In this document: one piece after another, positions 1 through 64,000 of the stretch | Position numbering within the stretch: the stretch's first letter is position 1 | How the letters are laid out: every line of letters starts with the position of its first letter | Assembly (NCBI GenBank): GCA_021732665.1 | Contig: JAKFUL010000001.1 | Location: 62,001 to 126,000, forward strand | DNA: 64,000 nucleotides | Direction of reading: 5' to 3' | Source of the DNA: Acetobacteraceae bacterium | GTDB lineage: Bacteria; Pseudomonadota; Alphaproteobacteria; Acetobacterales; Acetobacteraceae | Translations under genes and position numbers: made by a program | Notes under the pieces: model-generated | Seen by the model: only the letters and a program-made list of their open reading frames with translations | Told to the model about the DNA's origin: nothing | Database searches by the model: none

Positions 1-1072
1 CCAGTGCGCCGGTGGGCACCACGCCCATGGCGAAGTCCTCGCGGCGCTCGACCAGGCGTTCCCAATCCGGCGCCTCGCCCTGCTCCTGCCAGGTCTCGCC
101 CAGGACCGTGTTCCGAAACGTCTTGATGTCCTCGGGCTTGCCCTGCGCCGCCTCCCAATCGCGGGCGATCTGCTCCCAGGAGAGCCAGCCCACCGGCGAG
201 TAGAGCGCCGAGATGTGGAAGCCGATGGTGTGCGGATCCTGGCCCTCGGCCGTCGCGCGCCATTCCCCGCCACTGAGCATCGCGGTCTTGTCGTGCTCCT
301 GCATCGGATGGTCGCAGGCGGTGCAGTGATACCGCGCCGTCTCGGGCGCGCCCTTCTCCCAGAGCAGGCGCTCGAAGCGCAGCCACTGCATCTCGCCGCA
401 TTCGGTGCACGGCACGAAGAACCGCCGCTGGTCGCTCGCCAGATACTCCCGCTCGATCCGGCTGCGGCCGGCGATGGTCGGCGTGCTGACCAGGAAGGCC
501 TTGCGCCGCCAGCCGAAGGTCCGAGCGCGCGCCTCGGCGAGCGCAATGGGGTCACCCTCACCGGCGACATCGCCGGGATAGGCGTCCACCTCGTCGAGGA
601 ACAGGAACCGCGCCGTCATCGAGCGCAGCCCGACCGCGCTGTTGGCACCCGTCAGCACCAGGATGCCGCCGGGGAATTCCTTCGACAGCATGGTGTTGCC
701 GGAATCGCGCGCGCGGGCCGGGGCGACACGCTCCCGCAGCGCGGGCGTCTCCTCCAGCAGCGGGTCGATGCGCTGGCGCGAGAACCGCTTGGCCAGCTCG
801 ACGGTCGGCTGCACCGCCAGCGCGGGTGCTGGCACATGGTGCATGATGTAGCCGAGCCAGTTGTTTCCGCTTTCCGTGGCGCCGACCTGCGCCCCCTTCA
901 TGAACACGACGCGCCGCGCAGGATGGACGGCCGACAACGCGTCCATCACGTCCTTGAGGTAGGGCGTACGGCTGGTGCGCCAGGGACCGGGTTCCGCCGA
1001 TGCGCGGCTGCCAAGCATGCGATGCCGCTCGGCCCATTCCGAGACGGTGAGTTGCGGTGGCGGGCGGAGCAT
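1..1072 (-). CDS. Phage terminase large subunit, GpA family (partial)
   Basis: This is the ATPase-nuclease that packages phage DNA into proheads. The minus frame is open from 1072 to the window edge, so the C-terminal part, with the nuclease domain, is missing. Visible features are the GpA-type Walker A variant MKGAQVGATES near residue 50, a Walker B FLFLDEVDAYP near residue 150, and a downstream CTECGEMQW / HCTACDHPM four-cysteine cluster typical of the family. The start is ATG at 1072 in the LRPPPQLTVSEWAERH context; an in-frame GTG at 1093, four bases after the small-subunit stop, is an alternative. It lies directly downstream of the small subunit, the usual packaging gene order. Confidence 0.93.
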   Translation of the reverse strand, partial: MLRPPPQLTVSEWAERHRMLGSRASAEPGPWRTSRTPYLKDVMDALSAVHPARRVVFMKGAQVGATESGNNWLGYIMHHVPAPALAVQPTVELAKRFSRQRIDPLLEETPALRERVAPARARDSGNTMLSKEFPGGILVLTGANSAVGLRSMTARFLFLDEVDAYPGDVAGEGDPIALAEARARTFGWRRKAFLVSTPTIAGRSRIEREYLASDQRRFFVPCTECGEMQWLRFERLLWEKGAPETARYHCTACDHPMQEHDKTAMLSGGEWRATAEGQDPHTIGFHISALYSPVGWLSWEQIARDWEAAQGKPEDIKTFRNTVLGETWQEQGEAPDWERLVERREDFAMGVVPTGAL

Positions 1073-1097
1073 GGCGCCGACACGCCGGCGCACATGC

Positions 1098-1613
1098 TCA
1101 CGGCTGCGAAGACCGGTCCCCTCCGAGGCCTGCTGGGTCGAAGCGATCGGCCGCCTCCGTCAGCAGGTCATTGATGTGGCTCTGCAGGATGGTCTGCAGC
1201 AGATGCGGATCGACGCTGATCTCGGCGGCGATCAGGCCTGAGACGCGAGCCGGCCAGTTCAGCAGCGCGTCACGCATCGTGCTGCCGATCTCGTCGAGCG
1301 CGGCATTGGCCTCGGCAACGTCCAGCAGTCGGCGCTTGGTCTCGTCGAGCGAGAGGCGCTGCGCCTCCACCTTCAGCGCGAGCTGCGCGACCTTGAGCCG
1401 GGCGAAGGGCGTGCCCTCCGCGCCGGCGCCGCTGGCCAGGGGTGAGCGGGTGGGATCGGCGGTTTCGGTCAGGCGGCGGCGGGTCTTGTCGATGTCCCAC
1501 TGGCCGTCCGGCTCGCGGGCGATGCGGTTGGTCTGTTCTGCCTTGCGCAGGGCGGTGTCACTGACGCCGAGGCGCCGCGCGGCCTCACGGGTCGAGGAGG
1601 TCAGCTCGGGCAT
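1098..1613 (-). CDS. Phage terminase small subunit
   Basis: A 171-residue DNA-recognition subunit that would bind the packaging site and recruit the adjacent large subunit. The N-terminus (about residues 5-50, TREAARRLGVSDTALRKAE) is a winged-HTH of the Nu1/MerR kind. The middle, ARLKVAQLALKVEAQRLSLDE, is predicted coiled coil for oligomerisation. The C-terminal part resembles the region that contacts the large subunit. The stop is a few bases from the large-subunit start, so the two are co-transcribed. The N-terminal HTH is strikingly similar to that of the protein at 11203-11604. The function is inferred from position and fold pattern. Confidence 0.8.
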   Translation of the reverse strand: MPELTSSTREAARRLGVSDTALRKAEQTNRIAREPDGQWDIDKTRRRLTETADPTRSPLASGAGAEGTPFARLKVAQLALKVEAQRLSLDETKRRLLDVAEANAALDEIGSTMRDALLNWPARVSGLIAAEISVDPHLLQTILQSHINDLLTEAADRFDPAGLGGDRSSQP

Positions 1614-1655
1614 GGCGGCGACCTCCCGCCGCGCGTGGTGGCGATGCCGGCCTTC

Positions 1656-1958
1656 TCAGAGGGGACGAAGGGCGCGCTGGCGGGCGGCTTCAAAGGCGGT
1701 GATGGCAGCGGACCAATCCAGCGTGGCGCCTTCACCGAGCATCTGCACCGCCGCGAGCGTCACGCGGCGGCGCGACCAGTAGTTTCCGTCCAGCGTGGCG
1801 AGCCATCCCGCCAGCCCCTGTGCGGCGAGGGCAGCCGCAGCGGCTGCGACCTCTGCCTCGCTCGGCGGCGCTGCGCGGCCCATCGTCACGTGCCGGCCAT
1901 CCTGCGCCAGGATGATCCAGCGTCGCTCCGCGAACTTTGGCTTCTGGTCCATCTGCAT
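1656..1958 (-). CDS. Small phage protein of unknown function
   Basis: About 100 residues beginning MQMDQKPKFAERRWIILAQD; the upstream in-frame extension to 2102 crosses a repeated non-coding element and is unlikely to be translated. The sequence includes an Ala-rich helix and a segment LDGNYWSRRRVTLAAVQMLGEGA. I recognise no domain. It sits immediately upstream of the terminase pair in the same direction, so it may be a minor packaging or head gene, but that is position only. A 43-bp element shared with the gene at 3052-3288 lies just upstream. Confidence 0.6.
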   Translation of the reverse strand: MQMDQKPKFAERRWIILAQDGRHVTMGRAAPPSEAEVAAAAAALAAQGLAGWLATLDGNYWSRRRVTLAAVQMLGEGATLDWSAAITAFEAARQRALRPL

Positions 1959-1983
1959 CCCCGTCTCGGCGGGGCGTGATGCC

Positions 1984-2026
1984 CTGCGCGTAACGGACGA
2001 TTCGCGCTGTGTCGGGGCGCAGCCAA
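1984..2026 (-). promoter_or_regulatory. 43-bp upstream element, copy A
   Basis: This segment matches positions 3322-3364 at 34 of 43 bases without gaps. On the minus strand both copies begin TTGGCT and share the block ACAGCGCGAAT. Each copy lies roughly 25-75 bases upstream of a short minus-strand phage gene (starts 1958 and 3288), as expected for a shared promoter or operator. TTGGCT could be a -35 hexamer with GAATCG 17 bases on, but the -10 match is poor. Confidence 0.5.
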
Positions 2027-2098
2027 CTCGATAAGGCGCCGGGAATCTGATTGATCCCCGGCGCTCCCGATCATGTTCAGTGGCGTGGCTGAGATGCT

Positions 2099-2956
2099 TC
2101 ACTCCGCCAGGGCGTAGACGGTGAAGGAACCCTTCGCGCCCGTCTTGTTCGGGCCGACCATCCGCTCGCGCGACTTCACCTCGACCGCGTGGCCCTTCTT
2201 CTTCAGCCCGGCGAAGAACCCGCGCACCGTGTGCTGCGCCCAGCCCGTGGCCTCGGCGATCTGCGCGACCGTCGCCCCCTCAGGCCGGCGCAGCATGGTC
2301 AGGACCTGCTCCTGCTTGGTGCCCTCGCGCGGCTTGCGCGGCGCGCCGGGTTCGCGGGCGATCCGGGCGGGCTTGCCGGCGAGCAGCGTGCGCAGGGCTT
2401 CCATCGGCGCGTCCAGGGCGCCGATCATGTCGCTCTCGCGGTTCGCCTCGTCATCCCAGGCGGCGAGGATCGCCGCGGCGGCGTCGCGCAGGTTGGCGCG
2501 TGGCGTGGCGGCGGGCGCCGCGAGGGCCTGGTCGAGCATGGCGATCTCCTCCGTCAGGGGCGCGGCCTGGGCGGGCTCGGCGGCTGGCGCGGGGCTTTCC
2601 CCCGGCGTGGTGCCGGGCGCCACCGTGCGCGCCGTGTCGGGCACGCTGCCCTCGATGCCGGAGCAGTCGGGCTCGCCGGGCTGCGCGTCGCCCTCGTTCG
2701 GGTCGATGCCGATGGCGCGAAGCCCCTCGTCGGTGATGCGCGCCACGATCCAGGTGCCGTCGTCATCCTGCCGCCAGCGCAGCCCGACATGCTCCCGCGG
2801 GGCGTTGATCTCGGTGAGCAGGTTGTTCTTGATCAGGCTGCGGAAGACCGCGTTGCGGGCCGCGAACGGCAGGGTCTTCGGCGCACGGGCGAGGCCCATC
2901 TCGTGCTGCGCCGCGGCGCTCAGGATCACGCGCTGGGTGTCGGAAAGCTTCGTCAT
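2099..2956 (-). CDS. DUF3489-domain protein
   Basis: A 285-residue protein. Residues about 1-85 look like a small globular DNA-binding-like domain (SDTQRVILSAAAQHEMG). An Ala/Pro-rich linker follows, and the last about 75 residues match the DUF3489 pattern: EGTKQEQVLTMLRRPEGATV, then a recognition-helix-like AEATGWAQHTVRGFFAG. DUF3489 is thought to be a winged-helix module common in alphaproteobacterial phages and plasmids; no biochemical role is established. It lies between the methyltransferases and the terminase genes, all in one direction, so a late-gene or modification regulator is possible (inference). Confidence 0.75.
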   Translation of the reverse strand: MTKLSDTQRVILSAAAQHEMGLARAPKTLPFAARNAVFRSLIKNNLLTEINAPREHVGLRWRQDDDGTWIVARITDEGLRAIGIDPNEGDAQPGEPDCSGIEGSVPDTARTVAPGTTPGESPAPAAEPAQAAPLTEEIAMLDQALAAPAATPRANLRDAAAAILAAWDDEANRESDMIGALDAPMEALRTLLAGKPARIAREPGAPRKPREGTKQEQVLTMLRRPEGATVAQIAEATGWAQHTVRGFFAGLKKKGHAVEVKSRERMVGPNKTGAKGSFTVYALAE

Positions 2957-3051
2957 CGTGGTGGTCTCCGGTTGCGGGTGCCGGTCATCGGCCCCTACTG
3001 CCGGGAGCCCCGCCGGCGTCGCCGATCGGGGCGGAGCGGGAGTGGCCCGCG

Positions 3052-3288
3052 TCAGGCTTCGTATTCGCCGCGGCGGAAGTGCTGGTCCGCGATGTCCTTC
3101 AGCTTCGCGGTGGCATCCGAAAGCCAGGCTGCTTCACCCCAGAGCACCGTCTCGGGGTCAGCGCCGAAATGGTCTGCGCTGGCCTGCTGCAGTTCGGCGA
3201 GGAGGGCGTCGAATTCGGCCTTCTTCGCCAGGAAGGCTGCGAGGCTGTTTTCCTGGTTGCGGGTGGCGCGGGCTTCGCGGTCGGTCAT
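3052..3288 (-). CDS. Small helical phage protein
   Basis: A 78-residue acidic protein starting MTDREARATRNQENSLAAF and mostly predicted helix (AFLAKKAEFDALLAELQQAS). The start at 3288 is chosen because the upstream extension runs into the 43-bp repeat shared with the gene at 1656-1958. No recognised family. It lies between the DUF3489 gene and a methyltransferase gene in the same direction. Confidence 0.6.
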   Translation of the reverse strand: MTDREARATRNQENSLAAFLAKKAEFDALLAELQQASADHFGADPETVLWGEAAWLSDATAKLKDIADQHFRRGEYEA

Positions 3289-3321
3289 GGTCGTCTCCGT
3301 CGTGGTGCAGGGCGGGGTGCT

Positions 3322-3364
3322 CTGCGTGTGACGGACCATTCGCGCTGTGCCGCGCACGAGCCAA
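3322..3364 (-). promoter_or_regulatory. 43-bp upstream element, copy B
   Basis: Second copy of the element at 1984-2026 (34 of 43 bases identical). It sits 34-76 bases upstream of the ATG at 3288, the same relative position as copy A to its gene. It could be a promoter or a binding site for an element-encoded regulator; which one cannot be told from the sequence. Confidence 0.5.
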
Positions 3365-3388
3365 GCAAGATGCAGCGTTATCTTGTTG

Positions 3389-4642
3389 CTATGATTCGGC
3401 TTTCTCGATCATCAATCGCGCCGCGGCGACAGCGGCAAAGATGCGATCATCACCCTCCAGAACCGCGGCTTCGCCGGTCGTCTCCTGCCAGCGGCGCACG
3501 ATGACGTCGGCATAGGCGGGATCGATCTCCAGCAGCACGGCGCGCCGCCCCGTGCGCTCCGCCGCGATCATGGTGGTGCCCGAGCCACCGAAGCAGTCCA
3601 GCACCGTGTCACGCGGCTTGCTGCTGTTGCGGATGGCACGCTCGACCAGCGCGACCGGCTTCATGGTGGGATGCAGGTCGTTGCGCGCCGGCTTGTCGAA
3701 GTGCCAGACATTCCCCTGGTCGCGCGCGCCGCACCAGTAGTGCTGGGCGCCGGCCTTCCATCCGTAGAGCATGGCCTCGAACTGCTGGTGGTAGTCGGCG
3801 CGCCCGAGGGCGAAGGTGTTCTTCGCCCAGATGATGGTGCTCGACCACTTGCCGCCCGCCTCCTGCCAGACGCGATGCAGCGTCGGCCATTCGGAGGAGG
3901 ACATGCAGACGTAGCAGGCGCCCTTTGTGACCGAGAGCAGATTGGCCAGTGCCGGCCGCAGGAACTCGGGAAAGCCACCGCCGAGGGCGTCATTGGCGAT
4001 GGTCATCTTCGCAGCCGTGCCGCCCTCGTAAGCCACGTTGTAGGGCGGATCGACGAAACCCATGTCGGCCAGGTGGGCGGTTCCGAGGGCGCGCTGCACG
4101 TCGATCAGCTTCGTCGCGTCGCCGCACAGCAGACGATGCTCGCCGCAGCGCCAGAGGTCGCCGGTCCGGCTGACCGGCAACACCGGCGGCGGCGGTGCAT
4201 CATCGGCATCATCGCCGAGGCCGGCATCGGCCGCGGCCAGCAGCCGATCGAGCTCCATGCCGGAGAAGCCGAGCACGTCCAGGTCGACCACCGCCTCGTC
4301 GCGGATGCGGGCGATCTCAGCGGCCAGCAGCGCCTCGTCCCAGCCGGAGTTCAGCGCGATCTGGTTGTCGGCCAGGCGTAGCGCACGTGCCTGCGCGGGA
4401 GAGAGATGGCCGAGCCGCAGCACCGGCACCGAGGCGAGCCCGAGCTGCTTCGCCGCCATGACGCGGCCATGGCCGGCGATGAGCACGCCCTCTGCGTCGA
4501 CCAGCACCGGGTTTACAAAGCCGAACTCGGCGATGGACGCCGCGATCTGCGCCACCTGCGATGGCGAATGCGTGCGCGCGTTCTCGGCGTAGGGGACCAG
4601 CGCTGCCACCGGCATGGCGGAGACCACGAGATCAGGCTGCAT
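3389..4642 (-). CDS. ParB-domain DNA methyltransferase (DPPY type)
   Basis: A 417-residue fusion. Residues about 8-100 are a ParB/Srx-like domain with the signature LIAGHGRVMAAKQLG. The second half is an amino-DNA methyltransferase with motif IV DPPYNVAY first and the AdoMet-binding motif I CFGGSGTTMIAAERTGR near the C-terminus, a beta-class circular order that methylates adenine N6 or cytosine N4. The ATG at 4642 overlaps the previous methyltransferase gene by 11 bases, implying translational coupling. No restriction nuclease is adjacent, so these are orphan phage methylases that may guard the phage genome against host restriction (inference). Confidence 0.9.
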   Translation of the reverse strand: MQPDLVVSAMPVAALVPYAENARTHSPSQVAQIAASIAEFGFVNPVLVDAEGVLIAGHGRVMAAKQLGLASVPVLRLGHLSPAQARALRLADNQIALNSGWDEALLAAEIARIRDEAVVDLDVLGFSGMELDRLLAAADAGLGDDADDAPPPPVLPVSRTGDLWRCGEHRLLCGDATKLIDVQRALGTAHLADMGFVDPPYNVAYEGGTAAKMTIANDALGGGFPEFLRPALANLLSVTKGACYVCMSSSEWPTLHRVWQEAGGKWSSTIIWAKNTFALGRADYHQQFEAMLYGWKAGAQHYWCGARDQGNVWHFDKPARNDLHPTMKPVALVERAIRNSSKPRDTVLDCFGGSGTTMIAAERTGRRAVLLEIDPAYADVIVRRWQETTGEAAVLEGDDRIFAAVAAARLMIEKAES

Positions 4643-6098
4643 CGGCGGTGACCTCCATCCGCGCCGTAGCCACGGCGTCGTATTCGCGGCCATCATCCGC
4701 CAGCGTTACCGGCAGGTCGGGATGCAGCATCCGCCATCGGGCGACCGCCAGGTCGACATAGGCGGGCGCCAGCTCGATCGCCCGTACGCGGCGGCCGGTG
4801 CGTTGGCCCGCCAGGATGGTCGTGCCGCTGCCGCCGAAGGGCTCGAACACCGCATCGCCCTCGTCGGTGTAGGTGCGCATGAGGAACTCCGGCAGCACGA
4901 CCGGGAACACCGCGGGGTGCTCGGTCTCGATGCCACGGCCCTTGTGGCGGGTAAGGCGCAGCACGTTGTCGGGGATGCGGAAGTCCTGCACCGGCAGGCC
5001 GGCATGCTGGTATTCCGAGATGGTCCCATCGGCGGCGCGCAGCCCGCTGCCCTTGTTCGGCGTACCGGCCCATTTGCAGGGGACGATCTTATTCGCCTGG
5101 CGGGCCTGGCGGTTGAAGTGGAAGACGAACTCGAAGGCAGGTGCGAGCCGGCCATTCCAGTCACCCGGCAGCCCGGGTCCCTGGTCCCAGGTGTATAGGC
5201 CGAAGCGCCGCCAGCCGCGGGCGCGCATCCAGTCGAGCCAGCCGGACCAATAGGGCTGCCATTCATTGTCGCGGTGGATCAGGCCGAGGTTCACCAGCAC
5301 CTGGCCGTGCGGCCGCATGGCCGCGTCGAGGTGCTGGAACACACCCTGCATCAGGGCGTCCCAATCCGTACCGCCGCCGGTGGTGTAGTCTCGCTGATTT
5401 CCGTAGGGCGGGCTGGTGAACAGCAGCGCCGCGCGGTCGTCGCCCATCACGCGCGCCACGCTGGCGGCGTCGGTGCTGTCGCCGCAGAGCAGGCGGTGCT
5501 CGCCCAGCAGCCAGAGGTCGCCGGGACGCGTGACGGCCTGGCGCGGCGGCTCCGGATCGGCATCGGCGAGGTCGTCTGCCGTCTCCTCCGTATCCGCCGC
5601 GCCACTCGCGCCGTCCCCCTCGGGGGCATCCGCGGACAGAGCCTCGGGCGCGTCGCCGTCGGACACGGCATCTCCAGCCGCCGCGAGGATGTCCGCGAGC
5701 TCATCCGCCGAGAAGCCGAGCGCACCGAGGTCGATGTCCTGCACCGCCTGCACCGCGGCGAGCGCATCGCGCAGCAGCGCCTGGTCCCAGGACGCATTCT
5801 CCGCGATACGGTTATCGGCGAGCCGCAGCGCCTCCTTTTGCGCGGCGGAGAGGTGCCGCAGCACGATCACCGGCACCTTGGCCATGCCGAGCGCAGACGC
5901 CGCCTCGAGGCGCCCGTGGCCGGCGATCAGAACGCCGTCCTCATCAACCAGCAGCGGGTTGGTGAAGCCGAAGGCCAGCATGCTGGCCTTGATCTGCTCC
6001 AGCTGCGCGGCGCTGTGCACGCGGGCGTTGCCGGCATGCGGGCGCAGCTCCGGCACCGGACGCAGCAGGATTTTCGCCGCCATCCAGGGGAGCGTCAT
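4632..6098 (-). CDS. ParB-domain DNA methyltransferase (SPPY type)
   Basis: A 488-residue paralogue of the downstream gene. The N-terminal ParB-like domain has LIAGHGRLEAASALG. A long acidic linker (about residues 140-190, rich in Asp, Glu and Ala) leads to a methyltransferase with motif IV FTSPPYGNQRDY and motif I PFGGSGTTILAGQRTGR, the beta-class order. SPPY often marks N4-cytosine or N6-adenine enzymes. The start at 6098 is chosen because the upstream extension crosses repeated TGCAAACC motifs. Two adjacent overlapping fusions with different catalytic tetrapeptides suggest two different methylation specificities. Confidence 0.9.
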   Translation of the reverse strand: MTLPWMAAKILLRPVPELRPHAGNARVHSAAQLEQIKASMLAFGFTNPLLVDEDGVLIAGHGRLEAASALGMAKVPVIVLRHLSAAQKEALRLADNRIAENASWDQALLRDALAAVQAVQDIDLGALGFSADELADILAAAGDAVSDGDAPEALSADAPEGDGASGAADTEETADDLADADPEPPRQAVTRPGDLWLLGEHRLLCGDSTDAASVARVMGDDRAALLFTSPPYGNQRDYTTGGGTDWDALMQGVFQHLDAAMRPHGQVLVNLGLIHRDNEWQPYWSGWLDWMRARGWRRFGLYTWDQGPGLPGDWNGRLAPAFEFVFHFNRQARQANKIVPCKWAGTPNKGSGLRAADGTISEYQHAGLPVQDFRIPDNVLRLTRHKGRGIETEHPAVFPVVLPEFLMRTYTDEGDAVFEPFGGSGTTILAGQRTGRRVRAIELAPAYVDLAVARWRMLHPDLPVTLADDGREYDAVATARMEVTADAA

Positions 6099-6457
6099 CG
6101 GGCCATCCGGATCTGGGAGTGGGTGCAAACCATGCGGCCCGCGGGTGCAAACCTGGCGCGGCATGGTTTGCGGGCTATCTGTTTGATCGCACGGGGAAAG
6201 GCTGCAAACTGCAACCCTGTTTTATGGCCTGGCGCTAGCGACCTAGCGCGCTTCCGCCCCCCGCATACAGCGGGGCCAGGAAGGACCCTGCGGCTCGAGA
6301 GCCACAGTGGCTGATCAGAGGTCGAGTGGCTCGGGAGCCACGAGCGGCAGCCGCAATTCAACGACTATCGAGAGATTACCCGATGTGAGTTTCAGGCATC
6401 AACACGACATTCTTTCGCTGCACTTCCTTCTTTCTCGCTTGGTCGTTTGGCAAACCT
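6099..6457. other. Intergenic region with hairpins and TGCAAACC motifs
   Basis: No convincing gene. It holds direct copies of TGCAAACC near 6122 and 6142 with an inverted copy near 6165, close upstream of the methyltransferase start, so these could be operator half-sites. Further right are two hairpins built from the same arms: AGCCAC/GTGGCT at 6300-6312 and GTGGCTC/GAGCCAC at 6326-6341. The second could end transcription of the minus-strand gene that stops at 6458, although no T-run follows. Confidence 0.45.
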
Positions 6458-7171
6458 TTAAGCGAAGAGGTCGTCCTGGTCCTTCGATGGACGGCGATGC
6501 TTGGCGCGATGCTCCGCGCGCGTCTTTGCGAAGTTCTCCGCCATGAGGATCGCGTGAGCATCTGCGAATGTCTGTAGCATCGCCCGTGCGTCGTCCTCGC
6601 CGGGCATCGGCAGATCGCCGATTGCATATGGCTTCACCACACGACCACCGCCCTCGATGGGCTGGCCTAGGTCAAGGATGGTGAGCCCTACGTCCTCGAA
6701 GTCGCTGTCTCGCGCCTTCAGCAGGAAAAGGCGCTGGAGCATTCCAAGCTGTGCCAGCGAGGGCGCTGCGCCACGGCGCGTTTGGAGCCAGAACAGGCTC
6801 GCCTTGCCATCTTCGACCGCCAAGAGGTCTGCCGCGATTCTCACTCCGAAGCCAGCAAGGAAATCGAAGAGCCAATTGGGCGCATCGTGAGCGCCGATGG
6901 TGCGGTTGACGTGGTGGTGCCAAACGGCTTCGACGATCTCCGCATTCGCATCCCTCCCGAGAGGCCTGCTTGCTCGTCGCACGTCGCGAAGCAGAACCTC
7001 CAAGGGGAGATCCCGGGTCAGCGCGAAGCGGGCAGCTGTGCGCGCCGGGTCATTCGAGAATGCGGCTGGGCCGCCAAGCAGCCAGCGCCGATATGACTTC
7101 GCCATATTCTCAGGTGTGTTTGCCGGAAAACGAACGAGGTCATGAGCGGGGGGGACGGGGAATCGCTTCAT
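6458..7171 (-). CDS. Unknown protein beside Panacea/GepA gene
   Basis: A 237-residue protein starting MKRFPVPPAHDLVRF; the start at 7171 excludes a low-similarity extension. It has a conserved-looking core (WLFDFLAGFGVRIAADLL, LFWLQTRRG) and a basic, Asp-ending tail (HRRPSKDQDDLFA). I recognise no family. It follows the DUF4065 gene at 7276-7779 by about 100 bases in the same direction. Panacea-domain proteins are antitoxins that pair with many unrelated toxins, so this is a candidate toxin, but nothing in its sequence proves it. Confidence 0.65.
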   Translation of the reverse strand: MKRFPVPPAHDLVRFPANTPENMAKSYRRWLLGGPAAFSNDPARTAARFALTRDLPLEVLLRDVRRASRPLGRDANAEIVEAVWHHHVNRTIGAHDAPNWLFDFLAGFGVRIAADLLAVEDGKASLFWLQTRRGAAPSLAQLGMLQRLFLLKARDSDFEDVGLTILDLGQPIEGGGRVVKPYAIGDLPMPGEDDARAMLQTFADAHAILMAENFAKTRAEHRAKHRRPSKDQDDLFA

Positions 7172-7275
7172 GCAACAAGGCCTAGCACGGAGTCGTGTTC
7201 TTCGCGCAAGCCCTCTTTTGTTCGGTGCCAGCACAGGAGCGGCGACCGGCCCAAGTACTTGCAGTTGGGCCTGGT

Positions 7276-7779
7276 TTATGAAGCGGTTTGCGTCGCAGCG
7301 ATTCGCTCGAAGTGGCGCCGAATCGCCTCGTGCGAGATGCGCATCCCAAGAGTTACCCGTCCGCCAGGCGAGTTCCACACGATGTCCCACGGGCCGCCTG
7401 GTGCATGGGTCATTTCTGACAGTTCGAAAGCATGGAGATGTCCATACGCGGCGAGAATATTCGAGAGGAAACGTCGTACATCTTCGGTAATTTCTGGCTT
7501 TACGATCTCTCTAGTCTGCTTGACAGGATCGAAACGCTCAGCGCGGCGGGTTACGGGCTGCGAGCCCGAGTCGCGTAGACTTTCCCACACGGATCGTAAT
7601 ACAGGTCCATCTTTCCAGGCTTCGAATTCCTGCTTCACTAAAGGCTTACCGTGCTTCGCGCAGTACCATCCGTGAGCGTAGTAGATGATTTTATGGACTG
7701 CCATGTGCGTGAGCGATGCTCCGCTTTCAGCAGCGAGATCGAGCAGGGCATTCGCGACTGCACGTGCGTCGTATGTCAA
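7276..7779 (-). CDS. Panacea-domain protein (DUF4065, GepA/SocA-like)
   Basis: A 167-residue protein with the family's landmarks: MTYDARAVANALLDLA at the start, HKIIYYAHGWYCAKHGKPL near residue 30, and FEAWKDGPVLRSVW near residue 55. The family includes phage-associated GepA proteins and the SocA proteolytic adaptor/antitoxin, and acts as a general antitoxin domain in toxin-antitoxin pairs. The start is TTG at 7779, overlapping the stop of the upstream gene (TTGA), so it is translated as part of the phage operon. Its likely partner is the unknown gene downstream (inference). Confidence 0.82.
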   Translation of the reverse strand: MTYDARAVANALLDLAAESGASLTHMAVHKIIYYAHGWYCAKHGKPLVKQEFEAWKDGPVLRSVWESLRDSGSQPVTRRAERFDPVKQTREIVKPEITEDVRRFLSNILAAYGHLHAFELSEMTHAPGGPWDIVWNSPGGRVTLGMRISHEAIRRHFERIAATQTAS

Positions 7780-8372
7780 GTCTGCCCTCCCTCGTTGATT
7801 GCTGGCGTCCTCGTGCGGGGGTAGGGCGCGGACCTGGAGGCGCTGTCAAGCCCATAGTGGGCTGCCAGCACGCCCAGCGCCGCGACCAGCATCCCCTGCG
7901 CCTGCGTCGCCGGCACTGTCCGGCCACCCCAGCCCTGCCGCATCGCCCATTCCCGGACCGAGCACTCCAATCCGACAACATGCCAGACGCAGCTACCGGC
8001 CGCGCTGTCGGAGCCGCCGAGCACCTCCATGGTGGATGCGACCCTGTCCCTGGCCGCGATCTGCTGTTCCGTGATGCAGTCGCCTCTTCCACCCACGATC
8101 CGGATCAGCGGCATGGCGCGAAGGCCGTCCAGCATGGCGGCGCGGAACTGACGCCGGAAAATCCCGCCTGCCTCGAACATTTCGGCGGTGATGGTGCCGT
8201 TGGCCTGCATGGCGCCCAGCGTGTCCACAGCCCGGCGATGGGCGACCGGCACGCCCGTTTCCGGATCGGCGGTCCGCACCGCCTCCCCGAAGCCACCATG
8301 CTGGAGCCGCCACTTCGAGGGGCCGATCGACTCCTTGGGCTTCGTGGACTTCGCCTTCCGCTTACCGGCCAT
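7776..8372 (-). CDS. DUF6456-like phage protein
   Basis: A 198-residue protein starting MAGKRKAKSTKPKESI, a basic tail, followed by an all-helical C-terminal domain. The segment VRTADPETGVPVAHRRAVDT and the later CSVREWAMRQGWGGRTV / VLAAHYGL pattern fit the DUF6456 helical domain seen in alphaproteobacterial phages and HTH proteins. The start at 8372 overlaps the end of the small upstream gene. Part of its C-terminal domain is found again, broken, at 39.3-39.55 kb. The role is unknown; the basic N-terminus and fold hint at DNA binding. Confidence 0.7.
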   Translation of the reverse strand: MAGKRKAKSTKPKESIGPSKWRLQHGGFGEAVRTADPETGVPVAHRRAVDTLGAMQANGTITAEMFEAGGIFRRQFRAAMLDGLRAMPLIRIVGGRGDCITEQQIAARDRVASTMEVLGGSDSAAGSCVWHVVGLECSVREWAMRQGWGGRTVPATQAQGMLVAALGVLAAHYGLDSASRSAPYPRTRTPAINEGGQT

Positions 8373-8592
8373 GGTTCTTCTCCTGCTGCCGCGGGCCCCA
8401 GCGGCGCACGGCTTCGTTCTGGATTGCCTGGCGCAGCCAGGGATCGGTGATGTCCTCGAGGTGCAGCGAGACGACGCCCTGCTGCTGCCAGACACGGCGG
8501 CGCAGCATTTCCATCTCGGGCGTGGTGGTGGCGCTGCAGGTGCCGCGGTCGAGGCAGGAGCGCGGCAGGCGGGGGGAGCCAGGGAGCGCCAT
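8362..8592 (-). CDS. Small phage protein
   Basis: A 76-residue protein, MALPGSPRLPRSCLDRG followed by a helical segment EMEMLRRRVWQQQGVVSLHL and DITDPWLRQAIQNEAVRRWG. Its end overlaps the start of the DUF6456-like gene by 11 bases, which supports real translation. No known family. Confidence 0.6.
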   Translation of the reverse strand: MALPGSPRLPRSCLDRGTCSATTTPEMEMLRRRVWQQQGVVSLHLEDITDPWLRQAIQNEAVRRWGPRQQEKNHGR

Positions 8593-8805
8593 CTACACAA
8601 TCCCCCCGGCGATCACAGAACTCCCGGCTATCCTATTGATATATATATTTTTGTTATTTTTGTTATTATGTACTGCGAGGTGTTGTCGTGCTCCCACGCG
8701 TGTGTGGGGCGAGGTGTCCCCTTCGTGCCCGCGCACGAAATAACAAAATTCACAAAAGCCTGATTTCAGTGGTTTAGCGGGGGTGGTCGGGATTTTGTTA
8801 TTCAT
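8593..8805 (-). CDS. Possible 70-residue ORF in AT-rich segment
   Basis: The ATG at 8805 overlaps the stop of the primase-helicase gene, so it could be translated by coupling. The product begins MNNKIPTTPAKPLKSGF and contains FCEFCYFVRG and an Asn/Lys-rich run from repetitive DNA. Part of the codon content comes from copies of TTTTGTTATT, so it may be a by-product of the repeats rather than a protein-coding gene. Confidence 0.3.
   Translation of the reverse strand: MNNKIPTTPAKPLKSGFCEFCYFVRGHEGDTSPHTRVGARQHLAVHNNKNNKNIYINRIAGSSVIAGGIV
8649..8802. repeat. AT-rich patch with TTTTGTTATT repeats
   Basis: The 10-mer TTTTGTTATT occurs at 8649-8658, 8658-8667 and 8793-8802, and inverted (AATAACAAAA) at 8739-8748. 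The patch is far richer in A and T than anything else in the phage region and lies just after the primase-helicase gene. Iterons or an unwinding element near a replication gene would look like this; that is inference. Confidence 0.5.
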
Positions 8806-11206
8806 CGCCCGCGGCCTCCTCGGCTGGCGTATCGCCTGCTGGCGGCACCAGGACGTAGCGGGAGCCAGCCGGGCGGCCGGGACCGCCGGACGCGGGCGCA
8901 GCGGTTTCGATGACCGCGCCGTTTGTCACCAGCGCTTCGATGACCTCGCCGAATTCCCGCGCGGTCAGCTTCAGCCCCTTGTGGAACATGTCGCGCCGGC
9001 TACACGGGCCGTGCTTGCCGATGATGTTGATGGCCTTGTTCAGACGCTTCTCGAACTCGCTATTCGCCAGGAAGCGCTGCGCGTCGCGCAGCACGGTCCG
9101 CGTGCAGTGCTCGGCCAGCGCCCACCCCCAGGCCACGTCTGGCTCGGTGACCTGCGGACGCGCCGGATCGCGGCTGATGGCGCAGATCAGCGCCAGCTTG
9201 CTGGCGTTCTCGCCCAGGCGGTTGACGATGGCGGCCTGGGGCGTACCAGCCACCTTCTTCGCCCAGACGTCTTCCTCGGCCAGCTTGCGATCGTGCAGCG
9301 CTTCTGCTGATGCCGTCATCGGGACGGTGTGGGGCGCCGCCTCCTCGGTGGCGGACATCGGCACCACATGCACATCCGGCAGGTTGCCTGGTGGAGGTGG
9401 GTCGCCTGCGCCGCGGGTGATCGCCTTCAGGGCATCAAGCAGGGCGGGTGGCGGGGCGATGATGCCTGCATTCGGGTTCCGCTCCGGCCGGTCGGTGTCG
9501 GTGACGAAGACCAGGAAGCGTGCGAGCGAGCCGTCCATCATCGCGCCGCCTTCCAGCGCCTTCCAGAAGGTCGAGGGCGTGGTGGTGCCGAAGAAGCAGA
9601 CGCAGGGCTGGTGGATGTCGACGCGCGGCGCGTCCTTCTTGTTGGCGTATTCGGTGCCGCGGTAGATGCCCTTCGCCCGGCTGTAGAGCTTCATCAGCTC
9701 GGACCAGATTTCGGCCTTGTGCGCAGGCGCCCTGCCGCCCGTGACGGTGGCGAGGAACAGGCCGAATTCGTCGATCTGGAACAGTCGGGCAGGATGCTGC
9801 TCCAGTGCGGACAGCATGCCGCGACCGGAGGCCAGGTTTTCGCCGCCGAGGTAGCGATCCAGCTTGGCCAGGTCGAAGCAGCGCCGGATCACCTCCGGCG
9901 CGTGATCCTTGCCGCCGCCGCTTTCCGCCACGGCGGCGATGTACACGTTGGTCCGGAGATCGGTGCGGGTGCGGTACTGCCGCCCGGCCAGCGCTCCCAC
10001 CGCGCAGATGGCGGCGCCGAGGGCGAGAAAGGGCTGGGGCCGCAGAGCGGATCCCACGCATTCGTCCACCAGCATCTGCAACACGCCGCCGGGCTGCAGG
10101 ATGGTGGTCGGCACGGGAAGCGGCGCGGCTTGCTGCTTCGCCCGACTGGCGTCGAGCTTCGCCAGGAGCGCCGCGGCAGGGTGAATCTCCACGGGTGCGG
10201 TCAGAGCCGTGGCATCCGCCCTGGCCAGCATCGCCGCTGCAGGATGCGGCTGTGCGGCGCGCTCCGCGACCGCGGCATTCAGCGTGATTTCGGGTGGCGG
10301 AATCCAGCCGCGGTCGATCGCCCAGCCATAGATGCTGCCTGCGCCGATGCTGTGCGGTCGGAGCTTGGCCCAGCGGCGCTCCGCGGTGTCCGATTTGCCT
10401 GATGTGCCGGATTTGCCGCTCGACTTCGACCAGTCGAGCCAGAGCTCGCGCCCTTCTTCACCAAGCGCCGCCTTGATGGCGTTGCCCATGGTGATCCACG
10501 ATGCGCCGTCGAGATCCTCGTTTGGGAGATAGGCCAGCGCTGCCTTCACCGCCTCGAGGGTGCCGCACGGATCGGACGGGCCGCGCCAGGTGGCATCATT
10601 GGACGGAAGGTGCAGAGAGCGCGGACGCAGCTCGGGCGGAATCAGCGCATGGGCACGATCGAGCCAGGCCATGGCCGCCGCCTCGTCCAGCACGGGCAGC
10701 TGCGCGAGCGGGGTGTCGAGCAGGGTGTCCTCAGGCCAGACGTAGGGCTGCCCGGTGTCGGGGTGCACGGCATGCGCCACGAACTGCTGGCCGCGGGCGA
10801 GGACCTCGAGCGGCAAGCGCTTGCGGCCAGCGAAGGGCGTGGCGGCGCGATAGACCAGCAGCCGCTTGGGGGCGCGGCCGATGCGCAGGCAGGGGGTGTC
10901 GCCAAGCATGGAGGTGGCAAGCTCGGCGATCTGGATGGCCAACGCACCGTCCAGGATGTCGATGTCGATGCCCACCACGGCGCCGGTGGCGATGCCCACG
11001 CCGCATCCGGGCCAGCGGCGCCAGATATCGACCTCGAAGGGCTTCGTCGGCCGGTCGCAGTGCCGGGTCCAATCGGGATAGGGCGACCATTCCCCGCCAG
11101 TGAACCGCCCCGGCACCTTCGTGCCCGGCATGATGGGGATGACCGAATAGCCATTGTCGACCAGGCGCTCGCCATAGTCCGCCATGAAGGAGGGGTCGTC
11201 CGTCAT
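8798..11206 (-). CDS. Phage Prim-Pol primase / helicase fusion
   Basis: An 802-residue replication protein. Residues about 10-200 are an archaeo-eukaryotic primase-polymerase domain with the catalytic GIDIDILDG acidic motif (Asp81, Asp83). Around residues 225-320 is a PriCT-like linker (LDGASWITMGNAIKAAL ... WAKLRPHSIGAGSIYGWA). The second half resembles DUF3987, a helicase-like ATPase, with a P-loop variant AESGGGKDHAPEV and the acidic strand LFQIDEFGLFLA. A Ser/Gly/Lys-rich insertion (SSGKSGTSGKSDT) sits in the linker. It would prime and unwind element DNA. The ATG overlaps the upstream gene by 4 bases (ATGA). Confidence 0.88.
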   Translation of the reverse strand: MTDDPSFMADYGERLVDNGYSVIPIMPGTKVPGRFTGGEWSPYPDWTRHCDRPTKPFEVDIWRRWPGCGVGIATGAVVGIDIDILDGALAIQIAELATSMLGDTPCLRIGRAPKRLLVYRAATPFAGRKRLPLEVLARGQQFVAHAVHPDTGQPYVWPEDTLLDTPLAQLPVLDEAAAMAWLDRAHALIPPELRPRSLHLPSNDATWRGPSDPCGTLEAVKAALAYLPNEDLDGASWITMGNAIKAALGEEGRELWLDWSKSSGKSGTSGKSDTAERRWAKLRPHSIGAGSIYGWAIDRGWIPPPEITLNAAVAERAAQPHPAAAMLARADATALTAPVEIHPAAALLAKLDASRAKQQAAPLPVPTTILQPGGVLQMLVDECVGSALRPQPFLALGAAICAVGALAGRQYRTRTDLRTNVYIAAVAESGGGKDHAPEVIRRCFDLAKLDRYLGGENLASGRGMLSALEQHPARLFQIDEFGLFLATVTGGRAPAHKAEIWSELMKLYSRAKGIYRGTEYANKKDAPRVDIHQPCVCFFGTTTPSTFWKALEGGAMMDGSLARFLVFVTDTDRPERNPNAGIIAPPPALLDALKAITRGAGDPPPPGNLPDVHVVPMSATEEAAPHTVPMTASAEALHDRKLAEEDVWAKKVAGTPQAAIVNRLGENASKLALICAISRDPARPQVTEPDVAWGWALAEHCTRTVLRDAQRFLANSEFEKRLNKAINIIGKHGPCSRRDMFHKGLKLTAREFGEVIEALVTNGAVIETAAPASGGPGRPAGSRYVLVPPAGDTPAEEAAGDE

Positions 11207-11604
11207 TCGCTGCCACGCTCCTGTGCGGCAATGGCTGCATCGCAGGCACGCTCCAGCCGCAGGATTTCGGGATAGAGCGCCGCAATCTGCTCGGCAGCGC
11301 GCTGGAGCGCCTGTCGCGCCCTCTCCAGCTCGGCGTGAATCCCGCGTGCCGGACCACGAATGTCCGACGCGAGATCGCCGACATGGTGCGCCGCCCTCGC
11401 CCAGGGCGGCTGCTTCGCGCGTGGACCATACGGTTTGCGCGGCGCAGGGGTGACCTTGGTCGCGAGGCCGGCCCGGACCTTCTCCACGTCCCAGGTGCCG
11501 TCATCTTCCCGCGCGATGCGTCCAGAGCGTTCGGCGTTCTGGATGGCGGTGTGCGAGAGTCCGAGGCGGCGCGCGACCTCCCGGGCCGAGGTGACGCCGC
11601 TCAT
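11203..11604 (-). CDS. HTH protein with terminase-small-like N-terminus
   Basis: A 133-residue protein. Residues 1-50 (TSAREVARRLGLSHTAIQNAE) closely resemble the HTH of the terminase small subunit at 1098-1613, including a shared RIARE-D-G-W-D pattern after the HTH. The rest is a basic linker and a long helix (GIHAELERARQALQRAAEQI) likely to form a coiled coil. It overlaps its neighbours by 4 bases on both sides. It may recognise DNA near the origin for the primase, using a domain duplicated from the packaging machinery (inference). Confidence 0.7.
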   Translation of the reverse strand: MSGVTSAREVARRLGLSHTAIQNAERSGRIAREDDGTWDVEKVRAGLATKVTPAPRKPYGPRAKQPPWARAAHHVGDLASDIRGPARGIHAELERARQALQRAAEQIAALYPEILRLERACDAAIAAQERGSE

Positions 11605-11954
11605 GGGCGGCCACCCGCAGCGAGCGGCGGCGCCGAATGGCGACCCTGATCCAGCAGGCGAGCAAGCTCATCCTGGTAGGCGGTGATGATCACCTCCAGC
11701 AGCGTCAGCCATTCCGCTTCGGTCAGCACTGCAAGGTCGGTCTTGCCGATGCTCTCCAGGTATTCGCCCGCCATGGGGCTGGCCGCCGTGATGGCGGCAA
11801 TCTCGTGCTCGTCGGGATCAACCACGCCCCACCTCCGGCAGAGCGCGCTCATGCAGCGCATGGAGCAGGCGGGCAGCGGCTCGCTGGTCCGCACGCGCGG
11901 ATCGAACCAACCAAAGCCGCGGGCGGTGCGGAGGCGACAGGCGGCGCATCTCAC
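11601..11954 (-). CDS. DUF6511-like zinc-binding phage protein
   Basis: A 117-residue protein with GTG start at 11954 that overlaps the helicase stop (GTGA). It begins VRCAACRLRTARGFGWFDPR and has a second Cys pair (CSMRCM), then WGVVDPDEHEIAAI and a helical C-terminus ending with LEVIITAYQDELARLLDQG. This is the DUF6511 layout known from alphaproteobacterial phage replication operons: treble-clef-like cysteines followed by helices. The function is unknown. Confidence 0.65.
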   Translation of the reverse strand: MRCAACRLRTARGFGWFDPRVRTSEPLPACSMRCMSALCRRWGVVDPDEHEIAAITAASPMAGEYLESIGKTDLAVLTEAEWLTLLEVIITAYQDELARLLDQGRHSAPPLAAGGRP

Positions 11955-13534
11955 ACGAACCTCGCCGCGGCGATCTCGGTGTACTGGCCGGCGGGGCGCA
12001 CCTGGATCGCGATTGGACGGCGCAGCTGGTCGAGCTGTGCCAGCGCCGCATCCACCGTCGCGGGGGGCGGGAGATTGCCGGCACGCCGCCGCCACCAACC
12101 CAGCGCCTTGTCGCGCGGAAAGCCGGTGTGCTCGAAGCAGACCCATTCGCTGTGCCGCGCGAGGCCGCATTCGTAGGTGACGCGCAGAGATGCCGGCTTT
12201 CCGGGCTTGTCGTGGCGCGCGTAGGTGATGCCGGTCACGTCGCACCAAGCCGCCTGGATCTGCGTCGACAGCAGCGCGTTCGACGCCGCCTGCGGCGCGA
12301 CCTTCACCACCGGCGGCGGGAATTCGTAGTCGCATTCGATGCAGTGCCGCGCGCTGGCGTGGTTGATGGTCTGGCATTCCGGGCAGACCTTGATCGGCGC
12401 CTCGCCGTCGCCGGCGGGTTCCTTCTTGCGGCCGTCCACGGTGTCGATCGGACCGTGCCGCGCCGTGTTGCCGGCGAAGTCCAGGACCAGGCAGTCATCC
12501 TTGCCCTCGGCGAGGCGCGTGCCGCGGCCGACCATCTGCACGTAGAGCCCCACGCTCTTCGTGGGGCGGAGCAACGCGATGAGATCGGTGCCGGGCGCGT
12601 CGAAGCCGGTGGTCAGGACATTGGCGTTGGTGACGCAACGCAGCCGCCCCGCCTTGAAGGCCGCCAGGATGCCGTCCCGTTCCGGGCCCGGCGTGTCGCC
12701 GGTGACCGTCTCGGCCGAGATGCCGTGCTCGCGGATGGCGTCGCGGACGTGGCGCGCATGGGCCACGCCGGAGCAGAACACCAGCCAGGAGCCGCGGCCT
12801 TCGCCGTGCTGGACGATCTCGGCCACAGCGGCGCGCGTGACCTCGTCGCGGTCCACGGCCGCCTCGAGGTCCTTGGCAATGAACTCGCCGCCGCGGGTTC
12901 CGACGCCACCGACGTCGAGCTGCGTCTCGGTCCGCTTCGGGACAACCGGGCAGAGATAGCCCTGCTGGATCATGTCCAGCACCGGCACCTCGAAGGCGAT
13001 GTCGGTGAAGAGCCGGTCCTTCCCCTCGTGCAGCATGCCGCTGTCGAGCCGGTAGGGGGTGGCTGTGAAGCCGACCACCTTCAGCAGGCCGGCATTGATC
13101 TCGTTCAGCTGGGTGAGGAACGAGCGATACATGCCACTGTCGCCGCGACCGAGCAGATGGGCCTCGTCGATCAGCACGAGGTCGCAGCGCTGCACCTGCC
13201 GCGCGTGGCGGTGGATTGACTGGATACCGGCGAACAGGATCTGCGCGTGGATGTCGCGGCGAGACAGCCCTGCCGAGTAGATGCCGGCCGGCGCGTCCGG
13301 CCAGGCGCGCAGCATGGCCATGAAGTTCTGCTGGATCAGTTCCTTCACGTGGGTGAGGATCAGCACCCGCGTGTCGCCATAGGCGGCGATCGCCTCGCGG
13401 GTGAAGCCAGCGATGCACAGGCTCTTGCCGGTGCCGGTCGGCATGACGACCAGCGGGTTGCCGCTGCTGGCCGAGAAGTAGTCGTAGAGCGCCTCGATGG
13501 CGGCACGCTGATAGGGGCGGAGGGAGAGGGTCAT
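11951..13534 (-). CDS. Phage DEAD/DEAH-box helicase
   Basis: A 527-residue superfamily 2 helicase. Motif Q/I region LRPYQRAAIEALYDYF and MPTGTGKS at residues 31-38, motif II LVLIDEAHLL, motif III VVGFTATPYRLD, and in the second RecA lobe NVLTTGFDAPGTDL and QMVGRGTRLAEGK. A CPECQTINHASARHCIEC zinc ribbon near residue 400 follows the helicase core. Such proteins unwind or remodel replication and recombination intermediates in phage operons. The start at 13534 overlaps the preceding gene by 4 bases. Confidence 0.9.
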   Translation of the reverse strand: MTLSLRPYQRAAIEALYDYFSASSGNPLVVMPTGTGKSLCIAGFTREAIAAYGDTRVLILTHVKELIQQNFMAMLRAWPDAPAGIYSAGLSRRDIHAQILFAGIQSIHRHARQVQRCDLVLIDEAHLLGRGDSGMYRSFLTQLNEINAGLLKVVGFTATPYRLDSGMLHEGKDRLFTDIAFEVPVLDMIQQGYLCPVVPKRTETQLDVGGVGTRGGEFIAKDLEAAVDRDEVTRAAVAEIVQHGEGRGSWLVFCSGVAHARHVRDAIREHGISAETVTGDTPGPERDGILAAFKAGRLRCVTNANVLTTGFDAPGTDLIALLRPTKSVGLYVQMVGRGTRLAEGKDDCLVLDFAGNTARHGPIDTVDGRKKEPAGDGEAPIKVCPECQTINHASARHCIECDYEFPPPVVKVAPQAASNALLSTQIQAAWCDVTGITYARHDKPGKPASLRVTYECGLARHSEWVCFEHTGFPRDKALGWWRRRAGNLPPPATVDAALAQLDQLRRPIAIQVRPAGQYTEIAAARFV

Positions 13535-13827
13535 GCGGATACCTCGTCCCCAGGGCGGTTCCGCCCGGCGTATTCGCCGCGGACCTTCCACTCGCCGCAC
13601 CAGTCGCTCTCGCTGAAGGTGCGCGGCCAGGCCGTGAGCAGACCCTGCTCGCCGCCCATGTCCTGGCCGTCGCTGCAGATGCTGATCGAAGGGATGGCCG
13701 AGGGTGCGCGCCGGCGGCACAGCCCCTCATCCTGATAGCCATCATCCGACCGGCTGGTGGCGAGCTGCCAGAAGACGCAGGTGCCGCAGGCGGCCTTGCG
13801 CTCGATGGCGTGGAGCATCGGGCTCAT
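13531..13827 (-). CDS. Small cysteine-containing phage protein
   Basis: A 98-residue protein with several cysteines (CGTCVFWQLA near residue 14, a later GLCRRR and DWCGEW), which could bind zinc. It overlaps both neighbours by 4 bases (ATGA), so it is firmly part of the operon between the Cas4-like nuclease and the helicase. The role is unknown. Confidence 0.65.
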   Translation of the reverse strand: MSPMLHAIERKAACGTCVFWQLATSRSDDGYQDEGLCRRRAPSAIPSISICSDGQDMGGEQGLLTAWPRTFSESDWCGEWKVRGEYAGRNRPGDEVSA

Positions 13828-14753
13828 GCCGCCACCCCGTCACGCCATTCGGTGCCGTCCGGCAGCAGATAGCTGACCCAATCCTCACCGGCGTCGATCT
13901 GCTCAGCCGCCACGAAGTCCGGCAGATACAGATGCGCCGCGCAGCCGGCCTCCTGGTCGCGCCGGTCGAGTGGGGCGGCGTGCCGGGCGCAGTGCCAGTC
14001 GCCACCCGGGGCGGGCGACGCATGCAGGCAGGACCGGCAATGCCGCTCCGGTGCCGCGCCGGCGTGGCAGACGGCATGGTGGTCGCAGAAGCGGCACTGC
14101 CACCAGGACGCGTCCTGGCTGATGCGGGCGGGCGGTCGGGCGGCACCGATGACGCGCTCGGCCTTCGCCAGGATGCGCAGCCCGGCCTCGGCATCGTGGC
14201 GGATGCGCTCCTGGTAGAGCTCGTCCGTGTCCTTGCAGACCGCCAGGTAGAAGGCCCGATCGAGGCCGGCGAGCTGCATGTAGGCCTGCATCTGAGCCCA
14301 GTGCAGCGGCTTGGAGGCGGCGACGCCCTCGGCCTTCAGCTTGGCGAAGGACTTGGCGCTGTGGGTCTTGAATTCGCAGACGTGCCAGGTGGTCGGCGCC
14401 TCGGGCAGACCGATCGCCACCGCGTCCATGCTGCCGCCGAAGTGGCCGGAGGCATCGCGCAGGTTCCACTGGCGCCCCGTCGCGGGATCCAGGTCCAGGA
14501 CGGTGACGCCGATGCGGCGCAAGTCGGCGACGAAGCGGGCCTCGGCCAGATTGCCGGTGTCGAACAGCCGCAGCAGCCGGCCGGTGTGACGCACACGCGT
14601 GGCCCAGCGGAACGAATACCAGATGGCGCGCTCGCATTCGGTGCCGATCAGCGAGGCACCGAGATGCGCGCGATAGCCGTTGTCCGCCGTCGCCTCATAT
14701 GACGAGTAGATGGAGGTGACGGTGGGGGACGCGGGCGGAGGAAGGGCAGCCAT
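13824..14753 (-). CDS. PD-(D/E)XK exonuclease, Cas4-like
   Basis: A 309-residue nuclease of the Cas4/RecB type. Landmarks are LIGTECERAIWYSFRWA (first cysteine of an Fe-S cluster), GSMDAVAIG with the catalytic Asp, CEFKTHSAKSFAK with the E-x-K pair, QMQAYMQLAGL, and WWQCRFCDHHAVCH with further cysteines. Such enzymes make single-stranded ends for phage recombination. An in-frame ATG at 14819, overlapping the DUF669 stop, would add 22 residues; 14753 is preferred because the extension is Pro/Ala-rich. It works with the Sak4-like ATPase two genes upstream. Confidence 0.82.
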   Translation of the reverse strand: MAALPPPASPTVTSIYSSYEATADNGYRAHLGASLIGTECERAIWYSFRWATRVRHTGRLLRLFDTGNLAEARFVADLRRIGVTVLDLDPATGRQWNLRDASGHFGGSMDAVAIGLPEAPTTWHVCEFKTHSAKSFAKLKAEGVAASKPLHWAQMQAYMQLAGLDRAFYLAVCKDTDELYQERIRHDAEAGLRILAKAERVIGAARPPARISQDASWWQCRFCDHHAVCHAGAAPERHCRSCLHASPAPGGDWHCARHAAPLDRRDQEAGCAAHLYLPDFVAAEQIDAGEDWVSYLLPDGTEWRDGVAA

Positions 14754-14811
14754 AACCTGATCCTGGATCGAGGGAGAGAGGCCGGCAGGCGCGAGGCCTG
14801 CCGGCTGGTGA

Positions 14812-15351
14812 TCAGGCATTGCGGCGCCAGGGCGGGGTCGCTGCGGCACCGGCGCGGGCGGCCGGCGGAGGCGCGGCAGGCGTCGGACGGGGCCCCGGGC
14901 TGGCAGGGCGGGGGGCGGTGCCAGTGGCTGCACCGGCGTTGGCCGCGGAGTAGCCAGCCACCTTGTTCCGCGCCTCGCGGTAGACGCCGTACTTGTCGTT
15001 GCCGGCCGGCTCGACCTTCAGCGTCACGATCAGCGGCTTGAAGTGCAGCTGCTCGCTGTCGCTGACATGTACCTGGCCCACCGCGTGGCAGATGGCCGAC
15101 AGAGTGCGCTGCGCGATCTCCACCGTCTGTTCGTTGCGGTTCACCAGGTTCAGCTGGTCGAAGATCTTCCGGCGCGCGGAGGGGCCCTCCAGCACTTCGA
15201 AGACCAGCTTGAGGAGCTGCCCATCGCCCGCTTTCGTCGGCAGCATCTCGCTCTCGATGAGATGCGCGAGGTACTTGCCGGGCGGCAGCACCTCGAGCGG
15301 GACAGCGGGGGCGACTTCCGTCGCGTCAAAGGTTCCATTGAGGGATGCCAT
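14812..15351 (-). CDS. DUF669 phage protein
   Basis: A 179-residue protein starting MASLNGTFDATEVAP. The core PPGKYLAHLIESEMLPTK and LKLVFEVLEGPSARRKIF matches DUF669, a beta-rich family found beside phage recombinases and nucleases and suspected to bind single-stranded DNA. The last 45 residues are a low-complexity Ala/Pro/Arg tail, a usual place for a protein-interaction tail in SSB-like proteins. It is three bases downstream of the Sak4-like ATPase. Confidence 0.85.
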   Translation of the reverse strand: MASLNGTFDATEVAPAVPLEVLPPGKYLAHLIESEMLPTKAGDGQLLKLVFEVLEGPSARRKIFDQLNLVNRNEQTVEIAQRTLSAICHAVGQVHVSDSEQLHFKPLIVTLKVEPAGNDKYGVYREARNKVAGYSAANAGAATGTAPRPASPGPRPTPAAPPPAARAGAAATPPWRRNA

Positions 15352-15354
15352 GGG

Positions 15355-16146
15355 TCAGCTCCGGGCTTCGGTGGTGGAGGCGGGGGCGGCGCCGGGCGGC
15401 GTCGCGTAGAAGGGGATGCCGGCGGCGAGCTCGGGCCAGGACAGCGGCAGCGTCTCGGCCAGGCCGAAGCGGTTCTTCGCGAGGAAGGCCGGCCGCTCGG
15501 CGGTGTGGAGCAGGCGATCACCGCCGCTCACGCCGCGGACCACCTTCTTGTTGAAGCCGACGTCGGACTTCAGCGTGCTCACGCGATAGTTCGCGAAGAG
15601 CACGGCATCGACATGCTCCTGCACCAGCGCGGAGGCGCTGCGGTGCAGCTTCGGCTGGTAGCGGTCGTAGGGTTCGGTCTCGGGGCTGTCGAAGCGCCGG
15701 ATCTCGGCGTGCGCGATCAGGATCACGCCCATCCCGCGCTCGTCGCGCAGCGCATTCACGCCGTCGAGGAAGCTGCGCCAGGTATCCAGCGCGGCGAGAT
15801 AGCCTTTGCCGTAGCCGAAGGATTCGATGTCCGGCTGGTTGTGCGTCTGCGCCGTGTGCTGCCAGACCAGCGGCTCCAGCCAGTCGAGGCTGTCCACCAC
15901 CAGCGTCTCGAAGTCGTGCGCCTCGGTGTAGAGGCTGCCGAGCGCCTCCATCACCGCGTCGAAGCTGCGCAGCACGCCGAAGGTGGCGGCGTTGATGGTG
16001 CCGAGCCCGTCCTCGGTCTGCACCACCACCGGCCGAGGCGCGGAGGTCGCGAAGAGCGTCTTGCCGACGCCGGCCACGCCATAGGTGAGCAGCCGTGGCG
16101 GGCGCGCGTCACCACCGCGCCGCAGGGATGCGAGGGAGATCGCCAT
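15355..16146 (-). CDS. Sak4-like AAA_24 ATPase (recombination)
   Basis: A 263-residue RecA-fold ATPase. Walker A YGVAGVGKT ends at residue 30, Walker B is ETLVVDSLDWLE, and VILIAHAEIRRFD follows. This is the AAA_24/Sak4 pattern of phage single-strand annealing partners. The start shares one base with the stop of the small upstream gene. With the DUF669 protein and the Cas4-like nuclease it forms a complete phage recombination unit. Confidence 0.85.
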   Translation of the reverse strand: MAISLASLRRGGDARPPRLLTYGVAGVGKTLFATSAPRPVVVQTEDGLGTINAATFGVLRSFDAVMEALGSLYTEAHDFETLVVDSLDWLEPLVWQHTAQTHNQPDIESFGYGKGYLAALDTWRSFLDGVNALRDERGMGVILIAHAEIRRFDSPETEPYDRYQPKLHRSASALVQEHVDAVLFANYRVSTLKSDVGFNKKVVRGVSGGDRLLHTAERPAFLAKNRFGLAETLPLSWPELAAGIPFYATPPGAAPASTTEARS

Positions 16147-16334
16147 CAGTGCGCCTCCTGCTTCGCGGCGCGAGGCTTGGCCTTGATGACGTCGACCTTG
16201 ATGTCGCCGCCGACGCGCGCGACGACTTCGGTGAAGCTGTCGAGCGTCGGCTCGAAGGCGGCGACGTCCTTCGCGCGGGCGACGGCATCGCCCTGCAGCG
16301 GGATGACCACCTGGATGCGGAGTTCATGCGCCAT
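16146..16334 (-). CDS. Small phage protein
   Basis: A 62-residue protein, MAHELRIQVVIPLQGDAVARA, with a later VGGDIKVDVIKAKPRA and a basic tail. The predicted alpha/beta pattern is compact. TGATG junctions on both sides show translational coupling to the genes around it. Unknown function. Confidence 0.65.
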   Translation of the reverse strand: MAHELRIQVVIPLQGDAVARAKDVAAFEPTLDSFTEVVARVGGDIKVDVIKAKPRAAKQEAH

Positions 16335-16810
16335 CACGCGGCGTCCTTCTGTTCGAGGGTGTAGGAGGGGCGCCCGGTGGCGACGGTGCGCGCCGGCTCG
16401 AAGACCGCACGGATGCGCGGCGGCCAGGCCGTGAAGCGGCTTTCCGGCACGCGGATCTCGGTGGTGACGTAGTCCGCGGGGTCCTCGCCCCACGCCACGA
16501 TGGTGGCGACCGCCGCGGCTAGCTTCGGCTGGTCCCACACTGCTTTCTTCGGGAGGTCGGCGACGACCTCGAAGGCGTCATCCGCGATGCGGACGCGGCC
16601 GGTGTCCTTGCCCTCGGCGCGACGGGCCGCGGCGGCGGGGGCGCCGTAGCGGGCATGCAGCGCGTCGTGCAGCAGGTCGGCGAGGTGCTTGGCGTCAGCC
16701 TTCAGCGCCCCGACCTCTTCCAGCAGCAGCGCCAGATGATCGACGGGCAGGCGTGCGGCCTGCGCGGCGTCCATCTCGCGCAGCTGCGCCAGAGTCGTTC
16801 GGTTGGTCAT
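16334..16810 (-). CDS. Phage protein of unknown function
   Basis: A 158-residue protein starting MTNRTTLAQLREMDAAQAAR. The N-terminal half is helical (LALLLEEVGALKADAKHL). The C-terminal half includes ADDAFEVVADLPKKAVWDQP and ATIVAWGEDPADYVTTE. An in-frame GTG at 16900, overlapping the stop of the small membrane ORF, would add a Pro/Ala-rich 30-residue leader. The stop shares bases with the next start. Unknown function. Confidence 0.65.
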   Translation of the reverse strand: MTNRTTLAQLREMDAAQAARLPVDHLALLLEEVGALKADAKHLADLLHDALHARYGAPAAAARRAEGKDTGRVRIADDAFEVVADLPKKAVWDQPKLAAAVATIVAWGEDPADYVTTEIRVPESRFTAWPPRIRAVFEPARTVATGRPSYTLEQKDAA

Positions 16811-16896
16811 GGTGGTCCCGTTCAACGAGGAGGTGCCCGGCTGGATGGGCGATGCAGGCGGCCGGGCGGGCGCGGGCATCGGCATGGGGATCGCGC

Positions 16897-17025
16897 TCAC
16901 GGGATGGTCGCCAACTCGGCGAGCCAGAGGAGCGCGATGAAGCCGCCGGCCAGCAGCGCGCCGCCGGCCAGGTTGCGGAGCGCTTCGCCGATGGCGTGCA
17001 CGCGGCGGGCGGTGCACGGGCTCAC
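16897..17025 (-). CDS. Tiny single-span membrane protein
   Basis: A 42-residue reading frame with GTG start at 17025 that overlaps the upstream stop (GTGA) and a stop that overlaps an alternative GTG of the next gene. The product starts VSPCTARRVHAIGEA and has one hydrophobic stretch, GGALLAGGFIALLWLAE. The 4-base overlaps at both ends match the style of the whole operon, which is the main reason to accept so short a gene. Confidence 0.5.
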   Translation of the reverse strand: MSPCTARRVHAIGEALRNLAGGALLAGGFIALLWLAELATIP

Positions 17026-17459
17026 GGCGTCACCTCGCCGATCGCGTCGGGCGACGGCAGCGGGCCTTCCTCAGCCTGGCGAGCGCGGTGGGCATGCTCA
17101 CGGTCGGCATCGGCGTCGGCGCAGCGCACGCTGCGGCGCGCGATCTCGATCCAGACGTGGAGCGGCAGGACCACCATCGGCGTGGCGCGATCGCGCCAAA
17201 GGAACAGCGCGTCGTTGCCGCCGAGCCAGCGCTCCAGCGTCTTGAAGCCGTCGCCTTCGCCGCGGGCCTTGACCTCTGCCTTCACAGGCTCGGCGCCGCG
17301 GACATAGAGATCGACGTCGGCGCCGTTGCCGCGATACCGAACGGCGCCGGAGAGTGGCACGCGCTCGGCGCGCAGACCGCACTTCGTGTGGATGTCGACG
17401 ATGGCGCGCTCGCGGCGCAGGCCCTTGTCGCGGGAGGCTTTGCCCATGACCGGCCTCAC
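17022..17459 (-). CDS. PD-(D/E)XK nuclease, Holliday-junction-resolvase-like
   Basis: A protein of about 145 residues (GTG at 17459 overlapping the upstream stop; an internal ATG four codons on gives MGKASRDKGLRRER). The sequence KGLRRERAIVDIH, VPLSGA, GNGADVDLYVRG and VKAEVKARGEG gives an early Glu, then D and E-x-K, as in Hjc/VRR-type resolvases. It would cut branched recombination intermediates or act in replication of the element. It lies in the recombination operon. Confidence 0.72.
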   Translation of the reverse strand: MRPVMGKASRDKGLRRERAIVDIHTKCGLRAERVPLSGAVRYRGNGADVDLYVRGAEPVKAEVKARGEGDGFKTLERWLGGNDALFLWRDRATPMVVLPLHVWIEIARRSVRCADADADREHAHRARQAEEGPLPSPDAIGEVTP

Positions 17460-17926
17460 GCCGCCTGCCGGTGGGTCTGCATGATCCGGCCGAGGCGACG
17501 CAGCAGCCCCCCGCGGCGGATGCAGTCGCCACCATGGTGGATGAGGTACTCGCCGGCCTCGTCGATCTCCTGCGGCAGGAGGTGGCTCGGCAGCAGCGGC
17601 ACGAAGGCGTTGCGGCTGGGCACGAACACCTCGCCGCGGCCGATCTGCTCGACGGTCGCCCGCGCATCCTGCGGGAACATCTCCATCTGCTCGGCGCGCA
17701 GCCCCTCGGCGTGGTCAACGCTTTCGGCGCTGCGCTTGAGGTCGTCGCGGATCAGCTTGTTCAGCGCAGTCGAGAGCACGACGGCGAACAGCTGATCATC
17801 CTGGCGGATGGTCTCGGATGCGCTGCGGACGATCTCGCCCACGATGGCGGGGACGTTGCCGCGGTGGTGGACGCTGATGCGGGCTTCGCGGATCAGCGTC
17901 CGCATGCGGTCATGCGGAGTGGTCAT
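17456..17926 (-). CDS. Phage protein of unknown function
   Basis: A 156-residue helical protein, MTTPHDRMRTLIREARISVH, with VLSTALNKLIRDDLKRSAES in the middle and a Cys-containing end (GGDCIRRGGLLRRLGRI). It overlaps the upstream gene by 17 bases and the downstream one by 4. Unknown; position among recombination genes suggests an accessory role. Confidence 0.6.
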   Translation of the reverse strand: MTTPHDRMRTLIREARISVHHRGNVPAIVGEIVRSASETIRQDDQLFAVVLSTALNKLIRDDLKRSAESVDHAEGLRAEQMEMFPQDARATVEQIGRGEVFVPSRNAFVPLLPSHLLPQEIDEAGEYLIHHGGDCIRRGGLLRRLGRIMQTHRQAA

Positions 17927-18629
17927 GTTCGTTCTCCAGGGCGTTGATCCAGAGCGGCAGCCGCTGCAGCGCCTCGCGGGCCTCGCCGCGCAGATCGGCG
18001 AGCAGGGCTCGCGGGCTGCGGCCGGCGAGCGACGCGAAGTCGGTGGGCAGGGTCGCCACGGTGAGGACGGCCGCCGTCCAGTCGGCCCAGTCGGCGCCGA
18101 TCGGCGCGACCTTCGGCGGTTCGGGCGCGGGGGCCGGACGCTTGGTGCGGGTCGGCTGCGGGCCGAGCGTGGCCTCCAGCGCGCCGCGGACGGCGCCGCG
18201 CAGCCCGGTCATGGTCGGCGGCGCGCCGTCGGCGCGGGACTGCGCGAAGTAGGCCTCCATCGCGGCGCGCCCCGCGGCCTGGGCCTGTTCCTCGCGACCG
18301 CCAGCCAGTTCCTCGTAGCGGTGTGCCGTGCTGGTGGAGATGCCGGCATCGGCCAGGGCCTGGGCCTTCGAAATTCCCACCGCTGGGAACTTCGAGCCAC
18401 CGCCTGAGCCGCCATGGTCTGCGCGTTCCAGCTCCCGGCTCAGCTCACCGATCCGGACGCAGGCGCGCAGGTGGATCTCGCGCACCCAGACCTCGAGATC
18501 ACGGTCGTCGCGCTGGCGGGCATAGGCGGCGAGCGCCGAAGCCTTGTCTCGGATCTCCGAGGCTTCATCGATGCGGGCGCATTCGGCCAGCGCGGTGCGG
18601 GCCTGCTCGTAGCGGACCAGCGCGGGCAT
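17910..18629 (-). CDS. Phage/plasmid protein with conserved N-terminal helices
   Basis: A 239-residue protein. The N-terminus (ARTALAECARIDEASEIRD, ALAAYARQRDDRDLEVW) is a helical module seen in many phage and plasmid proteins. The segment GISKAQALADAGISTSTAHRYEEL resembles an HTH. A Pro-rich linker leads to a helical C-terminus. The start shares bases with the stop of the HTH gene (TGATG). It may help recruit replication proteins, but this is a guess. Confidence 0.6.
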   Translation of the reverse strand: MPALVRYEQARTALAECARIDEASEIRDKASALAAYARQRDDRDLEVWVREIHLRACVRIGELSRELERADHGGSGGGSKFPAVGISKAQALADAGISTSTAHRYEELAGGREEQAQAAGRAAMEAYFAQSRADGAPPTMTGLRGAVRGALEATLGPQPTRTKRPAPAPEPPKVAPIGADWADWTAAVLTVATLPTDFASLAGRSPRALLADLRGEAREALQRLPLWINALENEHDHSA

Positions 18630-18859
18630 CAGGCGGTCACCGCGGCCGGTACGTCGGCATTGGACGGCTGGGGGGTGCTGGTGGCGTCGCGGGTCTGCGC
18701 CGCCTCGAAGGCCTCAATGTCCTCGAGGCGATAGGCGACGCGGCCGCCCAGCTTCAGGAAGGCGGGCCCCTGGCCCAGCCAGCGCCAGCGCTCCAACGTG
18801 CGGGGGCTGAGGCACCAACGGCGCGCCACCTCCGTCTGCGTCAGATGCTTCACTGTCAT
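18629..18859 (-). CDS. AlpA/excisionase-like HTH protein
   Basis: A 76-residue protein with a MerR-type winged HTH, HLTQTEVARRWCLSPRTLER, and the wing sequence FLKLGGRVAYRLEDIEAF. This is the HTH_17 pattern of AlpA regulators and excisionases. It is the first gene of the long replication operon, preceded by about 100 bases with no gene, so it may control operon transcription or direct excision by the serine recombinase at 23223. Confidence 0.78.
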   Translation of the reverse strand: MTVKHLTQTEVARRWCLSPRTLERWRWLGQGPAFLKLGGRVAYRLEDIEAFEAAQTRDATSTPQPSNADVPAAVTA

Positions 18860-18961
18860 CGGAGCTTCCCTCGCGCTGGTTCGAACAACCGCGGGGAAGA
18901 TCGCTTCAGGACAGGGAGAAGAAGGAGGTGGGGTTAGGGAGAAGAAAAGGGAGAAATCGGC

Positions 18962-19897
18962 CTACAGGTCGAAGCCCCAGGCGCCCTTCACCGAGGAGAG
19001 GTAAGGCTTCAGGAGCTTCCACTTCGCGGCACCAAAGTGTCGGTGCAGTGTGCCGTGGTCGGTGAGCTCGCAGATCGGCACGCGCTTGCCGGCATAGAAT
19101 GCGTCGACCAGCTTGCGCATGGCCGCGATGTGGGCGTCCGACCTGAAGAGGATCGGTTCGCCGCCGTGGATGCGGAGGCGTTTTCCATCCGGCGATAGGT
19201 CCAGGGGGCCTGGGACGGCCGCGACTGCGACACCACGCATGCGGGCGTCCAGGATCTCGCCGCTCACGGCCAGGCAGTCCTCCGCGGCCAGCACGTCGCG
19301 GATCGGCACCAGGATCGTGCCAGGCAATGTCACCCCCCGAAGACGGGCGGCGCGACTGGTGCATAGGATGATCACGTCCCGCGGATAGGGTCGTGCCTGC
19401 AGTGCGGCCGCGACCTGGGCCCGCACCGCGGCGTGCCACATTCGGCGCGCGAACCATGTCTGGACACGCGCCGGGCGCTTGCCCAGGCGGGCATCGCCGA
19501 TCTCCCAGAGCAGCCCCTCGATCAATGGCCGTGGCGGGCGCGTCGACGGCACAGCCAGATCAGATGCGAGCGCGGCGATGGTGCTGGCGATTTCGATCCG
19601 ATACCGGGTCAGCCGCGCAGCCGGCACAGCGATCAGTCCACCGGACGGGCTGAAGTACGCGAGCCCGCCCGCCTTCTCGGATCGAATCAGCGTCACCGGC
19701 GCGTCGTCATGATCCGCAAGCGACGCCGAGACGGTCTCGTGACCGTGGGGCACCAGCAGCCCGCATGCGCGCAACATGCCAACGGGGCCGGGCGACATCT
19801 CCGCCACGGCCCCGTTCAGAAAGGGCTCCTCCAGGTCCAGCACCTCGAGGAGCAGCGCGACAGCCTCGGCGGAGAGCCGGGGCGGTTCGTCAGACAT
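18962..19897 (-). CDS. Unknown protein, second gene of two-gene unit
   Basis: A 311-residue protein with no family I recognise. It begins MSDEPPRLSAEAVALLLEVL, has a central basic segment (ARVQTWFARRMWHAAVRAQV), two beta-rich segments (GGLIAVPAARLTRYRIE; VTLPGTILVPIRDVLAAED) and a C-terminal helical part, AKWKLLKPYLSSVKGAWGFD, that could be a winged helix. The start overlaps the upstream gene by 8 bases, so the two act together. It is separated from the replication operon by about 100 bases. Confidence 0.65.
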   Translation of the reverse strand: MSDEPPRLSAEAVALLLEVLDLEEPFLNGAVAEMSPGPVGMLRACGLLVPHGHETVSASLADHDDAPVTLIRSEKAGGLAYFSPSGGLIAVPAARLTRYRIEIASTIAALASDLAVPSTRPPRPLIEGLLWEIGDARLGKRPARVQTWFARRMWHAAVRAQVAAALQARPYPRDVIILCTSRAARLRGVTLPGTILVPIRDVLAAEDCLAVSGEILDARMRGVAVAAVPGPLDLSPDGKRLRIHGGEPILFRSDAHIAAMRKLVDAFYAGKRVPICELTDHGTLHRHFGAAKWKLLKPYLSSVKGAWGFDL

Positions 19898-21089
19898 CCC
19901 GCAGCATCCGCCAGCGCTTCAGGTACTTCTCACCGACCAGGCGCTCGCGGTCGGTGCGGTCCTTCAAATCGCAACCCTTCGGCATGGAGATGGTGACCGG
20001 CAGCGTGCGACCGCCGCGTACCCCTGGCGTCGCGTGGAACTTGATGGTGAAGCGGGCCTGCGTGACCTTGTAGCCGCCGGCCAGCGGATCGGTTTCGCCG
20101 AAGCGAGCCTCCGCCATCTGCCAGATGCTGCGCTCGGCGCCGCGCATGCATTCCAGCGTCACGCGCTCGCCCTGCGTCTCGTAGGGCATCAGCCGCAGCA
20201 GCGTGACCTTCACGGATTCGATGTTGTCCTCGACATCGTGCGGGAAATCGAAGGGCTGCAGCAGGTGGTCCAGCGAGTACTGGCGGATGGGGATGCGGTC
20301 GCCGTCGAACGGCGCGCCCAGCATGTGCTCGGCGAACAGCCGCACCAGGTCCTCGCGGGTCTCCCGTGCCTGCGCCACCACCTCGATGGTGCCGGAGGCG
20401 GGCTCGTAGGTGATGGCCGCCTCGACCACCGGGCGGAAGGGGAGCCGGTCCAGCTTGCCGTTGACGAAGGCGCGCCGATCACCGGCGCGGCCTTCGCGGT
20501 AGATGGCGACCTGGATCAGCGCCGCGTCCTCCCCGTCGAGCGAGGGGCGGGACCTATCGCAGATCTCCACCTCGACATGCTTCGTGTCGAAGTGCGTGGC
20601 GATGGCCGCCTTGAATGCCGTGTAGGGATCACCGTCACGGGGCACCGTCAGGCCGGGCAGGCATTCGAAGCCGTCCCACATGCGGCCATAGCGGCGGTCA
20701 TCGGCATAGCGGACTTCCTCCGCATGACCGAAGCCGGCAGGGTCCTTGAGGAACATCCACAGCGCCCGGGCATGCGCGTTTTCCAGGGAGTCCAGAATGT
20801 CTGCAGCATTGGTGATCGAGTAGAGCGCTGCCTGGCCGGATTCGTCGGTCATTGCACCGACGCGGTCGGCGTCGTTCATGACGCGCAGCCGCTCGGCGTC
20901 GTGCATGGCATCCACCGCCCGCAGCAAGGGTGGCACGACCACGTTGGCCGCACCCTCCCACACCACATCGGGCGGCATCTCGGCCTGGATGAACGTGAAA
21001 TATGAGCGGAGCGACGCGGGGGGCGTGCTCCGGATGAAATCCGGGACTGTCGGCACAGGGGGTCTTTCGATCAGGGCCACGCCGGACAA
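19890..21089 (-). CDS. Unknown protein, first gene of two-gene unit
   Basis: A protein of about 399 residues (TTG at 21089; GTG at 21080 is an alternative). An N-terminal helical third is followed by a predicted alpha/beta middle with RPSLDGEDAALIQVAIYREG and a C-terminal third containing SVKVTLLRLMPYETQGERVT and TRFTIKF-like strands. I recognise no domain. Together with the next gene it lies between the phage repressor genes and the replication operon, a place where phages often carry cargo. Confidence 0.65.
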   Translation of the reverse strand: MSGVALIERPPVPTVPDFIRSTPPASLRSYFTFIQAEMPPDVVWEGAANVVVPPLLRAVDAMHDAERLRVMNDADRVGAMTDESGQAALYSITNAADILDSLENAHARALWMFLKDPAGFGHAEEVRYADDRRYGRMWDGFECLPGLTVPRDGDPYTAFKAAIATHFDTKHVEVEICDRSRPSLDGEDAALIQVAIYREGRAGDRRAFVNGKLDRLPFRPVVEAAITYEPASGTIEVVAQARETREDLVRLFAEHMLGAPFDGDRIPIRQYSLDHLLQPFDFPHDVEDNIESVKVTLLRLMPYETQGERVTLECMRGAERSIWQMAEARFGETDPLAGGYKVTQARFTIKFHATPGVRGGRTLPVTISMPKGCDLKDRTDRERLVGEKYLKRWRMLRDV

Positions 21090-21173
21090 TCCGGCGCTCC
21101 GCTAATCGACGTATCAAGAATCGGTGTGCGGGCACAAGCGAAAAGATACGCACAGCAGCGTAGTCCTGTCGGG

Positions 21174-21896
21174 TCAGCCGAAGAGCGTGGGAGGCCCAGC
21201 CGAATCGGCCAGGAGACCGAGCTTGCGCAGCCGAACTCGCGCCGCCTCGGCGGAAACCTGGAAGCTGGCCATGACATGCCGCTCCGCTTCCTGGGCCGCC
21301 GGCGTGCCAACCGCTGCCACGCCGTGGATCCCTTGGCCTCGGAGCAGATCCCCAACCGCCCGACGCACCTGTTGGGCCGGCATCAGGATGGCGCCGCTGA
21401 AATAGCCGGCCTGCCATTCCAGCCAATCGAACTCGCTGGTCCCCATCATGCTGTCGCGCTTGCAGACTGTCCGCGGCTCCGCGCGCGCGGCCTCAAACAT
21501 GTGCGGCGGCGCGGCGAAAAGCTGATCAAAGACAGCCCGGTGGTAGAAGGCGTGGCCCAGTTCATGGGCGAGCGTGGTGCGGAGCCGATTCTGCCGATTG
21601 GCTTGCTCGGTCAGCTGAATGGAGATCAGGACCAGCGGCGGTTCGTCTGGCAGGAAGCACGTCATCCCCTCGACGTCGTCGCCCTCGTCGGAGAGGTCGG
21701 CATATTGGTCCAGCCTGCTGCTGTGCTGGTCGACCAGCACCGTGAGGTCGTCGGTGGAGATCGGGAAGCGGACATTGCCGTGGCGCTGCTGCAGGAAGGC
21801 CGTGACCAGGCGCTCGCAATCGCGGTCGATCTCCGCGGCACGCAGGAAGAGCCTCTGCGGGAATCGCCCCGATTTATCGATCGACCAGCTCGCCAC
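21174..21896 (-). CDS. ImmA/IrrE-family metallopeptidase
   Basis: A 240-residue protein from a GTG at 21896. The zinc-peptidase signature is RTTLAHELGHAFYHR (HExxH), with a downstream EWQAGYFSGAILMPAQQVRR that is typical of the family. Proteins of this family cleave or trigger removal of a partner XRE repressor after DNA damage or other signals (ICEBs1 ImmA is the model). The XRE gene lies just upstream in the same direction, ten bases away, so it is the likely substrate. Confidence 0.88.
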   Translation of the reverse strand: MASWSIDKSGRFPQRLFLRAAEIDRDCERLVTAFLQQRHGNVRFPISTDDLTVLVDQHSSRLDQYADLSDEGDDVEGMTCFLPDEPPLVLISIQLTEQANRQNRLRTTLAHELGHAFYHRAVFDQLFAAPPHMFEAARAEPRTVCKRDSMMGTSEFDWLEWQAGYFSGAILMPAQQVRRAVGDLLRGQGIHGVAAVGTPAAQEAERHVMASFQVSAEAARVRLRKLGLLADSAGPPTLFG

Positions 21897-21906
21897 GCAT
21901 GCAATC

Positions 21907-22233
21907 CTATTTCGAGAGGGCTTTACGGAACGCCTTGAAGGCCCTGACCCTGGTTGCCGAATCGGTCGCGGCGGCGCGGAGGTCCTCGGGGATCTTGCCG
22001 GCCAGGACGAACAGGTCATCCGCGTCCACGGATAAGGCCCGGGCGAATTCTCTGATGAGCTGGTCGGAGGTCGGGCTGCGGCGGTCGTGCTCGATGTCGT
22101 TGAGGTATTGCGGCGATATCGATCCCGTGCCGTCCTCCTTCTGGACAGCGGCGGCCAGGTCCTTCTGGCTGATCCCCTGCTTCTTCCTGGCGGCAATGAT
22201 GGCCTGTCCCAGGGTGGTGGTCGGCGTTGTCAT
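21907..22233 (-). CDS. XRE-family repressor
   Basis: A 108-residue protein with a lambda-type HTH: LGQAIIAARKKQGISQKDLA, then SISPQYLNDIEHDRRSPTSD. The C-terminal part (FARALSVDADDLFVLAGKIP) may dimerise. The ATG at 22233 is preferred over an upstream in-frame ATG at 22269, which would lie inside the operator-like dyad at 22268-22299. It probably controls the divergent recombinase cassette and itself, with inactivation by the neighbouring ImmA/IrrE protease. Confidence 0.88.
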   Translation of the reverse strand: MTTPTTTLGQAIIAARKKQGISQKDLAAAVQKEDGTGSISPQYLNDIEHDRRSPTSDQLIREFARALSVDADDLFVLAGKIPEDLRAAATDSATRVRAFKAFRKALSK

Positions 22234-22267
22234 CGCCCTTGCATCCGGCGAAATCCTTGCCTGTGGC

Positions 22268-22299
22268 ACTTAGCGGAGTGGCGTAGTCGGCTGCTAAGT
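22268..22299. promoter_or_regulatory. Operator-like dyad between repressor and recombinase cassette
   Basis: Perfect 7-base arms ACTTAGC (22268-22274) and GCTAAGT (22293-22299) separated by 18 bases lie 35 bases from the repressor ATG, in the divergent region with the plus-strand cassette. A further TTAGC half-site lies near 22337. This is a good candidate binding site for the XRE protein. The rest of 22234-22522 shows no gene. Confidence 0.55.
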
Positions 22300-22522
22300 C
22301 CTACGTCAAGCCGCGAAGTTGGACGTGGCGAAGGATTTAGCTTCCGCGATGGGACCCTGCGCCGGCGCCGATTCGCGGCGCCACGACCCGGGTCACGCTG
22401 AAACCGGCAGGGCAACGCCCTACGCGCGATTTCGCAGCGGTGCTTTTGTTCCCGCGGGCCTTCTCTAAGAGATTGTTTTCGCTGTTCTTCTTGGTTGGGC
22501 AACACGATCTTGCCTCCCAGCC

Positions 22523-22723
22523 ATGCCACCGAACCCCGCCAATCCCCACCTCCCGCCGCACCTCCGAGAGGTCTGTGCCATCCTGGCCGCCGGCCTGCTG
22601 CGGCTGCGCAGCCGCGCTGCCGAGGAAGCTGTTCGCGAGGCTGCTGACCAGGGAGAGCGTGGCCTACACTTCCCGGCACCCCAGCGCGTGGATGCGAACC
22701 GGACCAACCGGAGACCCGCATGA
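22523..22723 (+). CDS. Small ORF heading the recombinase cassette
   Basis: A 66-residue protein, MPPNPANPHLPPHLREVCAI, with a short hydrophobic helix (LAAGLLRLRSRAAEEAV) and a basic end. Its stop overlaps the DUF2924 start by 4 bases (ATGA), so it is translated with the cassette. Small ORFs at this place upstream of DUF2924 and recombinase genes are common in alphaproteobacterial phage elements. Unknown role. Confidence 0.6.
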   Translation: MPPNPANPHLPPHLREVCAILAAGLLRLRSRAAEEAVREAADQGERGLHFPAPQRVDANRTNRRPA

Positions 22724-23226
22724 CACGCGCCACCAAATCCAATGCCGGCACCGCGCCGGCGCCAACCATCCCTGCCATTCCCCCAGCCGACGTGCTTGGG
22801 CGGCTGGCGGCCCTGAAGACTGCCGCCACGCCGGACCTGAAGCAGCAGTGGCGGGAGCTCTTCGCGGCCGAACCGCCGCCCTACAATCGGCGCTTCCTGG
22901 AGAGCCGCCTGGCCTACCGCATCCAGGAACTCGCCTATGGCGGCCTGAAGCCCGAGACGATCCAGCGCCTCGAGGCCCTGGGTGAACAACTCGATGGGGG
23001 CAATCCCGTCCTGCGGCGCATCCGCGGCGACGACAAGCCGATCAGCGGTACGCGGCTGATCCGCGAGTACCAGGGCGTCGAGCACTGCGTGACGGTGCTG
23101 CATGACGGCTACGAGTATCAGGGTCGCCCCTACCAGTCGCTCTCCTCCATCGCGCGCGCCATCACCGGCACACGCTGGAATGGCTGGCTGTTCTTCGGCC
23201 TGAAGAACCGGAGGGCCGCGGCATGA
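22720..23226 (+). CDS. DUF2924 protein
   Basis: A 168-residue protein with the DUF2924 pattern: DLKQQWRELFAAEPPPYNRR, ESRLAYRIQELAYGGL, TRLIREYQGVEHCVTVLHDG, and RPYQSLSSIARAITGTRWNG near the end. Its role is unproven, but DUF2924 genes are nearly always next to this type of serine recombinase, which suggests a partner in site recognition or directionality. It overlaps its neighbours on both sides by 4 bases. Confidence 0.9.
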   Translation: MTRATKSNAGTAPAPTIPAIPPADVLGRLAALKTAATPDLKQQWRELFAAEPPPYNRRFLESRLAYRIQELAYGGLKPETIQRLEALGEQLDGGNPVLRRIRGDDKPISGTRLIREYQGVEHCVTVLHDGYEYQGRPYQSLSSIARAITGTRWNGWLFFGLKNRRAAA

Positions 23227-24575
23227 AGCGCAAACCCGCCGCCGACGCCGCCATGCCGGCCACGGTGCGGAAGATTCGCGCCGCGGTGTACACGCGGAAA
23301 TCGAGCGAGGAGGGCCTCGACATGGAGTTCAACTCGCTCGATGCCCAGCGCGAGGCATGTGAAGCCTATATCATCAGCCAGCGCTCAGAGGGCTGGGTGC
23401 TGGTGCGCGATCGCTATGACGATGGCGGCGTGTCCGGCGGCACCCTGGACCGGCCCGCGCTGCGGCGCCTCCTGGCCGACATCGAGCGCGGGCTGATTGA
23501 CGTGGTCGTGGTCTACAAGATCGACCGGCTGTCGCGCGCGCTGATGGATTTTGCCAAGCTGGTGGAGGTGTTCGACGCCAACAGCGTGACCTTCGTCTCG
23601 GTGACGCAGTCGTTCAACACGACGACCAGCATGGGGCGGCTAACGCTGAACATCCTGCTCAGCTTTGCCCAGTTCGAGCGCGAGGTCATCGGCGAGCGCA
23701 TCCGCGACAAGGTGGCGGCGTCGCGGGCGCGCGGGATCTGGATGGGTGGCTTCGTGCCGCTCGGCTACGACGCGCGTGATCGCAAGCTGCTGGTGAACGA
23801 GGCCGAGGCCGCGCTGGTGCGGCGGATCTTCGAGGGCTTCGTCGAGACGGAATCCGGCACGAAGCTGGTGCAGGCCCTACGCGGCGAGGGTGCCACCACG
23901 AAGCGCGGCCGCGCCTTCACCAAGAGCGACATCTATCGGGTGCTGAGCAACCGGACCTATCTCGGCGAGGCGATGCACAAGGGGAAGTCGCATCCCGGCG
24001 AGCATGCCGCCATCGTGCCGCAGGCGATGTGGGACGCGGTGCACGCCCTGCTGACCCTCAGCCCGCGGATCCGCGCCAACCGCACGCGCTGCCAGACACC
24101 TTCGCTGCTGCGCGGGCTGATCTTCGGCAGCGATGGGCGCGCCATGTCGCCCACCCACGCGCGGGGGCGGCGCGGGCAGCAATACCGCTACTATGTGAGC
24201 CAGTCCGTGCTGAAGGGCAGCGCGGCGGACGGCCCGGCCATCGCGCGCATTTCCGCCGCGGAGATCGAGAGCGCGGTCATCGCGCAGGTTCGGGGGCTGC
24301 TGCGCCAGCCGGAGGTGGTGCTCGGGGCTTGGCGCGCGGCACGGGCCTCGGCGCCGGACATGACGGAGGACGAGGCCCGGCTGGCGCTGGAGCGGCTGGA
24401 CCCGCTTTGGGAGGAGCTGTTCCCCGCCGAGCAGGCGCGGATCATCCGTCTCCTGGTCGACCGTGTGGACGTTGGGGCGGGAGGTGCCGACGTGCGGCTG
24501 AAGCTGGAGGGGCTGGCCAGCCTGGCCCGGGACCTCGCGGCGCCGCAGGCCGAACCGGCAAAGGCCGCAGCATGA
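23223..24575 (+). CDS. Serine recombinase (site-specific, integrase-type)
   Basis: A 450-residue resolvase/invertase-type recombinase. The catalytic domain begins RAAVYTRKSSEEG with the likely nucleophile Ser27, followed by YKIDRLSRALMDFAKL and FAQFEREVIGERIRDKV. A Recombinase domain follows (KLVQALRGEGATTKRGRAFT). The zinc-ribbon region (LRGLIFGSDGRAMSPTHARG) lacks the usual cysteines, as in a known phage-associated subfamily. It should integrate and excise the element that extends to the left. No tyrosine integrase is seen. Confidence 0.92.
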   Translation: MKRKPAADAAMPATVRKIRAAVYTRKSSEEGLDMEFNSLDAQREACEAYIISQRSEGWVLVRDRYDDGGVSGGTLDRPALRRLLADIERGLIDVVVVYKIDRLSRALMDFAKLVEVFDANSVTFVSVTQSFNTTTSMGRLTLNILLSFAQFEREVIGERIRDKVAASRARGIWMGGFVPLGYDARDRKLLVNEAEAALVRRIFEGFVETESGTKLVQALRGEGATTKRGRAFTKSDIYRVLSNRTYLGEAMHKGKSHPGEHAAIVPQAMWDAVHALLTLSPRIRANRTRCQTPSLLRGLIFGSDGRAMSPTHARGRRGQQYRYYVSQSVLKGSAADGPAIARISAAEIESAVIAQVRGLLRQPEVVLGAWRAARASAPDMTEDEARLALERLDPLWEELFPAEQARIIRLLVDRVDVGAGGADVRLKLEGLASLARDLAAPQAEPAKAAA

Positions 24576-25030
24576 CCGGCGCCGCGCAGATGCTGACCGT
24601 GCGGGTGCCGCTGGCGGTCCGGAAGCAGCGGGGCGGGCGGAAGTTGGTACTGACGCCGGGCGGCATGGCGCCCCGCGGCGCCTCGGCTGCGGACACCACA
24701 CTGGTGAAGGCGCTGGCCCGGGCGTTCCGGTGGCGGCGAATGATGGAGGCGGGCCGCTTCGCCACGATCGACGAACTGGCGGCGGCCGAAAAGATCAACT
24801 CGTCCTATGTCTCGCGCCTACTCCGGCTCACGCTGCTGGCGCCGGACATCGTCGAGGCGATCCTGGACGGGCGGCAGCCGGCGGCGATGACGCTGCCGGG
24901 GCTGATGGAGCCCTATCCGGTTGAGTGGGAGGGCCAGCGCGATTTGATCGAGCCCGCCAAACCGCAACCCGCTGTGGCCACGACTGACAACAAAGGACGG
25001 AAGCCGACCCGTCGAGTGCGCGGGCGATAG
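24572..25030 (+). CDS. HTH protein following the recombinase
   Basis: A 152-residue protein whose ATG overlaps the recombinase stop (ATGA). It begins MTGAAQMLTVRVPLAVRKQR and contains ATIDELAAAEKINSSYVSRL, a ParB/KorB-like HTH, followed by APDIVEAILDGRQPAAMTL and a basic tail. It may bind the attachment site or regulate the cassette. It marks the right end of the recognisable phage element. Confidence 0.72.
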   Translation: MTGAAQMLTVRVPLAVRKQRGGRKLVLTPGGMAPRGASAADTTLVKALARAFRWRRMMEAGRFATIDELAAAEKINSSYVSRLLRLTLLAPDIVEAILDGRQPAAMTLPGLMEPYPVEWEGQRDLIEPAKPQPAVATTDNKGRKPTRRVRGR

Positions 25031-25120
25031 ATGTCTCTATCGATGTTCCGCGCTGAAGGCACCACCCGAGACATGTCGTAGGTGGGTTTCTGATTCTCAA
25101 AACGCCACGAGGTTCTTGTC

Positions 25121-25149
25121 ACACGAAAACGAGTGAGCTAGACTCGTGT
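25121..25149 (+). promoter_or_regulatory. Nested palindrome upstream of RHH-methyltransferase
   Basis: ACGAGT (25129-25134) and ACTCGT (25142-25147) flank a 7-base centre, and the outer arms ACACGA (25121-25126) and TCGTGT (25144-25149) overlap the inner ones. The site ends 19 bases before the methyltransferase ATG and overlaps where RNA polymerase or ribosomes would bind. It is a plausible operator for the RHH-like N-terminus of that enzyme. Confidence 0.5.
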
Positions 25150-25168
25150 TCAAATACAGGAATCGATC

Positions 25169-26449
25169 ATGCCGCGCCCTCGCTCAAGCAATCCCAGATC
25201 CAATGTTGCGAACGTTCGCCTAACGGATGAAGAGCACGCGGACATGGAGAATTGCGCAGCGCGTCTCGGCTACAAAAATATCTCCGAGTATCTGCGGTCT
25301 CTTCATGAAGCCGCCCACAAGAACGTCGCCAAAGATAAGTCCGAAGGAGCCGAGACTGAGGACGTGGCGAATATATACCCGAAAAAACTCGTTCGTTCGT
25401 TCCACAAGACAAGCCTGGGCGAAATCATGTGGGGGGATAGCCGGGCCTGGTTGCTCAACGTCGCCAAGCCTGGCTCCGTTGATTTGATCATGACGAGCCC
25501 GCCTTTCGGCCTAGTGCGGAAAAAAAGCTACGGCAACGAGGACGCAGATTTCTATTGCGATTGGTTCCGCCCGTTCGCTGAAGGCTTCCGGCGTGTCCTG
25601 TCGGATCAAGGGAGCCTGGTCATCGATATCGGGGGCTCATGGATACCTGGGCAGCCGACCCGCAGCCTGTATCACTTCAAGCTTCTTATCATGCTAGTCG
25701 AGGAGTTCGGTTTTCATCTCTGCCAGGAGCACTACTGGTGGAACCCCTCGAAGCTTCCGTCGCCGGCCGAATGGGTCAACATCCGCAGGATCCGCGTTAA
25801 GGACGCAGTCAACTCGATTTGGTGGCTTTCCAAGACGCCCTGGCCCAAGGCCAGCAACCGCCGCGTCTTACAGCCTTACAGCAAGTCGATGCAGGACCTT
25901 CTTGCGAACGGCTATGTGGCGAAGCTCCGTCCATCGGGCCACGACATCTCCGATAAATTTTCGCGCGACAACGGCGGCTCCGTGCCGCCCAACTTGTTGG
26001 CCGTCGCCAACACGGAATCCAACGGGCGTTATCAAGACTATTGCAGAGAGAAGAACCTCCCAATTCATCCCGCCCGCTTCCCGGCGGCATTGCCTGAGTA
26101 TTTTATCCGAATGCTTACTGACGCTGGCGACTTTGTGGTCGATCCGTTTGGCGGATCATGCGTGACAGGCGCTGTCGCCGAGGCGCTTGAGCGCAAATGG
26201 ACCTGTTGCGAACTCGATGAGGGGTATCTTGCCGGCGCCATGGCACGCTTCATGCCGCGCCCGCAGCCACTCCCGAATGGCAAGGAGGTGGTTTATGAGA
26301 TTGCCCCGCCTTGCGCGCTGCCACTCGATTTGTCGCACAAGCTTCCGGCTGATGGAGGCCGCAGCCGTCCCCCCGAAACAGGCAAGACGTTCGGCGCAAT
26401 CAGTGGCGAAGCCTCTCAGCCCAAGCGCCGAGCTGGCCTTGCCGGATAG
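25169..26449 (+). CDS. RHH-like DNA methyltransferase (SPPF type)
   Basis: A 426-residue enzyme. Residues about 10-50 (NVRLTDEEHADMENCAARLG) look like a ribbon-helix-helix DNA-binding segment. The methyltransferase has motif IV MTSPPFGLVRKKS near residue 108 and motif I DPFGGSCVTGAVAEAL near the C-terminal third, the beta-class order; SPPF is usual for N4-cytosine methylases. An ACAGGA ribosome site precedes the ATG. The 3' end overlaps the convergent nuclease gene by 50 bases. It is taken as the protective half of the restriction module that follows. Confidence 0.87.
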   Translation: MPRPRSSNPRSNVANVRLTDEEHADMENCAARLGYKNISEYLRSLHEAAHKNVAKDKSEGAETEDVANIYPKKLVRSFHKTSLGEIMWGDSRAWLLNVAKPGSVDLIMTSPPFGLVRKKSYGNEDADFYCDWFRPFAEGFRRVLSDQGSLVIDIGGSWIPGQPTRSLYHFKLLIMLVEEFGFHLCQEHYWWNPSKLPSPAEWVNIRRIRVKDAVNSIWWLSKTPWPKASNRRVLQPYSKSMQDLLANGYVAKLRPSGHDISDKFSRDNGGSVPPNLLAVANTESNGRYQDYCREKNLPIHPARFPAALPEYFIRMLTDAGDFVVDPFGGSCVTGAVAEALERKWTCCELDEGYLAGAMARFMPRPQPLPNGKEVVYEIAPPCALPLDLSHKLPADGGRSRPPETGKTFGAISGEASQPKRRAGLAG

Positions 26450-27641
26450 AGGCGAAGTCGCAGATCATTGGCACGTCCGCCGGCAAAGGCTCAGGTGCCG
26501 CAAGGCCTTCCAGCCCTTGGCTGACCGCCACCAGGCTCCGCCCGAGCAGCGGGCCAGTTTCCTCGATTGGGTGATAGAGTCGTGCGTAACGAACCAATTG
26601 TTCGACGGCGCTACGCACCCGGTCGGATGCATCTTCTGCCGTGAGGTATTTGACCTCGATGACGGCCGCCACACTGCGGCGGTCGTTGTCGATTACCACG
26701 AGGTCCGGTCGGTCTGACGATGCCGAGAGGCTGTAGGAAGCCAGGATGTTGCGGACGACTTGTTCAGAAGGTTCGATCTCTGGCGGCCGATAGAGGTCTG
26801 TCCGCGATTGCCAATAGACCGCGTAGCGCCCGACGCGCGCGATCGGGATACTGGTATCGCCCATGAGCAGATTCAGTGTGAGTGCCCCACCCTCACTTGC
26901 TGCGAGAGCTTCGGCGACGCTGAACGCGATCGCCAGCTCATACCGCCGCCAGGTTTCAAGGGGAGCCAGCAATGTGTGCCGCAGCAGGGTTGCGATCGTC
27001 TCAGGATCGCCGGCTTCGATCCTCAACAATGCCTCGTAGGCATCGCGCGCGCGCCGATAGATCTCCCGTCGTGACCGCCCCGCCTCAAGCAATGCAGATG
27101 CGCCAGGCCGCTTCGCCGCCAAGGTGTCCGCTGCGATAAGACCGATCGCTTGGATACGACGAACCTGTTCCAGGGTCTGGACGTTTGTCGTGACCGTCTC
27201 CCGATAGGATGCACTTGCCGGCAACATGGCCGTGAAACGCATCCCGAGCGACCACGCTTGCATCAGTACCCAGATCAAGACTTGGTTCGGGCCGGAATGG
27301 TAGGAACGAAGCGGTTCGTCGCTAACCATGGCCGTGGTGAGTCCTGTCATGCGCCGATGCAGCAAGGTAGCACGCGCATCAATCCGGCCCCTCACCATGC
27401 CGTCTTCGATCCGGCGCGTGGTGCTCAGCATCGATTGGATTTCATGGCGATGCTGAAGGACGTAAATCGCGAGATCGCGCACGACTGGCGAGAACGCCCA
27501 ATGCAGCCTCAACAGGTCCCGATCACGTGCTGCATCAACATACGGCCGCTTGGCACCAGCTTCGGCTGCTGCCCGAAAATATCGCAGGAGGAATCTCGCG
27601 ATATGGTCCGTGATTTCGGAGTCGTCGACGAATACCGCCAT
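26400..27641 (-). CDS. McrC-like protein with PD-(D/E)XK nuclease
   Basis: A 413-residue protein. Residues 313-331 give a clear nuclease core, DLVVID then AVIEVKY (Asp313, Glu329, Lys331), followed by SAVEQLVRYARLYHP, as in the McrC/LlaJI group. The first 300 residues are helical (YRRARDAYEALLRIEAGD) and resemble no family I know. It is two bases downstream of the AAA+ gene. It would be the DNA-cutting subunit driven by the McrB-like ATPase. Confidence 0.75.
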   Translation of the reverse strand: MAVFVDDSEITDHIARFLLRYFRAAAEAGAKRPYVDAARDRDLLRLHWAFSPVVRDLAIYVLQHRHEIQSMLSTTRRIEDGMVRGRIDARATLLHRRMTGLTTAMVSDEPLRSYHSGPNQVLIWVLMQAWSLGMRFTAMLPASASYRETVTTNVQTLEQVRRIQAIGLIAADTLAAKRPGASALLEAGRSRREIYRRARDAYEALLRIEAGDPETIATLLRHTLLAPLETWRRYELAIAFSVAEALAASEGGALTLNLLMGDTSIPIARVGRYAVYWQSRTDLYRPPEIEPSEQVVRNILASYSLSASSDRPDLVVIDNDRRSVAAVIEVKYLTAEDASDRVRSAVEQLVRYARLYHPIEETGPLLGRSLVAVSQGLEGLAAPEPLPADVPMICDFASIRQGQLGAWAERLRH

Positions 27642-27643
27642 GG

Positions 27644-28789
27644 TTATATGGCGACGCTGAGTAGCCTACGACTGAGCCCGATTGCTTCGATACTCTCGGG
27701 CGGCAGGGCGAGCGCACCGATCACCGCGTTGATGATGCCTTCCGCTTCATGCCTGAGGATGCCATCCAGGATCGGCAGGAAGAACAGATCGAAGGCATCG
27801 AGATAAGCCGTCTTGAGATCGCCCACCGGAGGTCCTAGGAGGTCAGCCTCTGGTTCCATGATGCGGATCGCTTTGATGGCGTCGATGACCGGCGCCGGCC
27901 CGATGGTCCGGACAAGGTTGACGGCATCCCAGATGGCCGCAAGCGGCGGTGTTCCGGCCGAGGGTGCCGCCTCCTCCTTCAGAACTTTCTCAACGTAGCT
28001 CCGCACGAAGCCTGCCGGGTTGCGCGGAGCATCGACATATATCCAGCCGAACCGGCGGCTCAGGGCATAGCTCATCTGGTAGAGCGACGCCTTATCCACG
28101 GAGTTAATGGTGGCAATCAGTCGCCATGCCGTCCCCGGCGCGAACTCATGGATGGCCGGGTTCTCTTTCCACTCCGGGAGGATTTGATACTGCGGGCTCT
28201 CCGCTTCCGCCACGACAGTCCGATAGGGCAACGTCGTCGCTTGACCCGACAGAACCGTAAAGAGGGGGCCAATCACCTTGTCGATGTCGCACCGATTGAG
28301 CTCGTCGATGACGAGCGGCCGATCGAAGTTCTGCAGCAGGACGCCCGGGAAGAATTTCACGGTTCCGTTCGCAAGCGGCTGGTAGCCGCCGATAATATCT
28401 TGCGAGCTCCAATCAGCCGATCCTGTGATTAAGACCCATTTGCGTCCGTTGAGGACACCCGCTACGCGACGAGCAAGCGTTGTTTTGCCCGTGCCCGGCG
28501 GCCCGTAAAACATCAGGTGTTGCTTGCCGCCATTCACTGCCGCCTCAATCTGGCGATAGACGCTCGGATCAATGCCAATGAGATCATCGAAGGGCGGCAG
28601 CTTGAGCAGTTCGCCATTCACCAGCCCGCCCGTATCTTCACCTTCAGCATCGGACGCTTCGAGCGCAGCGGCTACGCGTTCATGCCGGGTCGTGGTACCG
28701 GCGCGGTCATACGCGGCGGCGATCGCGGCCTTTAGTTGATCGCGATCGTCCTCATCGAGGAGGCTGAAGACGGGAACAGGCTTACTCAT
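27644..28789 (-). CDS. McrB-like AAA+ ATPase
   Basis: A 381-residue MoxR/McrB-group ATPase. Walker A YGPPGTGKTTLARRV spans residues 95-109, Walker B is RPLVIDELNRCDIDKVIG, and sensor/arginine-finger region is LIATINSVDKASLYQMSYAL then SRRFGWIYVD. It has no DNA-recognition N-terminus, which is encoded separately just upstream. In McrBC-type systems this subunit translocates along or loops DNA and activates the nuclease. The start overlaps the upstream gene by 8 bases. Confidence 0.88.
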   Translation of the reverse strand: MSKPVPVFSLLDEDDRDQLKAAIAAAYDRAGTTTRHERVAAALEASDAEGEDTGGLVNGELLKLPPFDDLIGIDPSVYRQIEAAVNGGKQHLMFYGPPGTGKTTLARRVAGVLNGRKWVLITGSADWSSQDIIGGYQPLANGTVKFFPGVLLQNFDRPLVIDELNRCDIDKVIGPLFTVLSGQATTLPYRTVVAEAESPQYQILPEWKENPAIHEFAPGTAWRLIATINSVDKASLYQMSYALSRRFGWIYVDAPRNPAGFVRSYVEKVLKEEAAPSAGTPPLAAIWDAVNLVRTIGPAPVIDAIKAIRIMEPEADLLGPPVGDLKTAYLDAFDLFFLPILDGILRHEAEGIINAVIGALALPPESIEAIGLSRRLLSVAI

Positions 28790-30224
28790 CGGAGCCTCCG
28801 GCCGGCGCGACGTTGATCAGCTTCCGCAGCGCTTCCGTGGCATCGCGATACGAGACGGTTTTTGAGGTTCCCTCGACACTAAATGAGAGTTGCTCTTCGC
28901 CCGTGTTGAGACAGAGGAGCCCAGCAAAGATGTAGGGCTGTCCCCGTTTCATGTAGGAGAGGATTCCGGTTTCAGTGTCGAGGTTATCGAACGCTTCGCC
29001 CGAGGAGCCCGGCTCTAGCCCGCCCGGGAAGCAGAACAGGAGCAGCCACTCCCATCGCTCGGCCTCTTGGTACTGGCCTTCCCCAAGCTTGATGATCGGC
29101 AGGATGCGGACCGCTAGTGCACCAGAATTGCCGCCTTTAGTGTTGGCGTAGCCAATGACGCCTGCCCGGTGCTGAACGGGCACGCTTGCCATGAGGTCCG
29201 GCCCGGTCGCGTCGAAGTGAATGAGCCAACGCGGCGGCTTGCTGGTCACGAAGGTAACGTTGGCCCAGAAGCCCGTGGTCGGATCGATTGCTCGCTTTTG
29301 ATCTAGCTTCTTGAGGTCCCGGCCAGATTGATTGAGCTGAAGGCCGCGATCCGTCAGGTAGGTATCGAGCCATGATGTGAAGTCTTTGACGCTGCCTTCG
29401 CGCAGCGTCGTGAACCAGAGATTTTTGGTGTCGTCATCGTAGAAGTCGATTTCCTGCGTGCCGCGTTCGGCTTCAAGTGCGGCACGGATTTTCGAGATCG
29501 CACGGTCGTACTCCCCGAGGCTCGGCGAGCGGGACTTGATCACGTCATCAGTGCCGAGCTTGCCTTTCAGCGACGCATAGATTTGCCGCTTGTGATCCTT
29601 CGAGAGGTTCCGTTCGAGGTGGTCCGGGAACAAGAAATATAGGATCGCCCCCCGTACCAAACGCCGGTCTGAGCCACCCTGGCCGTCGAGCCAGTCCATG
29701 AAGGACCACGGCACGTCCTCCTGGACAAGCCGCCCTTGTTCGGCCGGAGGCAGGGATTTGAAGGCGACGAAAACCCGGATCAGATATTCATATTCGGATG
29801 GTCGATGGGTGAAATACGCTGCTCCGGGATGGCCGACGCCGTGCAGATGCGCGTCATCGAGGAAGGGTGTGTCCGGAATACCTTCGCCTGACCAGGACCA
29901 CACCTTGGAAATCTGATCCCGCTTAGTGGCGCCAGACAGCGTGCGACCGCTCGGGAAGAGGTGCAGGAACCACAAGACTTCGGCTGCAAGTTGCGTGGTA
30001 GCCGCCGGCGCGCCCCTGAGCTGCTCTTCCAGCTTGTCGAGGAAGTCGCGCTTACCGGCGATCGGATGATCGGCATAACGCGTCAGGAGGTCGCTAAGGT
30101 TTGGAAGCGTCCAGAGCGCGTGATCGGTCAAGATTGAGGCCGAGCCTAGAAAACAGCGCTCCCGCCAGGCATCTCCAGCTGCCAAGACGGGGCTAACTTC
30201 GGGATCACCAGTCCAACGAGACAC
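28782..30224 (-). CDS. McrB N-terminal-like protein
   Basis: A 480-residue protein. The pattern LPNLSDLLTRYADHPIAGK, AAEVLWFLHLFPSG, TKRDQISKVWSWSGEGIPD and HRPSEYEYLIRVFVAFKSLP is the one found at the N-terminus of long McrB-like ATPases, here as a separate protein. The C-terminal half (TFVTSKPPRWLIHFDATGP; LPIIKLGEGQYQEAERWEWL) may hold the sequence-reading domain. The start is GTG, well placed after GGAGGAAG. First gene of the three-gene restriction unit. Confidence 0.7.
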   Translation of the reverse strand: MSRWTGDPEVSPVLAAGDAWRERCFLGSASILTDHALWTLPNLSDLLTRYADHPIAGKRDFLDKLEEQLRGAPAATTQLAAEVLWFLHLFPSGRTLSGATKRDQISKVWSWSGEGIPDTPFLDDAHLHGVGHPGAAYFTHRPSEYEYLIRVFVAFKSLPPAEQGRLVQEDVPWSFMDWLDGQGGSDRRLVRGAILYFLFPDHLERNLSKDHKRQIYASLKGKLGTDDVIKSRSPSLGEYDRAISKIRAALEAERGTQEIDFYDDDTKNLWFTTLREGSVKDFTSWLDTYLTDRGLQLNQSGRDLKKLDQKRAIDPTTGFWANVTFVTSKPPRWLIHFDATGPDLMASVPVQHRAGVIGYANTKGGNSGALAVRILPIIKLGEGQYQEAERWEWLLLFCFPGGLEPGSSGEAFDNLDTETGILSYMKRGQPYIFAGLLCLNTGEEQLSFSVEGTSKTVSYRDATEALRKLINVAPAGGSDE

Positions 30225-30582
30225 TCTTCCTCCGGGAAGCTTTTACTTCCAATAAAAAAATCACTTAAAAACCTATCTCGCTTATTAGATTAGAACTCAG
30301 CGGTCTATGGGACCAGCGTCGCGACCAAGCGACGAGGACGATGATGTCGTGAACGGCGGCCATGCGCAACGACCCCCTAGACAGAGATAGGCTGTCAGCG
30401 TGGATAGCCCGGGTATCTCACCGAGTCATCGGGCGGGTTGAGCATCGCATGCTGCCCGCCGGCGGCAGCGGCGCGGCCCGCCCTCGGCCTCGACTGCGCC
30501 AATAAGCTGGTCTCCAAATGGGCTGGAGCGCGGTGCGGACCATAATGCCGGCACTTTCCTTTGTTTCGGTCCTGGCACCAGG
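30225..30582. other. Intergenic region, AT-rich promoter for the restriction unit
   Basis: Positions 30240-30300 are AT-rich (runs such as AATAAAAAAAT), on the minus strand just before the GTG at 30224, so the restriction operon promoter is probably here. I see no exact -35/-10 pair. The remaining about 280 bases up to the AddB-like gene are GC-rich and show no gene. Confidence 0.45.
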
Positions 30583-30627
30583 ATGCCTCTCAATGAACGT
30601 CTCTTCCTGCCCGCACGGAGTCGCCGC

Positions 30628-33321
30628 ATGAACCCGCCGCTGACCGAGGCCGTGCTGGGCATCGCGTGTGACCGCGGCGCCTGGCCGGAGGCCGCGAACG
30701 CCGGCGAGGCCGCTTGCGGCACCCCCGTGCTTGGCCCGATCGGGCTGCTGCGAGTAATCGAGACGGCGCTCGGCCTGGGCGGCCCCGAGGCTCCGATGGC
30801 CACCCGCCTGGCGGCCTGGCGCGCCAAGCTGGAGGCAGCGGGGGCGGGGCGCTTTTGGGACGAGAGCTTCGCGCAAGACCCCCTGGCGACGGCCGAGTCG
30901 CTGCTCGCTTGGCGCGATGGACTCGTCGAGGCCGGCTGGCAGGCGGCAACAACGCCGGGTCTACCTCGCCTGCGCGACCTTGCCGACGCCGAGCTGGCCG
31001 GACCAGCGCTCCCGGCCGGGTATCCCGACAGGCTGGCCGCTGCACTCGCGGAACTCACCTCGGCAGCGCCGCGGACGCTCGTGGCGCGTCTGCGCCTGCT
31101 CGACGCGCGGGAGCACCTGCCGCCCAGCCTCGCGCGGCTGGTCGCGGCGCTCGAAGCGCGCGGCACGCTGGTGGCGACGGAGGCCGAGCCGTTCTCGCCC
31201 GCCCTCGGCGATCTCGGCGCAGCGCAGGACGCGCTTCGGATGGGTGCCGGCGCGCAGCTCACTGGTGATGGCCGGTTTGCGCTGTTGACCGCTGAGACCG
31301 AGACGGCCGCCGCCGAAGCGCTTGCCGATTGGCTCGCGGTCGGCGGCGCTGCGGGCCGCACCGCGATCATCGCCGACCGCTCGACCGCAGCGCTGGATGC
31401 TGCGCTGGCGCGGCGCGGTCTGCCCGCGCTCGGGGTCTCGCGCGCATCGCCGCAGCGAGGTGTGCTGCAACTCCTGCCGCTGGCCCTGGCGACGCGCTGG
31501 CGGCCTTTCGACGCGATACGGATGCTGCAACTGCTCCAGGCGCGGCCCTCGCCTTTGCCGCGTGAGATCCGCCACGTGCTCGCGAACGCGCTGGTCGCCG
31601 CGCCGGGCCGAGGGGGGCCGGATTGGGGGGCGGCACTAACGGACGGAAAGGCCGCCTTCGCCGCGCGGCTGACGACCGAAGAGGCCGACACGCCAACCCG
31701 CAAGGCCGCGCCACGCCTCACGCGTGCGTTGGCGCGTGTGGCCGCGCTGGTCGAGGCGCCGCTGGAGGATCCCATCGCCGGAATGCCGGTCGAGACGCTG
31801 CGCGCCCTATGCGGCCTACTAGCAGCCTGGGCCACCGAGCAGGGCCGCGGCGAGGATCCGCTGTTCACCGCGCTGGCTGGCGCCGCCCGCACGCTGGCCG
31901 AGGCGGCGCTGGCCAGCGGCCGCTCGAACATGCCGCGGGTCGAGTTGGAGCGGCTGGTCGGCGTGGCGCTTGAGAACGGCGTGCCCGATCCAGCAGTGGC
32001 GGAGGAGGCCGCGCCCTGGTTCCTGCTGCGCGACCCGGCGGGGCTGTGGGATTATGTCGATACCGTCGTCTGGTGGGGGCTCGGGCAGCCGAGCCTGCCC
32101 GCACGGCGCCCCTGGAGTCGCGCCGAGAGCCTTGCGCTGGCCGGAGTTGGCGTTGCCCTGCCCGAGCCCGCGACGGCGCTAGCCGCGCTGTCTGCTGGCT
32201 GGCGGCGGCCGCTACTGTTCGCGCGGCAGCGTGCCCTGCTGGTCGCCGTACCGGAACCGGGAGCCGCCGACGCCCGCCGTCACCCGCTGCTCGACGAATT
32301 GCGAGAAATGCTGGCGGGCGCGCCGTCGGCGGTGAAGCCCCAGGCTGAGCCCCTGCTCGGCGACCCGGCCGCAAAGCTGATGGGCACGAAGCTCGCGCGT
32401 GTGCCTCTGGAATCCGCGGCTCTGCCTCAGGCCCGCGCGGTCTGGACGATACCCGCCAAGGCAGTGTCGATACGTCCAGTGGAGTCCGCCTCCTCGCTGG
32501 AGCGGCTGCTCGGCTGCGCCTATGGCTGGGTCGGTCACTATGCGGCCCGCCTGCGGCCCGGTCGTGCGGCGGAGGTGCCGCAGGGCGCGCAGCTTGTCGG
32601 CCTGCTGGCGCACCGGCTGGCACAGGAGATTTTCACGCCGGGCACGCCGCCAGCGCCGGGTGCAGCCCGGGCGGCGGCCGAGGCAAGGCTGCCAGGGCTG
32701 CTCGACGAGATGGCGGCGCCGCTGCTCGCCCCTGGGGCGGCCGGGGAGTTAGCACGCCTGCGCACCGACCTGCCGCGCGCGATGGAGGCGCTGGCGTTGC
32801 TGATCGCCAAGCACGGCCTGACCATCACCGGCACCGAGGTGGCGCGGGAGACCAAGGCGGCGCTGGGCCCGGGCCAGGATATCGCCGGCACGATCGACCT
32901 GCTGCTGGCCCGCCCGGACGGCCGCGCCGCCGTGCTCGACATGAAATGGGCAGGCACAGACCGCTATCGCCGCGCCGAGGTGCTCGAAGGTCGCGCGGTT
33001 CAGCTCGCCGCTTATGTCGGGCTGGTGGGCGCGGGTGAGGATGCGGGCTTCTTCATGCTCGCGCAGTGCCGTGTGCTGGCCACCGACGCCTCGCTCTTCG
33101 GCGGTCGGCCGGCGCCGGGGCTGCCCGATACCTGGCAGCGCACGCTCTTGGCGCGGCAGGCCCGACTGGCGACCATCGGTGCCGGTACGCTGCACGCGAT
33201 AGGCATCGGCTGGGACGACAGGAAAAAGCCCGACGATCCCGATGCTGCGGCGGTCCGGACGAACCCACCCTGTCGCTACTGCGCGCTGCCCAGATTGTGC
33301 GGCAAGGAGGCGATGCGATGA
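30628..33321 (+). CDS. AddB-like protein with PD-(D/E)XK nuclease
   Basis: An 897-residue protein from MNPPLTEAVLGIACDRG; an in-frame ATG at 30583 would add 15 residues. The C-terminal third is an AddB-type nuclease: SASSLERLLGCAYGWVGHY with the first Fe-S cysteine, GTIDLLLARPDGRAAVLDMKW with catalytic Asp and D-x-K, QLAAYVGLVG, and a terminal CRYCALPRLCG. No P-loop is visible at the N-terminus, as in AddB. It is followed by an AddA-like helicase with an ATGA overlap. It resembles accessory rather than standard chromosomal AddB. Confidence 0.8.
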   Translation: MNPPLTEAVLGIACDRGAWPEAANAGEAACGTPVLGPIGLLRVIETALGLGGPEAPMATRLAAWRAKLEAAGAGRFWDESFAQDPLATAESLLAWRDGLVEAGWQAATTPGLPRLRDLADAELAGPALPAGYPDRLAAALAELTSAAPRTLVARLRLLDAREHLPPSLARLVAALEARGTLVATEAEPFSPALGDLGAAQDALRMGAGAQLTGDGRFALLTAETETAAAEALADWLAVGGAAGRTAIIADRSTAALDAALARRGLPALGVSRASPQRGVLQLLPLALATRWRPFDAIRMLQLLQARPSPLPREIRHVLANALVAAPGRGGPDWGAALTDGKAAFAARLTTEEADTPTRKAAPRLTRALARVAALVEAPLEDPIAGMPVETLRALCGLLAAWATEQGRGEDPLFTALAGAARTLAEAALASGRSNMPRVELERLVGVALENGVPDPAVAEEAAPWFLLRDPAGLWDYVDTVVWWGLGQPSLPARRPWSRAESLALAGVGVALPEPATALAALSAGWRRPLLFARQRALLVAVPEPGAADARRHPLLDELREMLAGAPSAVKPQAEPLLGDPAAKLMGTKLARVPLESAALPQARAVWTIPAKAVSIRPVESASSLERLLGCAYGWVGHYAARLRPGRAAEVPQGAQLVGLLAHRLAQEIFTPGTPPAPGAARAAAEARLPGLLDEMAAPLLAPGAAGELARLRTDLPRAMEALALLIAKHGLTITGTEVARETKAALGPGQDIAGTIDLLLARPDGRAAVLDMKWAGTDRYRRAEVLEGRAVQLAAYVGLVGAGEDAGFFMLAQCRVLATDASLFGGRPAPGLPDTWQRTLLARQARLATIGAGTLHAIGIGWDDRKKPDDPDAAAVRTNPPCRYCALPRLCGKEAMR

Positions 33322-36300
33322 GCGGCGCGGTGCATGTCGTCACGGCCTCGGCCGGGACCGGCAAGACCCATCGGCTCGAGACCGAGGTGCAGCACGCCGT
33401 CACGGACCGGCATGTCGAGCCCGAGGCGATCCTTGCCGTTACCTTCACGCGCGACGCCGCACGGCAGTTGTTGGAACGCACCCGCGCCCGGCTGTTGCAG
33501 GTCGGGCAGCGCGACCCGGCGCAGCGCCTGCTCGGCGCGCGTATCGGCACGGTGCATGGCGTCTTCGGTGGCCTGCTCGCCGATTTTGCGCTGGAGGCTG
33601 GGCGATCACCTTCGACTCAAGTGGTGGCGGAGGGCGCCGGCAGCGCGCTGTTCCGCGTCGCCGCGGATGCCGCGATCGGGCGCCACGCCTCACGGCTTAA
33701 CCCGCTCGCCCGGCGCTTCGGGCATGACGCAACGCGCGCCGACTGGCGCGAGATGGTGCGCGAGGTGGTCGATCTGGCGCGCCAGAACGGGCTGCATGCG
33801 ACGGCGCTGGCGGATTCGGCCGAGGCATCCTGGCAGGGGCTGGCGGCGGCGCTCGAGCCCCTGGGGAAGGATGGCACGGCGATGGATGCCGCCTTGGCCA
33901 AGGCGCTTACGGCGGCGCTGAAGCAGCTGCCCGGCGGCGACACGACAGGCAAGACCGCCACCGTCGTCGAGACCCTGCGCGAGGCACAGCTGGCGCTGGA
34001 GGAGGGCGAGCTGTCATGGCCGCTCTGGGCGAAACTTGCCAAGCTCGATCCCGGCGTTGCCAGCGTCGCGGCAGTTCAGCCGGTGGTCGAAGCGGCGGCG
34101 CTGCATGGGCAGCACCCGCAGCTGCGCGCGGACCTCGAGGCATTCATCCGCGGCGTCTTCGCCTGCGCTGGCGACGCCTTCGATGCCTGGCAGGCCTTCA
34201 AGGCGGCGCGCGGCTTGGTGGACTTCTCTGACCAGGAGGCCGCCGCCTTCGAGATGCTCGCCCGCCCCGCCGCCGCGGCACGACTGCAGGAAGAGGCCGG
34301 ACTGCTCCTGGTGGACGAGTTCCAGGACACCAGCCCGATGCAGCTCGCGTTGTTCCTGCGGGTGGCGGCCTTGCTGCCACGCTCGCTTTGGGTCGGCGAT
34401 CCGAAGCAGGCAATCTACGGGTTCCGCGGCACGGATCCAGAATTGATGCAGGCGGTGACGGCCGCCTTGCCGACCCGTACCGGCGGCACGCGCGACAGCT
34501 TGACGGATATGCGCCGCTCCCGCCCCGCGCTGGTACGTTTCGTGAACGACATCTTCGGCGACGCCTTCCTTCCAGCGGTGCCTCGGGACCAGGTGGTGGT
34601 GAAGGAATGGCGCCCGGAACAACCCGGGCTCTCGCCCGCGCTCGGTCTGTGGAGGCTGCACGGCAGGAACACGGCGTTGGCGGCGAACGCCCTCGCCTCG
34701 GGTGTGGCGGCAATGCTCGCGGATCGCGCTGCCTGGCCCGTGCCTGATTGGGATGGACGCGCGCCGGGCCTTTTGCGCGGCAGCGACATCGCCGTGCTCT
34801 GCCGCAGCAACGACAGCGCGCGGGAGGTGGCCGAGGCCCTGGCGGCGGCCGGGCTGAAGGTGGCTCTGGGCCGTGGTGGCCTGCTAGGCCGGGCAGAATG
34901 CGCGATGGGGCTGGCAGGACTGCGCTGGCTTGCCGACTCGTCGGACAGTGCCGCCATGGCAGAACTCGCCCATCTGGCCGAGGGCGATGCGGAAGCGCCC
35001 GCTTGGCTCAATGCGACGTTGACCGCGGCCGATCCGCATAGCGCCCTGGCGAAGTATGTCCCGGGGCTCGCGGCGCTTGAGGCGCTGCGGGACAGGCTGG
35101 ACGCGCTGACCCCGGCCGAAGCGCTCGACGCCGCGATTGCAGCGCTCGGCGTGCCGGTGCGGCTGCGCGCCTGGGGCGATGCCACGTCACGGCTGGCGAA
35201 TCTCGAAGCGCTGCGCGGGTTGGCGCTGGGCTATGAGGAGGAATGTGCGCAGGGCGGCCTGCCCGCGACAGCTGCGGGTCTCTGCGCCTGGCTGGCAGCG
35301 GCGGAGGCGGAAGAACCCGCAAGCCCCGACCCGGACGCCGTGCAGGTGATGACGGTGCACAAGGCGAAGGGCCGCGAATGGCCTGTGGTCGTGGTCGCCG
35401 ATCTGGATTCCGAACCGAAGGGGCGGCTGTTCGACAAGCCGGTTGCCATGCCCTGCGCGGGTGCGCTCGATCCGATGAACCCGCTGGCAGGCCGCTGGAT
35501 CCGCCTCTGGCCCTGGCCCTATGCGAAGCAAGTCAAGGATACGGCGCTCGATGCCCGCGCCGAGGCTACATCTACCGGAATAGCCGATGCCGCGCAGGCA
35601 CAGCGGGAGGCGGTGCGCCTGCTCTATGTCGCGCTGACCCGTGCACGGGACTGGCTGATCCTCGCGCCGCGCGTGAAGGCGGCGACGAAGAAGGAGCCGG
35701 CTCGGCTTCAGACACGCTGGCTGGACATCCTTGGCGCCCTCGCGCCCCGACTGCCGGTGGCAGATGAGCTGCCGATCCGTTTGGGCGACGTGGACCACGC
35801 CTGTTCGGTGCGAGATCTGACCGCACCTGAAGAGACCGCCGTTCCGTGCGAGGCCGCGCAGTTCGCGCCCGTGTTGCCGATCGCGCCCATGGTCGCCCTG
35901 CCACGCTTGATCCGCCCGAGCGCCCTCGCGGCTGGCGCATCACCTTTGATGTTTCCCGTAACACTCGGCCCACGCCTACCGTTCACCGGCACCCCCGATA
36001 TGGTAGCGGTGGGTGAGGCGGTGCATGGCTTCTTCGCTGCCGACCGGCCTGACGCCGCGCCGGCACTGCGCGAGGCCCTGGCAGCACGGCTGCTCCGCTC
36101 CTGGGGCGTCGCGGCACTCTCGCCGGCTGACGTGGTGAAGGGCGCGGACCGGCTCTGGGGCTGGCTGGCGCAACGCTGGCCAGGTTGCAACTGGCGGACC
36201 GAAGTACCGGTCTTCCAGCGCATCGGGATGCAGCGCCTGTCTGGACGCGTCGACCTGGTGGTCGAGCATCCGGAGGGCCTCGTCGTGCTCGACCACAAGA

Positions 36301-36464
36301 CTTTCCCCGGCCGCCTCGACGACTGGGCATCCCGCGCCGCAGCCCACCTGCCGCAACTACGCGCCTATGCCGGGGCGCTGGAATCGGCGACGGGGCGGCC
36401 GGTGACGGGGCTGGTCCTGCACCTACCTGTCGCGGGCGTGGTGCATGAGGTTGGGGTTTCGTGA
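33318..36464 (+). CDS. AddA-like UvrD helicase-nuclease
   Basis: A 1048-residue superfamily 1A helicase with a nuclease domain. Walker A TASAGTGKT at residues 9-17, motif II LLLVDEFQDTSPMQ, motif III WVGDPKQAIYGFRG, motif V QVMTVHKAKGREWPVVVVAD, motif VI LLYVALTRARDWL. The C-terminal nuclease has GRVDLVVEHPEGLVVLDHKT and QLRAYAGAL. The start overlaps the AddB-like gene by 4 bases. The pair would unwind and digest double-strand ends, in repair or against invading DNA. Confidence 0.9.
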   Translation: MSGAVHVVTASAGTGKTHRLETEVQHAVTDRHVEPEAILAVTFTRDAARQLLERTRARLLQVGQRDPAQRLLGARIGTVHGVFGGLLADFALEAGRSPSTQVVAEGAGSALFRVAADAAIGRHASRLNPLARRFGHDATRADWREMVREVVDLARQNGLHATALADSAEASWQGLAAALEPLGKDGTAMDAALAKALTAALKQLPGGDTTGKTATVVETLREAQLALEEGELSWPLWAKLAKLDPGVASVAAVQPVVEAAALHGQHPQLRADLEAFIRGVFACAGDAFDAWQAFKAARGLVDFSDQEAAAFEMLARPAAAARLQEEAGLLLVDEFQDTSPMQLALFLRVAALLPRSLWVGDPKQAIYGFRGTDPELMQAVTAALPTRTGGTRDSLTDMRRSRPALVRFVNDIFGDAFLPAVPRDQVVVKEWRPEQPGLSPALGLWRLHGRNTALAANALASGVAAMLADRAAWPVPDWDGRAPGLLRGSDIAVLCRSNDSAREVAEALAAAGLKVALGRGGLLGRAECAMGLAGLRWLADSSDSAAMAELAHLAEGDAEAPAWLNATLTAADPHSALAKYVPGLAALEALRDRLDALTPAEALDAAIAALGVPVRLRAWGDATSRLANLEALRGLALGYEEECAQGGLPATAAGLCAWLAAAEAEEPASPDPDAVQVMTVHKAKGREWPVVVVADLDSEPKGRLFDKPVAMPCAGALDPMNPLAGRWIRLWPWPYAKQVKDTALDARAEATSTGIADAAQAQREAVRLLYVALTRARDWLILAPRVKAATKKEPARLQTRWLDILGALAPRLPVADELPIRLGDVDHACSVRDLTAPEETAVPCEAAQFAPVLPIAPMVALPRLIRPSALAAGASPLMFPVTLGPRLPFTGTPDMVAVGEAVHGFFAADRPDAAPALREALAARLLRSWGVAALSPADVVKGADRLWGWLAQRWPGCNWRTEVPVFQRIGMQRLSGRVDLVVEHPEGLVVLDHKTFPGRLDDWASRAAAHLPQLRAYAGALESATGRPVTGLVLHLPVAGVVHEVGVS

Positions 36465-36849
36465 GCGGGTCGCGCGGACCGTGGTCCGCCTCCGCTGTTG
36501 GAGGCGGCGCGCCGCGTCGCGGCTCCATGCGTATCGATGAGGAACATGTTTGAACATGTGATCCGACTGACTGAGCGTACCTCTGGTTCGCTCTCGAAGT
36601 ACGGATTTGGGGCAAGTGGGGTTCGAACCAGGACAAGTGCCGACCGCGCTGAAACCGGCCTTTTACCTAGGTTTTCGGGTTCCGTACTAAAACGCCCAAG
36701 TCAGGAGGTCCGGAGAGAATTGGCCTCGGGAGAGCGATTTTCGGCCGTCTGCGCGTCAGGGCAGTCAACAGGTCTGCGCCGAAAACCCCAGGAAACCTGC
36801 CACTCAGCGCGGCGGTCGGTCAGGCGGAGAGCACGGCTCGTATGGGAAC
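36465..36849. other. Intergenic region 3' of tRNA-Ser with a tRNA-like scrap
   Basis: No gene is supported. The stretch GTGGGGTTCGAACC at 36616-36629 repeats 13 of 14 bases of the T-arm of the tRNA-Ser gene (36861-36874) in the same orientation. It may be a remnant of a former attachment site left by an element that used the tRNA 3' end. The remaining bases show nothing I can name. Confidence 0.4.
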
Positions 36850-36940
36850 TGGCGGACAGGGTGGGATTCGAACCCACGATACGCTTTTGACGTATACGCA
36901 CTTTCCAGGCGCGCGCCTTCGACCGCTCGGCCACCTGTCC
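36850..36940 (-). tRNA. tRNA-Ser (anticodon GGA)
   Basis: The minus strand reads as a complete serine tRNA of 91 bases with CCA encoded. Acceptor arms are GGACAGG and CCTGTCC, the D-arm region is GGCCGAGCGGTCGAAGG, the anticodon loop contains TGGAAA (GGA), a long variable arm follows (GTATACGTCAAAAGCGTAT), and the T-arm is GTGGGTTCGAATCCCAC. It decodes UCC/UCU. Its 3' end faces the island to the left. Confidence 0.96.
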
Positions 36941-36996
36941 GAAGAGCGCTGCTCATAAGGCCAGCGCCGCGCCCCCGCAACCCAGGCGCCGAAACT

Positions 36997-37506
36997 CTAC
37001 ACGGCTAAGCGCCTGGAAATTTGACGTTGTTCGTCCAGCGGGGGCGAGATCAGAGGAAACGCTTTCAAAACCTGCTGATTGATCGTGGCGATGCCGGTTG
37101 TTTTCTTTGCGCGCGCGAAGAAGTATTCCTTCCCATACGGCGCCGCCATTTGAAATGAAACAAAATCAGGATCATACCGATCTGAAGGCAGGCGAACGCG
37201 GAAAATATGATTTTGGTGAATGCACAGCGGAAGTTGATTTCGCCAGCACGCTCCCCGGCCAAGCTTGTCCAGATCACCACCTTCTGTCAGTAGCAAATCT
37301 TCGTCCCGAAGCGACCACTTCTCAATTTCTTTTCGCGTCGCTAAAATAGTCTTGACATCATCGAGTGCCAAATATCCATCTTGAACATTCGCGACGCGTA
37401 GATAGGGAACCTCGATCAGATCTGTTTCAGATGTTTTTCGACCGAGCGTTATCCCTGCTGCGATATCGGCGACTTCTGCCAACGGGTGAACCGTAGAAAA
37501 CATCAT
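36997..37506 (-). pseudogene. hsdS remnant (type I restriction specificity subunit)
   Basis: A 169-residue reading frame with one type I S-subunit target domain: PLAEVADIAAGITLGRKTSE, DEDLLLTEGGDLDKLGRGAC and the conserved end TGIATINQQVLKAFPLISPP then LDEQRQI. A complete HsdS has two such domains and more than 380 residues, so this is cut just after the first domain, 57 bases from the tRNA. The ATG overlaps the hsdR stop by 4 bases, the normal order. Half-size S subunits can sometimes dimerise, but no hsdM is present here. Confidence 0.8.
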
Positions 37507-38105
37507 AGTCCGAACAGCCGTCCTTTTGCCTCGTTAATGACTTGCATCGGCTTGCCGACTGTACGCAGGGCATCCAAGCCGCCAGCCAGCTTGATCTCCG
37601 GCACTTCCCACAAGGCGCGCGTTTCCAGCGCCTCGGTGCCCCCATTGGCGAACTGTGTTCCAAGGCCCTTCAGAACGATGGCCGCCTTGGCGTCCATGCC
37701 GTCGAACCAGGGTTGATTGCCCGACATGTAGATTTCACCGCGCTCCGGCCGCCGAAGCGCCCGAGCGCGATAGCCGTGATGGCCGAAGAAGTCGTAGAGG
37801 TCGAATTCGGCCATCTGATGGATCTCGCGGATGACGTCGGGGCTGAAATTGTCGTCCAACAGATGCTTGATCAGGCTTTGGCGCTTCTGCGTCTCGATCC
37901 ATAGGGCGCGGAAATCGTCCAGCATATGCGCCTCGCGGATCACCCGTTGGATGACCTCGCGCCGGTACTCGTCCACGGGAATCGGCGTGTCACGACCATC
38001 ACGTCGACTCAGGATGAAGCGGCCCTGCGGATTGATGAGCACGGACTTGCCGCCGATTTCGGCCAGTCGGGCGATGCTGGCCGCGACCTGCCGCAGCGCC
38101 GCATT
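37503..38105 (-). pseudogene. hsdR remnant (type I restriction, C-terminal end)
   Basis: About 200 residues of an HsdR C-terminal domain (EcoEI type): DDFRALWIETQKRQSLIKHL, FDLYDFFGHHGYRARALRRP, KAAIVLKGLGTQFANGGTEA and a final MQVINEAKGRLFGL. The in-frame sequence continues upstream of the first ATG at 38042 (LNAALRQVAASIARLAEIGG) until similarity ends, so the helicase and nuclease parts have been lost. A type I system therefore once lay here. Confidence 0.8.
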
Positions 38106-38532
38106 CAGTGGCCCCGGGGCCGGCGGCGCCTGGAGGGGGGTAGGTACGCGACATAGGGGCCATCGACTCCGGCGGCGCCACGGCGCCAGCCGTAGACGTC
38201 CAAGTGTTGATCATTGTGCCCAAGGATAAACCCGCTGTCATCCATCGCGCGGCCGGTCCGGGCGAAGTTCAGGCTGGTCTGCGTGGCTCTTCCCGCTGAT
38301 TCGAGCCCATTGCATCATCGCAAGTATGCCCCGCCGCCGTGACATTCTGAGCGCCGTTTCGGCCGTGGCGGCGCGGGTGGGCGCCGTTGCGCCGACGCCA
38401 CCGACCACGGCGATGGTGGCAGCCCCTTTGGCCGCCACCGCAAAGCCGGCACCGTTGCCCCTCGGGGACGCCTCGGTCGTCGGCACTCGGTACCACGCCG
38501 CCCCTCGCGTCGCCGCGCGGTTGCGGGCCGTG
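38106..38532. other. Unassigned segment between remnants
   Basis: No gene is supported. A minus frame ending near 38106 reads MDDSGFILGHNDQHLDVYGW from 38244, which looks protein-like but is short and unrecognised. The rest may be scrambled non-coding DNA between hsdR and transposase fragments. Confidence 0.35.
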
Positions 38533-38817
38533 CACCAGACGGCCGGCTTCCTGCAGGAGAACAGCCTCAAGCGGTGCGCTCTCCCACACGCCGTCGGCGA
38601 CGAAATGATGAAGTTGGTCATAGCCAAGCTCACCATCACGGGCTGCCATCGGCTGGACACTCTTGCGGTCACCCGGGCCAATCAGGCCCGCAATGTACGC
38701 TGGGCACAGTCGCATCCGGGTCTTGTGCAGCAACGCCGCCAGAAATGGCGCCAGCCAAACCTCCAGATCGCCACGCCAGTCGTCCGACATCGCCACCATC
38801 CCGTAAAGCTGGCTCAC
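38533..38817 (-). pseudogene. Transposase fragment, IS701-like
   Basis: About 95 residues from the N-terminus of a DDE transposase: DWRGDLEVWLAPFLAALLHK, CPAYIAGLIGPGDRKSVQPM and LGYDQLHHFVADGVWESAPL. This is the DDE_5/IS701 pattern. Similarity stops after EAVLLQEAGRLV, where the catalytic part should begin, so it is a dead fragment. I see no terminal repeats. Confidence 0.72.
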
Positions 38818-38913
38818 TACGAATCAGGGAAACCGCTCCTTGGGAATCTGGAAATCAGATTTATGCCAAAGTAGTGCTAGAAGCGTTTCACCGAAAGGGA
38901 AGACACCCGGCCC

Positions 38914-39360
38914 TCAGCCGAAACCATAATCCCAGCCGATCCCTTGGCAGAGGCCGCGGCCCATCACCGCCTCCGGATCCCGCCCGCGCAACCAGGGCAG
39001 ATCCCCCATGAAGAAGGAGACGCATTGCCGGTGCCCGGGACGAGGAACAGCGCCGCGGCGCCCGCCCCGATTGCTGCACCCGCCATGAGTTTCTCGCGCG
39101 ACGGCCGCGCCCCACGCAGAACCACCAGCGCGACCCCTGGCCGGCCGCGACAAGGCGGCCGGACCCGCTGCCATTGGTGATCTGCATGGCTACGCCAAAG
39201 ATCGCCGCGCCGACCGGCAGCGGCAGCCCGATCGGCGCGACGAACCGCCCATAGCCGCCCGGGTGCTGCGGGTGATGAGGGCCCGGCCTTGATCGTCCTC
39301 CCACACCAGGACACGCATCGACAGATCGATGGCGAGCGTCGGGCTTGGCCGCGGCCCTGC
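38914..39360 (-). pseudogene. Possible YeeE/YedE and DUF302 remnants
   Basis: Two frames on the minus strand hold protein-like pieces: TLAIDLSMRVLVWEDDQGRA (39285-39360), which recalls DUF302, and then in another frame VGAAIFGVAMQITNGSGSGR, which recalls the G-M-Q-NGCGSG signature of YeeE/YedE transporters. The frame changes indicate decay. The family matches are by eye and weak. Confidence 0.3.
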
Positions 39361-39554
39361 ACCTTTTCGGTGACGCCGACAGTGCCGGCGGCGGCAGCTG
39401 CCTGTGGCACGTGCTCGGCCTCGTGTGCTCCCTGCGGGAATGGGCGATGCGGCTGAGGTGGTCGGGACGCGCGGTCCATCGCGTCCAGGCGCTGGGCATC
39501 ATGCTCACGGCGCTCGGCGCCCTGGGGTTGCGCGCCCCCGGCGGCCGACGGTAA
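39345..39554 (+). pseudogene. Broken copy of the prophage DUF6456-like gene
   Basis: The frame reads [20 protein letters not shown] and then [15 protein letters not shown], aligning over about 55 residues with SCVWHVVGLECSVREWAMRQ and the following GGRTVPATQAQGMLV of the gene at 7776-8372. More than half of the aligned residues are the same. There is no proper start, and similarity ends before the final helix. It is a scrap of a second, related phage element, inserted in the opposite orientation. Confidence 0.7.
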
Positions 39555-39586
39555 CTCCCCGGCCCATCCACCAAAGGAAGACAGTC

Positions 39587-39919
39587 ATGACCGACACCAT
39601 CATCGGCACCGGCGCCGAGGCCACAGCCGGCCAGCACATCACCGTGCATTACACCGGCTGGCTCTACGACCCCTCGGCGAAGGACAACAAGGGGCGGAAG
39701 TTCGACAGCTCGAAGGATCGCGGCGACCCGTTCCAGTTCACGCTGGGCGTGGGCCAGGTGATCGGCGGCTGGGACCAGGGCTTCACGGGCATGAAGGTGG
39801 GCGGGCACCGCACGCTGGTGATCCCGCCCGAGCTTGGTTACGGCGCGCGCGGCGCCGGCGGCGTCATCCCGCCCAACGCCACGCTGCTGTTCGAGGTCGA
39901 GCTGCTGGGCGTGGGCTGA
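39587..39919 (+). CDS. FKBP-type peptidyl-prolyl isomerase
   Basis: A 110-residue single-domain FKBP that isomerises X-Pro bonds. Typical residues are present: [68 protein letters not shown] and [11 protein letters not shown]. The ATG at 39587 follows AAAGGAAG. No signal peptide, so it should be cytoplasmic. It is the first intact chromosomal gene right of the remnant zone and converges on the amidohydrolase, 3 bases apart. Confidence 0.95.
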
Positions 39920-39922
39920 ACC

Positions 39923-41347
39923 CTACCAGGGCCGGGCGTTCGGCCTGAGGATCGAGCGGGTGGTGGTGGCCAGGTTGCGGGGTTCGGGCGGCGCCATGGC
40001 GGGGCGTTCCATCCGGCCCCAGCCCGGCGCCTCGGCCACCACGCCGTCGCGCATCACCACACGGCCGCGCACGATGGTGGCGGTGGGGCGGCCGATGGTC
40101 TCGTGCCCCTCGAAGGGGGTGAAGCGGCTGAGCTCGCTGTGCAGCTCGGCGCCGCGGATGGTGCCGCGCAGGCCAGGGTCCACCACCGCGATATCGGCAT
40201 CGGCGCCGGGCTGGATCACGCCCTTGCGGGGGTAGAGGCCGAAGGCTTTCGCCGGTGCCGCGCTGGCCATGCGGACATAATGTTCCATCGTCATCCGCCC
40301 CTCATGCACCAGAGTTAACATGAGGCGCATCGACGTCTCCACGCCGGGGAAGCCGCAGGCATTGTCCCAGAAGCTGGGGTGCTGGATTTCCGCCATGGCA
40401 TGCGGCGCGTGGTCGGTGCCGAGGATGTCGATGGTGCCGTCCAAAAGCGCGGCGAGGATGGGTTCGCGCTGGCGGCCCTCGCGGATCGGCGGGTTGAGGC
40501 GCGCCACGCGGGCGGCGTCGCCGGTCAGGTCTTCGGCGGCGATCAGGACGTATTGCGGGCAGGTCTCCACCGTCATGGGCACGCCGCGCGCCTTGGCCTC
40601 GCGAATGATGGGGATGGAGCGCATGCAGCTCTCATGCACGATGTGGATGCGCGCACCCGTCCATTCGCTGAGGGTGATGGAGCGGTTGAGGGCTTCCAGC
40701 GCCACGATGTCGGCGCGGGCGGAGAGATGCGCGAATTCATCATCGCGCCCGGCGGCCTTCATGCGGTTCTCGCGCCAGAACAGCATGGGCGAGTTTTCCG
40801 CGTGGATGGAGCAGCGCAGGCCGAGGGAGGCCAGGATTTCGAACCCCTCCAGCACCGCGCCGTCATTGGGTGCCGGCAGATTGCCGGTGGTGTTGCCCAG
40901 GAAGAGCTTGAAGCCGATGACGCCAGCCTCGGCGAGCGGCTCGATGGCGTCGAGCGCGCGTTCGTCGAGCAAGCCATAGAGGCCGTAATTGACCACGGCC
41001 TGGCGCTCGGCGGCCTCCCGCTTGAGGGCGAGGGCCTCCAGCGACCAGGTCGGCGGGTCGTTGTTGGGCATGTCGAACACCGTCGTCACACCCCCGGCCG
41101 CGGCGGCGCGGGTGCCGGTGCGCCAGTTCTCCTTCTGCGTCATGCCCGGTTCGCGGATATGGGTGTGGACGTCGATGGCGCCGGGAATGACGTATTTGCC
41201 GGTGGCGTCCAGGGTTTCGGTCGCGGGTGGGGCGAAGCGGGCATCGCCCACGAAAACGACCAACCCGTCCTTCACCGCCACATCGGCCAGGAAGCGACCG
41301 GTCTCGTTCACCACCGTGCCGCCGGTGATCAGCACATCCGCGATCAT
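39923..41347 (-). CDS. Dihydroorotase-family cyclic amidohydrolase (allantoinase/hydantoinase-like)
   Basis: A 474-residue metal-dependent hydrolase. Metal ligands appear in PGAIDVHTHIREPGMTQKEN (HxH), the carbamylated-lysine segment GFKLFLGNTTGNL, IHIVHESCM, and LGTDHAPHAMAE with the catalytic Asp. The length fits allantoinase or hydantoinase better than PyrC. The ATG at 41347 follows the SDR stop by two bases, so both are one unit. The substrate is unknown. Confidence 0.85.
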   Translation of the reverse strand: MIADVLITGGTVVNETGRFLADVAVKDGLVVFVGDARFAPPATETLDATGKYVIPGAIDVHTHIREPGMTQKENWRTGTRAAAAGGVTTVFDMPNNDPPTWSLEALALKREAAERQAVVNYGLYGLLDERALDAIEPLAEAGVIGFKLFLGNTTGNLPAPNDGAVLEGFEILASLGLRCSIHAENSPMLFWRENRMKAAGRDDEFAHLSARADIVALEALNRSITLSEWTGARIHIVHESCMRSIPIIREAKARGVPMTVETCPQYVLIAAEDLTGDAARVARLNPPIREGRQREPILAALLDGTIDILGTDHAPHAMAEIQHPSFWDNACGFPGVETSMRLMLTLVHEGRMTMEHYVRMASAAPAKAFGLYPRKGVIQPGADADIAVVDPGLRGTIRGAELHSELSRFTPFEGHETIGRPTATIVRGRVVMRDGVVAEAPGWGRMERPAMAPPEPRNLATTTRSILRPNARPW

Positions 41348-41349
41348 GC

Positions 41350-42129
41350 TCAAATCACCCATCCCCCATCGACGGCCAGATCCTGGCCGGTGATCTGGCG
41401 CGAAAGATCGGTGGCCAGGAACAGCACGGCATTGGCCACATCGGCATCGGTGCTGATCCGGCGCAGCGCGTATTCGGCTGCGTGTTTTTGCCGCGCCGCC
41501 TCGGCGTCGATACCCTGCTGCGCCACCATCGTCGCCCGCACGGCCTCGAAGCGCGGCCCCTCCACCATGCCGGGGCAGACGCAGTTGACGTTGATGTTGT
41601 GCGGGCCGAGTTCCAGCGCCGCCGATTTTGTGATGCCGCGCAAACCCCATTTGCTGGCGGAATAGGCGGCACGCCCGGCCCGCCCGCGCAGCCCGAAAGT
41701 GCCGCCGACATTGACGATTTTTCCCGCGCGCGCGGCGATCATGGCGGGGGCGAAGGCACGCATGGTGAGGAAACAGCCGGTGACGTTCAGGCGGAGGATT
41801 TCGTCGAACTCCTCCGGCGTCGTCTCCCAGAAGGTTTTGCCCAGCGGACCCCGCCCGCCGGCGATGTTCACCAGCGCGTCGCAGCGGCCGAAGGCTGCCA
41901 GCACCGCCATGCCCATGGCGTCCACGGCGCTGGCGGAGGTGATGTCACAACCAAAGATCTCGGCGCGGCGGCCCATGGCGATGATCTGCGCGCGGACCGG
42001 CTCGATCGCCGCCGTGTCGCGGCCGACCAGGGCGATATCCGCACCCTGTTCGGCCAGCAGCAGCGTGCAGGCGGCACCCATTCCCTTGGCGGGGCCGGTC
42101 ACGACCGCCACCTTGTCCTTCAGCAACAT
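41350..42129 (-). CDS. SDR-family oxidoreductase
   Basis: A 259-residue short-chain dehydrogenase/reductase from MLLKDKVAVVTGPAKGMGAA; an upstream ATG at 42156 adds nine residues. The nucleotide-binding motif is TGPAKGMG, NIAGGRG follows, and the catalytic set is YSASKWG (Tyr, Lys) with a threonine/glycine-rich VNVGGTFG before it in place of the usual Ser. The end DLAVDGGWVI is typical. NAD(P)-dependent; substrate unknown. Forms an operon with the cyclic amidohydrolase. Confidence 0.88.
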   Translation of the reverse strand: MLLKDKVAVVTGPAKGMGAACTLLLAEQGADIALVGRDTAAIEPVRAQIIAMGRRAEIFGCDITSASAVDAMGMAVLAAFGRCDALVNIAGGRGPLGKTFWETTPEEFDEILRLNVTGCFLTMRAFAPAMIAARAGKIVNVGGTFGLRGRAGRAAYSASKWGLRGITKSAALELGPHNINVNCVCPGMVEGPRFEAVRATMVAQQGIDAEAARQKHAAEYALRRISTDADVANAVLFLATDLSRQITGQDLAVDGGWVI

Positions 42130-42161
42130 GTCCGGCCCCTTCGAATCGGCGGGCATCAGGA

Positions 42162-42320
42162 TCAGCCGAACAGCGCGTGATTGTACAGATCAGCCACGCC
42201 ATTGGGCCGCATGATGATCGGCGTGCCGCCGCTGCCACCCCCATGGGGGCATTGCCGGCGGACGGAGGGGAGAAGGAAACCGATTTCTTTGGCCTGGGCG
42301 CGGGCGGAGCCGGGTGCGGC
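42162..42320 (-). pseudogene. Possible C-terminal remnant of a lost gene
   Basis: The minus frame ending at 42162 reads GGTPIIMRPNGVADLYNHAL and stops, like the last residues of a protein, but no body lies upstream, where the plus-strand hydrolase begins. I cannot name the family. It may be a stub left by a deletion. Confidence 0.25.
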
Positions 42321-42388
42321 GAAGGGAAGGGCTACGAGTTGCAGACCGTCTCTCCGGGGTGCTTGACGGAAAGGGTCGCGCGTTGAGC

Positions 42389-43177
42389 ATGCCGCCCATG
42401 GAAAAAATCTGGCTCGATTACGATCAGGCGGCGTTGGACCGCGCCTATGACCAGCGCGCCTGGGCGCCCGATGCCGCCGAATGGGTGGCGCGCTATGGCC
42501 GCGACACCGCCGCCGCGCGGGCGGCGCATCCGCCGGAGGTGCATGATTACGGCGCCGGGCTGCTGGATTTCTACCGCGCGGCGGAGAACACCCGAGGCGT
42601 TCATCTGCACCTGCATGGCGGCGCCTGGCGGCTGCTCACGCGCGGTGATGCGGGAATGGCGGCACCCGCCCTGCTGGCGGCGGGGTGGGATATGGCGGTG
42701 CCTGACTTTGCCCTGTTGCCGGAACACCGGATGCCCAGGATGGTGGAGGATGTGGTGGCGGCCTGCCTCTGGGCTTCGGCGCGCGGGAAGCTGCATCTCT
42801 CCGGCCATTCCTCGGGCGCGCATCTGGCGGCGGTGGCGGCGACCGATCATCGGTTGGCCGGGCGGATCGCGTCGCTCACCTTGATTTCGGGCAGTTATGA
42901 TTTGGAGCCGGTGCTGCTCTCGGCGCGCGGCGACTACGTGAAGCTGAGCGCCGCGGAGGCGCATGCCTTCAGCCCGATCCGCCATGTCCAGCGCATCACG
43001 GCGCCCGTGGTGCTGGCGCATGGCGATGCGGAAAGCCCGGAATTCATCCGCCACACCCGGGCGATGGGCGCGGCGTTGGCGGTGGCGCCCATCGCGCTGG
43101 CGGGGACGAACCACTTCGCCGCCGCCTATGCGCTGGCGCGCGGCCCGGTGCATCAGGCGATGCTCGCGCTGCGCTGA
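42389..43177 (+). CDS. Alpha/beta hydrolase, kynurenine-formamidase-like
   Basis: A 262-residue alpha/beta hydrolase. It has the oxyanion HGGAW motif (HLHLHGGAWRLLTRGD), the nucleophile elbow LSGHSSGAHLAAV, an acid in LAHGDAESPEF and His in GTNHFAAAYAL. HGG-x-W and the overall length resemble bacterial kynurenine formamidase-like esterases. The start is ATG at 42389 or 42398. It stands alone, so the substrate is not fixed by context. Confidence 0.82.
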   Translation: MPPMEKIWLDYDQAALDRAYDQRAWAPDAAEWVARYGRDTAAARAAHPPEVHDYGAGLLDFYRAAENTRGVHLHLHGGAWRLLTRGDAGMAAPALLAAGWDMAVPDFALLPEHRMPRMVEDVVAACLWASARGKLHLSGHSSGAHLAAVAATDHRLAGRIASLTLISGSYDLEPVLLSARGDYVKLSAAEAHAFSPIRHVQRITAPVVLAHGDAESPEFIRHTRAMGAALAVAPIALAGTNHFAAAYALARGPVHQAMLALR

Positions 43178-43265
43178 AAGCGGTGCTGTCTGAATAAGCT
43201 GCAGCCGGCCGATGCCGGCGGCGCGCCCGTCGTCGCGGTCGTCGAGCAGTCCGGCCCCGGGGGGT

Positions 43266-44018
43266 TCAGTGGAAGAACCGCCCGGAATCGATCACCACCG
43301 TCTGCCCCGTCATCGTCCCGGTGCGGCACATGGTGACGACCATGTCGGCGCAATCATCCTTGTCGGCGGCCATGCGCAGCAGCGATCCGGCGGCGGAACG
43401 CTCGACCTGTTCGGGGCGAAGATTGGCGGTGGCGCGGGTGCCCTCCAGCAGCCCCGGCGCCACGCAATTCACCAGGGTTTCCGGGGCGAGCGCCACGGCC
43501 ATGCAGCGGGTGAGGTGGATCAGACCGGCCTTGGACACCGCATAGGCGATCGAGGACCCCGTCGGCCCCAGCCCGGCGACAGAGGCGATGTTGACGATCC
43601 GCCCGGCACCTTGTGCTTTCATCACCGGCGCCACCGCTTTTGTCAGCAGCATGGGGCCGGTCAGGTTCACCGCCATGATCTTCTCCCACAGCTCGGGGGT
43701 CAGATTGTCCAGGTCGGGGAAGGGCACGGCCTTGTTGAAGGCGGCGTCGTTCACCAGGATGTCGAGCCGGCCGAAGCGCGCGGTGACGGCGCCGACCAGG
43801 GCGGTGATGGCCGCACCGTCCGTCAGGTCGCAGGCGAAGGCGGCGGCGTGGACCTGGTATTGGCTGGTGATGTCGCGGACCACCTCTTCCGCCTGGTCGC
43901 GGCTTTGCGCGTACATCACGGCGATATGCGCGCCCTGTTTGGCCAGGGCGTGGCAGATGCGCTGCCCCAGGCCCCCATTGCCGCCGGTGACGAGGGCGAC
44001 GGCGCCGTTGAGTTCCAT
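43266..44018 (-). CDS. SDR-family oxidoreductase (FabG-like)
   Basis: A 250-residue short-chain dehydrogenase. TGGNGGLGQRI binds the nucleotide, VNDAAFNK replaces the usual NNAG, IVNIASVAGLG has the catalytic Ser and YAVSKAGLIHL the Tyr and Lys. VAPGLLEGTRA and TGQTVVIDSGRFFH complete it. Probably NADP(H)-dependent. No operon partner. Confidence 0.88.
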   Translation of the reverse strand: MELNGAVALVTGGNGGLGQRICHALAKQGAHIAVMYAQSRDQAEEVVRDITSQYQVHAAAFACDLTDGAAITALVGAVTARFGRLDILVNDAAFNKAVPFPDLDNLTPELWEKIMAVNLTGPMLLTKAVAPVMKAQGAGRIVNIASVAGLGPTGSSIAYAVSKAGLIHLTRCMAVALAPETLVNCVAPGLLEGTRATANLRPEQVERSAAGSLLRMAADKDDCADMVVTMCRTGTMTGQTVVIDSGRFFH

Positions 44019-44246
44019 GGGGTTGCCTCCTGCTTATCGTGGCAGGGTGCTACCCGTGGTGGGGGGCTGGCAAGCGGGGCGCGGTTTGACGGCGTGGCGG
44101 GCGCAATCCTAGGGTCTGCCAGGACATCGGCTGGGAGGCGCTGCGTTCGCGCATCGGCGCCAATGCCGCCACCGGGCGCGCCTTCAACGCGCTGGCGGCG
44201 ATCGAGGCCAGTGCGGACGGGCGGACCAATTTTATCAGGAGGCCAC
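44019..44246. other. Gap with protein-like fragment
   Basis: The plus strand from about 44120 reads GANAATGRAFNALAAIEASA, which looks like coding sequence, but there is no start or family match. It may be a degraded gene end. The last bases (AGGAGG at 44237-44242) are the ribosome site of the acetamidase. Confidence 0.3.
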
Positions 44247-45155
44247 ATGGCCAAACACCGCTTCACCCCCACCCGCTACCACAACACCCTCGGCACGGCC
44301 GAGCCCTGTTTGCATGTGTCCGACGGCGATACTGTGGTGACGGACACGGTCGACGCCTCGGGGCTGGATGCCCACGAAGTCACCGTGGCCAGCCGGCCCA
44401 ACCCGATGACCGGGCCTTTCTTCATCGAGGGCGCCGAGCCGGGCGACACGCTGGCCGTGACCATCGAGCGCCTGACGCCCAGCCGCGCCACCGGCTGGAC
44501 CTATTCGCCCCTGGCCGTGTCGGTGCTGGATCCAGCTTCGATTCCTGACCGGCCGAAGGTGGAGCGCGCGGTGTGGCGGATCGATAACAATGCCGGGACG
44601 GTGCGCCTCGCCGAGCCGCCGCCGGGGCTGGAACACTTCGCGCCCGCCATCGCGCCGATGATCGGCTGCTTCGGCGTCGCACCCCCGTTGGGTCAGGCGT
44701 TTTCCACCGCCACCTCGGCGCAGAATGGCGGCAACATGGATTACCGGCTGTTCGCGCCCGGGACCACGGCGTGGTTTCCTGTCTCGGTGCCCGGCGCGTT
44801 GTTCTATCTCGGCGATGGTCATGCCTGCCAGGGCGATGGCGAGATCGTGGGCACCGGCATCGAGACCTCCTTCGAGATGGAGGTGACGTTGAAGGTGCTG
44901 AAACGCAGCATCAACTGGCCGCGGGGCGAGACCGCCGACGACATTTTCACCGTCGGCAATGCGCGGCCGCTGGACCAGGCGCTGCAGCACGCCACCACCG
45001 AAATGTCGCGCTGGCTGGGCGAGGATTTTGGCCTCGATGCCCGCGCCGCCGCCCATCTGATGGGGCAGGTGGTGCGCTATGACGTGGGGAACGTGTTCAA
45101 CCCCGCCTATACGGTGGCGTGCCGGATCGCCAAGCGCTGGCTGACCCGGGCGTAG
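44247..45155 (+). CDS. Acetamidase/formamidase family protein
   Basis: A 302-residue FmdA/AmdA-family amidase, which frees ammonia from short amides. Family segments include GPFFIEGAEPGDTLAVTIER, IAPMIGCFGVAPPLG, NGGNMDYRLFAPGTTAWFPV and LFYLGDGHACQGDGEIVGTG. ATG 44247 is preceded by AGGAGG at ideal spacing. The stop abuts the convergent Bug gene. Part of a group of C-N hydrolases in this region. Confidence 0.92.
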   Translation: MAKHRFTPTRYHNTLGTAEPCLHVSDGDTVVTDTVDASGLDAHEVTVASRPNPMTGPFFIEGAEPGDTLAVTIERLTPSRATGWTYSPLAVSVLDPASIPDRPKVERAVWRIDNNAGTVRLAEPPPGLEHFAPAIAPMIGCFGVAPPLGQAFSTATSAQNGGNMDYRLFAPGTTAWFPVSVPGALFYLGDGHACQGDGEIVGTGIETSFEMEVTLKVLKRSINWPRGETADDIFTVGNARPLDQALQHATTEMSRWLGEDFGLDARAAAHLMGQVVRYDVGNVFNPAYTVACRIAKRWLTRA

Positions 45156-46148
45156 CTATTCGGCGCGGATGCCGGCTTCCTCGGCCACGCGGCGCCAGGT
45201 CGGGATGTCCTCGGCCAGGCGGGCGGCCAGGGTTTCGGGGGGCGAGAGGACGGCGATGGCGCCGAGCTCCGCCAGGCGGGACTGGAAAGCCGGCTCGGCG
45301 CGAATGCCGGCGAGTTCCGCGGAAAGCCGCGCGGTGATGGCGGCGGGCAGGTTTGGCGGGCCGGCGAGGGCGAACCAGTTGGGCGCGACATAGCCCGGCA
45401 CCGCCTCGATGGCCGCGGGCACGTCGGGCAGGCTGGGGATGCGCGCGGGGGTGGTCACGGCCAGGATGCGGGCGCGGCCATCGCGATGCGCCGGCAGGGT
45501 TTCGACGGTGGAGGCGAAGACCACGTCGATATCGCGCGCCAGCAGCGCGTTCATCGCAACCGAGGCGCCGCGATAGGGCACATGGGTGAGGCGCACCCCC
45601 GCCATGGCCGCGAACAAGGCGCCGGAGAGATGGTTGGAGGAGCCGATGCCGGAGGTGCCGTAGGTGATACCCCCGGGTTCGTCGCGCGCGGCGCGCAGCA
45701 GGGCGGCCAAATCCCCCAGCCGCGCCTCCGGCCGTGCCACGATGGTGGTGGCGATATCGGCGACCAGGCTGAGCGGCGTGAGGTCCCGGCGGGGGTCCAG
45801 CCCGCCCTGCGGGTGCATGGCCGGCCAGATGGCCAGCGAGGAGGAGGTGAGGACGAAGGCGGTCCCATCGGGCGGGCTGGTCGCCACCAGCCGCACGCCC
45901 AGGCTGCCGCCGGCGCCGGCGCGGTTCTCGATCAGCACGGGCTGGCCCAGGCGGTCGCGCAGGCGCTCGGCGAGGAGGCGGGCGACGACGTCGACCGGGC
46001 CACCGGGGGTGAAGGGGACGATCAGGCGGATGGGCCGGGTGGGCCAATCCTGCCCCTGCGTCTGTGCGAGAGCGGGACGCGCCAGAAGAATTGCGGCCAA
46101 TGCGCGGCGTGGAAGCTGCGTGCCTTGCCCTGCTGTTCCGTGCATCAC
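45156..46148 (-). CDS. Bug-family (TctC-like) solute-binding protein
   Basis: A 330-residue periplasmic binding protein of the tripartite tricarboxylate transporter type. A signal peptide ends around LLARPALAQTQG, followed by the family's PTRPIRLIVPFTPGGPVDVV and LIENRAGAGGSLGVRLVA. No membrane partners are close, usual for Bug proteins. The ligand is unknown, probably a small carboxylate or amide. Confidence 0.9.
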   Translation of the reverse strand: MMHGTAGQGTQLPRRALAAILLARPALAQTQGQDWPTRPIRLIVPFTPGGPVDVVARLLAERLRDRLGQPVLIENRAGAGGSLGVRLVATSPPDGTAFVLTSSSLAIWPAMHPQGGLDPRRDLTPLSLVADIATTIVARPEARLGDLAALLRAARDEPGGITYGTSGIGSSNHLSGALFAAMAGVRLTHVPYRGASVAMNALLARDIDVVFASTVETLPAHRDGRARILAVTTPARIPSLPDVPAAIEAVPGYVAPNWFALAGPPNLPAAITARLSAELAGIRAEPAFQSRLAELGAIAVLSPPETLAARLAEDIPTWRRVAEEAGIRAE

Positions 46149-46414
46149 GGCGCTGGCTCCTGCGTTTGCCCCCCATCATCGCGCCATGACCCGCGCTGGC
46201 AAGCGGAAGCTGTCATCGACAGCGTGTGGCGCCGCGCTCATTTCGCCACTCTCGCGCCAAAAGACGACCCAATGCCGAGAATCCGCTTTCGCTGATTGAC
46301 GATCCACCGCGTAAAGTTTACTCAAAATTTGCGTGAGAAAATATTTCTTTAGCAAAAACACCAGCAGCCAACTCGCATTCCGCATCCATAGGAGGCGAGG
46401 AAAGGATCCTTGAC

Positions 46415-47020
46415 ATGATTGGTACGGTAAAGCGTTTTGCTATGATTTGTATAATTTCTCTTGGTCTGCCCGCATGCGCTACGATTACAACGGGTACCAG
46501 CCAGAGCATTTCCGTGCTTACCGAGCCAGCCGGGGCGTCTTGCACCCTGACGCGCGACGGAAGCATTGTCGGCGTGGTCAACCCCACCCCGGGGACAATC
46601 ACCATCAGCAAGTCCACCCGCGACATCGCGATCCGGTGTACCCGGCAAGGCAACCTGCCCGGCGTCGCCAGTGCGACCCCGCAATTCCAGGCCATGACCG
46701 TCGGCAATCTCCTGATTGGTGGTGTCATCGGTCTGGGCGTCGATGCAGCCTCGGGAGCGCTGTCCTACTACCCGGCGAATGTTCTTGTCACCCTGCCGCC
46801 GGAATCCTTCTCCAGCGAACAGAGCCGCGACGGGTTTTTCACCCAACGCGCCGCCGACATTCGTAGGCTCTACGACGAGCGTGCGCTGGCCCTGCGCAGT
46901 TCCTGCACACCAGGCGACCGCCAAACTTGCGAGGGCCGAACCGCTGCATTGGAACGCGAACGCGATGAAGAGCTCAGGCGCCTCAACGCACAGCGGTTTA
47001 GCGCGCCCATCGGCGGCTGA
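46415..47020 (+). CDS. Lipoprotein of unknown function
   Basis: A 201-residue protein with a lipoprotein signal: MIGTVKRFAMICIISLGLP then a lipobox ending at Cys21 (LPAC). The mature part has a PEGA-like strand pair (VLTEPAGASCTLTRDGSIVG; GTITISKSTRDIAIRC), then a Gly-rich hydrophobic stretch (GNLLIGGVIGLGVDAASG) and a charged helix. It should sit in the envelope. The 265 bases upstream are AT-rich and probably hold its promoter. Confidence 0.8.
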   Translation: MIGTVKRFAMICIISLGLPACATITTGTSQSISVLTEPAGASCTLTRDGSIVGVVNPTPGTITISKSTRDIAIRCTRQGNLPGVASATPQFQAMTVGNLLIGGVIGLGVDAASGALSYYPANVLVTLPPESFSSEQSRDGFFTQRAADIRRLYDERALALRSSCTPGDRQTCEGRTAALERERDEELRRLNAQRFSAPIGG

Positions 47021-47055
47021 GGCCAGGCGGGGCCGGCCACACGTCGCCACGCGCG

Positions 47056-47685
47056 TCAACGCGTGCCGAAAATCCGGTCCCCCGCATCGCCCAGCCCCGG
47101 CAAGATATAGCCGTGTTCGTTCAAATGGCTGTCGATGGCCGCCGTCCAGATGCCGACCTCCGGATGGCTGCCATGGAAATGCGCGATGCCCTCGGGCGCC
47201 GCCAGCAGGCAGACCATGCGGATGTCCCGACAACCCCGCTCCTTCAGCCGGTCCACCGCCGCCACCGCGGAATTGGCGGTGGCCAGCATGGGGTCGAGCA
47301 CGATGACCAGGCGCTCGGCCACATCGGGCGGGGCCTTGAAGTAGTATTCCACCGCCTGAAGGGTGGTGGGGTCCCGGTATAGGCCGATATGGGCCACGCG
47401 CGCCGAGGGCACCAGGTCCAGCATGCCATCCAGAAACCCCACCCCGGCCCGCAGGATGGGGGCGAAGACCAGCTTCTTGCCGGCGAGGATGGGCGAGGTC
47501 ATGCGCGTCAGCGGCGTCTCGATCTCGGTCATTTCCAGCGGCAGGTCGCGCGTGACCTCGTAGCAGAGCAGCATGCCGATCTCGTTGACGAGGCGGCGAA
47601 AACCCTGGGTGGAACGCTCGACCTGGCGCAGCAAAGTGAGCTTGTGCTGGACCAGCGGGTGATCGACGAGATGGACATCGGGCAT
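47056..47685 (-). CDS. upp: Uracil phosphoribosyltransferase
   Basis: A 209-residue enzyme that makes UMP from uracil and PRPP. The PRPP loop is [18 protein letters not shown], and other family parts are [20 protein letters not shown] and [15 protein letters not shown] at the end. It is 11 bases downstream of the URC4 gene and in the same direction. In the URC pathway, uracil must first be phosphoribosylated, so this copy probably serves catabolism as well as salvage. Confidence 0.95.
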
Positions 47686-47696
47686 GGGCAGAATCC

Positions 47697-48824
47697 TCAG
47701 AAAACGGTACCGTCGCTGGTGACGCGCAAGGGGGGGCCGCCATCGGGCCGGGCGGCCGCGGCCAGGCGGCGGCCGGCGGACCAGCTGCCGCCCTCCAGCA
47801 TGCGGGCCAGCGGGAAATCCGCAGCACTCACCCCCAGGCGGGCACGCACCAGCGGCGCCAGGCGGTCGAGCAGCGCCACGGTCAGCGCGCGCCAGGCCAC
47901 GATCAGCGGCGCGTCGGCCGCGTGTTCGCGGCCGGCATCATCCGGGTCGCGCAGGGCGATCACGCCCATGTCGAAGAACAGCCCGCCATTGCGGTATTCC
48001 GGCAGGCCGGTGAGGGTGTCGAGATCGACCACCGCCACACCAGCCGCCTGCAACGGCTCCACCAGCGAATAGCTGAGCCATTGCGACAGCTTGTGGAAGG
48101 GGATCAGCCCATCGCCGGGGATGGAAGGATGCGCCCAGGTGTCGCCCAGATTCACCCCGTCCCGGCTGATGCGGCCGGGCCAGATCGGGCCGAGATGCTT
48201 CAGGACGGCGATGAGGATGTTGCGCGCCGGCAGGGGGTTTTGCGCCGCCAGCATACCGAACAATGCACCGGGGCGGGGCATGGCGGTGCCGAGGCGACGC
48301 AGCAGGGCGGCACGTCCTTCCAGCCCGACCAGCGAATTTTCGGATGTGACCTGGAAGCCGGCGGCAAGCGTCCCGGCGGAAATGCCGGCCAGTGTCGCAC
48401 CATCGGCCCGGCCGGGCGCGCCGAAGGCCCCAGCTGCGAACATGGCCAGGCTGGCCGCCGCCAGGCCCTCGGAGCGCGAGAAGACCCTGCCGTCGCTGTC
48501 CCGCCAGCGCCAGCCCATGCCCGCCCCGGCATCGAGCAGCACGGAGATGATGGCGAGGTCGAAAGCGGCCGGGCCGTGTTGCTCCGGCGGCAGGGTCGCG
48601 CGCAGCGCCTCCCACCGCCCGGGCGGGAAGTGACGCCAGCGGGCGTGGAAGGGCACCTCCAGGCTGGGATAGTTCTCGCGGATCACCTGGGCCACGAAAT
48701 CCGCCGTGGGCGCCATGCGTTGGGCGTGCAGGCGCCAGCCGGGCAGCGCGTCGCGCTCGGCCAGTTCGAAAAGCACCCCGGCCCGCTCGCGCACCGCCTC
48801 GGGGGTCAGCAGCTCCTCGGTCAC
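47697..48824 (-). CDS. URC4/Urg3 family protein (DUF1688)
   Basis: A 375-residue DUF1688 protein. Diagnostic segments are [58 protein letters not shown] and [20 protein letters not shown]. Fungal URC4 is needed for the reductive-independent URC route of uracil degradation; its chemistry is not settled. The ATG overlaps the URC1 stop (ATGA), and upp follows, giving the three-gene URC core. Confidence 0.88.
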
Positions 48825-50071
48825 ATGCTGTCCAGCGGGCGGCCGATGGTGTCGCGCAGGGCCGCGGCATCGGGCAGATCTTCGGAGAAATAGCCGGCGG
48901 CTTTCTTGGCTTCCATTTCCACATTGGCGTCGGGGGGGACGCGGTCCTCGGGGATGGGAACGCGCTCACCGACATCGATGCCCTGACCGACCATCGCCTC
49001 GTATTTCATGTTCGACATCGAGACCAGGCGGTGGATGCGGGTGATGCCCAGCCAATGCAGCACATCGGGCATGAGCTGCTGGAAGCGGGCATCCTGCACG
49101 CCGGCGACGCATTCCGTGCGCTCGAAATAGGTCGCCGCCTGGTCGCCGCCCTCCTGCCGCTTGCGGGCATTGTAGACCAGGAATTTGGTGACCTCGCCCA
49201 GCGCCCGGCCCTCCTTGCGGTTGTAGACCACCAGGCCCACGCCGCCCTGCTGCGCCGCCCGCACCCCCTCCTCGATGCCATGGATGAGGTAGGGGCGGCA
49301 GGTGCAGATGTCGGAGCCGAAGACGTCCGAGCCGTTGCATTCGTCATGCACGCGGCAGGTCAGCGGCACGCGGCGCCTGGCCAGATCGGCCACCGCGCCG
49401 AAGACGTAAACCGAAATGCCGCCGATGGGGGGGAGGAAGACTTCGAGGTCGGGCCGCGTCACCAGCTCGGGATACATGCCGCCGGTTTGTTCGAAGAGGG
49501 TGCGGCGGAGGCTGTGTTCGGGGGTGGCGAAGCGCGCGGCGATGCCGGGGAGCCACCAGACCGGATCGACGGCGATCTTGGTGACCGAGACATCGCCATT
49601 GGCGTGCAGGATTTGGCCATCGGGCTTCAGGCTGCCCTCGGCGATCAGCCCGTTCAGCTCGGCCATGTTCAGCCGTGCGCGGGTGACAGCGATGCTGGGC
49701 CGGATGTCGATGCCCTCGGCGATCGCGCCATCGAAGACGGTCTGCGCGAGGTGGCCCCAGGGGTCGAGCGAGACGATCTTGCCGGGCTCGCTCCATTGCG
49801 GGTGGGGGCCGATCTCGGCCACCGGATGGGTATTGGCGAGGTCCGGCCGCTGCAGGGGCGAGAGCGTGCCGGCGGAGACGGCCAGCGCCCGATACACCGA
49901 ATAGGAACCGCCATGGGTGCCGATCACGTTGCGGTCGGCCAGGCGGGTGGTGGAGCCGATGACCGGGCCGCGCTGCGTGGGCGTGGCCGCGGCCCAGGCC
50001 AGCGGCCAGCGATGCGCCATGCCGTCGGGGTGGGAGGTCAGGCGGATGTGGCGCGGCTGGTTGCTGCTCAT
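48821..50071 (-). CDS. URC1-type GTP cyclohydrolase II homologue
   Basis: A 416-residue protein from MSSNQPRHIRLTSHPDGM. The C-terminal half is cyclohydrolase II-like with zinc ligands in CRVHDECNGSDVFGSDICTC and a nucleotide loop NRKEGRALGEVTKFLVYNAR; the N-terminal half differs from RibA or RibBA. This long form with a neighbouring DUF1688 and upp is the URC1 pattern, acting on a uracil-derived nucleotide rather than making riboflavin. Confidence 0.88.
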   Translation of the reverse strand: MSSNQPRHIRLTSHPDGMAHRWPLAWAAATPTQRGPVIGSTTRLADRNVIGTHGGSYSVYRALAVSAGTLSPLQRPDLANTHPVAEIGPHPQWSEPGKIVSLDPWGHLAQTVFDGAIAEGIDIRPSIAVTRARLNMAELNGLIAEGSLKPDGQILHANGDVSVTKIAVDPVWWLPGIAARFATPEHSLRRTLFEQTGGMYPELVTRPDLEVFLPPIGGISVYVFGAVADLARRRVPLTCRVHDECNGSDVFGSDICTCRPYLIHGIEEGVRAAQQGGVGLVVYNRKEGRALGEVTKFLVYNARKRQEGGDQAATYFERTECVAGVQDARFQQLMPDVLHWLGITRIHRLVSMSNMKYEAMVGQGIDVGERVPIPEDRVPPDANVEMEAKKAAGYFSEDLPDAAALRDTIGRPLDSM

Positions 50072-50174
50072 GGCATGCAGCTTGGCGCAAGTGGGGCCTG
50101 GATCAAGAGCCGGGATCAAGAGCCGGGGGGGAGAGAACGGCGCGGCGTGGTCCGCCGCGCCGTGGCCGCGACTG

Positions 50175-50516
50175 CTACCGCGCGCTCATGCCCTGGTCGG
50201 TCAGGGTGACGTCGGTGATGCGGCAGATATCGATCTGACGCAGTTCGACGGCGCGGCCATTGTCCAGCACCGCGCGGAAATCGTAATTGCCGGAATAGGC
50301 GGCGGCGAAGCGCTTGCTCTGCCCGGCGGGCAGCACGCCGGCGCCCAGCTCGTCGCGCGTCCAGCGCGGATTGCGCGAACTGTCGAAATAGAACTCCATC
50401 ACCGTCCGGCTCGAACGATTGTGGAAGGTGAAGCGCGTGTCGCAATTCTGGGCATAGGCGGGCGCGAGGGCGGTGGCGGCCAGGAGCGGCAAGGCGAACA
50501 GGGCGCGGCGAAACAT
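50175..50516 (-). CDS. Small secreted protein
   Basis: A 113-residue protein with a clear signal peptide, MFRRALFALPLLAATALAPA ending near AYAQ. The mature part includes FTFHNRSSRTVMEFYFDSSR and NYDFRAVLDNGRAVELRQID, with cysteines before and after, suggesting a beta-sandwich with one disulphide. Similar to small DUF-type periplasmic proteins of alphaproteobacteria. The start at 50516 follows an AGAGGAAAAA ribosome site. Confidence 0.75.
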   Translation of the reverse strand: MFRRALFALPLLAATALAPAYAQNCDTRFTFHNRSSRTVMEFYFDSSRNPRWTRDELGAGVLPAGQSKRFAAAYSGNYDFRAVLDNGRAVELRQIDICRITDVTLTDQGMSAR

Positions 50517-50646
50517 GGGTTTTTCCTCTTTCGTGTGATGACCCTTCGATGCTGGCGCCATTTCGGAGGGCGAACAAGAGGATCGGCGACAGCATCGGCG
50601 GCCGGGGTAAAGACTTGATGAGGGATGCCGGCCGGCGCCCGGGGCC

Positions 50647-51966
50647 TCAGGGATTGTGGAGATTCTCGCGCAGCGTCGCCCCGGCATAGGCGGTGCGGAA
50701 CAGCCCGCGGCGCTGCAATTCCGGCACGACCGAGGTCGAGAATTCCTCGAATGTGGTGGGGAAGGTGGTGGGGGGCAGGATGAACCCGTCGCAGGCGCCG
50801 GAGCGGAACCAGTCCTCCATGATGTCGGCGATCATGGCAGGGGTGCCGGCGATGAGCTCGCGCGGGGTGCGCACGGCCTGGGCGAAGGAGATGCCCCTCG
50901 CGGCCGCCACCTGCATCATCCGGTCGCGATGGCCCTGCACGCCCTGGTTTCCGCCCTGGGCCTCGATGGCCTCGGGCGTTTCCAGCAGGGAGAGGTCGGC
51001 GGCGACGGCCCAGGAGGCGGCGGCGAGGACCAGCTCGGGGTCGGCCAGCGATTCGAAGAGGGCGGCTTTTTCGCGGGCGATGCTCTCCGTTTCGCCGATC
51101 ACCAGGGAGAGGGTGGGCAGCACCGCGCAGGCCTCGCGCGGGCGGCCGAGGAGGTCCATGCGGCGATGGATGTCGGCGCGATAGGCAGCCGCGTCCTTCT
51201 TCGTGGCGGGGGAGCAGAAGATCATCTCGGCCCAGCGCGCGGCGAAGGCGCGGCCGCGCTCGGAGGAGCCGGCCTGCAGGATGACCGGGCGGGTCTGCGG
51301 CGAACGCGGGATGGAGAGCGGGCCGCGGGTGCTGACATGCCGCCCGGTGTAATTGGCGTAGCGGATTTTTTCCGCATCGGCGAAAACGCCGGACGCCTTG
51401 TCCATGACCAGCGCGTCCGCCTCCCAGCCCTCCCACAGCGCGTCGCAGGCCTCCATGATCTCATCGGCGCGGTCGTAGCGAAGATCTTTCGGCGGCAGGG
51501 ATTCCGGGCCGCAATTCTGCGCCTCGAACTCGCGTGCCGTGGTCACCACGTTCCAGGCGGCGCGGCCGCGGCTGATCAGGTCGAGCGAGCCCAGGGCGCG
51601 GGCGATCTGATAGGGGTTGTTGAAGGTGGTGGAGAGGGTGGCGCCCAGGCCGAGATGGGTGGTGACGCGGGCCATCAGCGGCAGCAGGATCATCGGGTCG
51701 AGCATCGAGGTCTGGCCGCCGCGGCCGGCGTAATCGGCGAAGCTGTTCTTGTAATTGTCGGGCAGGCCCAGGCCATCGGCGAAGAAGCAGGCATCGAAGA
51801 CCCCGGCCTCCAGCACGCGGGCAATGTGCTCCCAGCGGCTGGGCTCGAAGATGTCGTGCAGCGTGGCGGTGGGATGGCGCCAGCCGCCGGGGTAGCTCGC
51901 ACTCGGCCCGGTCTTCATATAGGCGACGAGGTGCATGCGGGTCTTTGGGGTCATGGCGTCAGACAT
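50647..51966 (-). CDS. LLM-class flavin monooxygenase (NtaA/DszA-type)
   Basis: A 439-residue FMN-dependent monooxygenase. Family landmarks are GVFDACFFADGLGLPDNYKN, LGLGATLSTTFNNPYQIARA, SRGRAAWNVVTTAREFEAQN, and RPVILQAGSSERGRAFAARW. NtaA/SnaA/DszA-group enzymes oxidise N- or S-containing small molecules with flavin supplied by a reductase. The ATG overlaps the amidohydrolase stop by 8 bases, so the two act in one pathway. Confidence 0.9.
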   Translation of the reverse strand: MSDAMTPKTRMHLVAYMKTGPSASYPGGWRHPTATLHDIFEPSRWEHIARVLEAGVFDACFFADGLGLPDNYKNSFADYAGRGGQTSMLDPMILLPLMARVTTHLGLGATLSTTFNNPYQIARALGSLDLISRGRAAWNVVTTAREFEAQNCGPESLPPKDLRYDRADEIMEACDALWEGWEADALVMDKASGVFADAEKIRYANYTGRHVSTRGPLSIPRSPQTRPVILQAGSSERGRAFAARWAEMIFCSPATKKDAAAYRADIHRRMDLLGRPREACAVLPTLSLVIGETESIAREKAALFESLADPELVLAAASWAVAADLSLLETPEAIEAQGGNQGVQGHRDRMMQVAAARGISFAQAVRTPRELIAGTPAMIADIMEDWFRSGACDGFILPPTTFPTTFEEFSTSVVPELQRRGLFRTAYAGATLRENLHNP

Positions 51967-53341
51967 CCAGCCAGCGCAGCGAGCGGGGCGGCGGCAGGTC
52001 CGGATTGGCGGCCAGCATCCGCGCCCAGACGGCCTGGGTGATACCCTGGGCTTCCTCGATCAGCGCGAGTTCATCGGTGACCAGCAGCTTGCCGTCGCGC
52101 AGCACCCACTCGCCATCGACCATCACCGATTCCACCGTGCCGGGGTGGCCGTAATGCACGATGTTGCCGACCAGGTTGGTCACCGGCCGCAGGCTGGGGG
52201 AGTTGAGATTGAGGAGGGTGATATCCGCCTTCTTGCCCACCTCCAGGCTGCCGATATCGGCCTGCCGGCCGATGGAGCGGGCGCCGTTGCGGTTGGTGGC
52301 GTCGAAGATCGCCTCGGGCTGCGGCTCCACGCCCTGGCTGCCCTCGGCGCCGCGATGCACGATCAGGCCGATCTTCATGGCGTGGAACATGTCCTCGGTC
52401 ATGTTGTCGGTGCCGAAGCAGATATTCACCCCGGCCCGGCGGATGGCCTTGGCCAGCACGGGGTGCGGGCCGCGGCGCGAACCATTGGCCGGGCAATGCA
52501 CCATCTGCATGCCGTGTTCGCCCAGCAGGGCCACGTCGGCCTCGGTCAGGTAGGTCCAGTGGGCGCCGACGACGTCCGCGCCGGCCCAGCCGTGGCGGGC
52601 GAGGTATTCGGCGGGGGTGCAGCGGTATTTCTCGCGGATCACCCGCACCTCCTCGACCGATTGGGCGAGGTGGATGGTGCGGGGCATGTCGTGCGCGCGC
52701 GCCAACTCTGTGAGCTTTTCCAGGTAGGAGGGGGTGCAGTTGTCAGTGGCGTGGGCGGCGATCTGGATTTGCAGCCTTCCGTTGTGGGTGTTGTGGAAGC
52801 GGGCGATGCCGTCCCTCGTTCGGTCGAGAAAACCCTGACCGAAGCCTGGGTCCTCCGACCAGTCGCCGTGGCGGATTTTGAGCGTGTTCACATCGGCGCA
52901 GTTCTCGCTCAGCACCAACCGCACGCCCAGGCCCGCCATGGCATCGGCATAATCCGGCACGTGGCGGAACGGATCCACGAAGGTGGTGGTGCCGGAGCGG
53001 ATGCCTTCGACGATGCCGAGCATGGCCATGACCGAGCGCTCATGCGGCGTCATTGTGTAGGACACCGGCGACATGTAGCCATAGACGGCATTCCCCGCCC
53101 AATCCTCCACCGTCGCGCGCAGCACGGTGAGGATGGTGTGGGTGTGGCTGTTGACGAAGCCGGGCAGCACCGCCTTTCCGCGTCCGGACATGCGCGGCAG
53201 GTCCGGGTGCGTAACCTCGATCTCCGCCGTGGGGCCGATGGCGGCGATGCGGTCGCCGCGGATCACGATGCCACCGCGATCCAGAATGGTGCGGTTTTCA
53301 TCCTGGGTGACGATCACTGCATCGGTGACAAGCAGGTCCAT
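51959..53341 (-). CDS. Amidohydrolase (ATZ/TRZ cytosine-deaminase-like)
   Basis: A 460-residue metal-dependent hydrolase of the amidohydrolase superfamily. It has LPGFVNSHTHTILTVLRATV (HxH), MPRTIHLAQSVEEV, VGAHWTYLTEADV and NICFGTDNMTEDMFHAMKIG with the catalytic Asp. This is the chlorohydrolase/deaminase-type subgroup that acts on guanidine- or amino-substituted rings. Coupled with the LLM monooxygenase. The substrate is unknown. Confidence 0.86.
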   Translation of the reverse strand: MDLLVTDAVIVTQDENRTILDRGGIVIRGDRIAAIGPTAEIEVTHPDLPRMSGRGKAVLPGFVNSHTHTILTVLRATVEDWAGNAVYGYMSPVSYTMTPHERSVMAMLGIVEGIRSGTTTFVDPFRHVPDYADAMAGLGVRLVLSENCADVNTLKIRHGDWSEDPGFGQGFLDRTRDGIARFHNTHNGRLQIQIAAHATDNCTPSYLEKLTELARAHDMPRTIHLAQSVEEVRVIREKYRCTPAEYLARHGWAGADVVGAHWTYLTEADVALLGEHGMQMVHCPANGSRRGPHPVLAKAIRRAGVNICFGTDNMTEDMFHAMKIGLIVHRGAEGSQGVEPQPEAIFDATNRNGARSIGRQADIGSLEVGKKADITLLNLNSPSLRPVTNLVGNIVHYGHPGTVESVMVDGEWVLRDGKLLVTDELALIEEAQGITQAVWARMLAANPDLPPPRSLRWLDV

Positions 53342-53431
53342 GGGTCGGGCGCTCCGGGCTGGGGGCCACGGTAGTTGCTGGGGGTTTGGGCTGACAATAC
53401 GCTGGACAGGGTTCGATCGGGGGGCTTTGGC

Positions 53432-54985
53432 ATGCGCGGGATGGTGTTGGCGGCGGTTCTGCTGGCGGGGGGTGCTGCTGCCCAGACACTCAGCATCGGC
53501 GTGGGCGGGGCCTTCACCTCGATGGACCCGCATTTCCACACGCTGACGCCCAACAACGCGCTGAACAAGCATGTCTTCGACCGCCTCGTGCGCACCGATG
53601 AGGATTTTCGTTTGATTCCCGGCCTGGCGGAGAGCTGGGAGTCGATCGGCACGAATGTCTGGGAATTCCGCCTCAGGCGCGGCGTAACCTTCCATGACGG
53701 CAGGCCCTTCACCGCCGATGATGTGGTGTTCAGCTTCGAGCGGGTGCCGAATGTGCGCAATTCGCCCGGCAGCTTCACCATCTACACAAGGCAGGTGCAA
53801 AGGCTGGAGGTGGTGGATGACCACACCATCCGCATGCACACAAACGGCCCCAACCCGCTGCTGCCGAACTGGATGAGCGGCATTTCCATCATCAGCCGGG
53901 GCCTGGGCGCCGATGTGGACACGGCCGATTTCAACTCGGGCCGCGCCGCCATCGGCACCGGGCCGTATCGCCTCGTCAGCTACACCGCCGGCCACCAGGC
54001 GGTGCTGGAGCGCAACCCGGGCTACTGGGGTGGGCCGGAACCCTGGGCGCGGGTGAATTACCGCATCATCGCCAATGACACCGCGCGCATCGCGGCCCTT
54101 CGCGCCGGCGATGTCGATGTGATCGACGCGGTCTCGACCCGCGACGTGGAGGGGCTGGCGGCCAATCCGGCGATCCGCATCGCCAGCCGGGCGGCGCTGC
54201 GCAACATCTACCTGTATCTGGACCATGCGCGCGACGACACCCCGGGCGTGACCGGCCCGAATGGCGAACGGCCGGTCGCCAGCCCGCTGCGCGACCAGCG
54301 CGTGCGGCAAGCCTTGTCGCTGGCGATCAACCGCGATGCCATAGTGCGCCAGGTGATGGGCGGCCACGCCTCGCCCTCCGGCCAGTTCCTGGCCGCCGGG
54401 GTGATGGGGCATGACCCGGAGCTGCGCCCCGACCCCTTCGACCCGGCCCGCGCGCAACGCCTGCTGGCCGAGGCGGGGCTGCCGCAGGGCTTTCGCGTGG
54501 TGCTGGCGGGGCCGAATGACCGCTACGTCAATGACGACCGGATCATCCAGGCCATCGCCCAGATGTGGGCGCGCGTGGGGGTGCGGACGGAGGTGCAGGC
54601 GATGCCCTCCAATGTCTATTTCAGCCGCTCGGCGCGCAATGAATTCTCGGTCGGGCTGCTGGGCTGGGGGACGGGAACGGGCGAGCCGGACAGCCCGATG
54701 ATCGGGCTGATCGCGACACCCAACCCGGCGCGGGGACGCGGCACCTCCAACCGCTCGATGTATGCCAACCCTGCCTTCGACGCGCTGCTAGACCAGGCGC
54801 TGGTCACCCTCGACACGGGGCTGCGCGAGGCGATCTACCGCCGGGCCACGCGCGTGGCGATGGAGGATTACGCCATCATCCCGCTGCACCACCAGGTGAA
54901 TATCTGGGCGGCGCGGCGCGGCCTGCGGGTGGTGGCGCGCAATGACGAGGAGACCTACGCCATGTCGGTGCGGCCGGGGGAATAG
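53432..54985 (+). CDS. ABC transporter substrate-binding protein (SBP_bac_5)
   Basis: A 517-residue periplasmic binding protein. Its signal peptide is MRGMVLAAVLLAGGAAAQ, and the mature part shows TLSIGVGGAFTSMDPHFHTL, LAESWESIGTNVWEFRLRRG, FHDGRPFTADDVVFSFERV and IGTGPYRLVSYTAGHQAVLE. This family delivers peptides, nickel or opines. The matching permease and ATPase genes do not follow; an rnr gene in the opposite direction does, so the partners are elsewhere. Confidence 0.9.
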   Translation: MRGMVLAAVLLAGGAAAQTLSIGVGGAFTSMDPHFHTLTPNNALNKHVFDRLVRTDEDFRLIPGLAESWESIGTNVWEFRLRRGVTFHDGRPFTADDVVFSFERVPNVRNSPGSFTIYTRQVQRLEVVDDHTIRMHTNGPNPLLPNWMSGISIISRGLGADVDTADFNSGRAAIGTGPYRLVSYTAGHQAVLERNPGYWGGPEPWARVNYRIIANDTARIAALRAGDVDVIDAVSTRDVEGLAANPAIRIASRAALRNIYLYLDHARDDTPGVTGPNGERPVASPLRDQRVRQALSLAINRDAIVRQVMGGHASPSGQFLAAGVMGHDPELRPDPFDPARAQRLLAEAGLPQGFRVVLAGPNDRYVNDDRIIQAIAQMWARVGVRTEVQAMPSNVYFSRSARNEFSVGLLGWGTGTGEPDSPMIGLIATPNPARGRGTSNRSMYANPAFDALLDQALVTLDTGLREAIYRRATRVAMEDYAIIPLHHQVNIWAARRGLRVVARNDEETYAMSVRPGE

Positions 54986-55088
54986 GCTAGGAGCATGATG
55001 CGTTGAGGCGGAATCGCCGAAAACGCTGAATCATCCTCTCAGCAACGGCTGGGCCATGCGGAGTGAACGCATGTGAACGCAGCGTGGC

Positions 55089-57815
55089 CTAGCGCCGCCC
55101 CTTCGCCGGCTTGCCGCGATGCCGGTGCGGGCCGGCGCTGGGCTTGGCCGCCCCCCCCTGGCGCAAGGCGAATTGCAGGCTGCCGGTCATGGCATTGGCC
55201 TCGCGCAGGGTCACCTCCACCGCATCGCCGAGCGTAAAGCGCAGCCCGGTGCGGCGGCCGACCAGGGATTGTGTGCCAGGATCTTCGTCCCAGCGATCCT
55301 CCGGCAGGGCGGAGAAGGGGACCATCCCCTGCGCGCCGGTCTCATCCACGGCCACGAACATGCCGAAGCGGGTGACGCCGGAGATGCGGGCGGGAAACAC
55401 CTCGCCCACCCGCGCGGTCATGAAGGCGGCCATGTAGCGGTCCACCGCGTCACGCTCGGCCGCCGCCGCGCGGCGTTCGGTGGATGTGATGGCGTCGGCG
55501 ATCTCGGGCATTTCCGCGGCCTCGGCCTCGGTGATTCCGTCCGCGCCGAGTTTCAGGCCGCGGATCAGGGCGCGGTGGACCATGAGGTCGGCATAGCGGC
55601 GGATCGGGCTGGTGAAATGGGCGTAGCGGGCCAAAGCGAGTCCGAAATGGCCGATATTGTCCGGCGCATAGGCGGCCTGGGACTGGCTGCGCAGCACCGT
55701 CTCATTCACCAGGCGCTCATGCGCAGCACCCTTCACCATCTCCAGCACATGCGAAAAATTGCGGGGGTGCAGCTGGTTGCTGGCCGGCATGTTGATGGCG
55801 AATTGCTGCAGGAATTGCCTGAGCCCTTCCATCTTCTGGTCCGAGGGCCGGTCATGGATGCGGTACATGGTGGGCTGAGCCAGGCGCTCCAGCTCCTCGG
55901 CCGCGCAGACATTGGCGGCGACCATGAACTCCTCGATCAGCTTGTGGCTGTCCAGGCGCGGGCGGGGGGCGACGCCCAGCACCTCGCCCTCGGGGCTGAG
56001 GACGACGCGGCGCTCGGGGATGTCGAGTTCCAGCGTGCCGCGGCGTTGGCGGGCGCCCAGCAACGCCTCGAAGGCGCCGTAGAGGCGGGCGGTATGGCCC
56101 GGCTCCAGGTTCTGCGGTTCATTGTCGGAATCGCGGGCGGCCTGGAGCTCCTCATAGGTGAGGCGGGCCACTGAGCGCATGAGGCCGCGGCCGAAGCGAT
56201 GCGAGGATTTCTCGCCATCGGCCGAGAAGCGCATCTCCACGAAGAGGCAGCCGCGATCCTCGTTGGGCCGCAGGCTGCACCAGCCATTGGACAGCGCCTC
56301 GGGCAGCATGGGCACCACGCGGTCGGGGAAATAGACCGAGTTGCCGCGCCGCCGCGCCTCGCGGTCCAGCGCCGAGCCGGGCTGCACGTAATGCGCCACA
56401 TCGGCGATGGCGACGAGGACGCGCCAGCCGGTGCCGTCGCGCTCGGCGAAGACGGCATCGTCGAAATCGCGGGCGTCCTCGCCATCGATGGTGACCAGCG
56501 CGGTGGTGCGCAGATCGGTGCGCTTGCCCTTGGGCGTGGCGCGGGCTTTTTCGGCCTGCTCCACCGCCTCGGCCGGGAATTCGGTGGGGATGCCATGGGC
56601 GTGGATGCAGATCAGCGAGACCGATTTCGCCTCGCCCATCCGGCCCAGGATTTCGGTGACGCGGGCGGGCTTGGGGCCGAAATGGCGGTGGCCGGCGGGG
56701 GTGGGTTCGGCAAGGACGATGTCGCCCTCTTTCGCGCCGGCGCCTTCCAGACTCCACTGGCCCTTCTGCCGGCGGTCGGTGGGGATGATGCGGCCGTTCT
56801 CCACGACGCCGAGAATGCGCGCCGGGGCCTCGGCCGAGGCGATGCGCTTGAAGGTGCGGCCCTCATACTTGCCGCCACCGAGCGGGCGCAGCCGGGCCAG
56901 GACGCGTTCGCCGGGGGCGAGGGCGGGCTGGCCGCGTTCTTCGGGGCGCATGTAGATGATCGGCGGGCGGCCCTCGCCCTGCCAGTTCAGCGGGCGGGCC
57001 AGGGGTTCGCCATCGGGGTCGGTGCCGAAGATTTCGACCGGGAGCATCTCCGGCAGGCTGTCCGGCCGGCGCTCGGGCCGCGGGTCGCGCGTCCCGCGCT
57101 CGGCACTGGGTTCGCGCGTTCCGCGCTCGGGGCGGGCAGGCTTGGGCCCGCGATTGCCGGCGGGGGTGGGCACGCCCGCATCCTGCATGCGCGACAGCAG
57201 CGCCCGCAGCTCGGGCCGCTGTTCGGAGGTCAGGCCGAAATGCCGGGCGATCTCGTTGCGGCCGACCTTGGCGCGGGCGCCGCGCAGGAAGATCTGCAAC
57301 GCCTCCACGCTGGGCATGGGCCGGGGCTCGGCGCCCTCGCGCTCGCCCCGCCTTTCGGCGCGGGAGGGTTTGGGCGGTGGCACATGCGGTGGGGCCGCGT
57401 GGGTGTCGGCCACGACACGCATCGTGTCGCGTGCCGGCGCGGGCTTGCGGAGGCGCGCGGGGCGCGGCCCCTCGCTGGCGACGCGGGCGGCGCCGGCCTC
57501 CATGGCGGCTTTGCGACCACGGATCGGGCGCGGTTTTTCCACCGTGTCGAAACCGGCATCGCGTGGGGCGCCGTGATTGCGGCTGCGCGGTGGGCGGGGT
57601 TTTTCCGCCGCTGCCTCGCGCGCCGGGCGGGCGCGCGGTGCCTCGGCGGCTTCGGCCGCGCGGCGGGCGGCGGCGGCTTCCTCCGGCGGGCGGGGATAGC
57701 CGGGGGCGCCGGATTTCTTGCGACGCGCGGCGTGCGGGTCCTTGGTCAATCCCTTGGCCGGCTTGGTGCCGGTATAGGGTTTTTTTCCGCGGGGCGGGGG
57801 GCCTGGGCGCTTCAC
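55089..57815 (-). CDS. rnr: Ribonuclease R
   Basis: A 908-residue 3'-5' exoribonuclease. Residues 1-165 are a low-complexity Arg/Pro/Ala extension. A winged helix follows (SVEALQIFLRGARAKVGRNE), then cold-shock folds, the RNB catalytic core with VTIDGEDARDFDDAVF (Asp444, Asp450, Asp452, Asp453) and an S1 domain (VFPARISGVTRFGMFVAVDE). A repeat of RGTREPSAE / RGTRDPRPE lies near residue 235. GTG start overlaps the topA stop (GTGA). Confidence 0.94.
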   Translation of the reverse strand: MKRPGPPPRGKKPYTGTKPAKGLTKDPHAARRKKSGAPGYPRPPEEAAAARRAAEAAEAPRARPAREAAAEKPRPPRSRNHGAPRDAGFDTVEKPRPIRGRKAAMEAGAARVASEGPRPARLRKPAPARDTMRVVADTHAAPPHVPPPKPSRAERRGEREGAEPRPMPSVEALQIFLRGARAKVGRNEIARHFGLTSEQRPELRALLSRMQDAGVPTPAGNRGPKPARPERGTREPSAERGTRDPRPERRPDSLPEMLPVEIFGTDPDGEPLARPLNWQGEGRPPIIYMRPEERGQPALAPGERVLARLRPLGGGKYEGRTFKRIASAEAPARILGVVENGRIIPTDRRQKGQWSLEGAGAKEGDIVLAEPTPAGHRHFGPKPARVTEILGRMGEAKSVSLICIHAHGIPTEFPAEAVEQAEKARATPKGKRTDLRTTALVTIDGEDARDFDDAVFAERDGTGWRVLVAIADVAHYVQPGSALDREARRRGNSVYFPDRVVPMLPEALSNGWCSLRPNEDRGCLFVEMRFSADGEKSSHRFGRGLMRSVARLTYEELQAARDSDNEPQNLEPGHTARLYGAFEALLGARQRRGTLELDIPERRVVLSPEGEVLGVAPRPRLDSHKLIEEFMVAANVCAAEELERLAQPTMYRIHDRPSDQKMEGLRQFLQQFAINMPASNQLHPRNFSHVLEMVKGAAHERLVNETVLRSQSQAAYAPDNIGHFGLALARYAHFTSPIRRYADLMVHRALIRGLKLGADGITEAEAAEMPEIADAITSTERRAAAAERDAVDRYMAAFMTARVGEVFPARISGVTRFGMFVAVDETGAQGMVPFSALPEDRWDEDPGTQSLVGRRTGLRFTLGDAVEVTLREANAMTGSLQFALRQGGAAKPSAGPHRHRGKPAKGRR

Positions 57816-60520
57816 GCCTTGGCCGCGGATTTTTTGGCCGCGGGCTTCTTCGCCGCCGGCTTCCTGGCGGCGGGTTTTCGCGCGGCAGCGGGCTTTTCGG
57901 CCGCCTCGGCCGGCGCGGGCTTGGCCTTTGCCGGCTTGGCCTTCGCGCGGCCCTTGGCGCCCTTCAACGGCGGCAATTCCTTGCCCTTCTCGGCCAGCAG
58001 GGTCACCGCCTCATCTAGGGTGACCGCCTCCATCTCGGTGCCGCGCGGCAGATTGGCCACGCGCTTGCCATGCATCAGGAAGGGGCCGAAGCGGCCACGC
58101 CGCACCTCCACCTTCTCGCCATCGGCGGGGTGCATGCCCACCACCAGGCCCCGCGGCTTGGCGTCGGCCAACAGCGTCACGGCGCGGTTGAGGCCCAGGC
58201 TGAGCACATCATCATCCTTGTCCAGCGTTTTGCTCAGCGCGCCCATGGTGATGTAGGGGCCGAAGCGGCCGAGATGGGCGACGATCTCCTCCGCGCGCTC
58301 GGGATGCACGCCGACGATGCGCGGCATCGACAGCAAGGCCAGCGCGCGTTCCAGCGTGATGCTGTCCGGGTCCATGCCGCGCAGCAGGCTGGCCCGGCGC
58401 GGTTTGGTCGGTTTGCCCTTCTCATCCGTGCCCGGCTCGCCGAGCTGCACATAGATGCCATAGGGGCCGCGGCGCATGGTGATGTCCTGGCCGCTGACCG
58501 GGTCGGTGCCCAGGTTGCGCAGGCCGTCGGCGAAACCGCCGCCGGCCGCATCGCCCTCGGCGCCCGGCACGGCGAGGGGGCGGGTGTAGCGGCATTCGGG
58601 GTAGTTGGAGCAGCCGATGAAGGCGCCGGTCTTGCCCAGCCGCAGCCCCAGCCTGCCGGCCGAGCAGGCCGGGCAAAGGCGCGGGTCGCGCCCGTCATCG
58701 GCGGCGGGGAAGAAATGCGGGCCGAGATCATCATCCAGCCGGTCGATGACGTCGGAGATTTTCAGCTCCTTCGTCGCCTCGATCGCCTTGGAGAAATGCT
58801 CCCAGAACGCCCGCATCACGGCGCGCCATTCGGCGCGGCCGCCGGAGATGTCGTCGAGCTGCTCTTCCAGCCCCGAGGTGAAGCCCGGGTCCACATAACG
58901 CTCGAAAAAGCTGACCAGGAAGGCGGTGACGAGGCGGCCGCGGTCTTCCGGGATGAAGCGGCGCTTGTCGATCTTCACATATTCCCGGTCCTGCAGGACC
59001 TGGAGGATGGAAGCATAGGTGGAGGGGCGGCCGATCCCCAGCTCCTCCATGCGCTTGACCAGGCTGGCTTCGGAATAGCGCGGCGGCGGCTGGGTGAAGT
59101 GCTGGGTGGTGGTGACCTCGCGGGTCTTCACCGGCTCGCGCTCGCGCATCGGCGGTAGGGTGCGGTTGTCGTCATCCTCCGCCTGGGCGGCGGCGAGGCC
59201 GGCGCGGCGGTCGGCCTCGGCGTCGTCGGCATCCTCGCGATAAAGCTTCAGGAAACCATCGAAGGCGATGACGCTGCCATTGGCGCGCAGCTTTGTCCGC
59301 CCGGTGGGCTCCACCAACTCGACCACGGTTTGGTCCAGCTCCGCGCTCTGCATCTGGCTGGCGACGGCGCGCTTCCAGATCAGCTCGTAAAGGCGAAGCT
59401 GGGGGCCGGAGATGTATTGCGCCGCGTCCTGCGGCCGCAGGCCGACATCGGTGGGGCGGACGGCCTCATGCGCTTCCTGGGCGTTCTTGGCGCGGGTCGC
59501 GTATTCGCGGGCGGCGCCGGGCAGGTAGTCGGGGCCGAATTCGCTTTTGACGTGGTCACGGATCGCCGAGATGGCGTCGCGCGACATCTGCACGCCGTCG
59601 GTCCGCATATAGGTGATCAGGCCGACGGTCTCGCCGGCGATCTCCACACCCTCATAAAGCTGCTGCGCGAGGCGCATGGTGGCCTGGGCGCCCATGCCCA
59701 GCTTGCGCGACGCTTCCTGCTGCAAGGTGGAGGTGGTGAAGGGCGCGGGCGGATTGCGCCGCGTGCGCTTCTTCTCGACCGAACCCACCGAAAAACTCGC
59801 GGCCTCCACCGCGCGCTTCGCCGTCTCCGCCAGCGCTTCTGTGTTGAGGTCGAACTGGTCGAGCTTTTTGCCCTCGTGATGCGTCAGGCGGGCGGGGAAG
59901 GGCACGCCGAGTTGGGTCAGGAAGCGGCCCTCGACGGTCCAGTATTCCCGCGCCCGAAAAACTTCGATCTCTGCCTCGCGCTCGCAGATCAGCCGCAGCG
60001 CCACGCTTTGCACCCGCCCCGCGGAACGGCTGCCCGGCAGCTTGCGCCACAGCACGGGCGACAGGGAGAAACCCACCAGGTAATCCAGCGCGCGGCGCGC
60101 CAGATAGGCCTCGATCAGCGGCGTATCCAGCTCGCGCGGGTGCGCCACGGCGTATTGCACCGCCTTCTTGGTGATCTCATTGAAGGTGATGCGGCTGACT
60201 TGCACCCCCTTCAGCGCGCCAGTTCGGAACAACATGTCCTTCACATGCCAGGAAATCGCCTCGCCCTCGCGATCCGGGTCGGTGGCGAGGTAGAGGCGCT
60301 TGGCGCCGCGCAGCGCGGCCGCAATGGCGCGGACCTGCTTCTGGCCCCGCTCATCGGCCTCCCAATCCATCGCGAAATCCTCGTCCGGGCGGACCGAGCC
60401 GTCCTTCGCCGGCAGGTCGCGGACATGGCCGAAGCTGGCCAGGACGGTGAAATCACCGCCGAGGTATTTGTTGATGGTCTTGGCCTTGGCGGGGCTTTCG
60501 ACGACGAGGACGTCTGGCAT
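57812..60520 (-). CDS. topA: DNA topoisomerase I
   Basis: A 902-residue type IA topoisomerase that relaxes negative supercoils. Toprim parts VVESPAKAKTI and ATDPDREGEAISWHV, active-site Tyr304 in GLITYMRTDGV, one four-Cys zinc ribbon (RLCPACSAGRLG, FIGCSNYPECRYTRP), then repeat domains and a Lys/Ala/Pro-rich tail (KPAAKKPAAKKSAAKA). The stop overlaps rnr, and dprA lies just upstream, a standard alphaproteobacterial order. Confidence 0.96.
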   Translation of the reverse strand: MPDVLVVESPAKAKTINKYLGGDFTVLASFGHVRDLPAKDGSVRPDEDFAMDWEADERGQKQVRAIAAALRGAKRLYLATDPDREGEAISWHVKDMLFRTGALKGVQVSRITFNEITKKAVQYAVAHPRELDTPLIEAYLARRALDYLVGFSLSPVLWRKLPGSRSAGRVQSVALRLICEREAEIEVFRAREYWTVEGRFLTQLGVPFPARLTHHEGKKLDQFDLNTEALAETAKRAVEAASFSVGSVEKKRTRRNPPAPFTTSTLQQEASRKLGMGAQATMRLAQQLYEGVEIAGETVGLITYMRTDGVQMSRDAISAIRDHVKSEFGPDYLPGAAREYATRAKNAQEAHEAVRPTDVGLRPQDAAQYISGPQLRLYELIWKRAVASQMQSAELDQTVVELVEPTGRTKLRANGSVIAFDGFLKLYREDADDAEADRRAGLAAAQAEDDDNRTLPPMREREPVKTREVTTTQHFTQPPPRYSEASLVKRMEELGIGRPSTYASILQVLQDREYVKIDKRRFIPEDRGRLVTAFLVSFFERYVDPGFTSGLEEQLDDISGGRAEWRAVMRAFWEHFSKAIEATKELKISDVIDRLDDDLGPHFFPAADDGRDPRLCPACSAGRLGLRLGKTGAFIGCSNYPECRYTRPLAVPGAEGDAAGGGFADGLRNLGTDPVSGQDITMRRGPYGIYVQLGEPGTDEKGKPTKPRRASLLRGMDPDSITLERALALLSMPRIVGVHPERAEEIVAHLGRFGPYITMGALSKTLDKDDDVLSLGLNRAVTLLADAKPRGLVVGMHPADGEKVEVRRGRFGPFLMHGKRVANLPRGTEMEAVTLDEAVTLLAEKGKELPPLKGAKGRAKAKPAKAKPAPAEAAEKPAAARKPAARKPAAKKPAAKKSAAKA

Positions 60521-60553
60521 CTCGGTTCCAGAAAGGGGGCCTGGCAGCGCGCC

Positions 60554-61627
60554 TCAGGGCAGCGCCACCCGGTTGCCCGGAAGGGTTTGGACACGCCCCT
60601 CCAGCTCGAGATCGAACAGGATGGCGCGCAGGCTTGGGGCCGATAGCTGGCAGCGGCGCGCAAGCTCGTCAACAGAGATCGGTGTGGGGCCAAGCATTTC
60701 AAGCACTTGGGCCAGGTCGCCAACAGGCGCCGGGGCCTCCTCCACCGGTTCCGACGCGAAGGCACGGGGTTGGAAGAGGGGTGCGGCGGAGGGGGCGAGG
60801 GGCAGGAACTCCAGCACATCGGCCGCGTTCTCGCACAGATGGGCACCCTGGCGGATGAGGTCGTTGCAGCCCCTCGAGCGCGGGTCGGCCGGGCTGCCGG
60901 GCACGGCGTAGAGCTCGCGGCCATAATCCAGGGCCAGGCGGGCGGTGATCAGCGTGCCGGATTTCTCCATCGCCTCCACCACCACCACGCCAAGGGCGAG
61001 GCCGGCGATGATGCGGTTGCGGCGGGGGAAATGGCGGGCGACGGGATGGGTGCCGAGTGGCGCCTCGGTGACCAGCAGCCCGCCCTGGTCCGCCACGCGC
61101 GCCTGCAGCAGGGCGTTCTCCGGCGGATAGGCCACGTCCAGCCCGCCGGCGATGGCGGCTATGGTGCGGCCCTTGGCATGCAGCGCGCCCTGATGCGCTG
61201 ATGCGTCGATGCCGCGCGCCATGCCGGAAATGACGCACAGGCCCTTCAGCGCCAACTCATCGGCCAAATCCTCGGCGATGCGGCGGCCGGCGGCGGAGGC
61301 GTTGCGGGCGCCGACGATGGCGACCGCGCGCGGCGCAAGGGCGGCGACGTCGCCCAGGGTGATGAGGACGGGCGGCGCGTCGGGCAGCTCGGCCATCAGC
61401 GCGGGGTAGCCAGCCTCGCCCAGAAAGAGGAAACGGCCGCCGATCGAGGTGGTGGCCTCGATCTCCCGGGCACAATCGGCCGCGGGCGCGGGGCGGAACC
61501 GCTCGGGGTTGCGGGAGAGGGCGGCGATGGCGGCTGATGCGGAGCCGAAGCGCTCCAGCAGCCGGCGATGGTTGGTCGGGCCCACGCCCTCGCTGCGCGC
61601 CAGCCTCAGGCGCGCAAGGTCGGTCAC
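60554..61627 (-). CDS. dprA: DNA processing protein DprA
   Basis: A 357-residue single-strand DNA-binding protein that loads RecA during transformation. N-terminal SAM-like helices (LRLARSEGVGPTNHRRLLER), Rossmann-like core with VAIVGARNASAAGRRIAEDL, ISGMARGIDASAHQGAL, GGLDVAYPPENA, and the SGTLITARLALDYGRELYAV segment; a C-terminal winged helix (ISVDELARRCQLSAPSLRAI). The GTG at 61627 overlaps the plsY stop (GTGA) and fixes the start. Confidence 0.93.
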   Translation of the reverse strand: MTDLARLRLARSEGVGPTNHRRLLERFGSASAAIAALSRNPERFRPAPAADCAREIEATTSIGGRFLFLGEAGYPALMAELPDAPPVLITLGDVAALAPRAVAIVGARNASAAGRRIAEDLADELALKGLCVISGMARGIDASAHQGALHAKGRTIAAIAGGLDVAYPPENALLQARVADQGGLLVTEAPLGTHPVARHFPRRNRIIAGLALGVVVVEAMEKSGTLITARLALDYGRELYAVPGSPADPRSRGCNDLIRQGAHLCENAADVLEFLPLAPSAAPLFQPRAFASEPVEEAPAPVGDLAQVLEMLGPTPISVDELARRCQLSAPSLRAILFDLELEGRVQTLPGNRVALP

Positions 61628-62214
61628 TTCCCTTCGCCGATCCGGGGTTCCGTCCCGCGCGCGAGGCGCTCGATATTGGCCTGGTGGCGCCAGGCGACGA
61701 AGGCGGCGATGACGAGGATGCCGATGCCCACCGGCCCCGGCGTGAGCACCACCGAGGAGATGACCGAGGCGCCCATGGCCGAAAGCGAGGCCAGCGAGGA
61801 GATTTTCCGGAGTTTCGCCACCAGCAGCCAGATGGCGCCGGCCACCAGGAAGACCGGCCAGGCCAGCACGAGGAAGACGCCCAGCGCCGTCGCCACCCCC
61901 TTGCCGCCACGGAAATTCAGCCAGGGCGGCAGGCAATGGCCGATCACCGCGGCGACGCCGGCCACGACATCGGGCCCCGTGCCGATCAGCGCATGGGCGG
62001 CCCAGACGGCCACGCCGCCCTTGGCCGCATCCAGCAGCAGGGTTGCGGCGGCCAGCGCCTTGTTGCCGGTGCGCAGCACATTGGTGGCGCCGATGCTGCC
62101 CGAGCCGATTTGCCGCACATCCCCCAGCCCCGCCGCGCGGGTCAGGATGAGGCCGAAGGGGATGGAGCCGAGCAGCAAGCCCAGGATCGCCGCCAGTATG
62201 GCTTCGAGGATCAT
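61624..62214 (-). CDS. plsY: Glycerol-3-phosphate acyltransferase PlsY
   Basis: A 196-residue inner-membrane enzyme that acylates glycerol-3-phosphate with acyl-phosphate. Five or so hydrophobic segments are visible. The three family motifs are GSIPFGLILTRAAGLGDVRQ with GSGSIGATNVLRTG, then HCLPPWLNFRGGKGVATALG, and a late GIGILVIAAFVAWRHQANIE. The ATG overlaps the pyrX stop (ATGA). Confidence 0.95.
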   Translation of the reverse strand: MILEAILAAILGLLLGSIPFGLILTRAAGLGDVRQIGSGSIGATNVLRTGNKALAAATLLLDAAKGGVAVWAAHALIGTGPDVVAGVAAVIGHCLPPWLNFRGGKGVATALGVFLVLAWPVFLVAGAIWLLVAKLRKISSLASLSAMGASVISSVVLTPGPVGIGILVIAAFVAWRHQANIERLARGTEPRIGEGK

Positions 62215-63485
62215 GCGGAAAACACCTTGCGGCCGGATTTGAAGGTGGCGGTGACACGGCCCTCCAGGGCGCGGCCATCGAAGGGCGAGTTCTGCGCCTT
62301 GCCGGGAAGCTGGCCGTCCTTGACCTGCCAGGCGCGGTCGAGGTCGAACAGCATGAGGTCGGCAGGCTGGCCGACCGCCAGGCGCCCGGCCGCGATGCCC
62401 AACAGCGCCGCCGGGCGGGAGGTCAGCAGGGCGAGGGCTGCGATCAGCGACAGGTCTCCTGCATGCACCCGGGCCAGCGTCACCGCCAGCAGGGTGGCCA
62501 GCCCCGCACCGCCGGCCTCGGCCTGGACGAAGGGCAGGCGCTTGTCATCGGCGTCGCGCGGCTGGTGGTCGGAGACGACGGCGTCGATCGTGCCATCGGC
62601 GAGGCCGGCCACGACGGCGCGGCGCTCCTCCTCCGGCCGAAGCGGCGGGCTGAGCTTGGCGTAGCTGCGATAGCCGGTGATGGCGTTTTCATTGAGGTCG
62701 AAATAGGGGGGGGCGGTGTCGCAGGTCACCGTCAGCCCATCATGCTTCGCGCGGCGGATCAGATTGATCGCCTCGGCCGTCGAGACACGGGAGAAATGCA
62801 CATGGCCGCCGGTGAGGCGGGCCAGCGCGATGTCGCGGGCGACCATCATCGCCTCGGCCGCCATGGGGATGCCGGGCAGGCCGAGGCGGGTGGCGAGCTC
62901 GCCCTCGGTGGCGGCGCCATTGGCGAGGCTGGGTTCTTCCGGGTGCTGCACGATGAAGGTGCCGAAGGCGCGGGCGTAGCTCAGCGCCAGGCGCATGGTA
63001 CGGGCGGAGGCGATGGCATGGGCGCCGTCGGTAAAAGCCACCGCGCCGGCTTCCCTGAGCAGGCCGAATTCCGAGAGTTCGAGGCCCTTGAGGCCGCGGG
63101 TGGCGGCGGCGTAGGGCAGGATGGTGAGACTGCCCGTGGCCTCGCCACGCCGGGCGATGAATTCGACCAGGGCAGGGTCGTCCAGCACCGGCTGGGTATC
63201 GGGCAGGGCGCAGATGGTGGTGATGCCGCCGGCGGCGGCGGCGAGGGCGGCGGAGGCGATGGTCTCGCGGTGTTCGGCGCCGGGTTCACCGAGCGCCGCG
63301 CGCATGTCGATCAGGCCGGGGGCGAGGATGCGGCCGCCGGCGTCCAGCTTTTCGGCGCCATCGGCGGCGGCGCCGTTCAACGAGGCGATGCGGCCATTTT
63401 CGATCAGCAACGCGCCGGGGGTGTCGAGCCCGGTGGCGGGGTCGATCAGGCGTGCATTGTGGATCAGCAGCGGCGCGGTCGTCAT
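62211..63485 (-). CDS. Dihydroorotase-like protein, non-catalytic (PyrX)
   Basis: A 424-residue dihydroorotase homologue of pyrimidine synthesis that lacks the metal site: the usual D-x-HxH-REPG reads LIDMRAALGEPGAEHR. Other parts of the fold are preserved (NENAITGYRSYAKLSPPLRP; IDAVVSDHQPRD). Such PyrC' proteins hold aspartate transcarbamoylase together without catalysing. pyrB normally lies upstream, but here a toxin-antitoxin pair does. The start is ATG at 63485, after which an upstream in-frame extension to 63527 is unlikely. Confidence 0.88.
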   Translation of the reverse strand: MTTAPLLIHNARLIDPATGLDTPGALLIENGRIASLNGAAADGAEKLDAGGRILAPGLIDMRAALGEPGAEHRETIASAALAAAAGGITTICALPDTQPVLDDPALVEFIARRGEATGSLTILPYAAATRGLKGLELSEFGLLREAGAVAFTDGAHAIASARTMRLALSYARAFGTFIVQHPEEPSLANGAATEGELATRLGLPGIPMAAEAMMVARDIALARLTGGHVHFSRVSTAEAINLIRRAKHDGLTVTCDTAPPYFDLNENAITGYRSYAKLSPPLRPEEERRAVVAGLADGTIDAVVSDHQPRDADDKRLPFVQAEAGGAGLATLLAVTLARVHAGDLSLIAALALLTSRPAALLGIAAGRLAVGQPADLMLFDLDRAWQVKDGQLPGKAQNSPFDGRALEGRVTATFKSGRKVFSA

Positions 63486-63546
63486 GCTTGCGATGGTGTC
63501 ATGGCGGCGGCATATTGACCAGATCATTGACCAGAAAGGGTGGGCG

Positions 63547-63801
63547 ATGAAGACGGTGACCGTGTATCAGGCGAAGGCGCATCTGTCCTCCCTCCTCAAT
63601 GAGGTGGAGGCTGGCGGGGAGATCGTGGTGACGCGGCATGGCCGGCCAGTGGCGCGTATCCAGGGCGTGGGGGCGCCGCGGCGGCCGCGGCAGGCCGGCG
63701 CCTGGCGTTCCAGCGGGGCCTGGGAAGGCTTCGTCTATGATCACGCCGTCTTCGCTGCGCTGACCGAGGCGGAGCTGGAAGCCGAGGGCTGGAACGGGTG
63801 A
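63547..63801 (+). CDS. Phd/YefM-type antitoxin
   Basis: An 84-residue antitoxin. The DNA-binding N-terminus is MKTVTVYQAKAHLSSLLNEV and EIVVTRHGRPVARIQG. The C-terminal part (WEGFVYDHAVFAALTEAELE) would wrap around the toxin. The stop overlaps the toxin GTG by 4 bases (GTGA). It is divergent from pyrX with 61 bases between, so autoregulation could also affect pyrX. Confidence 0.9.
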   Translation: MKTVTVYQAKAHLSSLLNEVEAGGEIVVTRHGRPVARIQGVGAPRRPRQAGAWRSSGAWEGFVYDHAVFAALTEAELEAEGWNG

Positions 63802-64000
63802 GCGTCTTCGCCGATGCCTGCGCGCTGATCGTGTTTTTCGGCCAGGGTGGCGTCGGCATGTCGGCCAGGGGATTGGCGCTGATGCGCGAGGGCGAGGTGA
63901 TGGTCTCGGCCATCACGGTGTGGGAAGTGACCCGCAAGCAGCGCATGGGCAGGCTGCCGATCCTGCCGCAGGCCTGGGCCGAGGATTTTTCCGGCAGCCT
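63798..64000 (+). CDS. PIN-domain toxin, VapC-like (partial)
   Basis: The first 67 residues are present and the rest is cut by the window edge. GTG start at 63798 reads VSVFADACALIVFF with the first catalytic Asp, then MVSAITVWEVTRKQRMGRLP, the conserved S-x-x-x-x-E region with Glu. PIN toxins are Mg2+-dependent RNases blocked by the partner antitoxin. Confidence 0.85.
   Translation, partial: MSVFADACALIVFFGQGGVGMSARGLALMREGEVMVSAITVWEVTRKQRMGRLPILPQAWAEDFSGS

Follow-up and report, generated by a model that had tools for sequence, protein, structure and literature searches.

A two-gene unit between a prophage repressor switch and its early operon: a candidate transcription controller with a repeat array

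Described systems and the B–A locus

RexA and its membrane partner RexB of phage lambda are produced in the lysogen alongside the repressor, exclude other phages, and bias the decision between lysis and lysogeny. RexA is reported to have an RdgC-type fold, with a globular and a dimerisation domain, to bind DNA regardless of its sequence, and to bias the switch (PMC11077077). CapK–CapS and CapH–CapP control immune operons, Bub and CBASS among them. CapK–CapS consists of an HTH-STAS-GHKL kinase and a STAS-wHTH protein, and controllers of the CapK–CapS/CapH–CapP type bind operator DNA and are derepressed upon DNA damage (PMC13373217). The gene pair considered here, B–A, shares features with both. 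By its model, B may share the RdgC-type fold of lambda RexA, and like rexA it lies in a prophage immunity region beside the repressor. Like CapK–CapS, B–A is a two-gene unit found beside an immune-type operon, and the second capKS gene also carries a wHTH. A full-text search, with subscription papers and preprints mostly outside its coverage, found no paper on the pair or its array.

The reading preferred here, with a probability of about two thirds, is that B–A is a new two-gene transcription controller in which A acts sequence-specifically on a repeat array and B is a partner with the RdgC/RexA/CENP-N fold. It is best read as analogous, not homologous, to CapH–CapP and CapK–CapS. The computed evidence consists of the pairing, the fusions, the predicted fold of B, the array, its covariation with A, and the genomic contexts.

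The pair lies in a window of 64,000 nucleotides, the whole stretch of DNA that was analysed. The initial annotation had described two proteins of about 311 and 399 residues, overlapping by 8 bases, between an XRE/ImmA switch and an AlpA-like HTH gene, with short gaps on both sides. Each protein has its ORF on the minus strand, the two ORFs share 8 nt by ORF reading, and the neighbours are those named (HTH_3, Peptidase_M78, and HTH_17). Measured from ORF ends, the gaps are 84 nt (ImmA–B) and 102 nt (A–AlpA), and the latter holds a triple direct repeat that had been overlooked. The features are as follows.

21907–22269, minus strand: XRE-type repressor gene of the switch (Pfam HTH_3, 1.5e-9)
21174–21896, minus strand: ImmA/IrrE-type (M78) peptidase gene of the switch (Pfam Peptidase_M78, 2e-7)
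21146–21163, no strand assigned: dyad CTACGC-N6-GCGTAG with one mismatch in the ImmA–B gap, a possible XRE operator (alignment of 13 sequences)
19890–21089, minus strand: gene B, 399 aa, stop at 19890–19892, TTG start at 21087–21089; RdgC/RexA/CENP-N-fold protein by model
18962–19897, minus strand: gene A, 311 aa, ATG start
18949–18955, minus strand: repeat unit 1, TTCTCCC, just behind A
18937–18943, minus strand: repeat unit 2, TTCTCCC, 12 bp from unit 1
18914–18920, minus strand: repeat unit 3, TTCTCCC, 23 bp from unit 2
18629–18859, minus strand: AlpA-like HTH_17 gene, the first after the repeats (Pfam HTH_17, 1.2e-7)

The ImmA-type ORF is open from 22196, and its start was set at 21896 by reading; the resulting 240-aa form has seven viral relatives, all seven on contigs that carry B. 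The AlpA-like protein matches phrog_66 (excisionase and transcriptional regulator, 1.5e-9), and Sak4-, SSB-, Cas4-exonuclease-, helicase-, and primase-type genes lie downstream of it. No sigma-70-like promoter was found in 18700–22500.

Gene B, gene A, and their pairing

B matches phrog_37634, a group of unknown function, at E 4e-71. Of 398 Pseudomonadota genomes, 33 carry a relative of B at E 0.001 or better, a count that includes distant relatives. Neither protein matched a named family above the curated cut-off in Pfam, NCBIfam, PADLOC, or PDB sequences, which agrees with the earlier statement that no family is recognisable, and strong matches to ordinary phage structural or replication proteins were not found. 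In tblastn searches, phage records gave no match for A or B, and plasmid records gave one for B and none for A. For B, the Pfam names DNA_pol3_theta (0.0021) and DUF7162 (7 of 86 aligned sequences, best 0.00026) were not accepted, the matches being short, weak, or under the cut-off.

The single-chain AlphaFold2 model of B (pLDDT 88.8, pTM 0.83) matches RdgC, Iml3, and kinetochore CENP-N/L-type chains in Foldseek and VIA-align. The 17 best VIA rows, with Z from 9.2 to 6.2, are all RdgC, Iml3, or kinetochore-complex chains, the last of which we take to be CENP-N/Chl4 or CENP-L. Human CENP-N residues 1–192 align with B 69–267, helical N-terminal part included, at Z 8.8 and rmsd 5.0 over 165 residues, and RdgC aligns with B 127–399 at Z 7.1 and rmsd 6.7 over 221 residues; the RdgC and Iml3 matches, at Z 6–7 and rmsd 5–7 Å, fall in a range that according to the tool may mean only a common arrangement. 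Three of the ten best viral fold matches are phage proteins named recombination-associated or RdgC, and the RexA entry is not among the Foldseek and VIA rows listed. B is thus modelled as an RdgC/RexA/CENP-N-fold protein. The inner kinetochore proteins CENP-N/Chl4 and CENP-L/Iml3 are its best structural matches; they are eukaryotic, and nothing points to a centromere role for B. RdgC is a nucleoid-associated protein of E. coli that forms a ring-shaped DNA-binding dimer. Unlike RdgC, whose fold is matched over B 127–399, B has an extra helical N-terminal part, a partner gene, and a mobile-element location. Pfam RdgC matched neither B (E up to 1) nor the 86 aligned sequences (E up to 0.1). Profile comparison of B with RdgC or RexA gave a probability of 0.3 or less (hhalign B–RdgC 0.2), and the comparison of RexA with RdgC was equally silent (0.2).

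This fold opens an alternative in which B–A would serve Rex-like superinfection exclusion: B would act like RexA on invading phage DNA, A would replace RexB as partner and effector, and the array would only autoregulate the pair. The modelled fold is of the type reported for lambda RexA (PMC11077077). Against this, the PADLOC RexA model, which matches lambda RexA at 9e-110 as a positive control, matches neither B (E up to 10) nor B' and B'' (E up to 0.1). The partner A is modelled as a winged-helix protein, in place of RexB, and matched no PADLOC model.

The AlphaFold2 model of A (pLDDT 90.2, pTM 0.75) has an N-terminal winged-helix pattern at about residues 1–60, a stretch at about 60–90 corresponding to a zinc ribbon in distant homologues (CxxC...CPxCG, seen by eye), an alpha/beta part at about 102–223, and a C-terminal winged helix at 229–311 that is weakly OmpR/PhoB-like. 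RpaA, VanR, RstA, and other VIA rows cover residues 225–311 at Z 3.4–4.6 and rmsd 3.2–4.0, below the level that the tool regards as telling. Pfam Trans_reg_C has no match in A or any A4 member; A' of L277 reaches 0.0061, below cut-off. A Foldseek search of the PDB with A had no hit at E 0.001, the best one reaching 0.51. The PDB/NCBIfam names SycN (0.0086) and ribonuclease P (0.11) were likewise dismissed as too short, too weak, or under the cut-off, and acetyl-CoA carboxylase chains (the top VIA rows, Z 5.7–4.7) and Rio2-kinase rows (Z 3.4–3.6) were not used. Rows for Bax1, EcoO109I, TIP26, and RPB5 over residues 102–223 (Z 4.8 to 3.4) hint at a restriction-endonuclease-like part; a nuclease role is not claimed for A because no (D/E)xK motif was seen. 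Comparison with the Cap controllers shows that B lacks a kinase or peptidase domain match and A lacks a STAS match; Pfam domains of the HTH-STAS-GHKL kinase/STAS-wHTH type were absent from the A3 and A4 members at E up to 0.1. An RdgC-type fold and a repeat array are likewise absent from the available part of the description of those controllers (PMC13373217).

A lies behind B, on the same strand and within 1.2 kb, for 138 of 142 distinct B genes. Homologues are nearly always paired, and this conservation, together with the phrog_37634 match and the spread of relatives, confirms that these are real genes. In three genomes B and A form one ORF (in L384 that ORF lacks the first quarter of B), and on the viral contig L174 B appears by eye to be joined to the C-terminal part of A. 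Two overlapping genes that are optional and carried on mobile elements could also suggest a toxin–antitoxin pair. The libraries searched gave no toxin domain, and fusion of the genes in some genomes would be unexpected for a toxin and its antitoxin, so this explanation is highly improbable.

The repeat array and its covariation with A

Downstream of A, 66 of 91 loci have a triple array where 0.18 would be expected; elsewhere it occurs in none of 86 regions upstream of B and in 1 of 95 A genes. The 91 loci are those with enough sequence behind A to be counted; the tally is 64 of 91 for arrays above 20 shuffles, 66 at 19 of 21 matches, and 69 at 17 matches. Spacing among relatives is 11–13 and 20–24 bp. 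The array is present whether the next conserved gene is AlpA, c3, c7, or MultiUb; three MultiUb loci have TTCACAC arrays, and that of the fourth, L098, is weaker and does not exceed its shuffles. A second set comprised 33 A-type genes, which are mostly more distant and may overlap the 91 loci (L372 was excluded because its stretch is N); eight of them have an array above all 50 shuffles, and none was seen in the other 25. The array is therefore not universal in this set, or it takes other forms there. The A' loci L263 and L035 show an 11-bp period.

The pho-box consists of direct repeats at about 11–12 bp. B–A arrays resemble OmpR/PhoB sites in being tandem direct repeats at helical spacing, as in the 66 of 91 loci, and the C-terminal domain of A has the weak likeness given above. 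The difference is that A has no receiver domain match and carries the N-terminal winged-helix pattern and the alpha/beta part instead.

Among relatives, changes in the unit track the winged helix of A, above all its residue 286, and follow B or the next gene much less closely. Among the 12 best A columns, 10 for unit position 2 and 9 for unit position 5 lie in residues 229–311. The best-column score over the same 41 loci is 0.68 for A, 0.33 for B, and 0.19 for AlpA. At unit positions 4 and 6 the B columns (0.67, 0.37) are close to those of A (0.70, 0.37); these positions are dominated by divergent gammaproteobacterial loci and were not used for column ranking. In 60 of the 69 array loci, those with one of eight clear units, residue 286 is R in 19/21 TTCTCCC loci, T in 6/6 TTCTGCC loci, Q in 6/6 TTCTCTC and 3/3 TTCACAC loci, and K in 18/18 TCCTACC and 4/4 TCCTCCC loci, counts that are not independent since the loci are related and the residue was chosen on the same loci.

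Among pairs of loci matched for identity of the N-part of A, those whose units differ are lower in C-terminal-domain similarity, by 0.10 to 0.27, in every one of the six bins. The same comparison for B gives no difference or a reversed one in the three lower bins, and a difference of 0.06–0.08 in the three upper bins. L043 and L018 exemplify this: they are 87% identical in the A N-part, 95% in B, and 52% in the A C-terminal domain, and their units are TTCTCCC and TTCTGCC, respectively. The AlpA-like protein was rejected as the binder because its columns barely covary (0.19 vs 0.68 for A) and because MultiUb, not AlpA, follows the array in the MultiUb loci. From the array triplets and their covariation with the winged helix, it can be concluded that A very likely binds the repeats.

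Another explanation is that the repeats are RNA elements, such as Rho-utilisation or antitermination sites, with A or another factor acting on the transcript. In its favour, the units lie between genes at intervals of about 12 nt and are rich in pyrimidines on the coding strand. This is nevertheless very unlikely, since the unit covaries with a winged-helix domain and the B'–A' relative L277 has purine-rich units GGGAGGA with an 11-bp period (only tied with the best shuffle, and hence no excess).

Genomic contexts and the neighbouring switch

Neighbours were analysed in 95 loci, obtained from 137 by merging B copies of 97% identity, with the window represented by the identical locus L001. L034, L035, and L037 (short or distant) and L197 (B ORF not found) had been left out; the divergent-type XRE/ImmA genes (clusters c10 and c11), HsdM/S/R of L098, and the A-like protein of L381 were identified by inspection. 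XRE and/or ImmA-type genes adjoin the pair in 72 of 95 loci, on the same strand in 35 and divergently in 37, and in those 37 the pair is co-oriented with replication genes. The XRE gene and ImmA-type peptidase beside B–A in prophages are a likeness to CapH–CapP. The pair is optional: among 30 viral contigs (helicase 84–98% identical, 7.5 kb or more of upstream sequence, taken from the 80 best of 267 relatives), six have B, one of them only as a distant B' relative, and five have A.

Multi-ubiquitin, JAB-like, and E1-type genes follow B–A in four gammaproteobacterial loci (L029, L098, L100, and L102), so that the pair stands directly before an immune-type operon there, as the Cap pairs do. L029, the locus tested by Pfam, gave Multi_ubiq and ThiF, as well as Prok-JAB at a score below cut-off. 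The maps of L098 and L102 show no replication cluster of the prophage set beside the pair.

In one relative, L217, a QatC-like defence-type protein occupies the slot of the pair. Restriction–modification genes adjoin some relatives (HsdM/S/R in L098), which is a likeness to loci of the CapKS/CapHP type.

These contexts bear on the exclusion alternative. B–A lies in the immunity region by the repressor, as rexA adjoins cI; it is optional in related prophages, one relative has the QatC-like protein in its place, and restriction–modification genes stand beside some others. However, rexAB follow cI, whereas the pair is often divergent from the repressor (37 of 95 loci) and runs with replication genes. 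The array, which RexA does not share, faces the next operon instead of lying upstream of B, and a position before ubiquitin-like genes resembles that of a controller. Rex-like exclusion is thus considered unlikely. As for the suggestion in the initial annotation that the pair is phage cargo, the immunity-region place and the variable presence are in keeping with it; a role of the pair itself as an anti-phage effector is not supported.

B–A could also be an early replication or recombination unit, in which A binds the array as an origin of the iteron type and B acts like RdgC on replication or recombination intermediates. The helically spaced direct repeats look like iterons, the pair stands at the head of a replication operon (Sak4, SSB, exonuclease, helicase, and primase genes), and the RdgC-type fold and the viral matches named for recombination fit as well. 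Yet similar replication modules, with helicases 84–98% identical, often lack the pair (A is in 5 of 30 contigs), and the loci with ubiquitin-like genes behind the pair, two of them mapped without replication clusters, also speak against this improbable reading.

The covarying repeats and the place before two unrelated kinds of operon argue for a DNA-binding controller, not a killing or blocking protein. From the computed evidence we infer binding itself, the direction of regulation, and what B does and senses. In the controller reading, A would be the sequence-specific part, its C-terminal winged helix binding direct repeats of about 7 bp at 11–12 bp steps (one to two turns), behind A and before the next operon. 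B probably embraces DNA without sequence specificity and acts with A, either reporting the state of the DNA (e.g., recombination or damage intermediates) or stabilising A on the array. Here and in similar prophages, the operon under control would begin with the AlpA-like gene and the replication genes beside the XRE/ImmA switch, so that B–A would adjust the choice between lysogeny and lysis; the pair of some gammaproteobacteria would act on the multi-ubiquitin, JAB-like, and E1-type genes behind it. A bolder version, offered tentatively, is that a winged-helix adaptor places a CENP-N/RdgC-type DNA clamp on the short array, where the clamp would detect DNA that is damaged or being replicated and so switch the operon next to it. 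Prophage induction and the ubiquitin-like operon would have this controller in common, and during evolution its DNA specificity would be swapped as a module together with the array.

If the controller reading is true, an unnamed and widespread pair joins the small set of switches for prophages and immune operons, and the RdgC/RexA/kinetochore CENP-N fold is tied to site-specific regulation by way of an adaptor that seems to follow a residue-to-base code. One controller before both a prophage early operon and ubiquitin-like genes bears on how such systems stay silent until needed. The claim is directly testable because of the residue–base code and the natural domain swap between L043 and L018.

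The dyad in the ImmA–B gap overlaps a weak terminator-like stem at 21147–21162, and the terminator scan found 1 against 1.2 expected. Over the whole window, matches to the dyad with up to three mismatches number 45 against 42 expected, which is not above chance. Among the five matches with up to two mismatches, four cluster at 21146–22437, and it is this clustering only that is suggestive of an XRE operator.

The gene pair and its prophage setting

Both genes of the pair B-A are minus-strand genes of the window and share an 8-nt overlap.

19890-21089, minus strand, gene B, 399 aa, TTG start
18962-19897, minus strand, gene A, 311 aa, behind B

The pair is preceded by genes for an XRE protein and an ImmA-type peptidase. 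It is followed by an AlpA-like HTH_17 gene and then a replication block that encodes Sak4-, SSB-, Cas4-exonuclease-, helicase- and primase-type proteins, while a serine recombinase gene and a DUF2924 gene occupy the opposite strand. These neighbours mark the region as the switch and early part of a prophage-like element, and the initial annotation had rightly placed the pair in a lysogeny region. Five sites in the window have two or fewer mismatches to CTACGC-N6-GCGTAG; four of them fall within 21146-22437, around XRE-ImmA-B, and are perhaps XRE operators; with three mismatches allowed, the count in the window was not above chance. Past the serine recombinase gene, positions 25169-28789 encode a type II-like DNA methyltransferase (PADLOC 7.5e-111), a 413-aa protein of unknown type and a dynein-type AAA_5 ATPase, together possibly a restriction-type cluster. 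At 3392-6164, two adjacent genes each match the phrog_498 DNA methyltransferase, with ParB-like N-terminal matches (PHROGs).

Homologues were collected from viral contigs and genomes. For 138 of 142 distinct B ORFs, A lies no more than 1.2 kb downstream on the same strand, which bears out the earlier reading of a two-gene unit, and the reading frame of A opens upstream of the end of B in 95 of 96 rows of the nonredundant set. Of the four exceptions, L034 is a fragment, L046 is at a contig end, and L035 is a distant relative with an A' gene behind it. The fourth, L174, is a single ORF joining B to the C-terminal part of A, on a viral metagenome contig where the fusion could be an assembly artefact. 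B followed by A within one ORF was found in three further genomes, L376, L377 and L384 (A scores of 44, 36 and 69 bits, respectively; the L384 ORF begins inside B). These three fusions are near a serine recombinase gene.

The sole strong family match of B was phrog_37634, of unknown function (E 4e-71), and family searches with A gave no match worth keeping. Among 147 relatives of this genome, 7 carry B and 6 carry A, weak matches counted; B relatives at E ≤0.001 occur in 33 of 398 Pseudomonadota genomes. Two more distant subfamilies, B'-A' and B''-A'', fill the same slot in related prophages. The hhalign probabilities were 98.0% for B-B' (363 columns), 98.5% for B'-B'' (379 columns), 79.9% for B-B'' (171 columns) and 95.4% for A-A' (249 columns); profile comparison linked A'' neither to A (2.1%) nor to A' (14.8%). 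B-A is a real and conserved pair, so far without a name in the libraries searched.

The repeat array behind A and its covariation with A

Alignment of the stretches behind A revealed an array of three copies of a 7-bp unit.

18949-18955, repeat unit TTCTCCC, behind A
18937-18943, repeat unit TTCTCCC, behind A
18914-18920, repeat unit TTCTCCC, behind A

Scanning for three similar 7-mers, spaced 11-13 and 20-24 bp apart with at least 19 of 21 pairwise matches, found arrays behind A in 66 of 91 nonredundant loci, versus 0.18 expected from dinucleotide shuffles. The same scan gave 0/86 upstream of B and 1/95 inside A. In a further set of 33 A-type genes, most of them more distant, the array exceeded all 50 shuffles in 8 and did not do so in the other 25; the 8 include the fusion L384 and the A' genes of L263 and L035, where the repeats have an 11-bp period. 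The array is thus typical of the main group and also occurs outside it, without being universal. The unit is nearly constant inside each locus and variable across loci (TTCTCCC, TTCTGCC, TTCTCTC, TCCTACC, TCCTCCC, TTCACAC), and the array is present irrespective of whether the next conserved gene is AlpA, the multi-ubiquitin gene, or a member of neighbour cluster c3 or c7.

Among the 12 best-covarying columns of A, 10 for unit position 2 and 9 for position 5 fall within the C-terminal winged helix (229-311), and residue 286 ranks first for position 5. The best scores at positions 2 and 5 were 0.73 and 0.52 for A versus 0.25 and 0.28 for B; at positions 4 and 6, which are set mainly by divergent gammaproteobacterial loci, columns of A and B score alike. 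Over the same 41 loci, the best column reached 0.68 in A, 0.33 in B and 0.19 in AlpA. The identity of residue 286 was tabulated for 60 loci with clear units, the same loci on which the residue had been picked.

Residue 286 of A by repeat unit
TTCTCCC: R 19/21, Q 2/21
TTCTGCC: T 6/6
TTCTCTC: Q 6/6
TTCTGTC: Q 1/1
TTCACAC: Q 3/3
TCCTACC: K 18/18
TCCTCCC: K 4/4
CCCTACC: K 1/1

At unit position 6, Arg opposite G and Gln opposite adenine agrees with the contacts usual for these residues. To allow for relatedness, locus pairs were compared at equal identity of the N-terminal part of A, in six bins. The C-terminal domains of A were less alike in different-unit pairs in all six bins (top bin, similarity 0.55, n = 7, versus 0.82, n = 44), while B similarity in such pairs fell by 0.06-0.08 in the three upper bins and did not fall in the three lower. 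L043 (TTCTCCC) and L018 (TTCTGCC) share 87% identity in the N-parts of A and 95% in B, and 52% in the C-terminal domains of A; this pair reads as a natural exchange of the putative reading domain together with its site. The covariation of the C-terminal domain with the unit is strong evidence for the predicted binding of the array by A. An iteron-type replication role of the repeats is a less likely reading, since similar replication modules often lack the pair (see below), and so is action at the RNA level, given the covariation with a winged-helix domain.

Predicted folds and the proposed mechanism

In secondary structure, the AlphaFold2 model of A (117 sequences; pLDDT 90.2, pTM 0.75) has an N-terminal winged-helix pattern, an alpha/beta middle and a winged helix at its C-terminal end. 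In VIA-align, this last part matched OmpR/PhoB-type domains weakly (Z 3.4-4.6), and the top rows were unrelated carboxylase chains over residues 1-227 (Z 5.7-4.7). A probably carries a degenerate zinc ribbon, because the ribbon CxxC...CPxCG, seen by eye in distant A-type proteins, falls at the conserved D62, D65, Y81, F82 and S83.

For B (86-sequence alignment; pLDDT 88.8, pTM 0.83), the nine top Foldseek rows against the PDB were RdgC and CENP-N/L-type kinetochore chains (E 7e-4 to 1.4e-2, probability 0.75-1.0), with a low global TM of 0.19-0.29 on the query. VIA-align rows 1-17 were all RdgC, Iml3 or kinetochore-complex chains, the last taken as CENP-N/Chl4 or CENP-L by our reading. B 69-267 matched CENP-N 6c0w (Z 8.8, rmsd 5.0, 165 residues), B 127-399 matched RdgC 2owl (Z 7.1, rmsd 6.7, 221 residues), and Iml3 4kr1 followed (Z 6.7, rmsd 5.4, 177 residues); other folds enter from Z 6.0 downward. 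Since Z below 8 may reflect a common arrangement only, the weight of the match rests on one structural family filling the top. Against a viral fold library, three of the top ten rows were named recombination-associated protein or RdgC. Sequence profiles gave at most 0.3% for B against RdgC or RexA, and RexA and RdgC were likewise unlinked (0.2%), so this comparison carries no weight either way.

CENP-N/L orthologues are described as resembling RdgC (PMC4080450), and lambda RexA as sharing the RdgC-type fold, binding DNA non-specifically and biasing the lambda switch (PMC11077077). Rex-like exclusion by B-A is the main rival reading; the covariation of A with the array points to a DNA-binding controller. 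Most likely, A would use its C-terminal winged helix to bind its own array and thereby set transcription of the next operon, as either repressor or activator. B would be a DNA-embracing protein that supplies or gates a signal, possibly as a DNA-damage sensor, and, judging by the pairing and the fusions, would work with A. In this prophage, B-A would modulate the passage from the XRE/ImmA switch into the early operon. The initial annotation, partly borne out (pair, cargo and lysogeny region), had missed this proposed regulatory mechanism and the cognate array.

Genomic contexts and exchangeable cargo

Window-type XRE and/or ImmA genes lie upstream on the same strand in 35 of 95 nonredundant loci, a divergent set of another XRE and/or ImmA type, identified by eye, in 37, and neither in 23, some perhaps too short in sequence. 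According to PMC13373217, CapW, CapH-CapP (HTH and peptidase) and CapK-CapS are controllers that respond to DNA damage and adjoin immune operons, Bub and CBASS among them; single-stranded DNA activates CapK, and predicted R-M systems directly precede 88 of 443 capKS pairs. B-A occupies the same kind of position but lacks their domains. Four gammaproteobacterial loci, L029 (a Candidatus Tenderia plasmid), L098, L100 and L102, share the same three genes behind B-A, which in L029 match Multi_ubiq (1.6e-34), Prok-JAB (0.0054, below cut-off) and ThiF (9e-35). L098 also carries a YgjP-like gene, and its upstream ORFs look by eye like HsdM, HsdS and HsdR. L381:707-5612 carries a type ISP R-M gene, directly followed by B and an A-like gene (by eye), then a DUF3987 gene.

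A scan with the window helicase yielded 267 relatives, and the best 80 were retained. Of the retained loci, 30 had 7.5 kb or more of upstream sequence; B was present in 6 of these (L277 counted on a distant B' only) and A in 5. Elsewhere the slot held a B'-A' or B''-A'' pair, a QatC-like protein (L217, PADLOC 8e-55) or, in L226, a divergent XRE/peptidase pair along with a sigma-70 region 2 protein. B-A is therefore exchangeable cargo of the immunity region.

On viral contig L217, whose helicase is 96% identical to that of the window, a 263-aa ORF and a 639-aa QueC/QatC-like ORF (1976-4611) fill the B-A slot and are candidate defence cargo. The sigma-70 region 2 proteins in the early slot, L226:5081-5833 (Pfam 1.5e-9) and L277:3089-3835 (9e-5, below cut-off), are possible phage-encoded sigma factors. 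A conserved ORF of about 90 aa (neighbour cluster c16, 20/95 loci) lies between the XRE-type gene and B, for example in L067, L085, L061 and L091.
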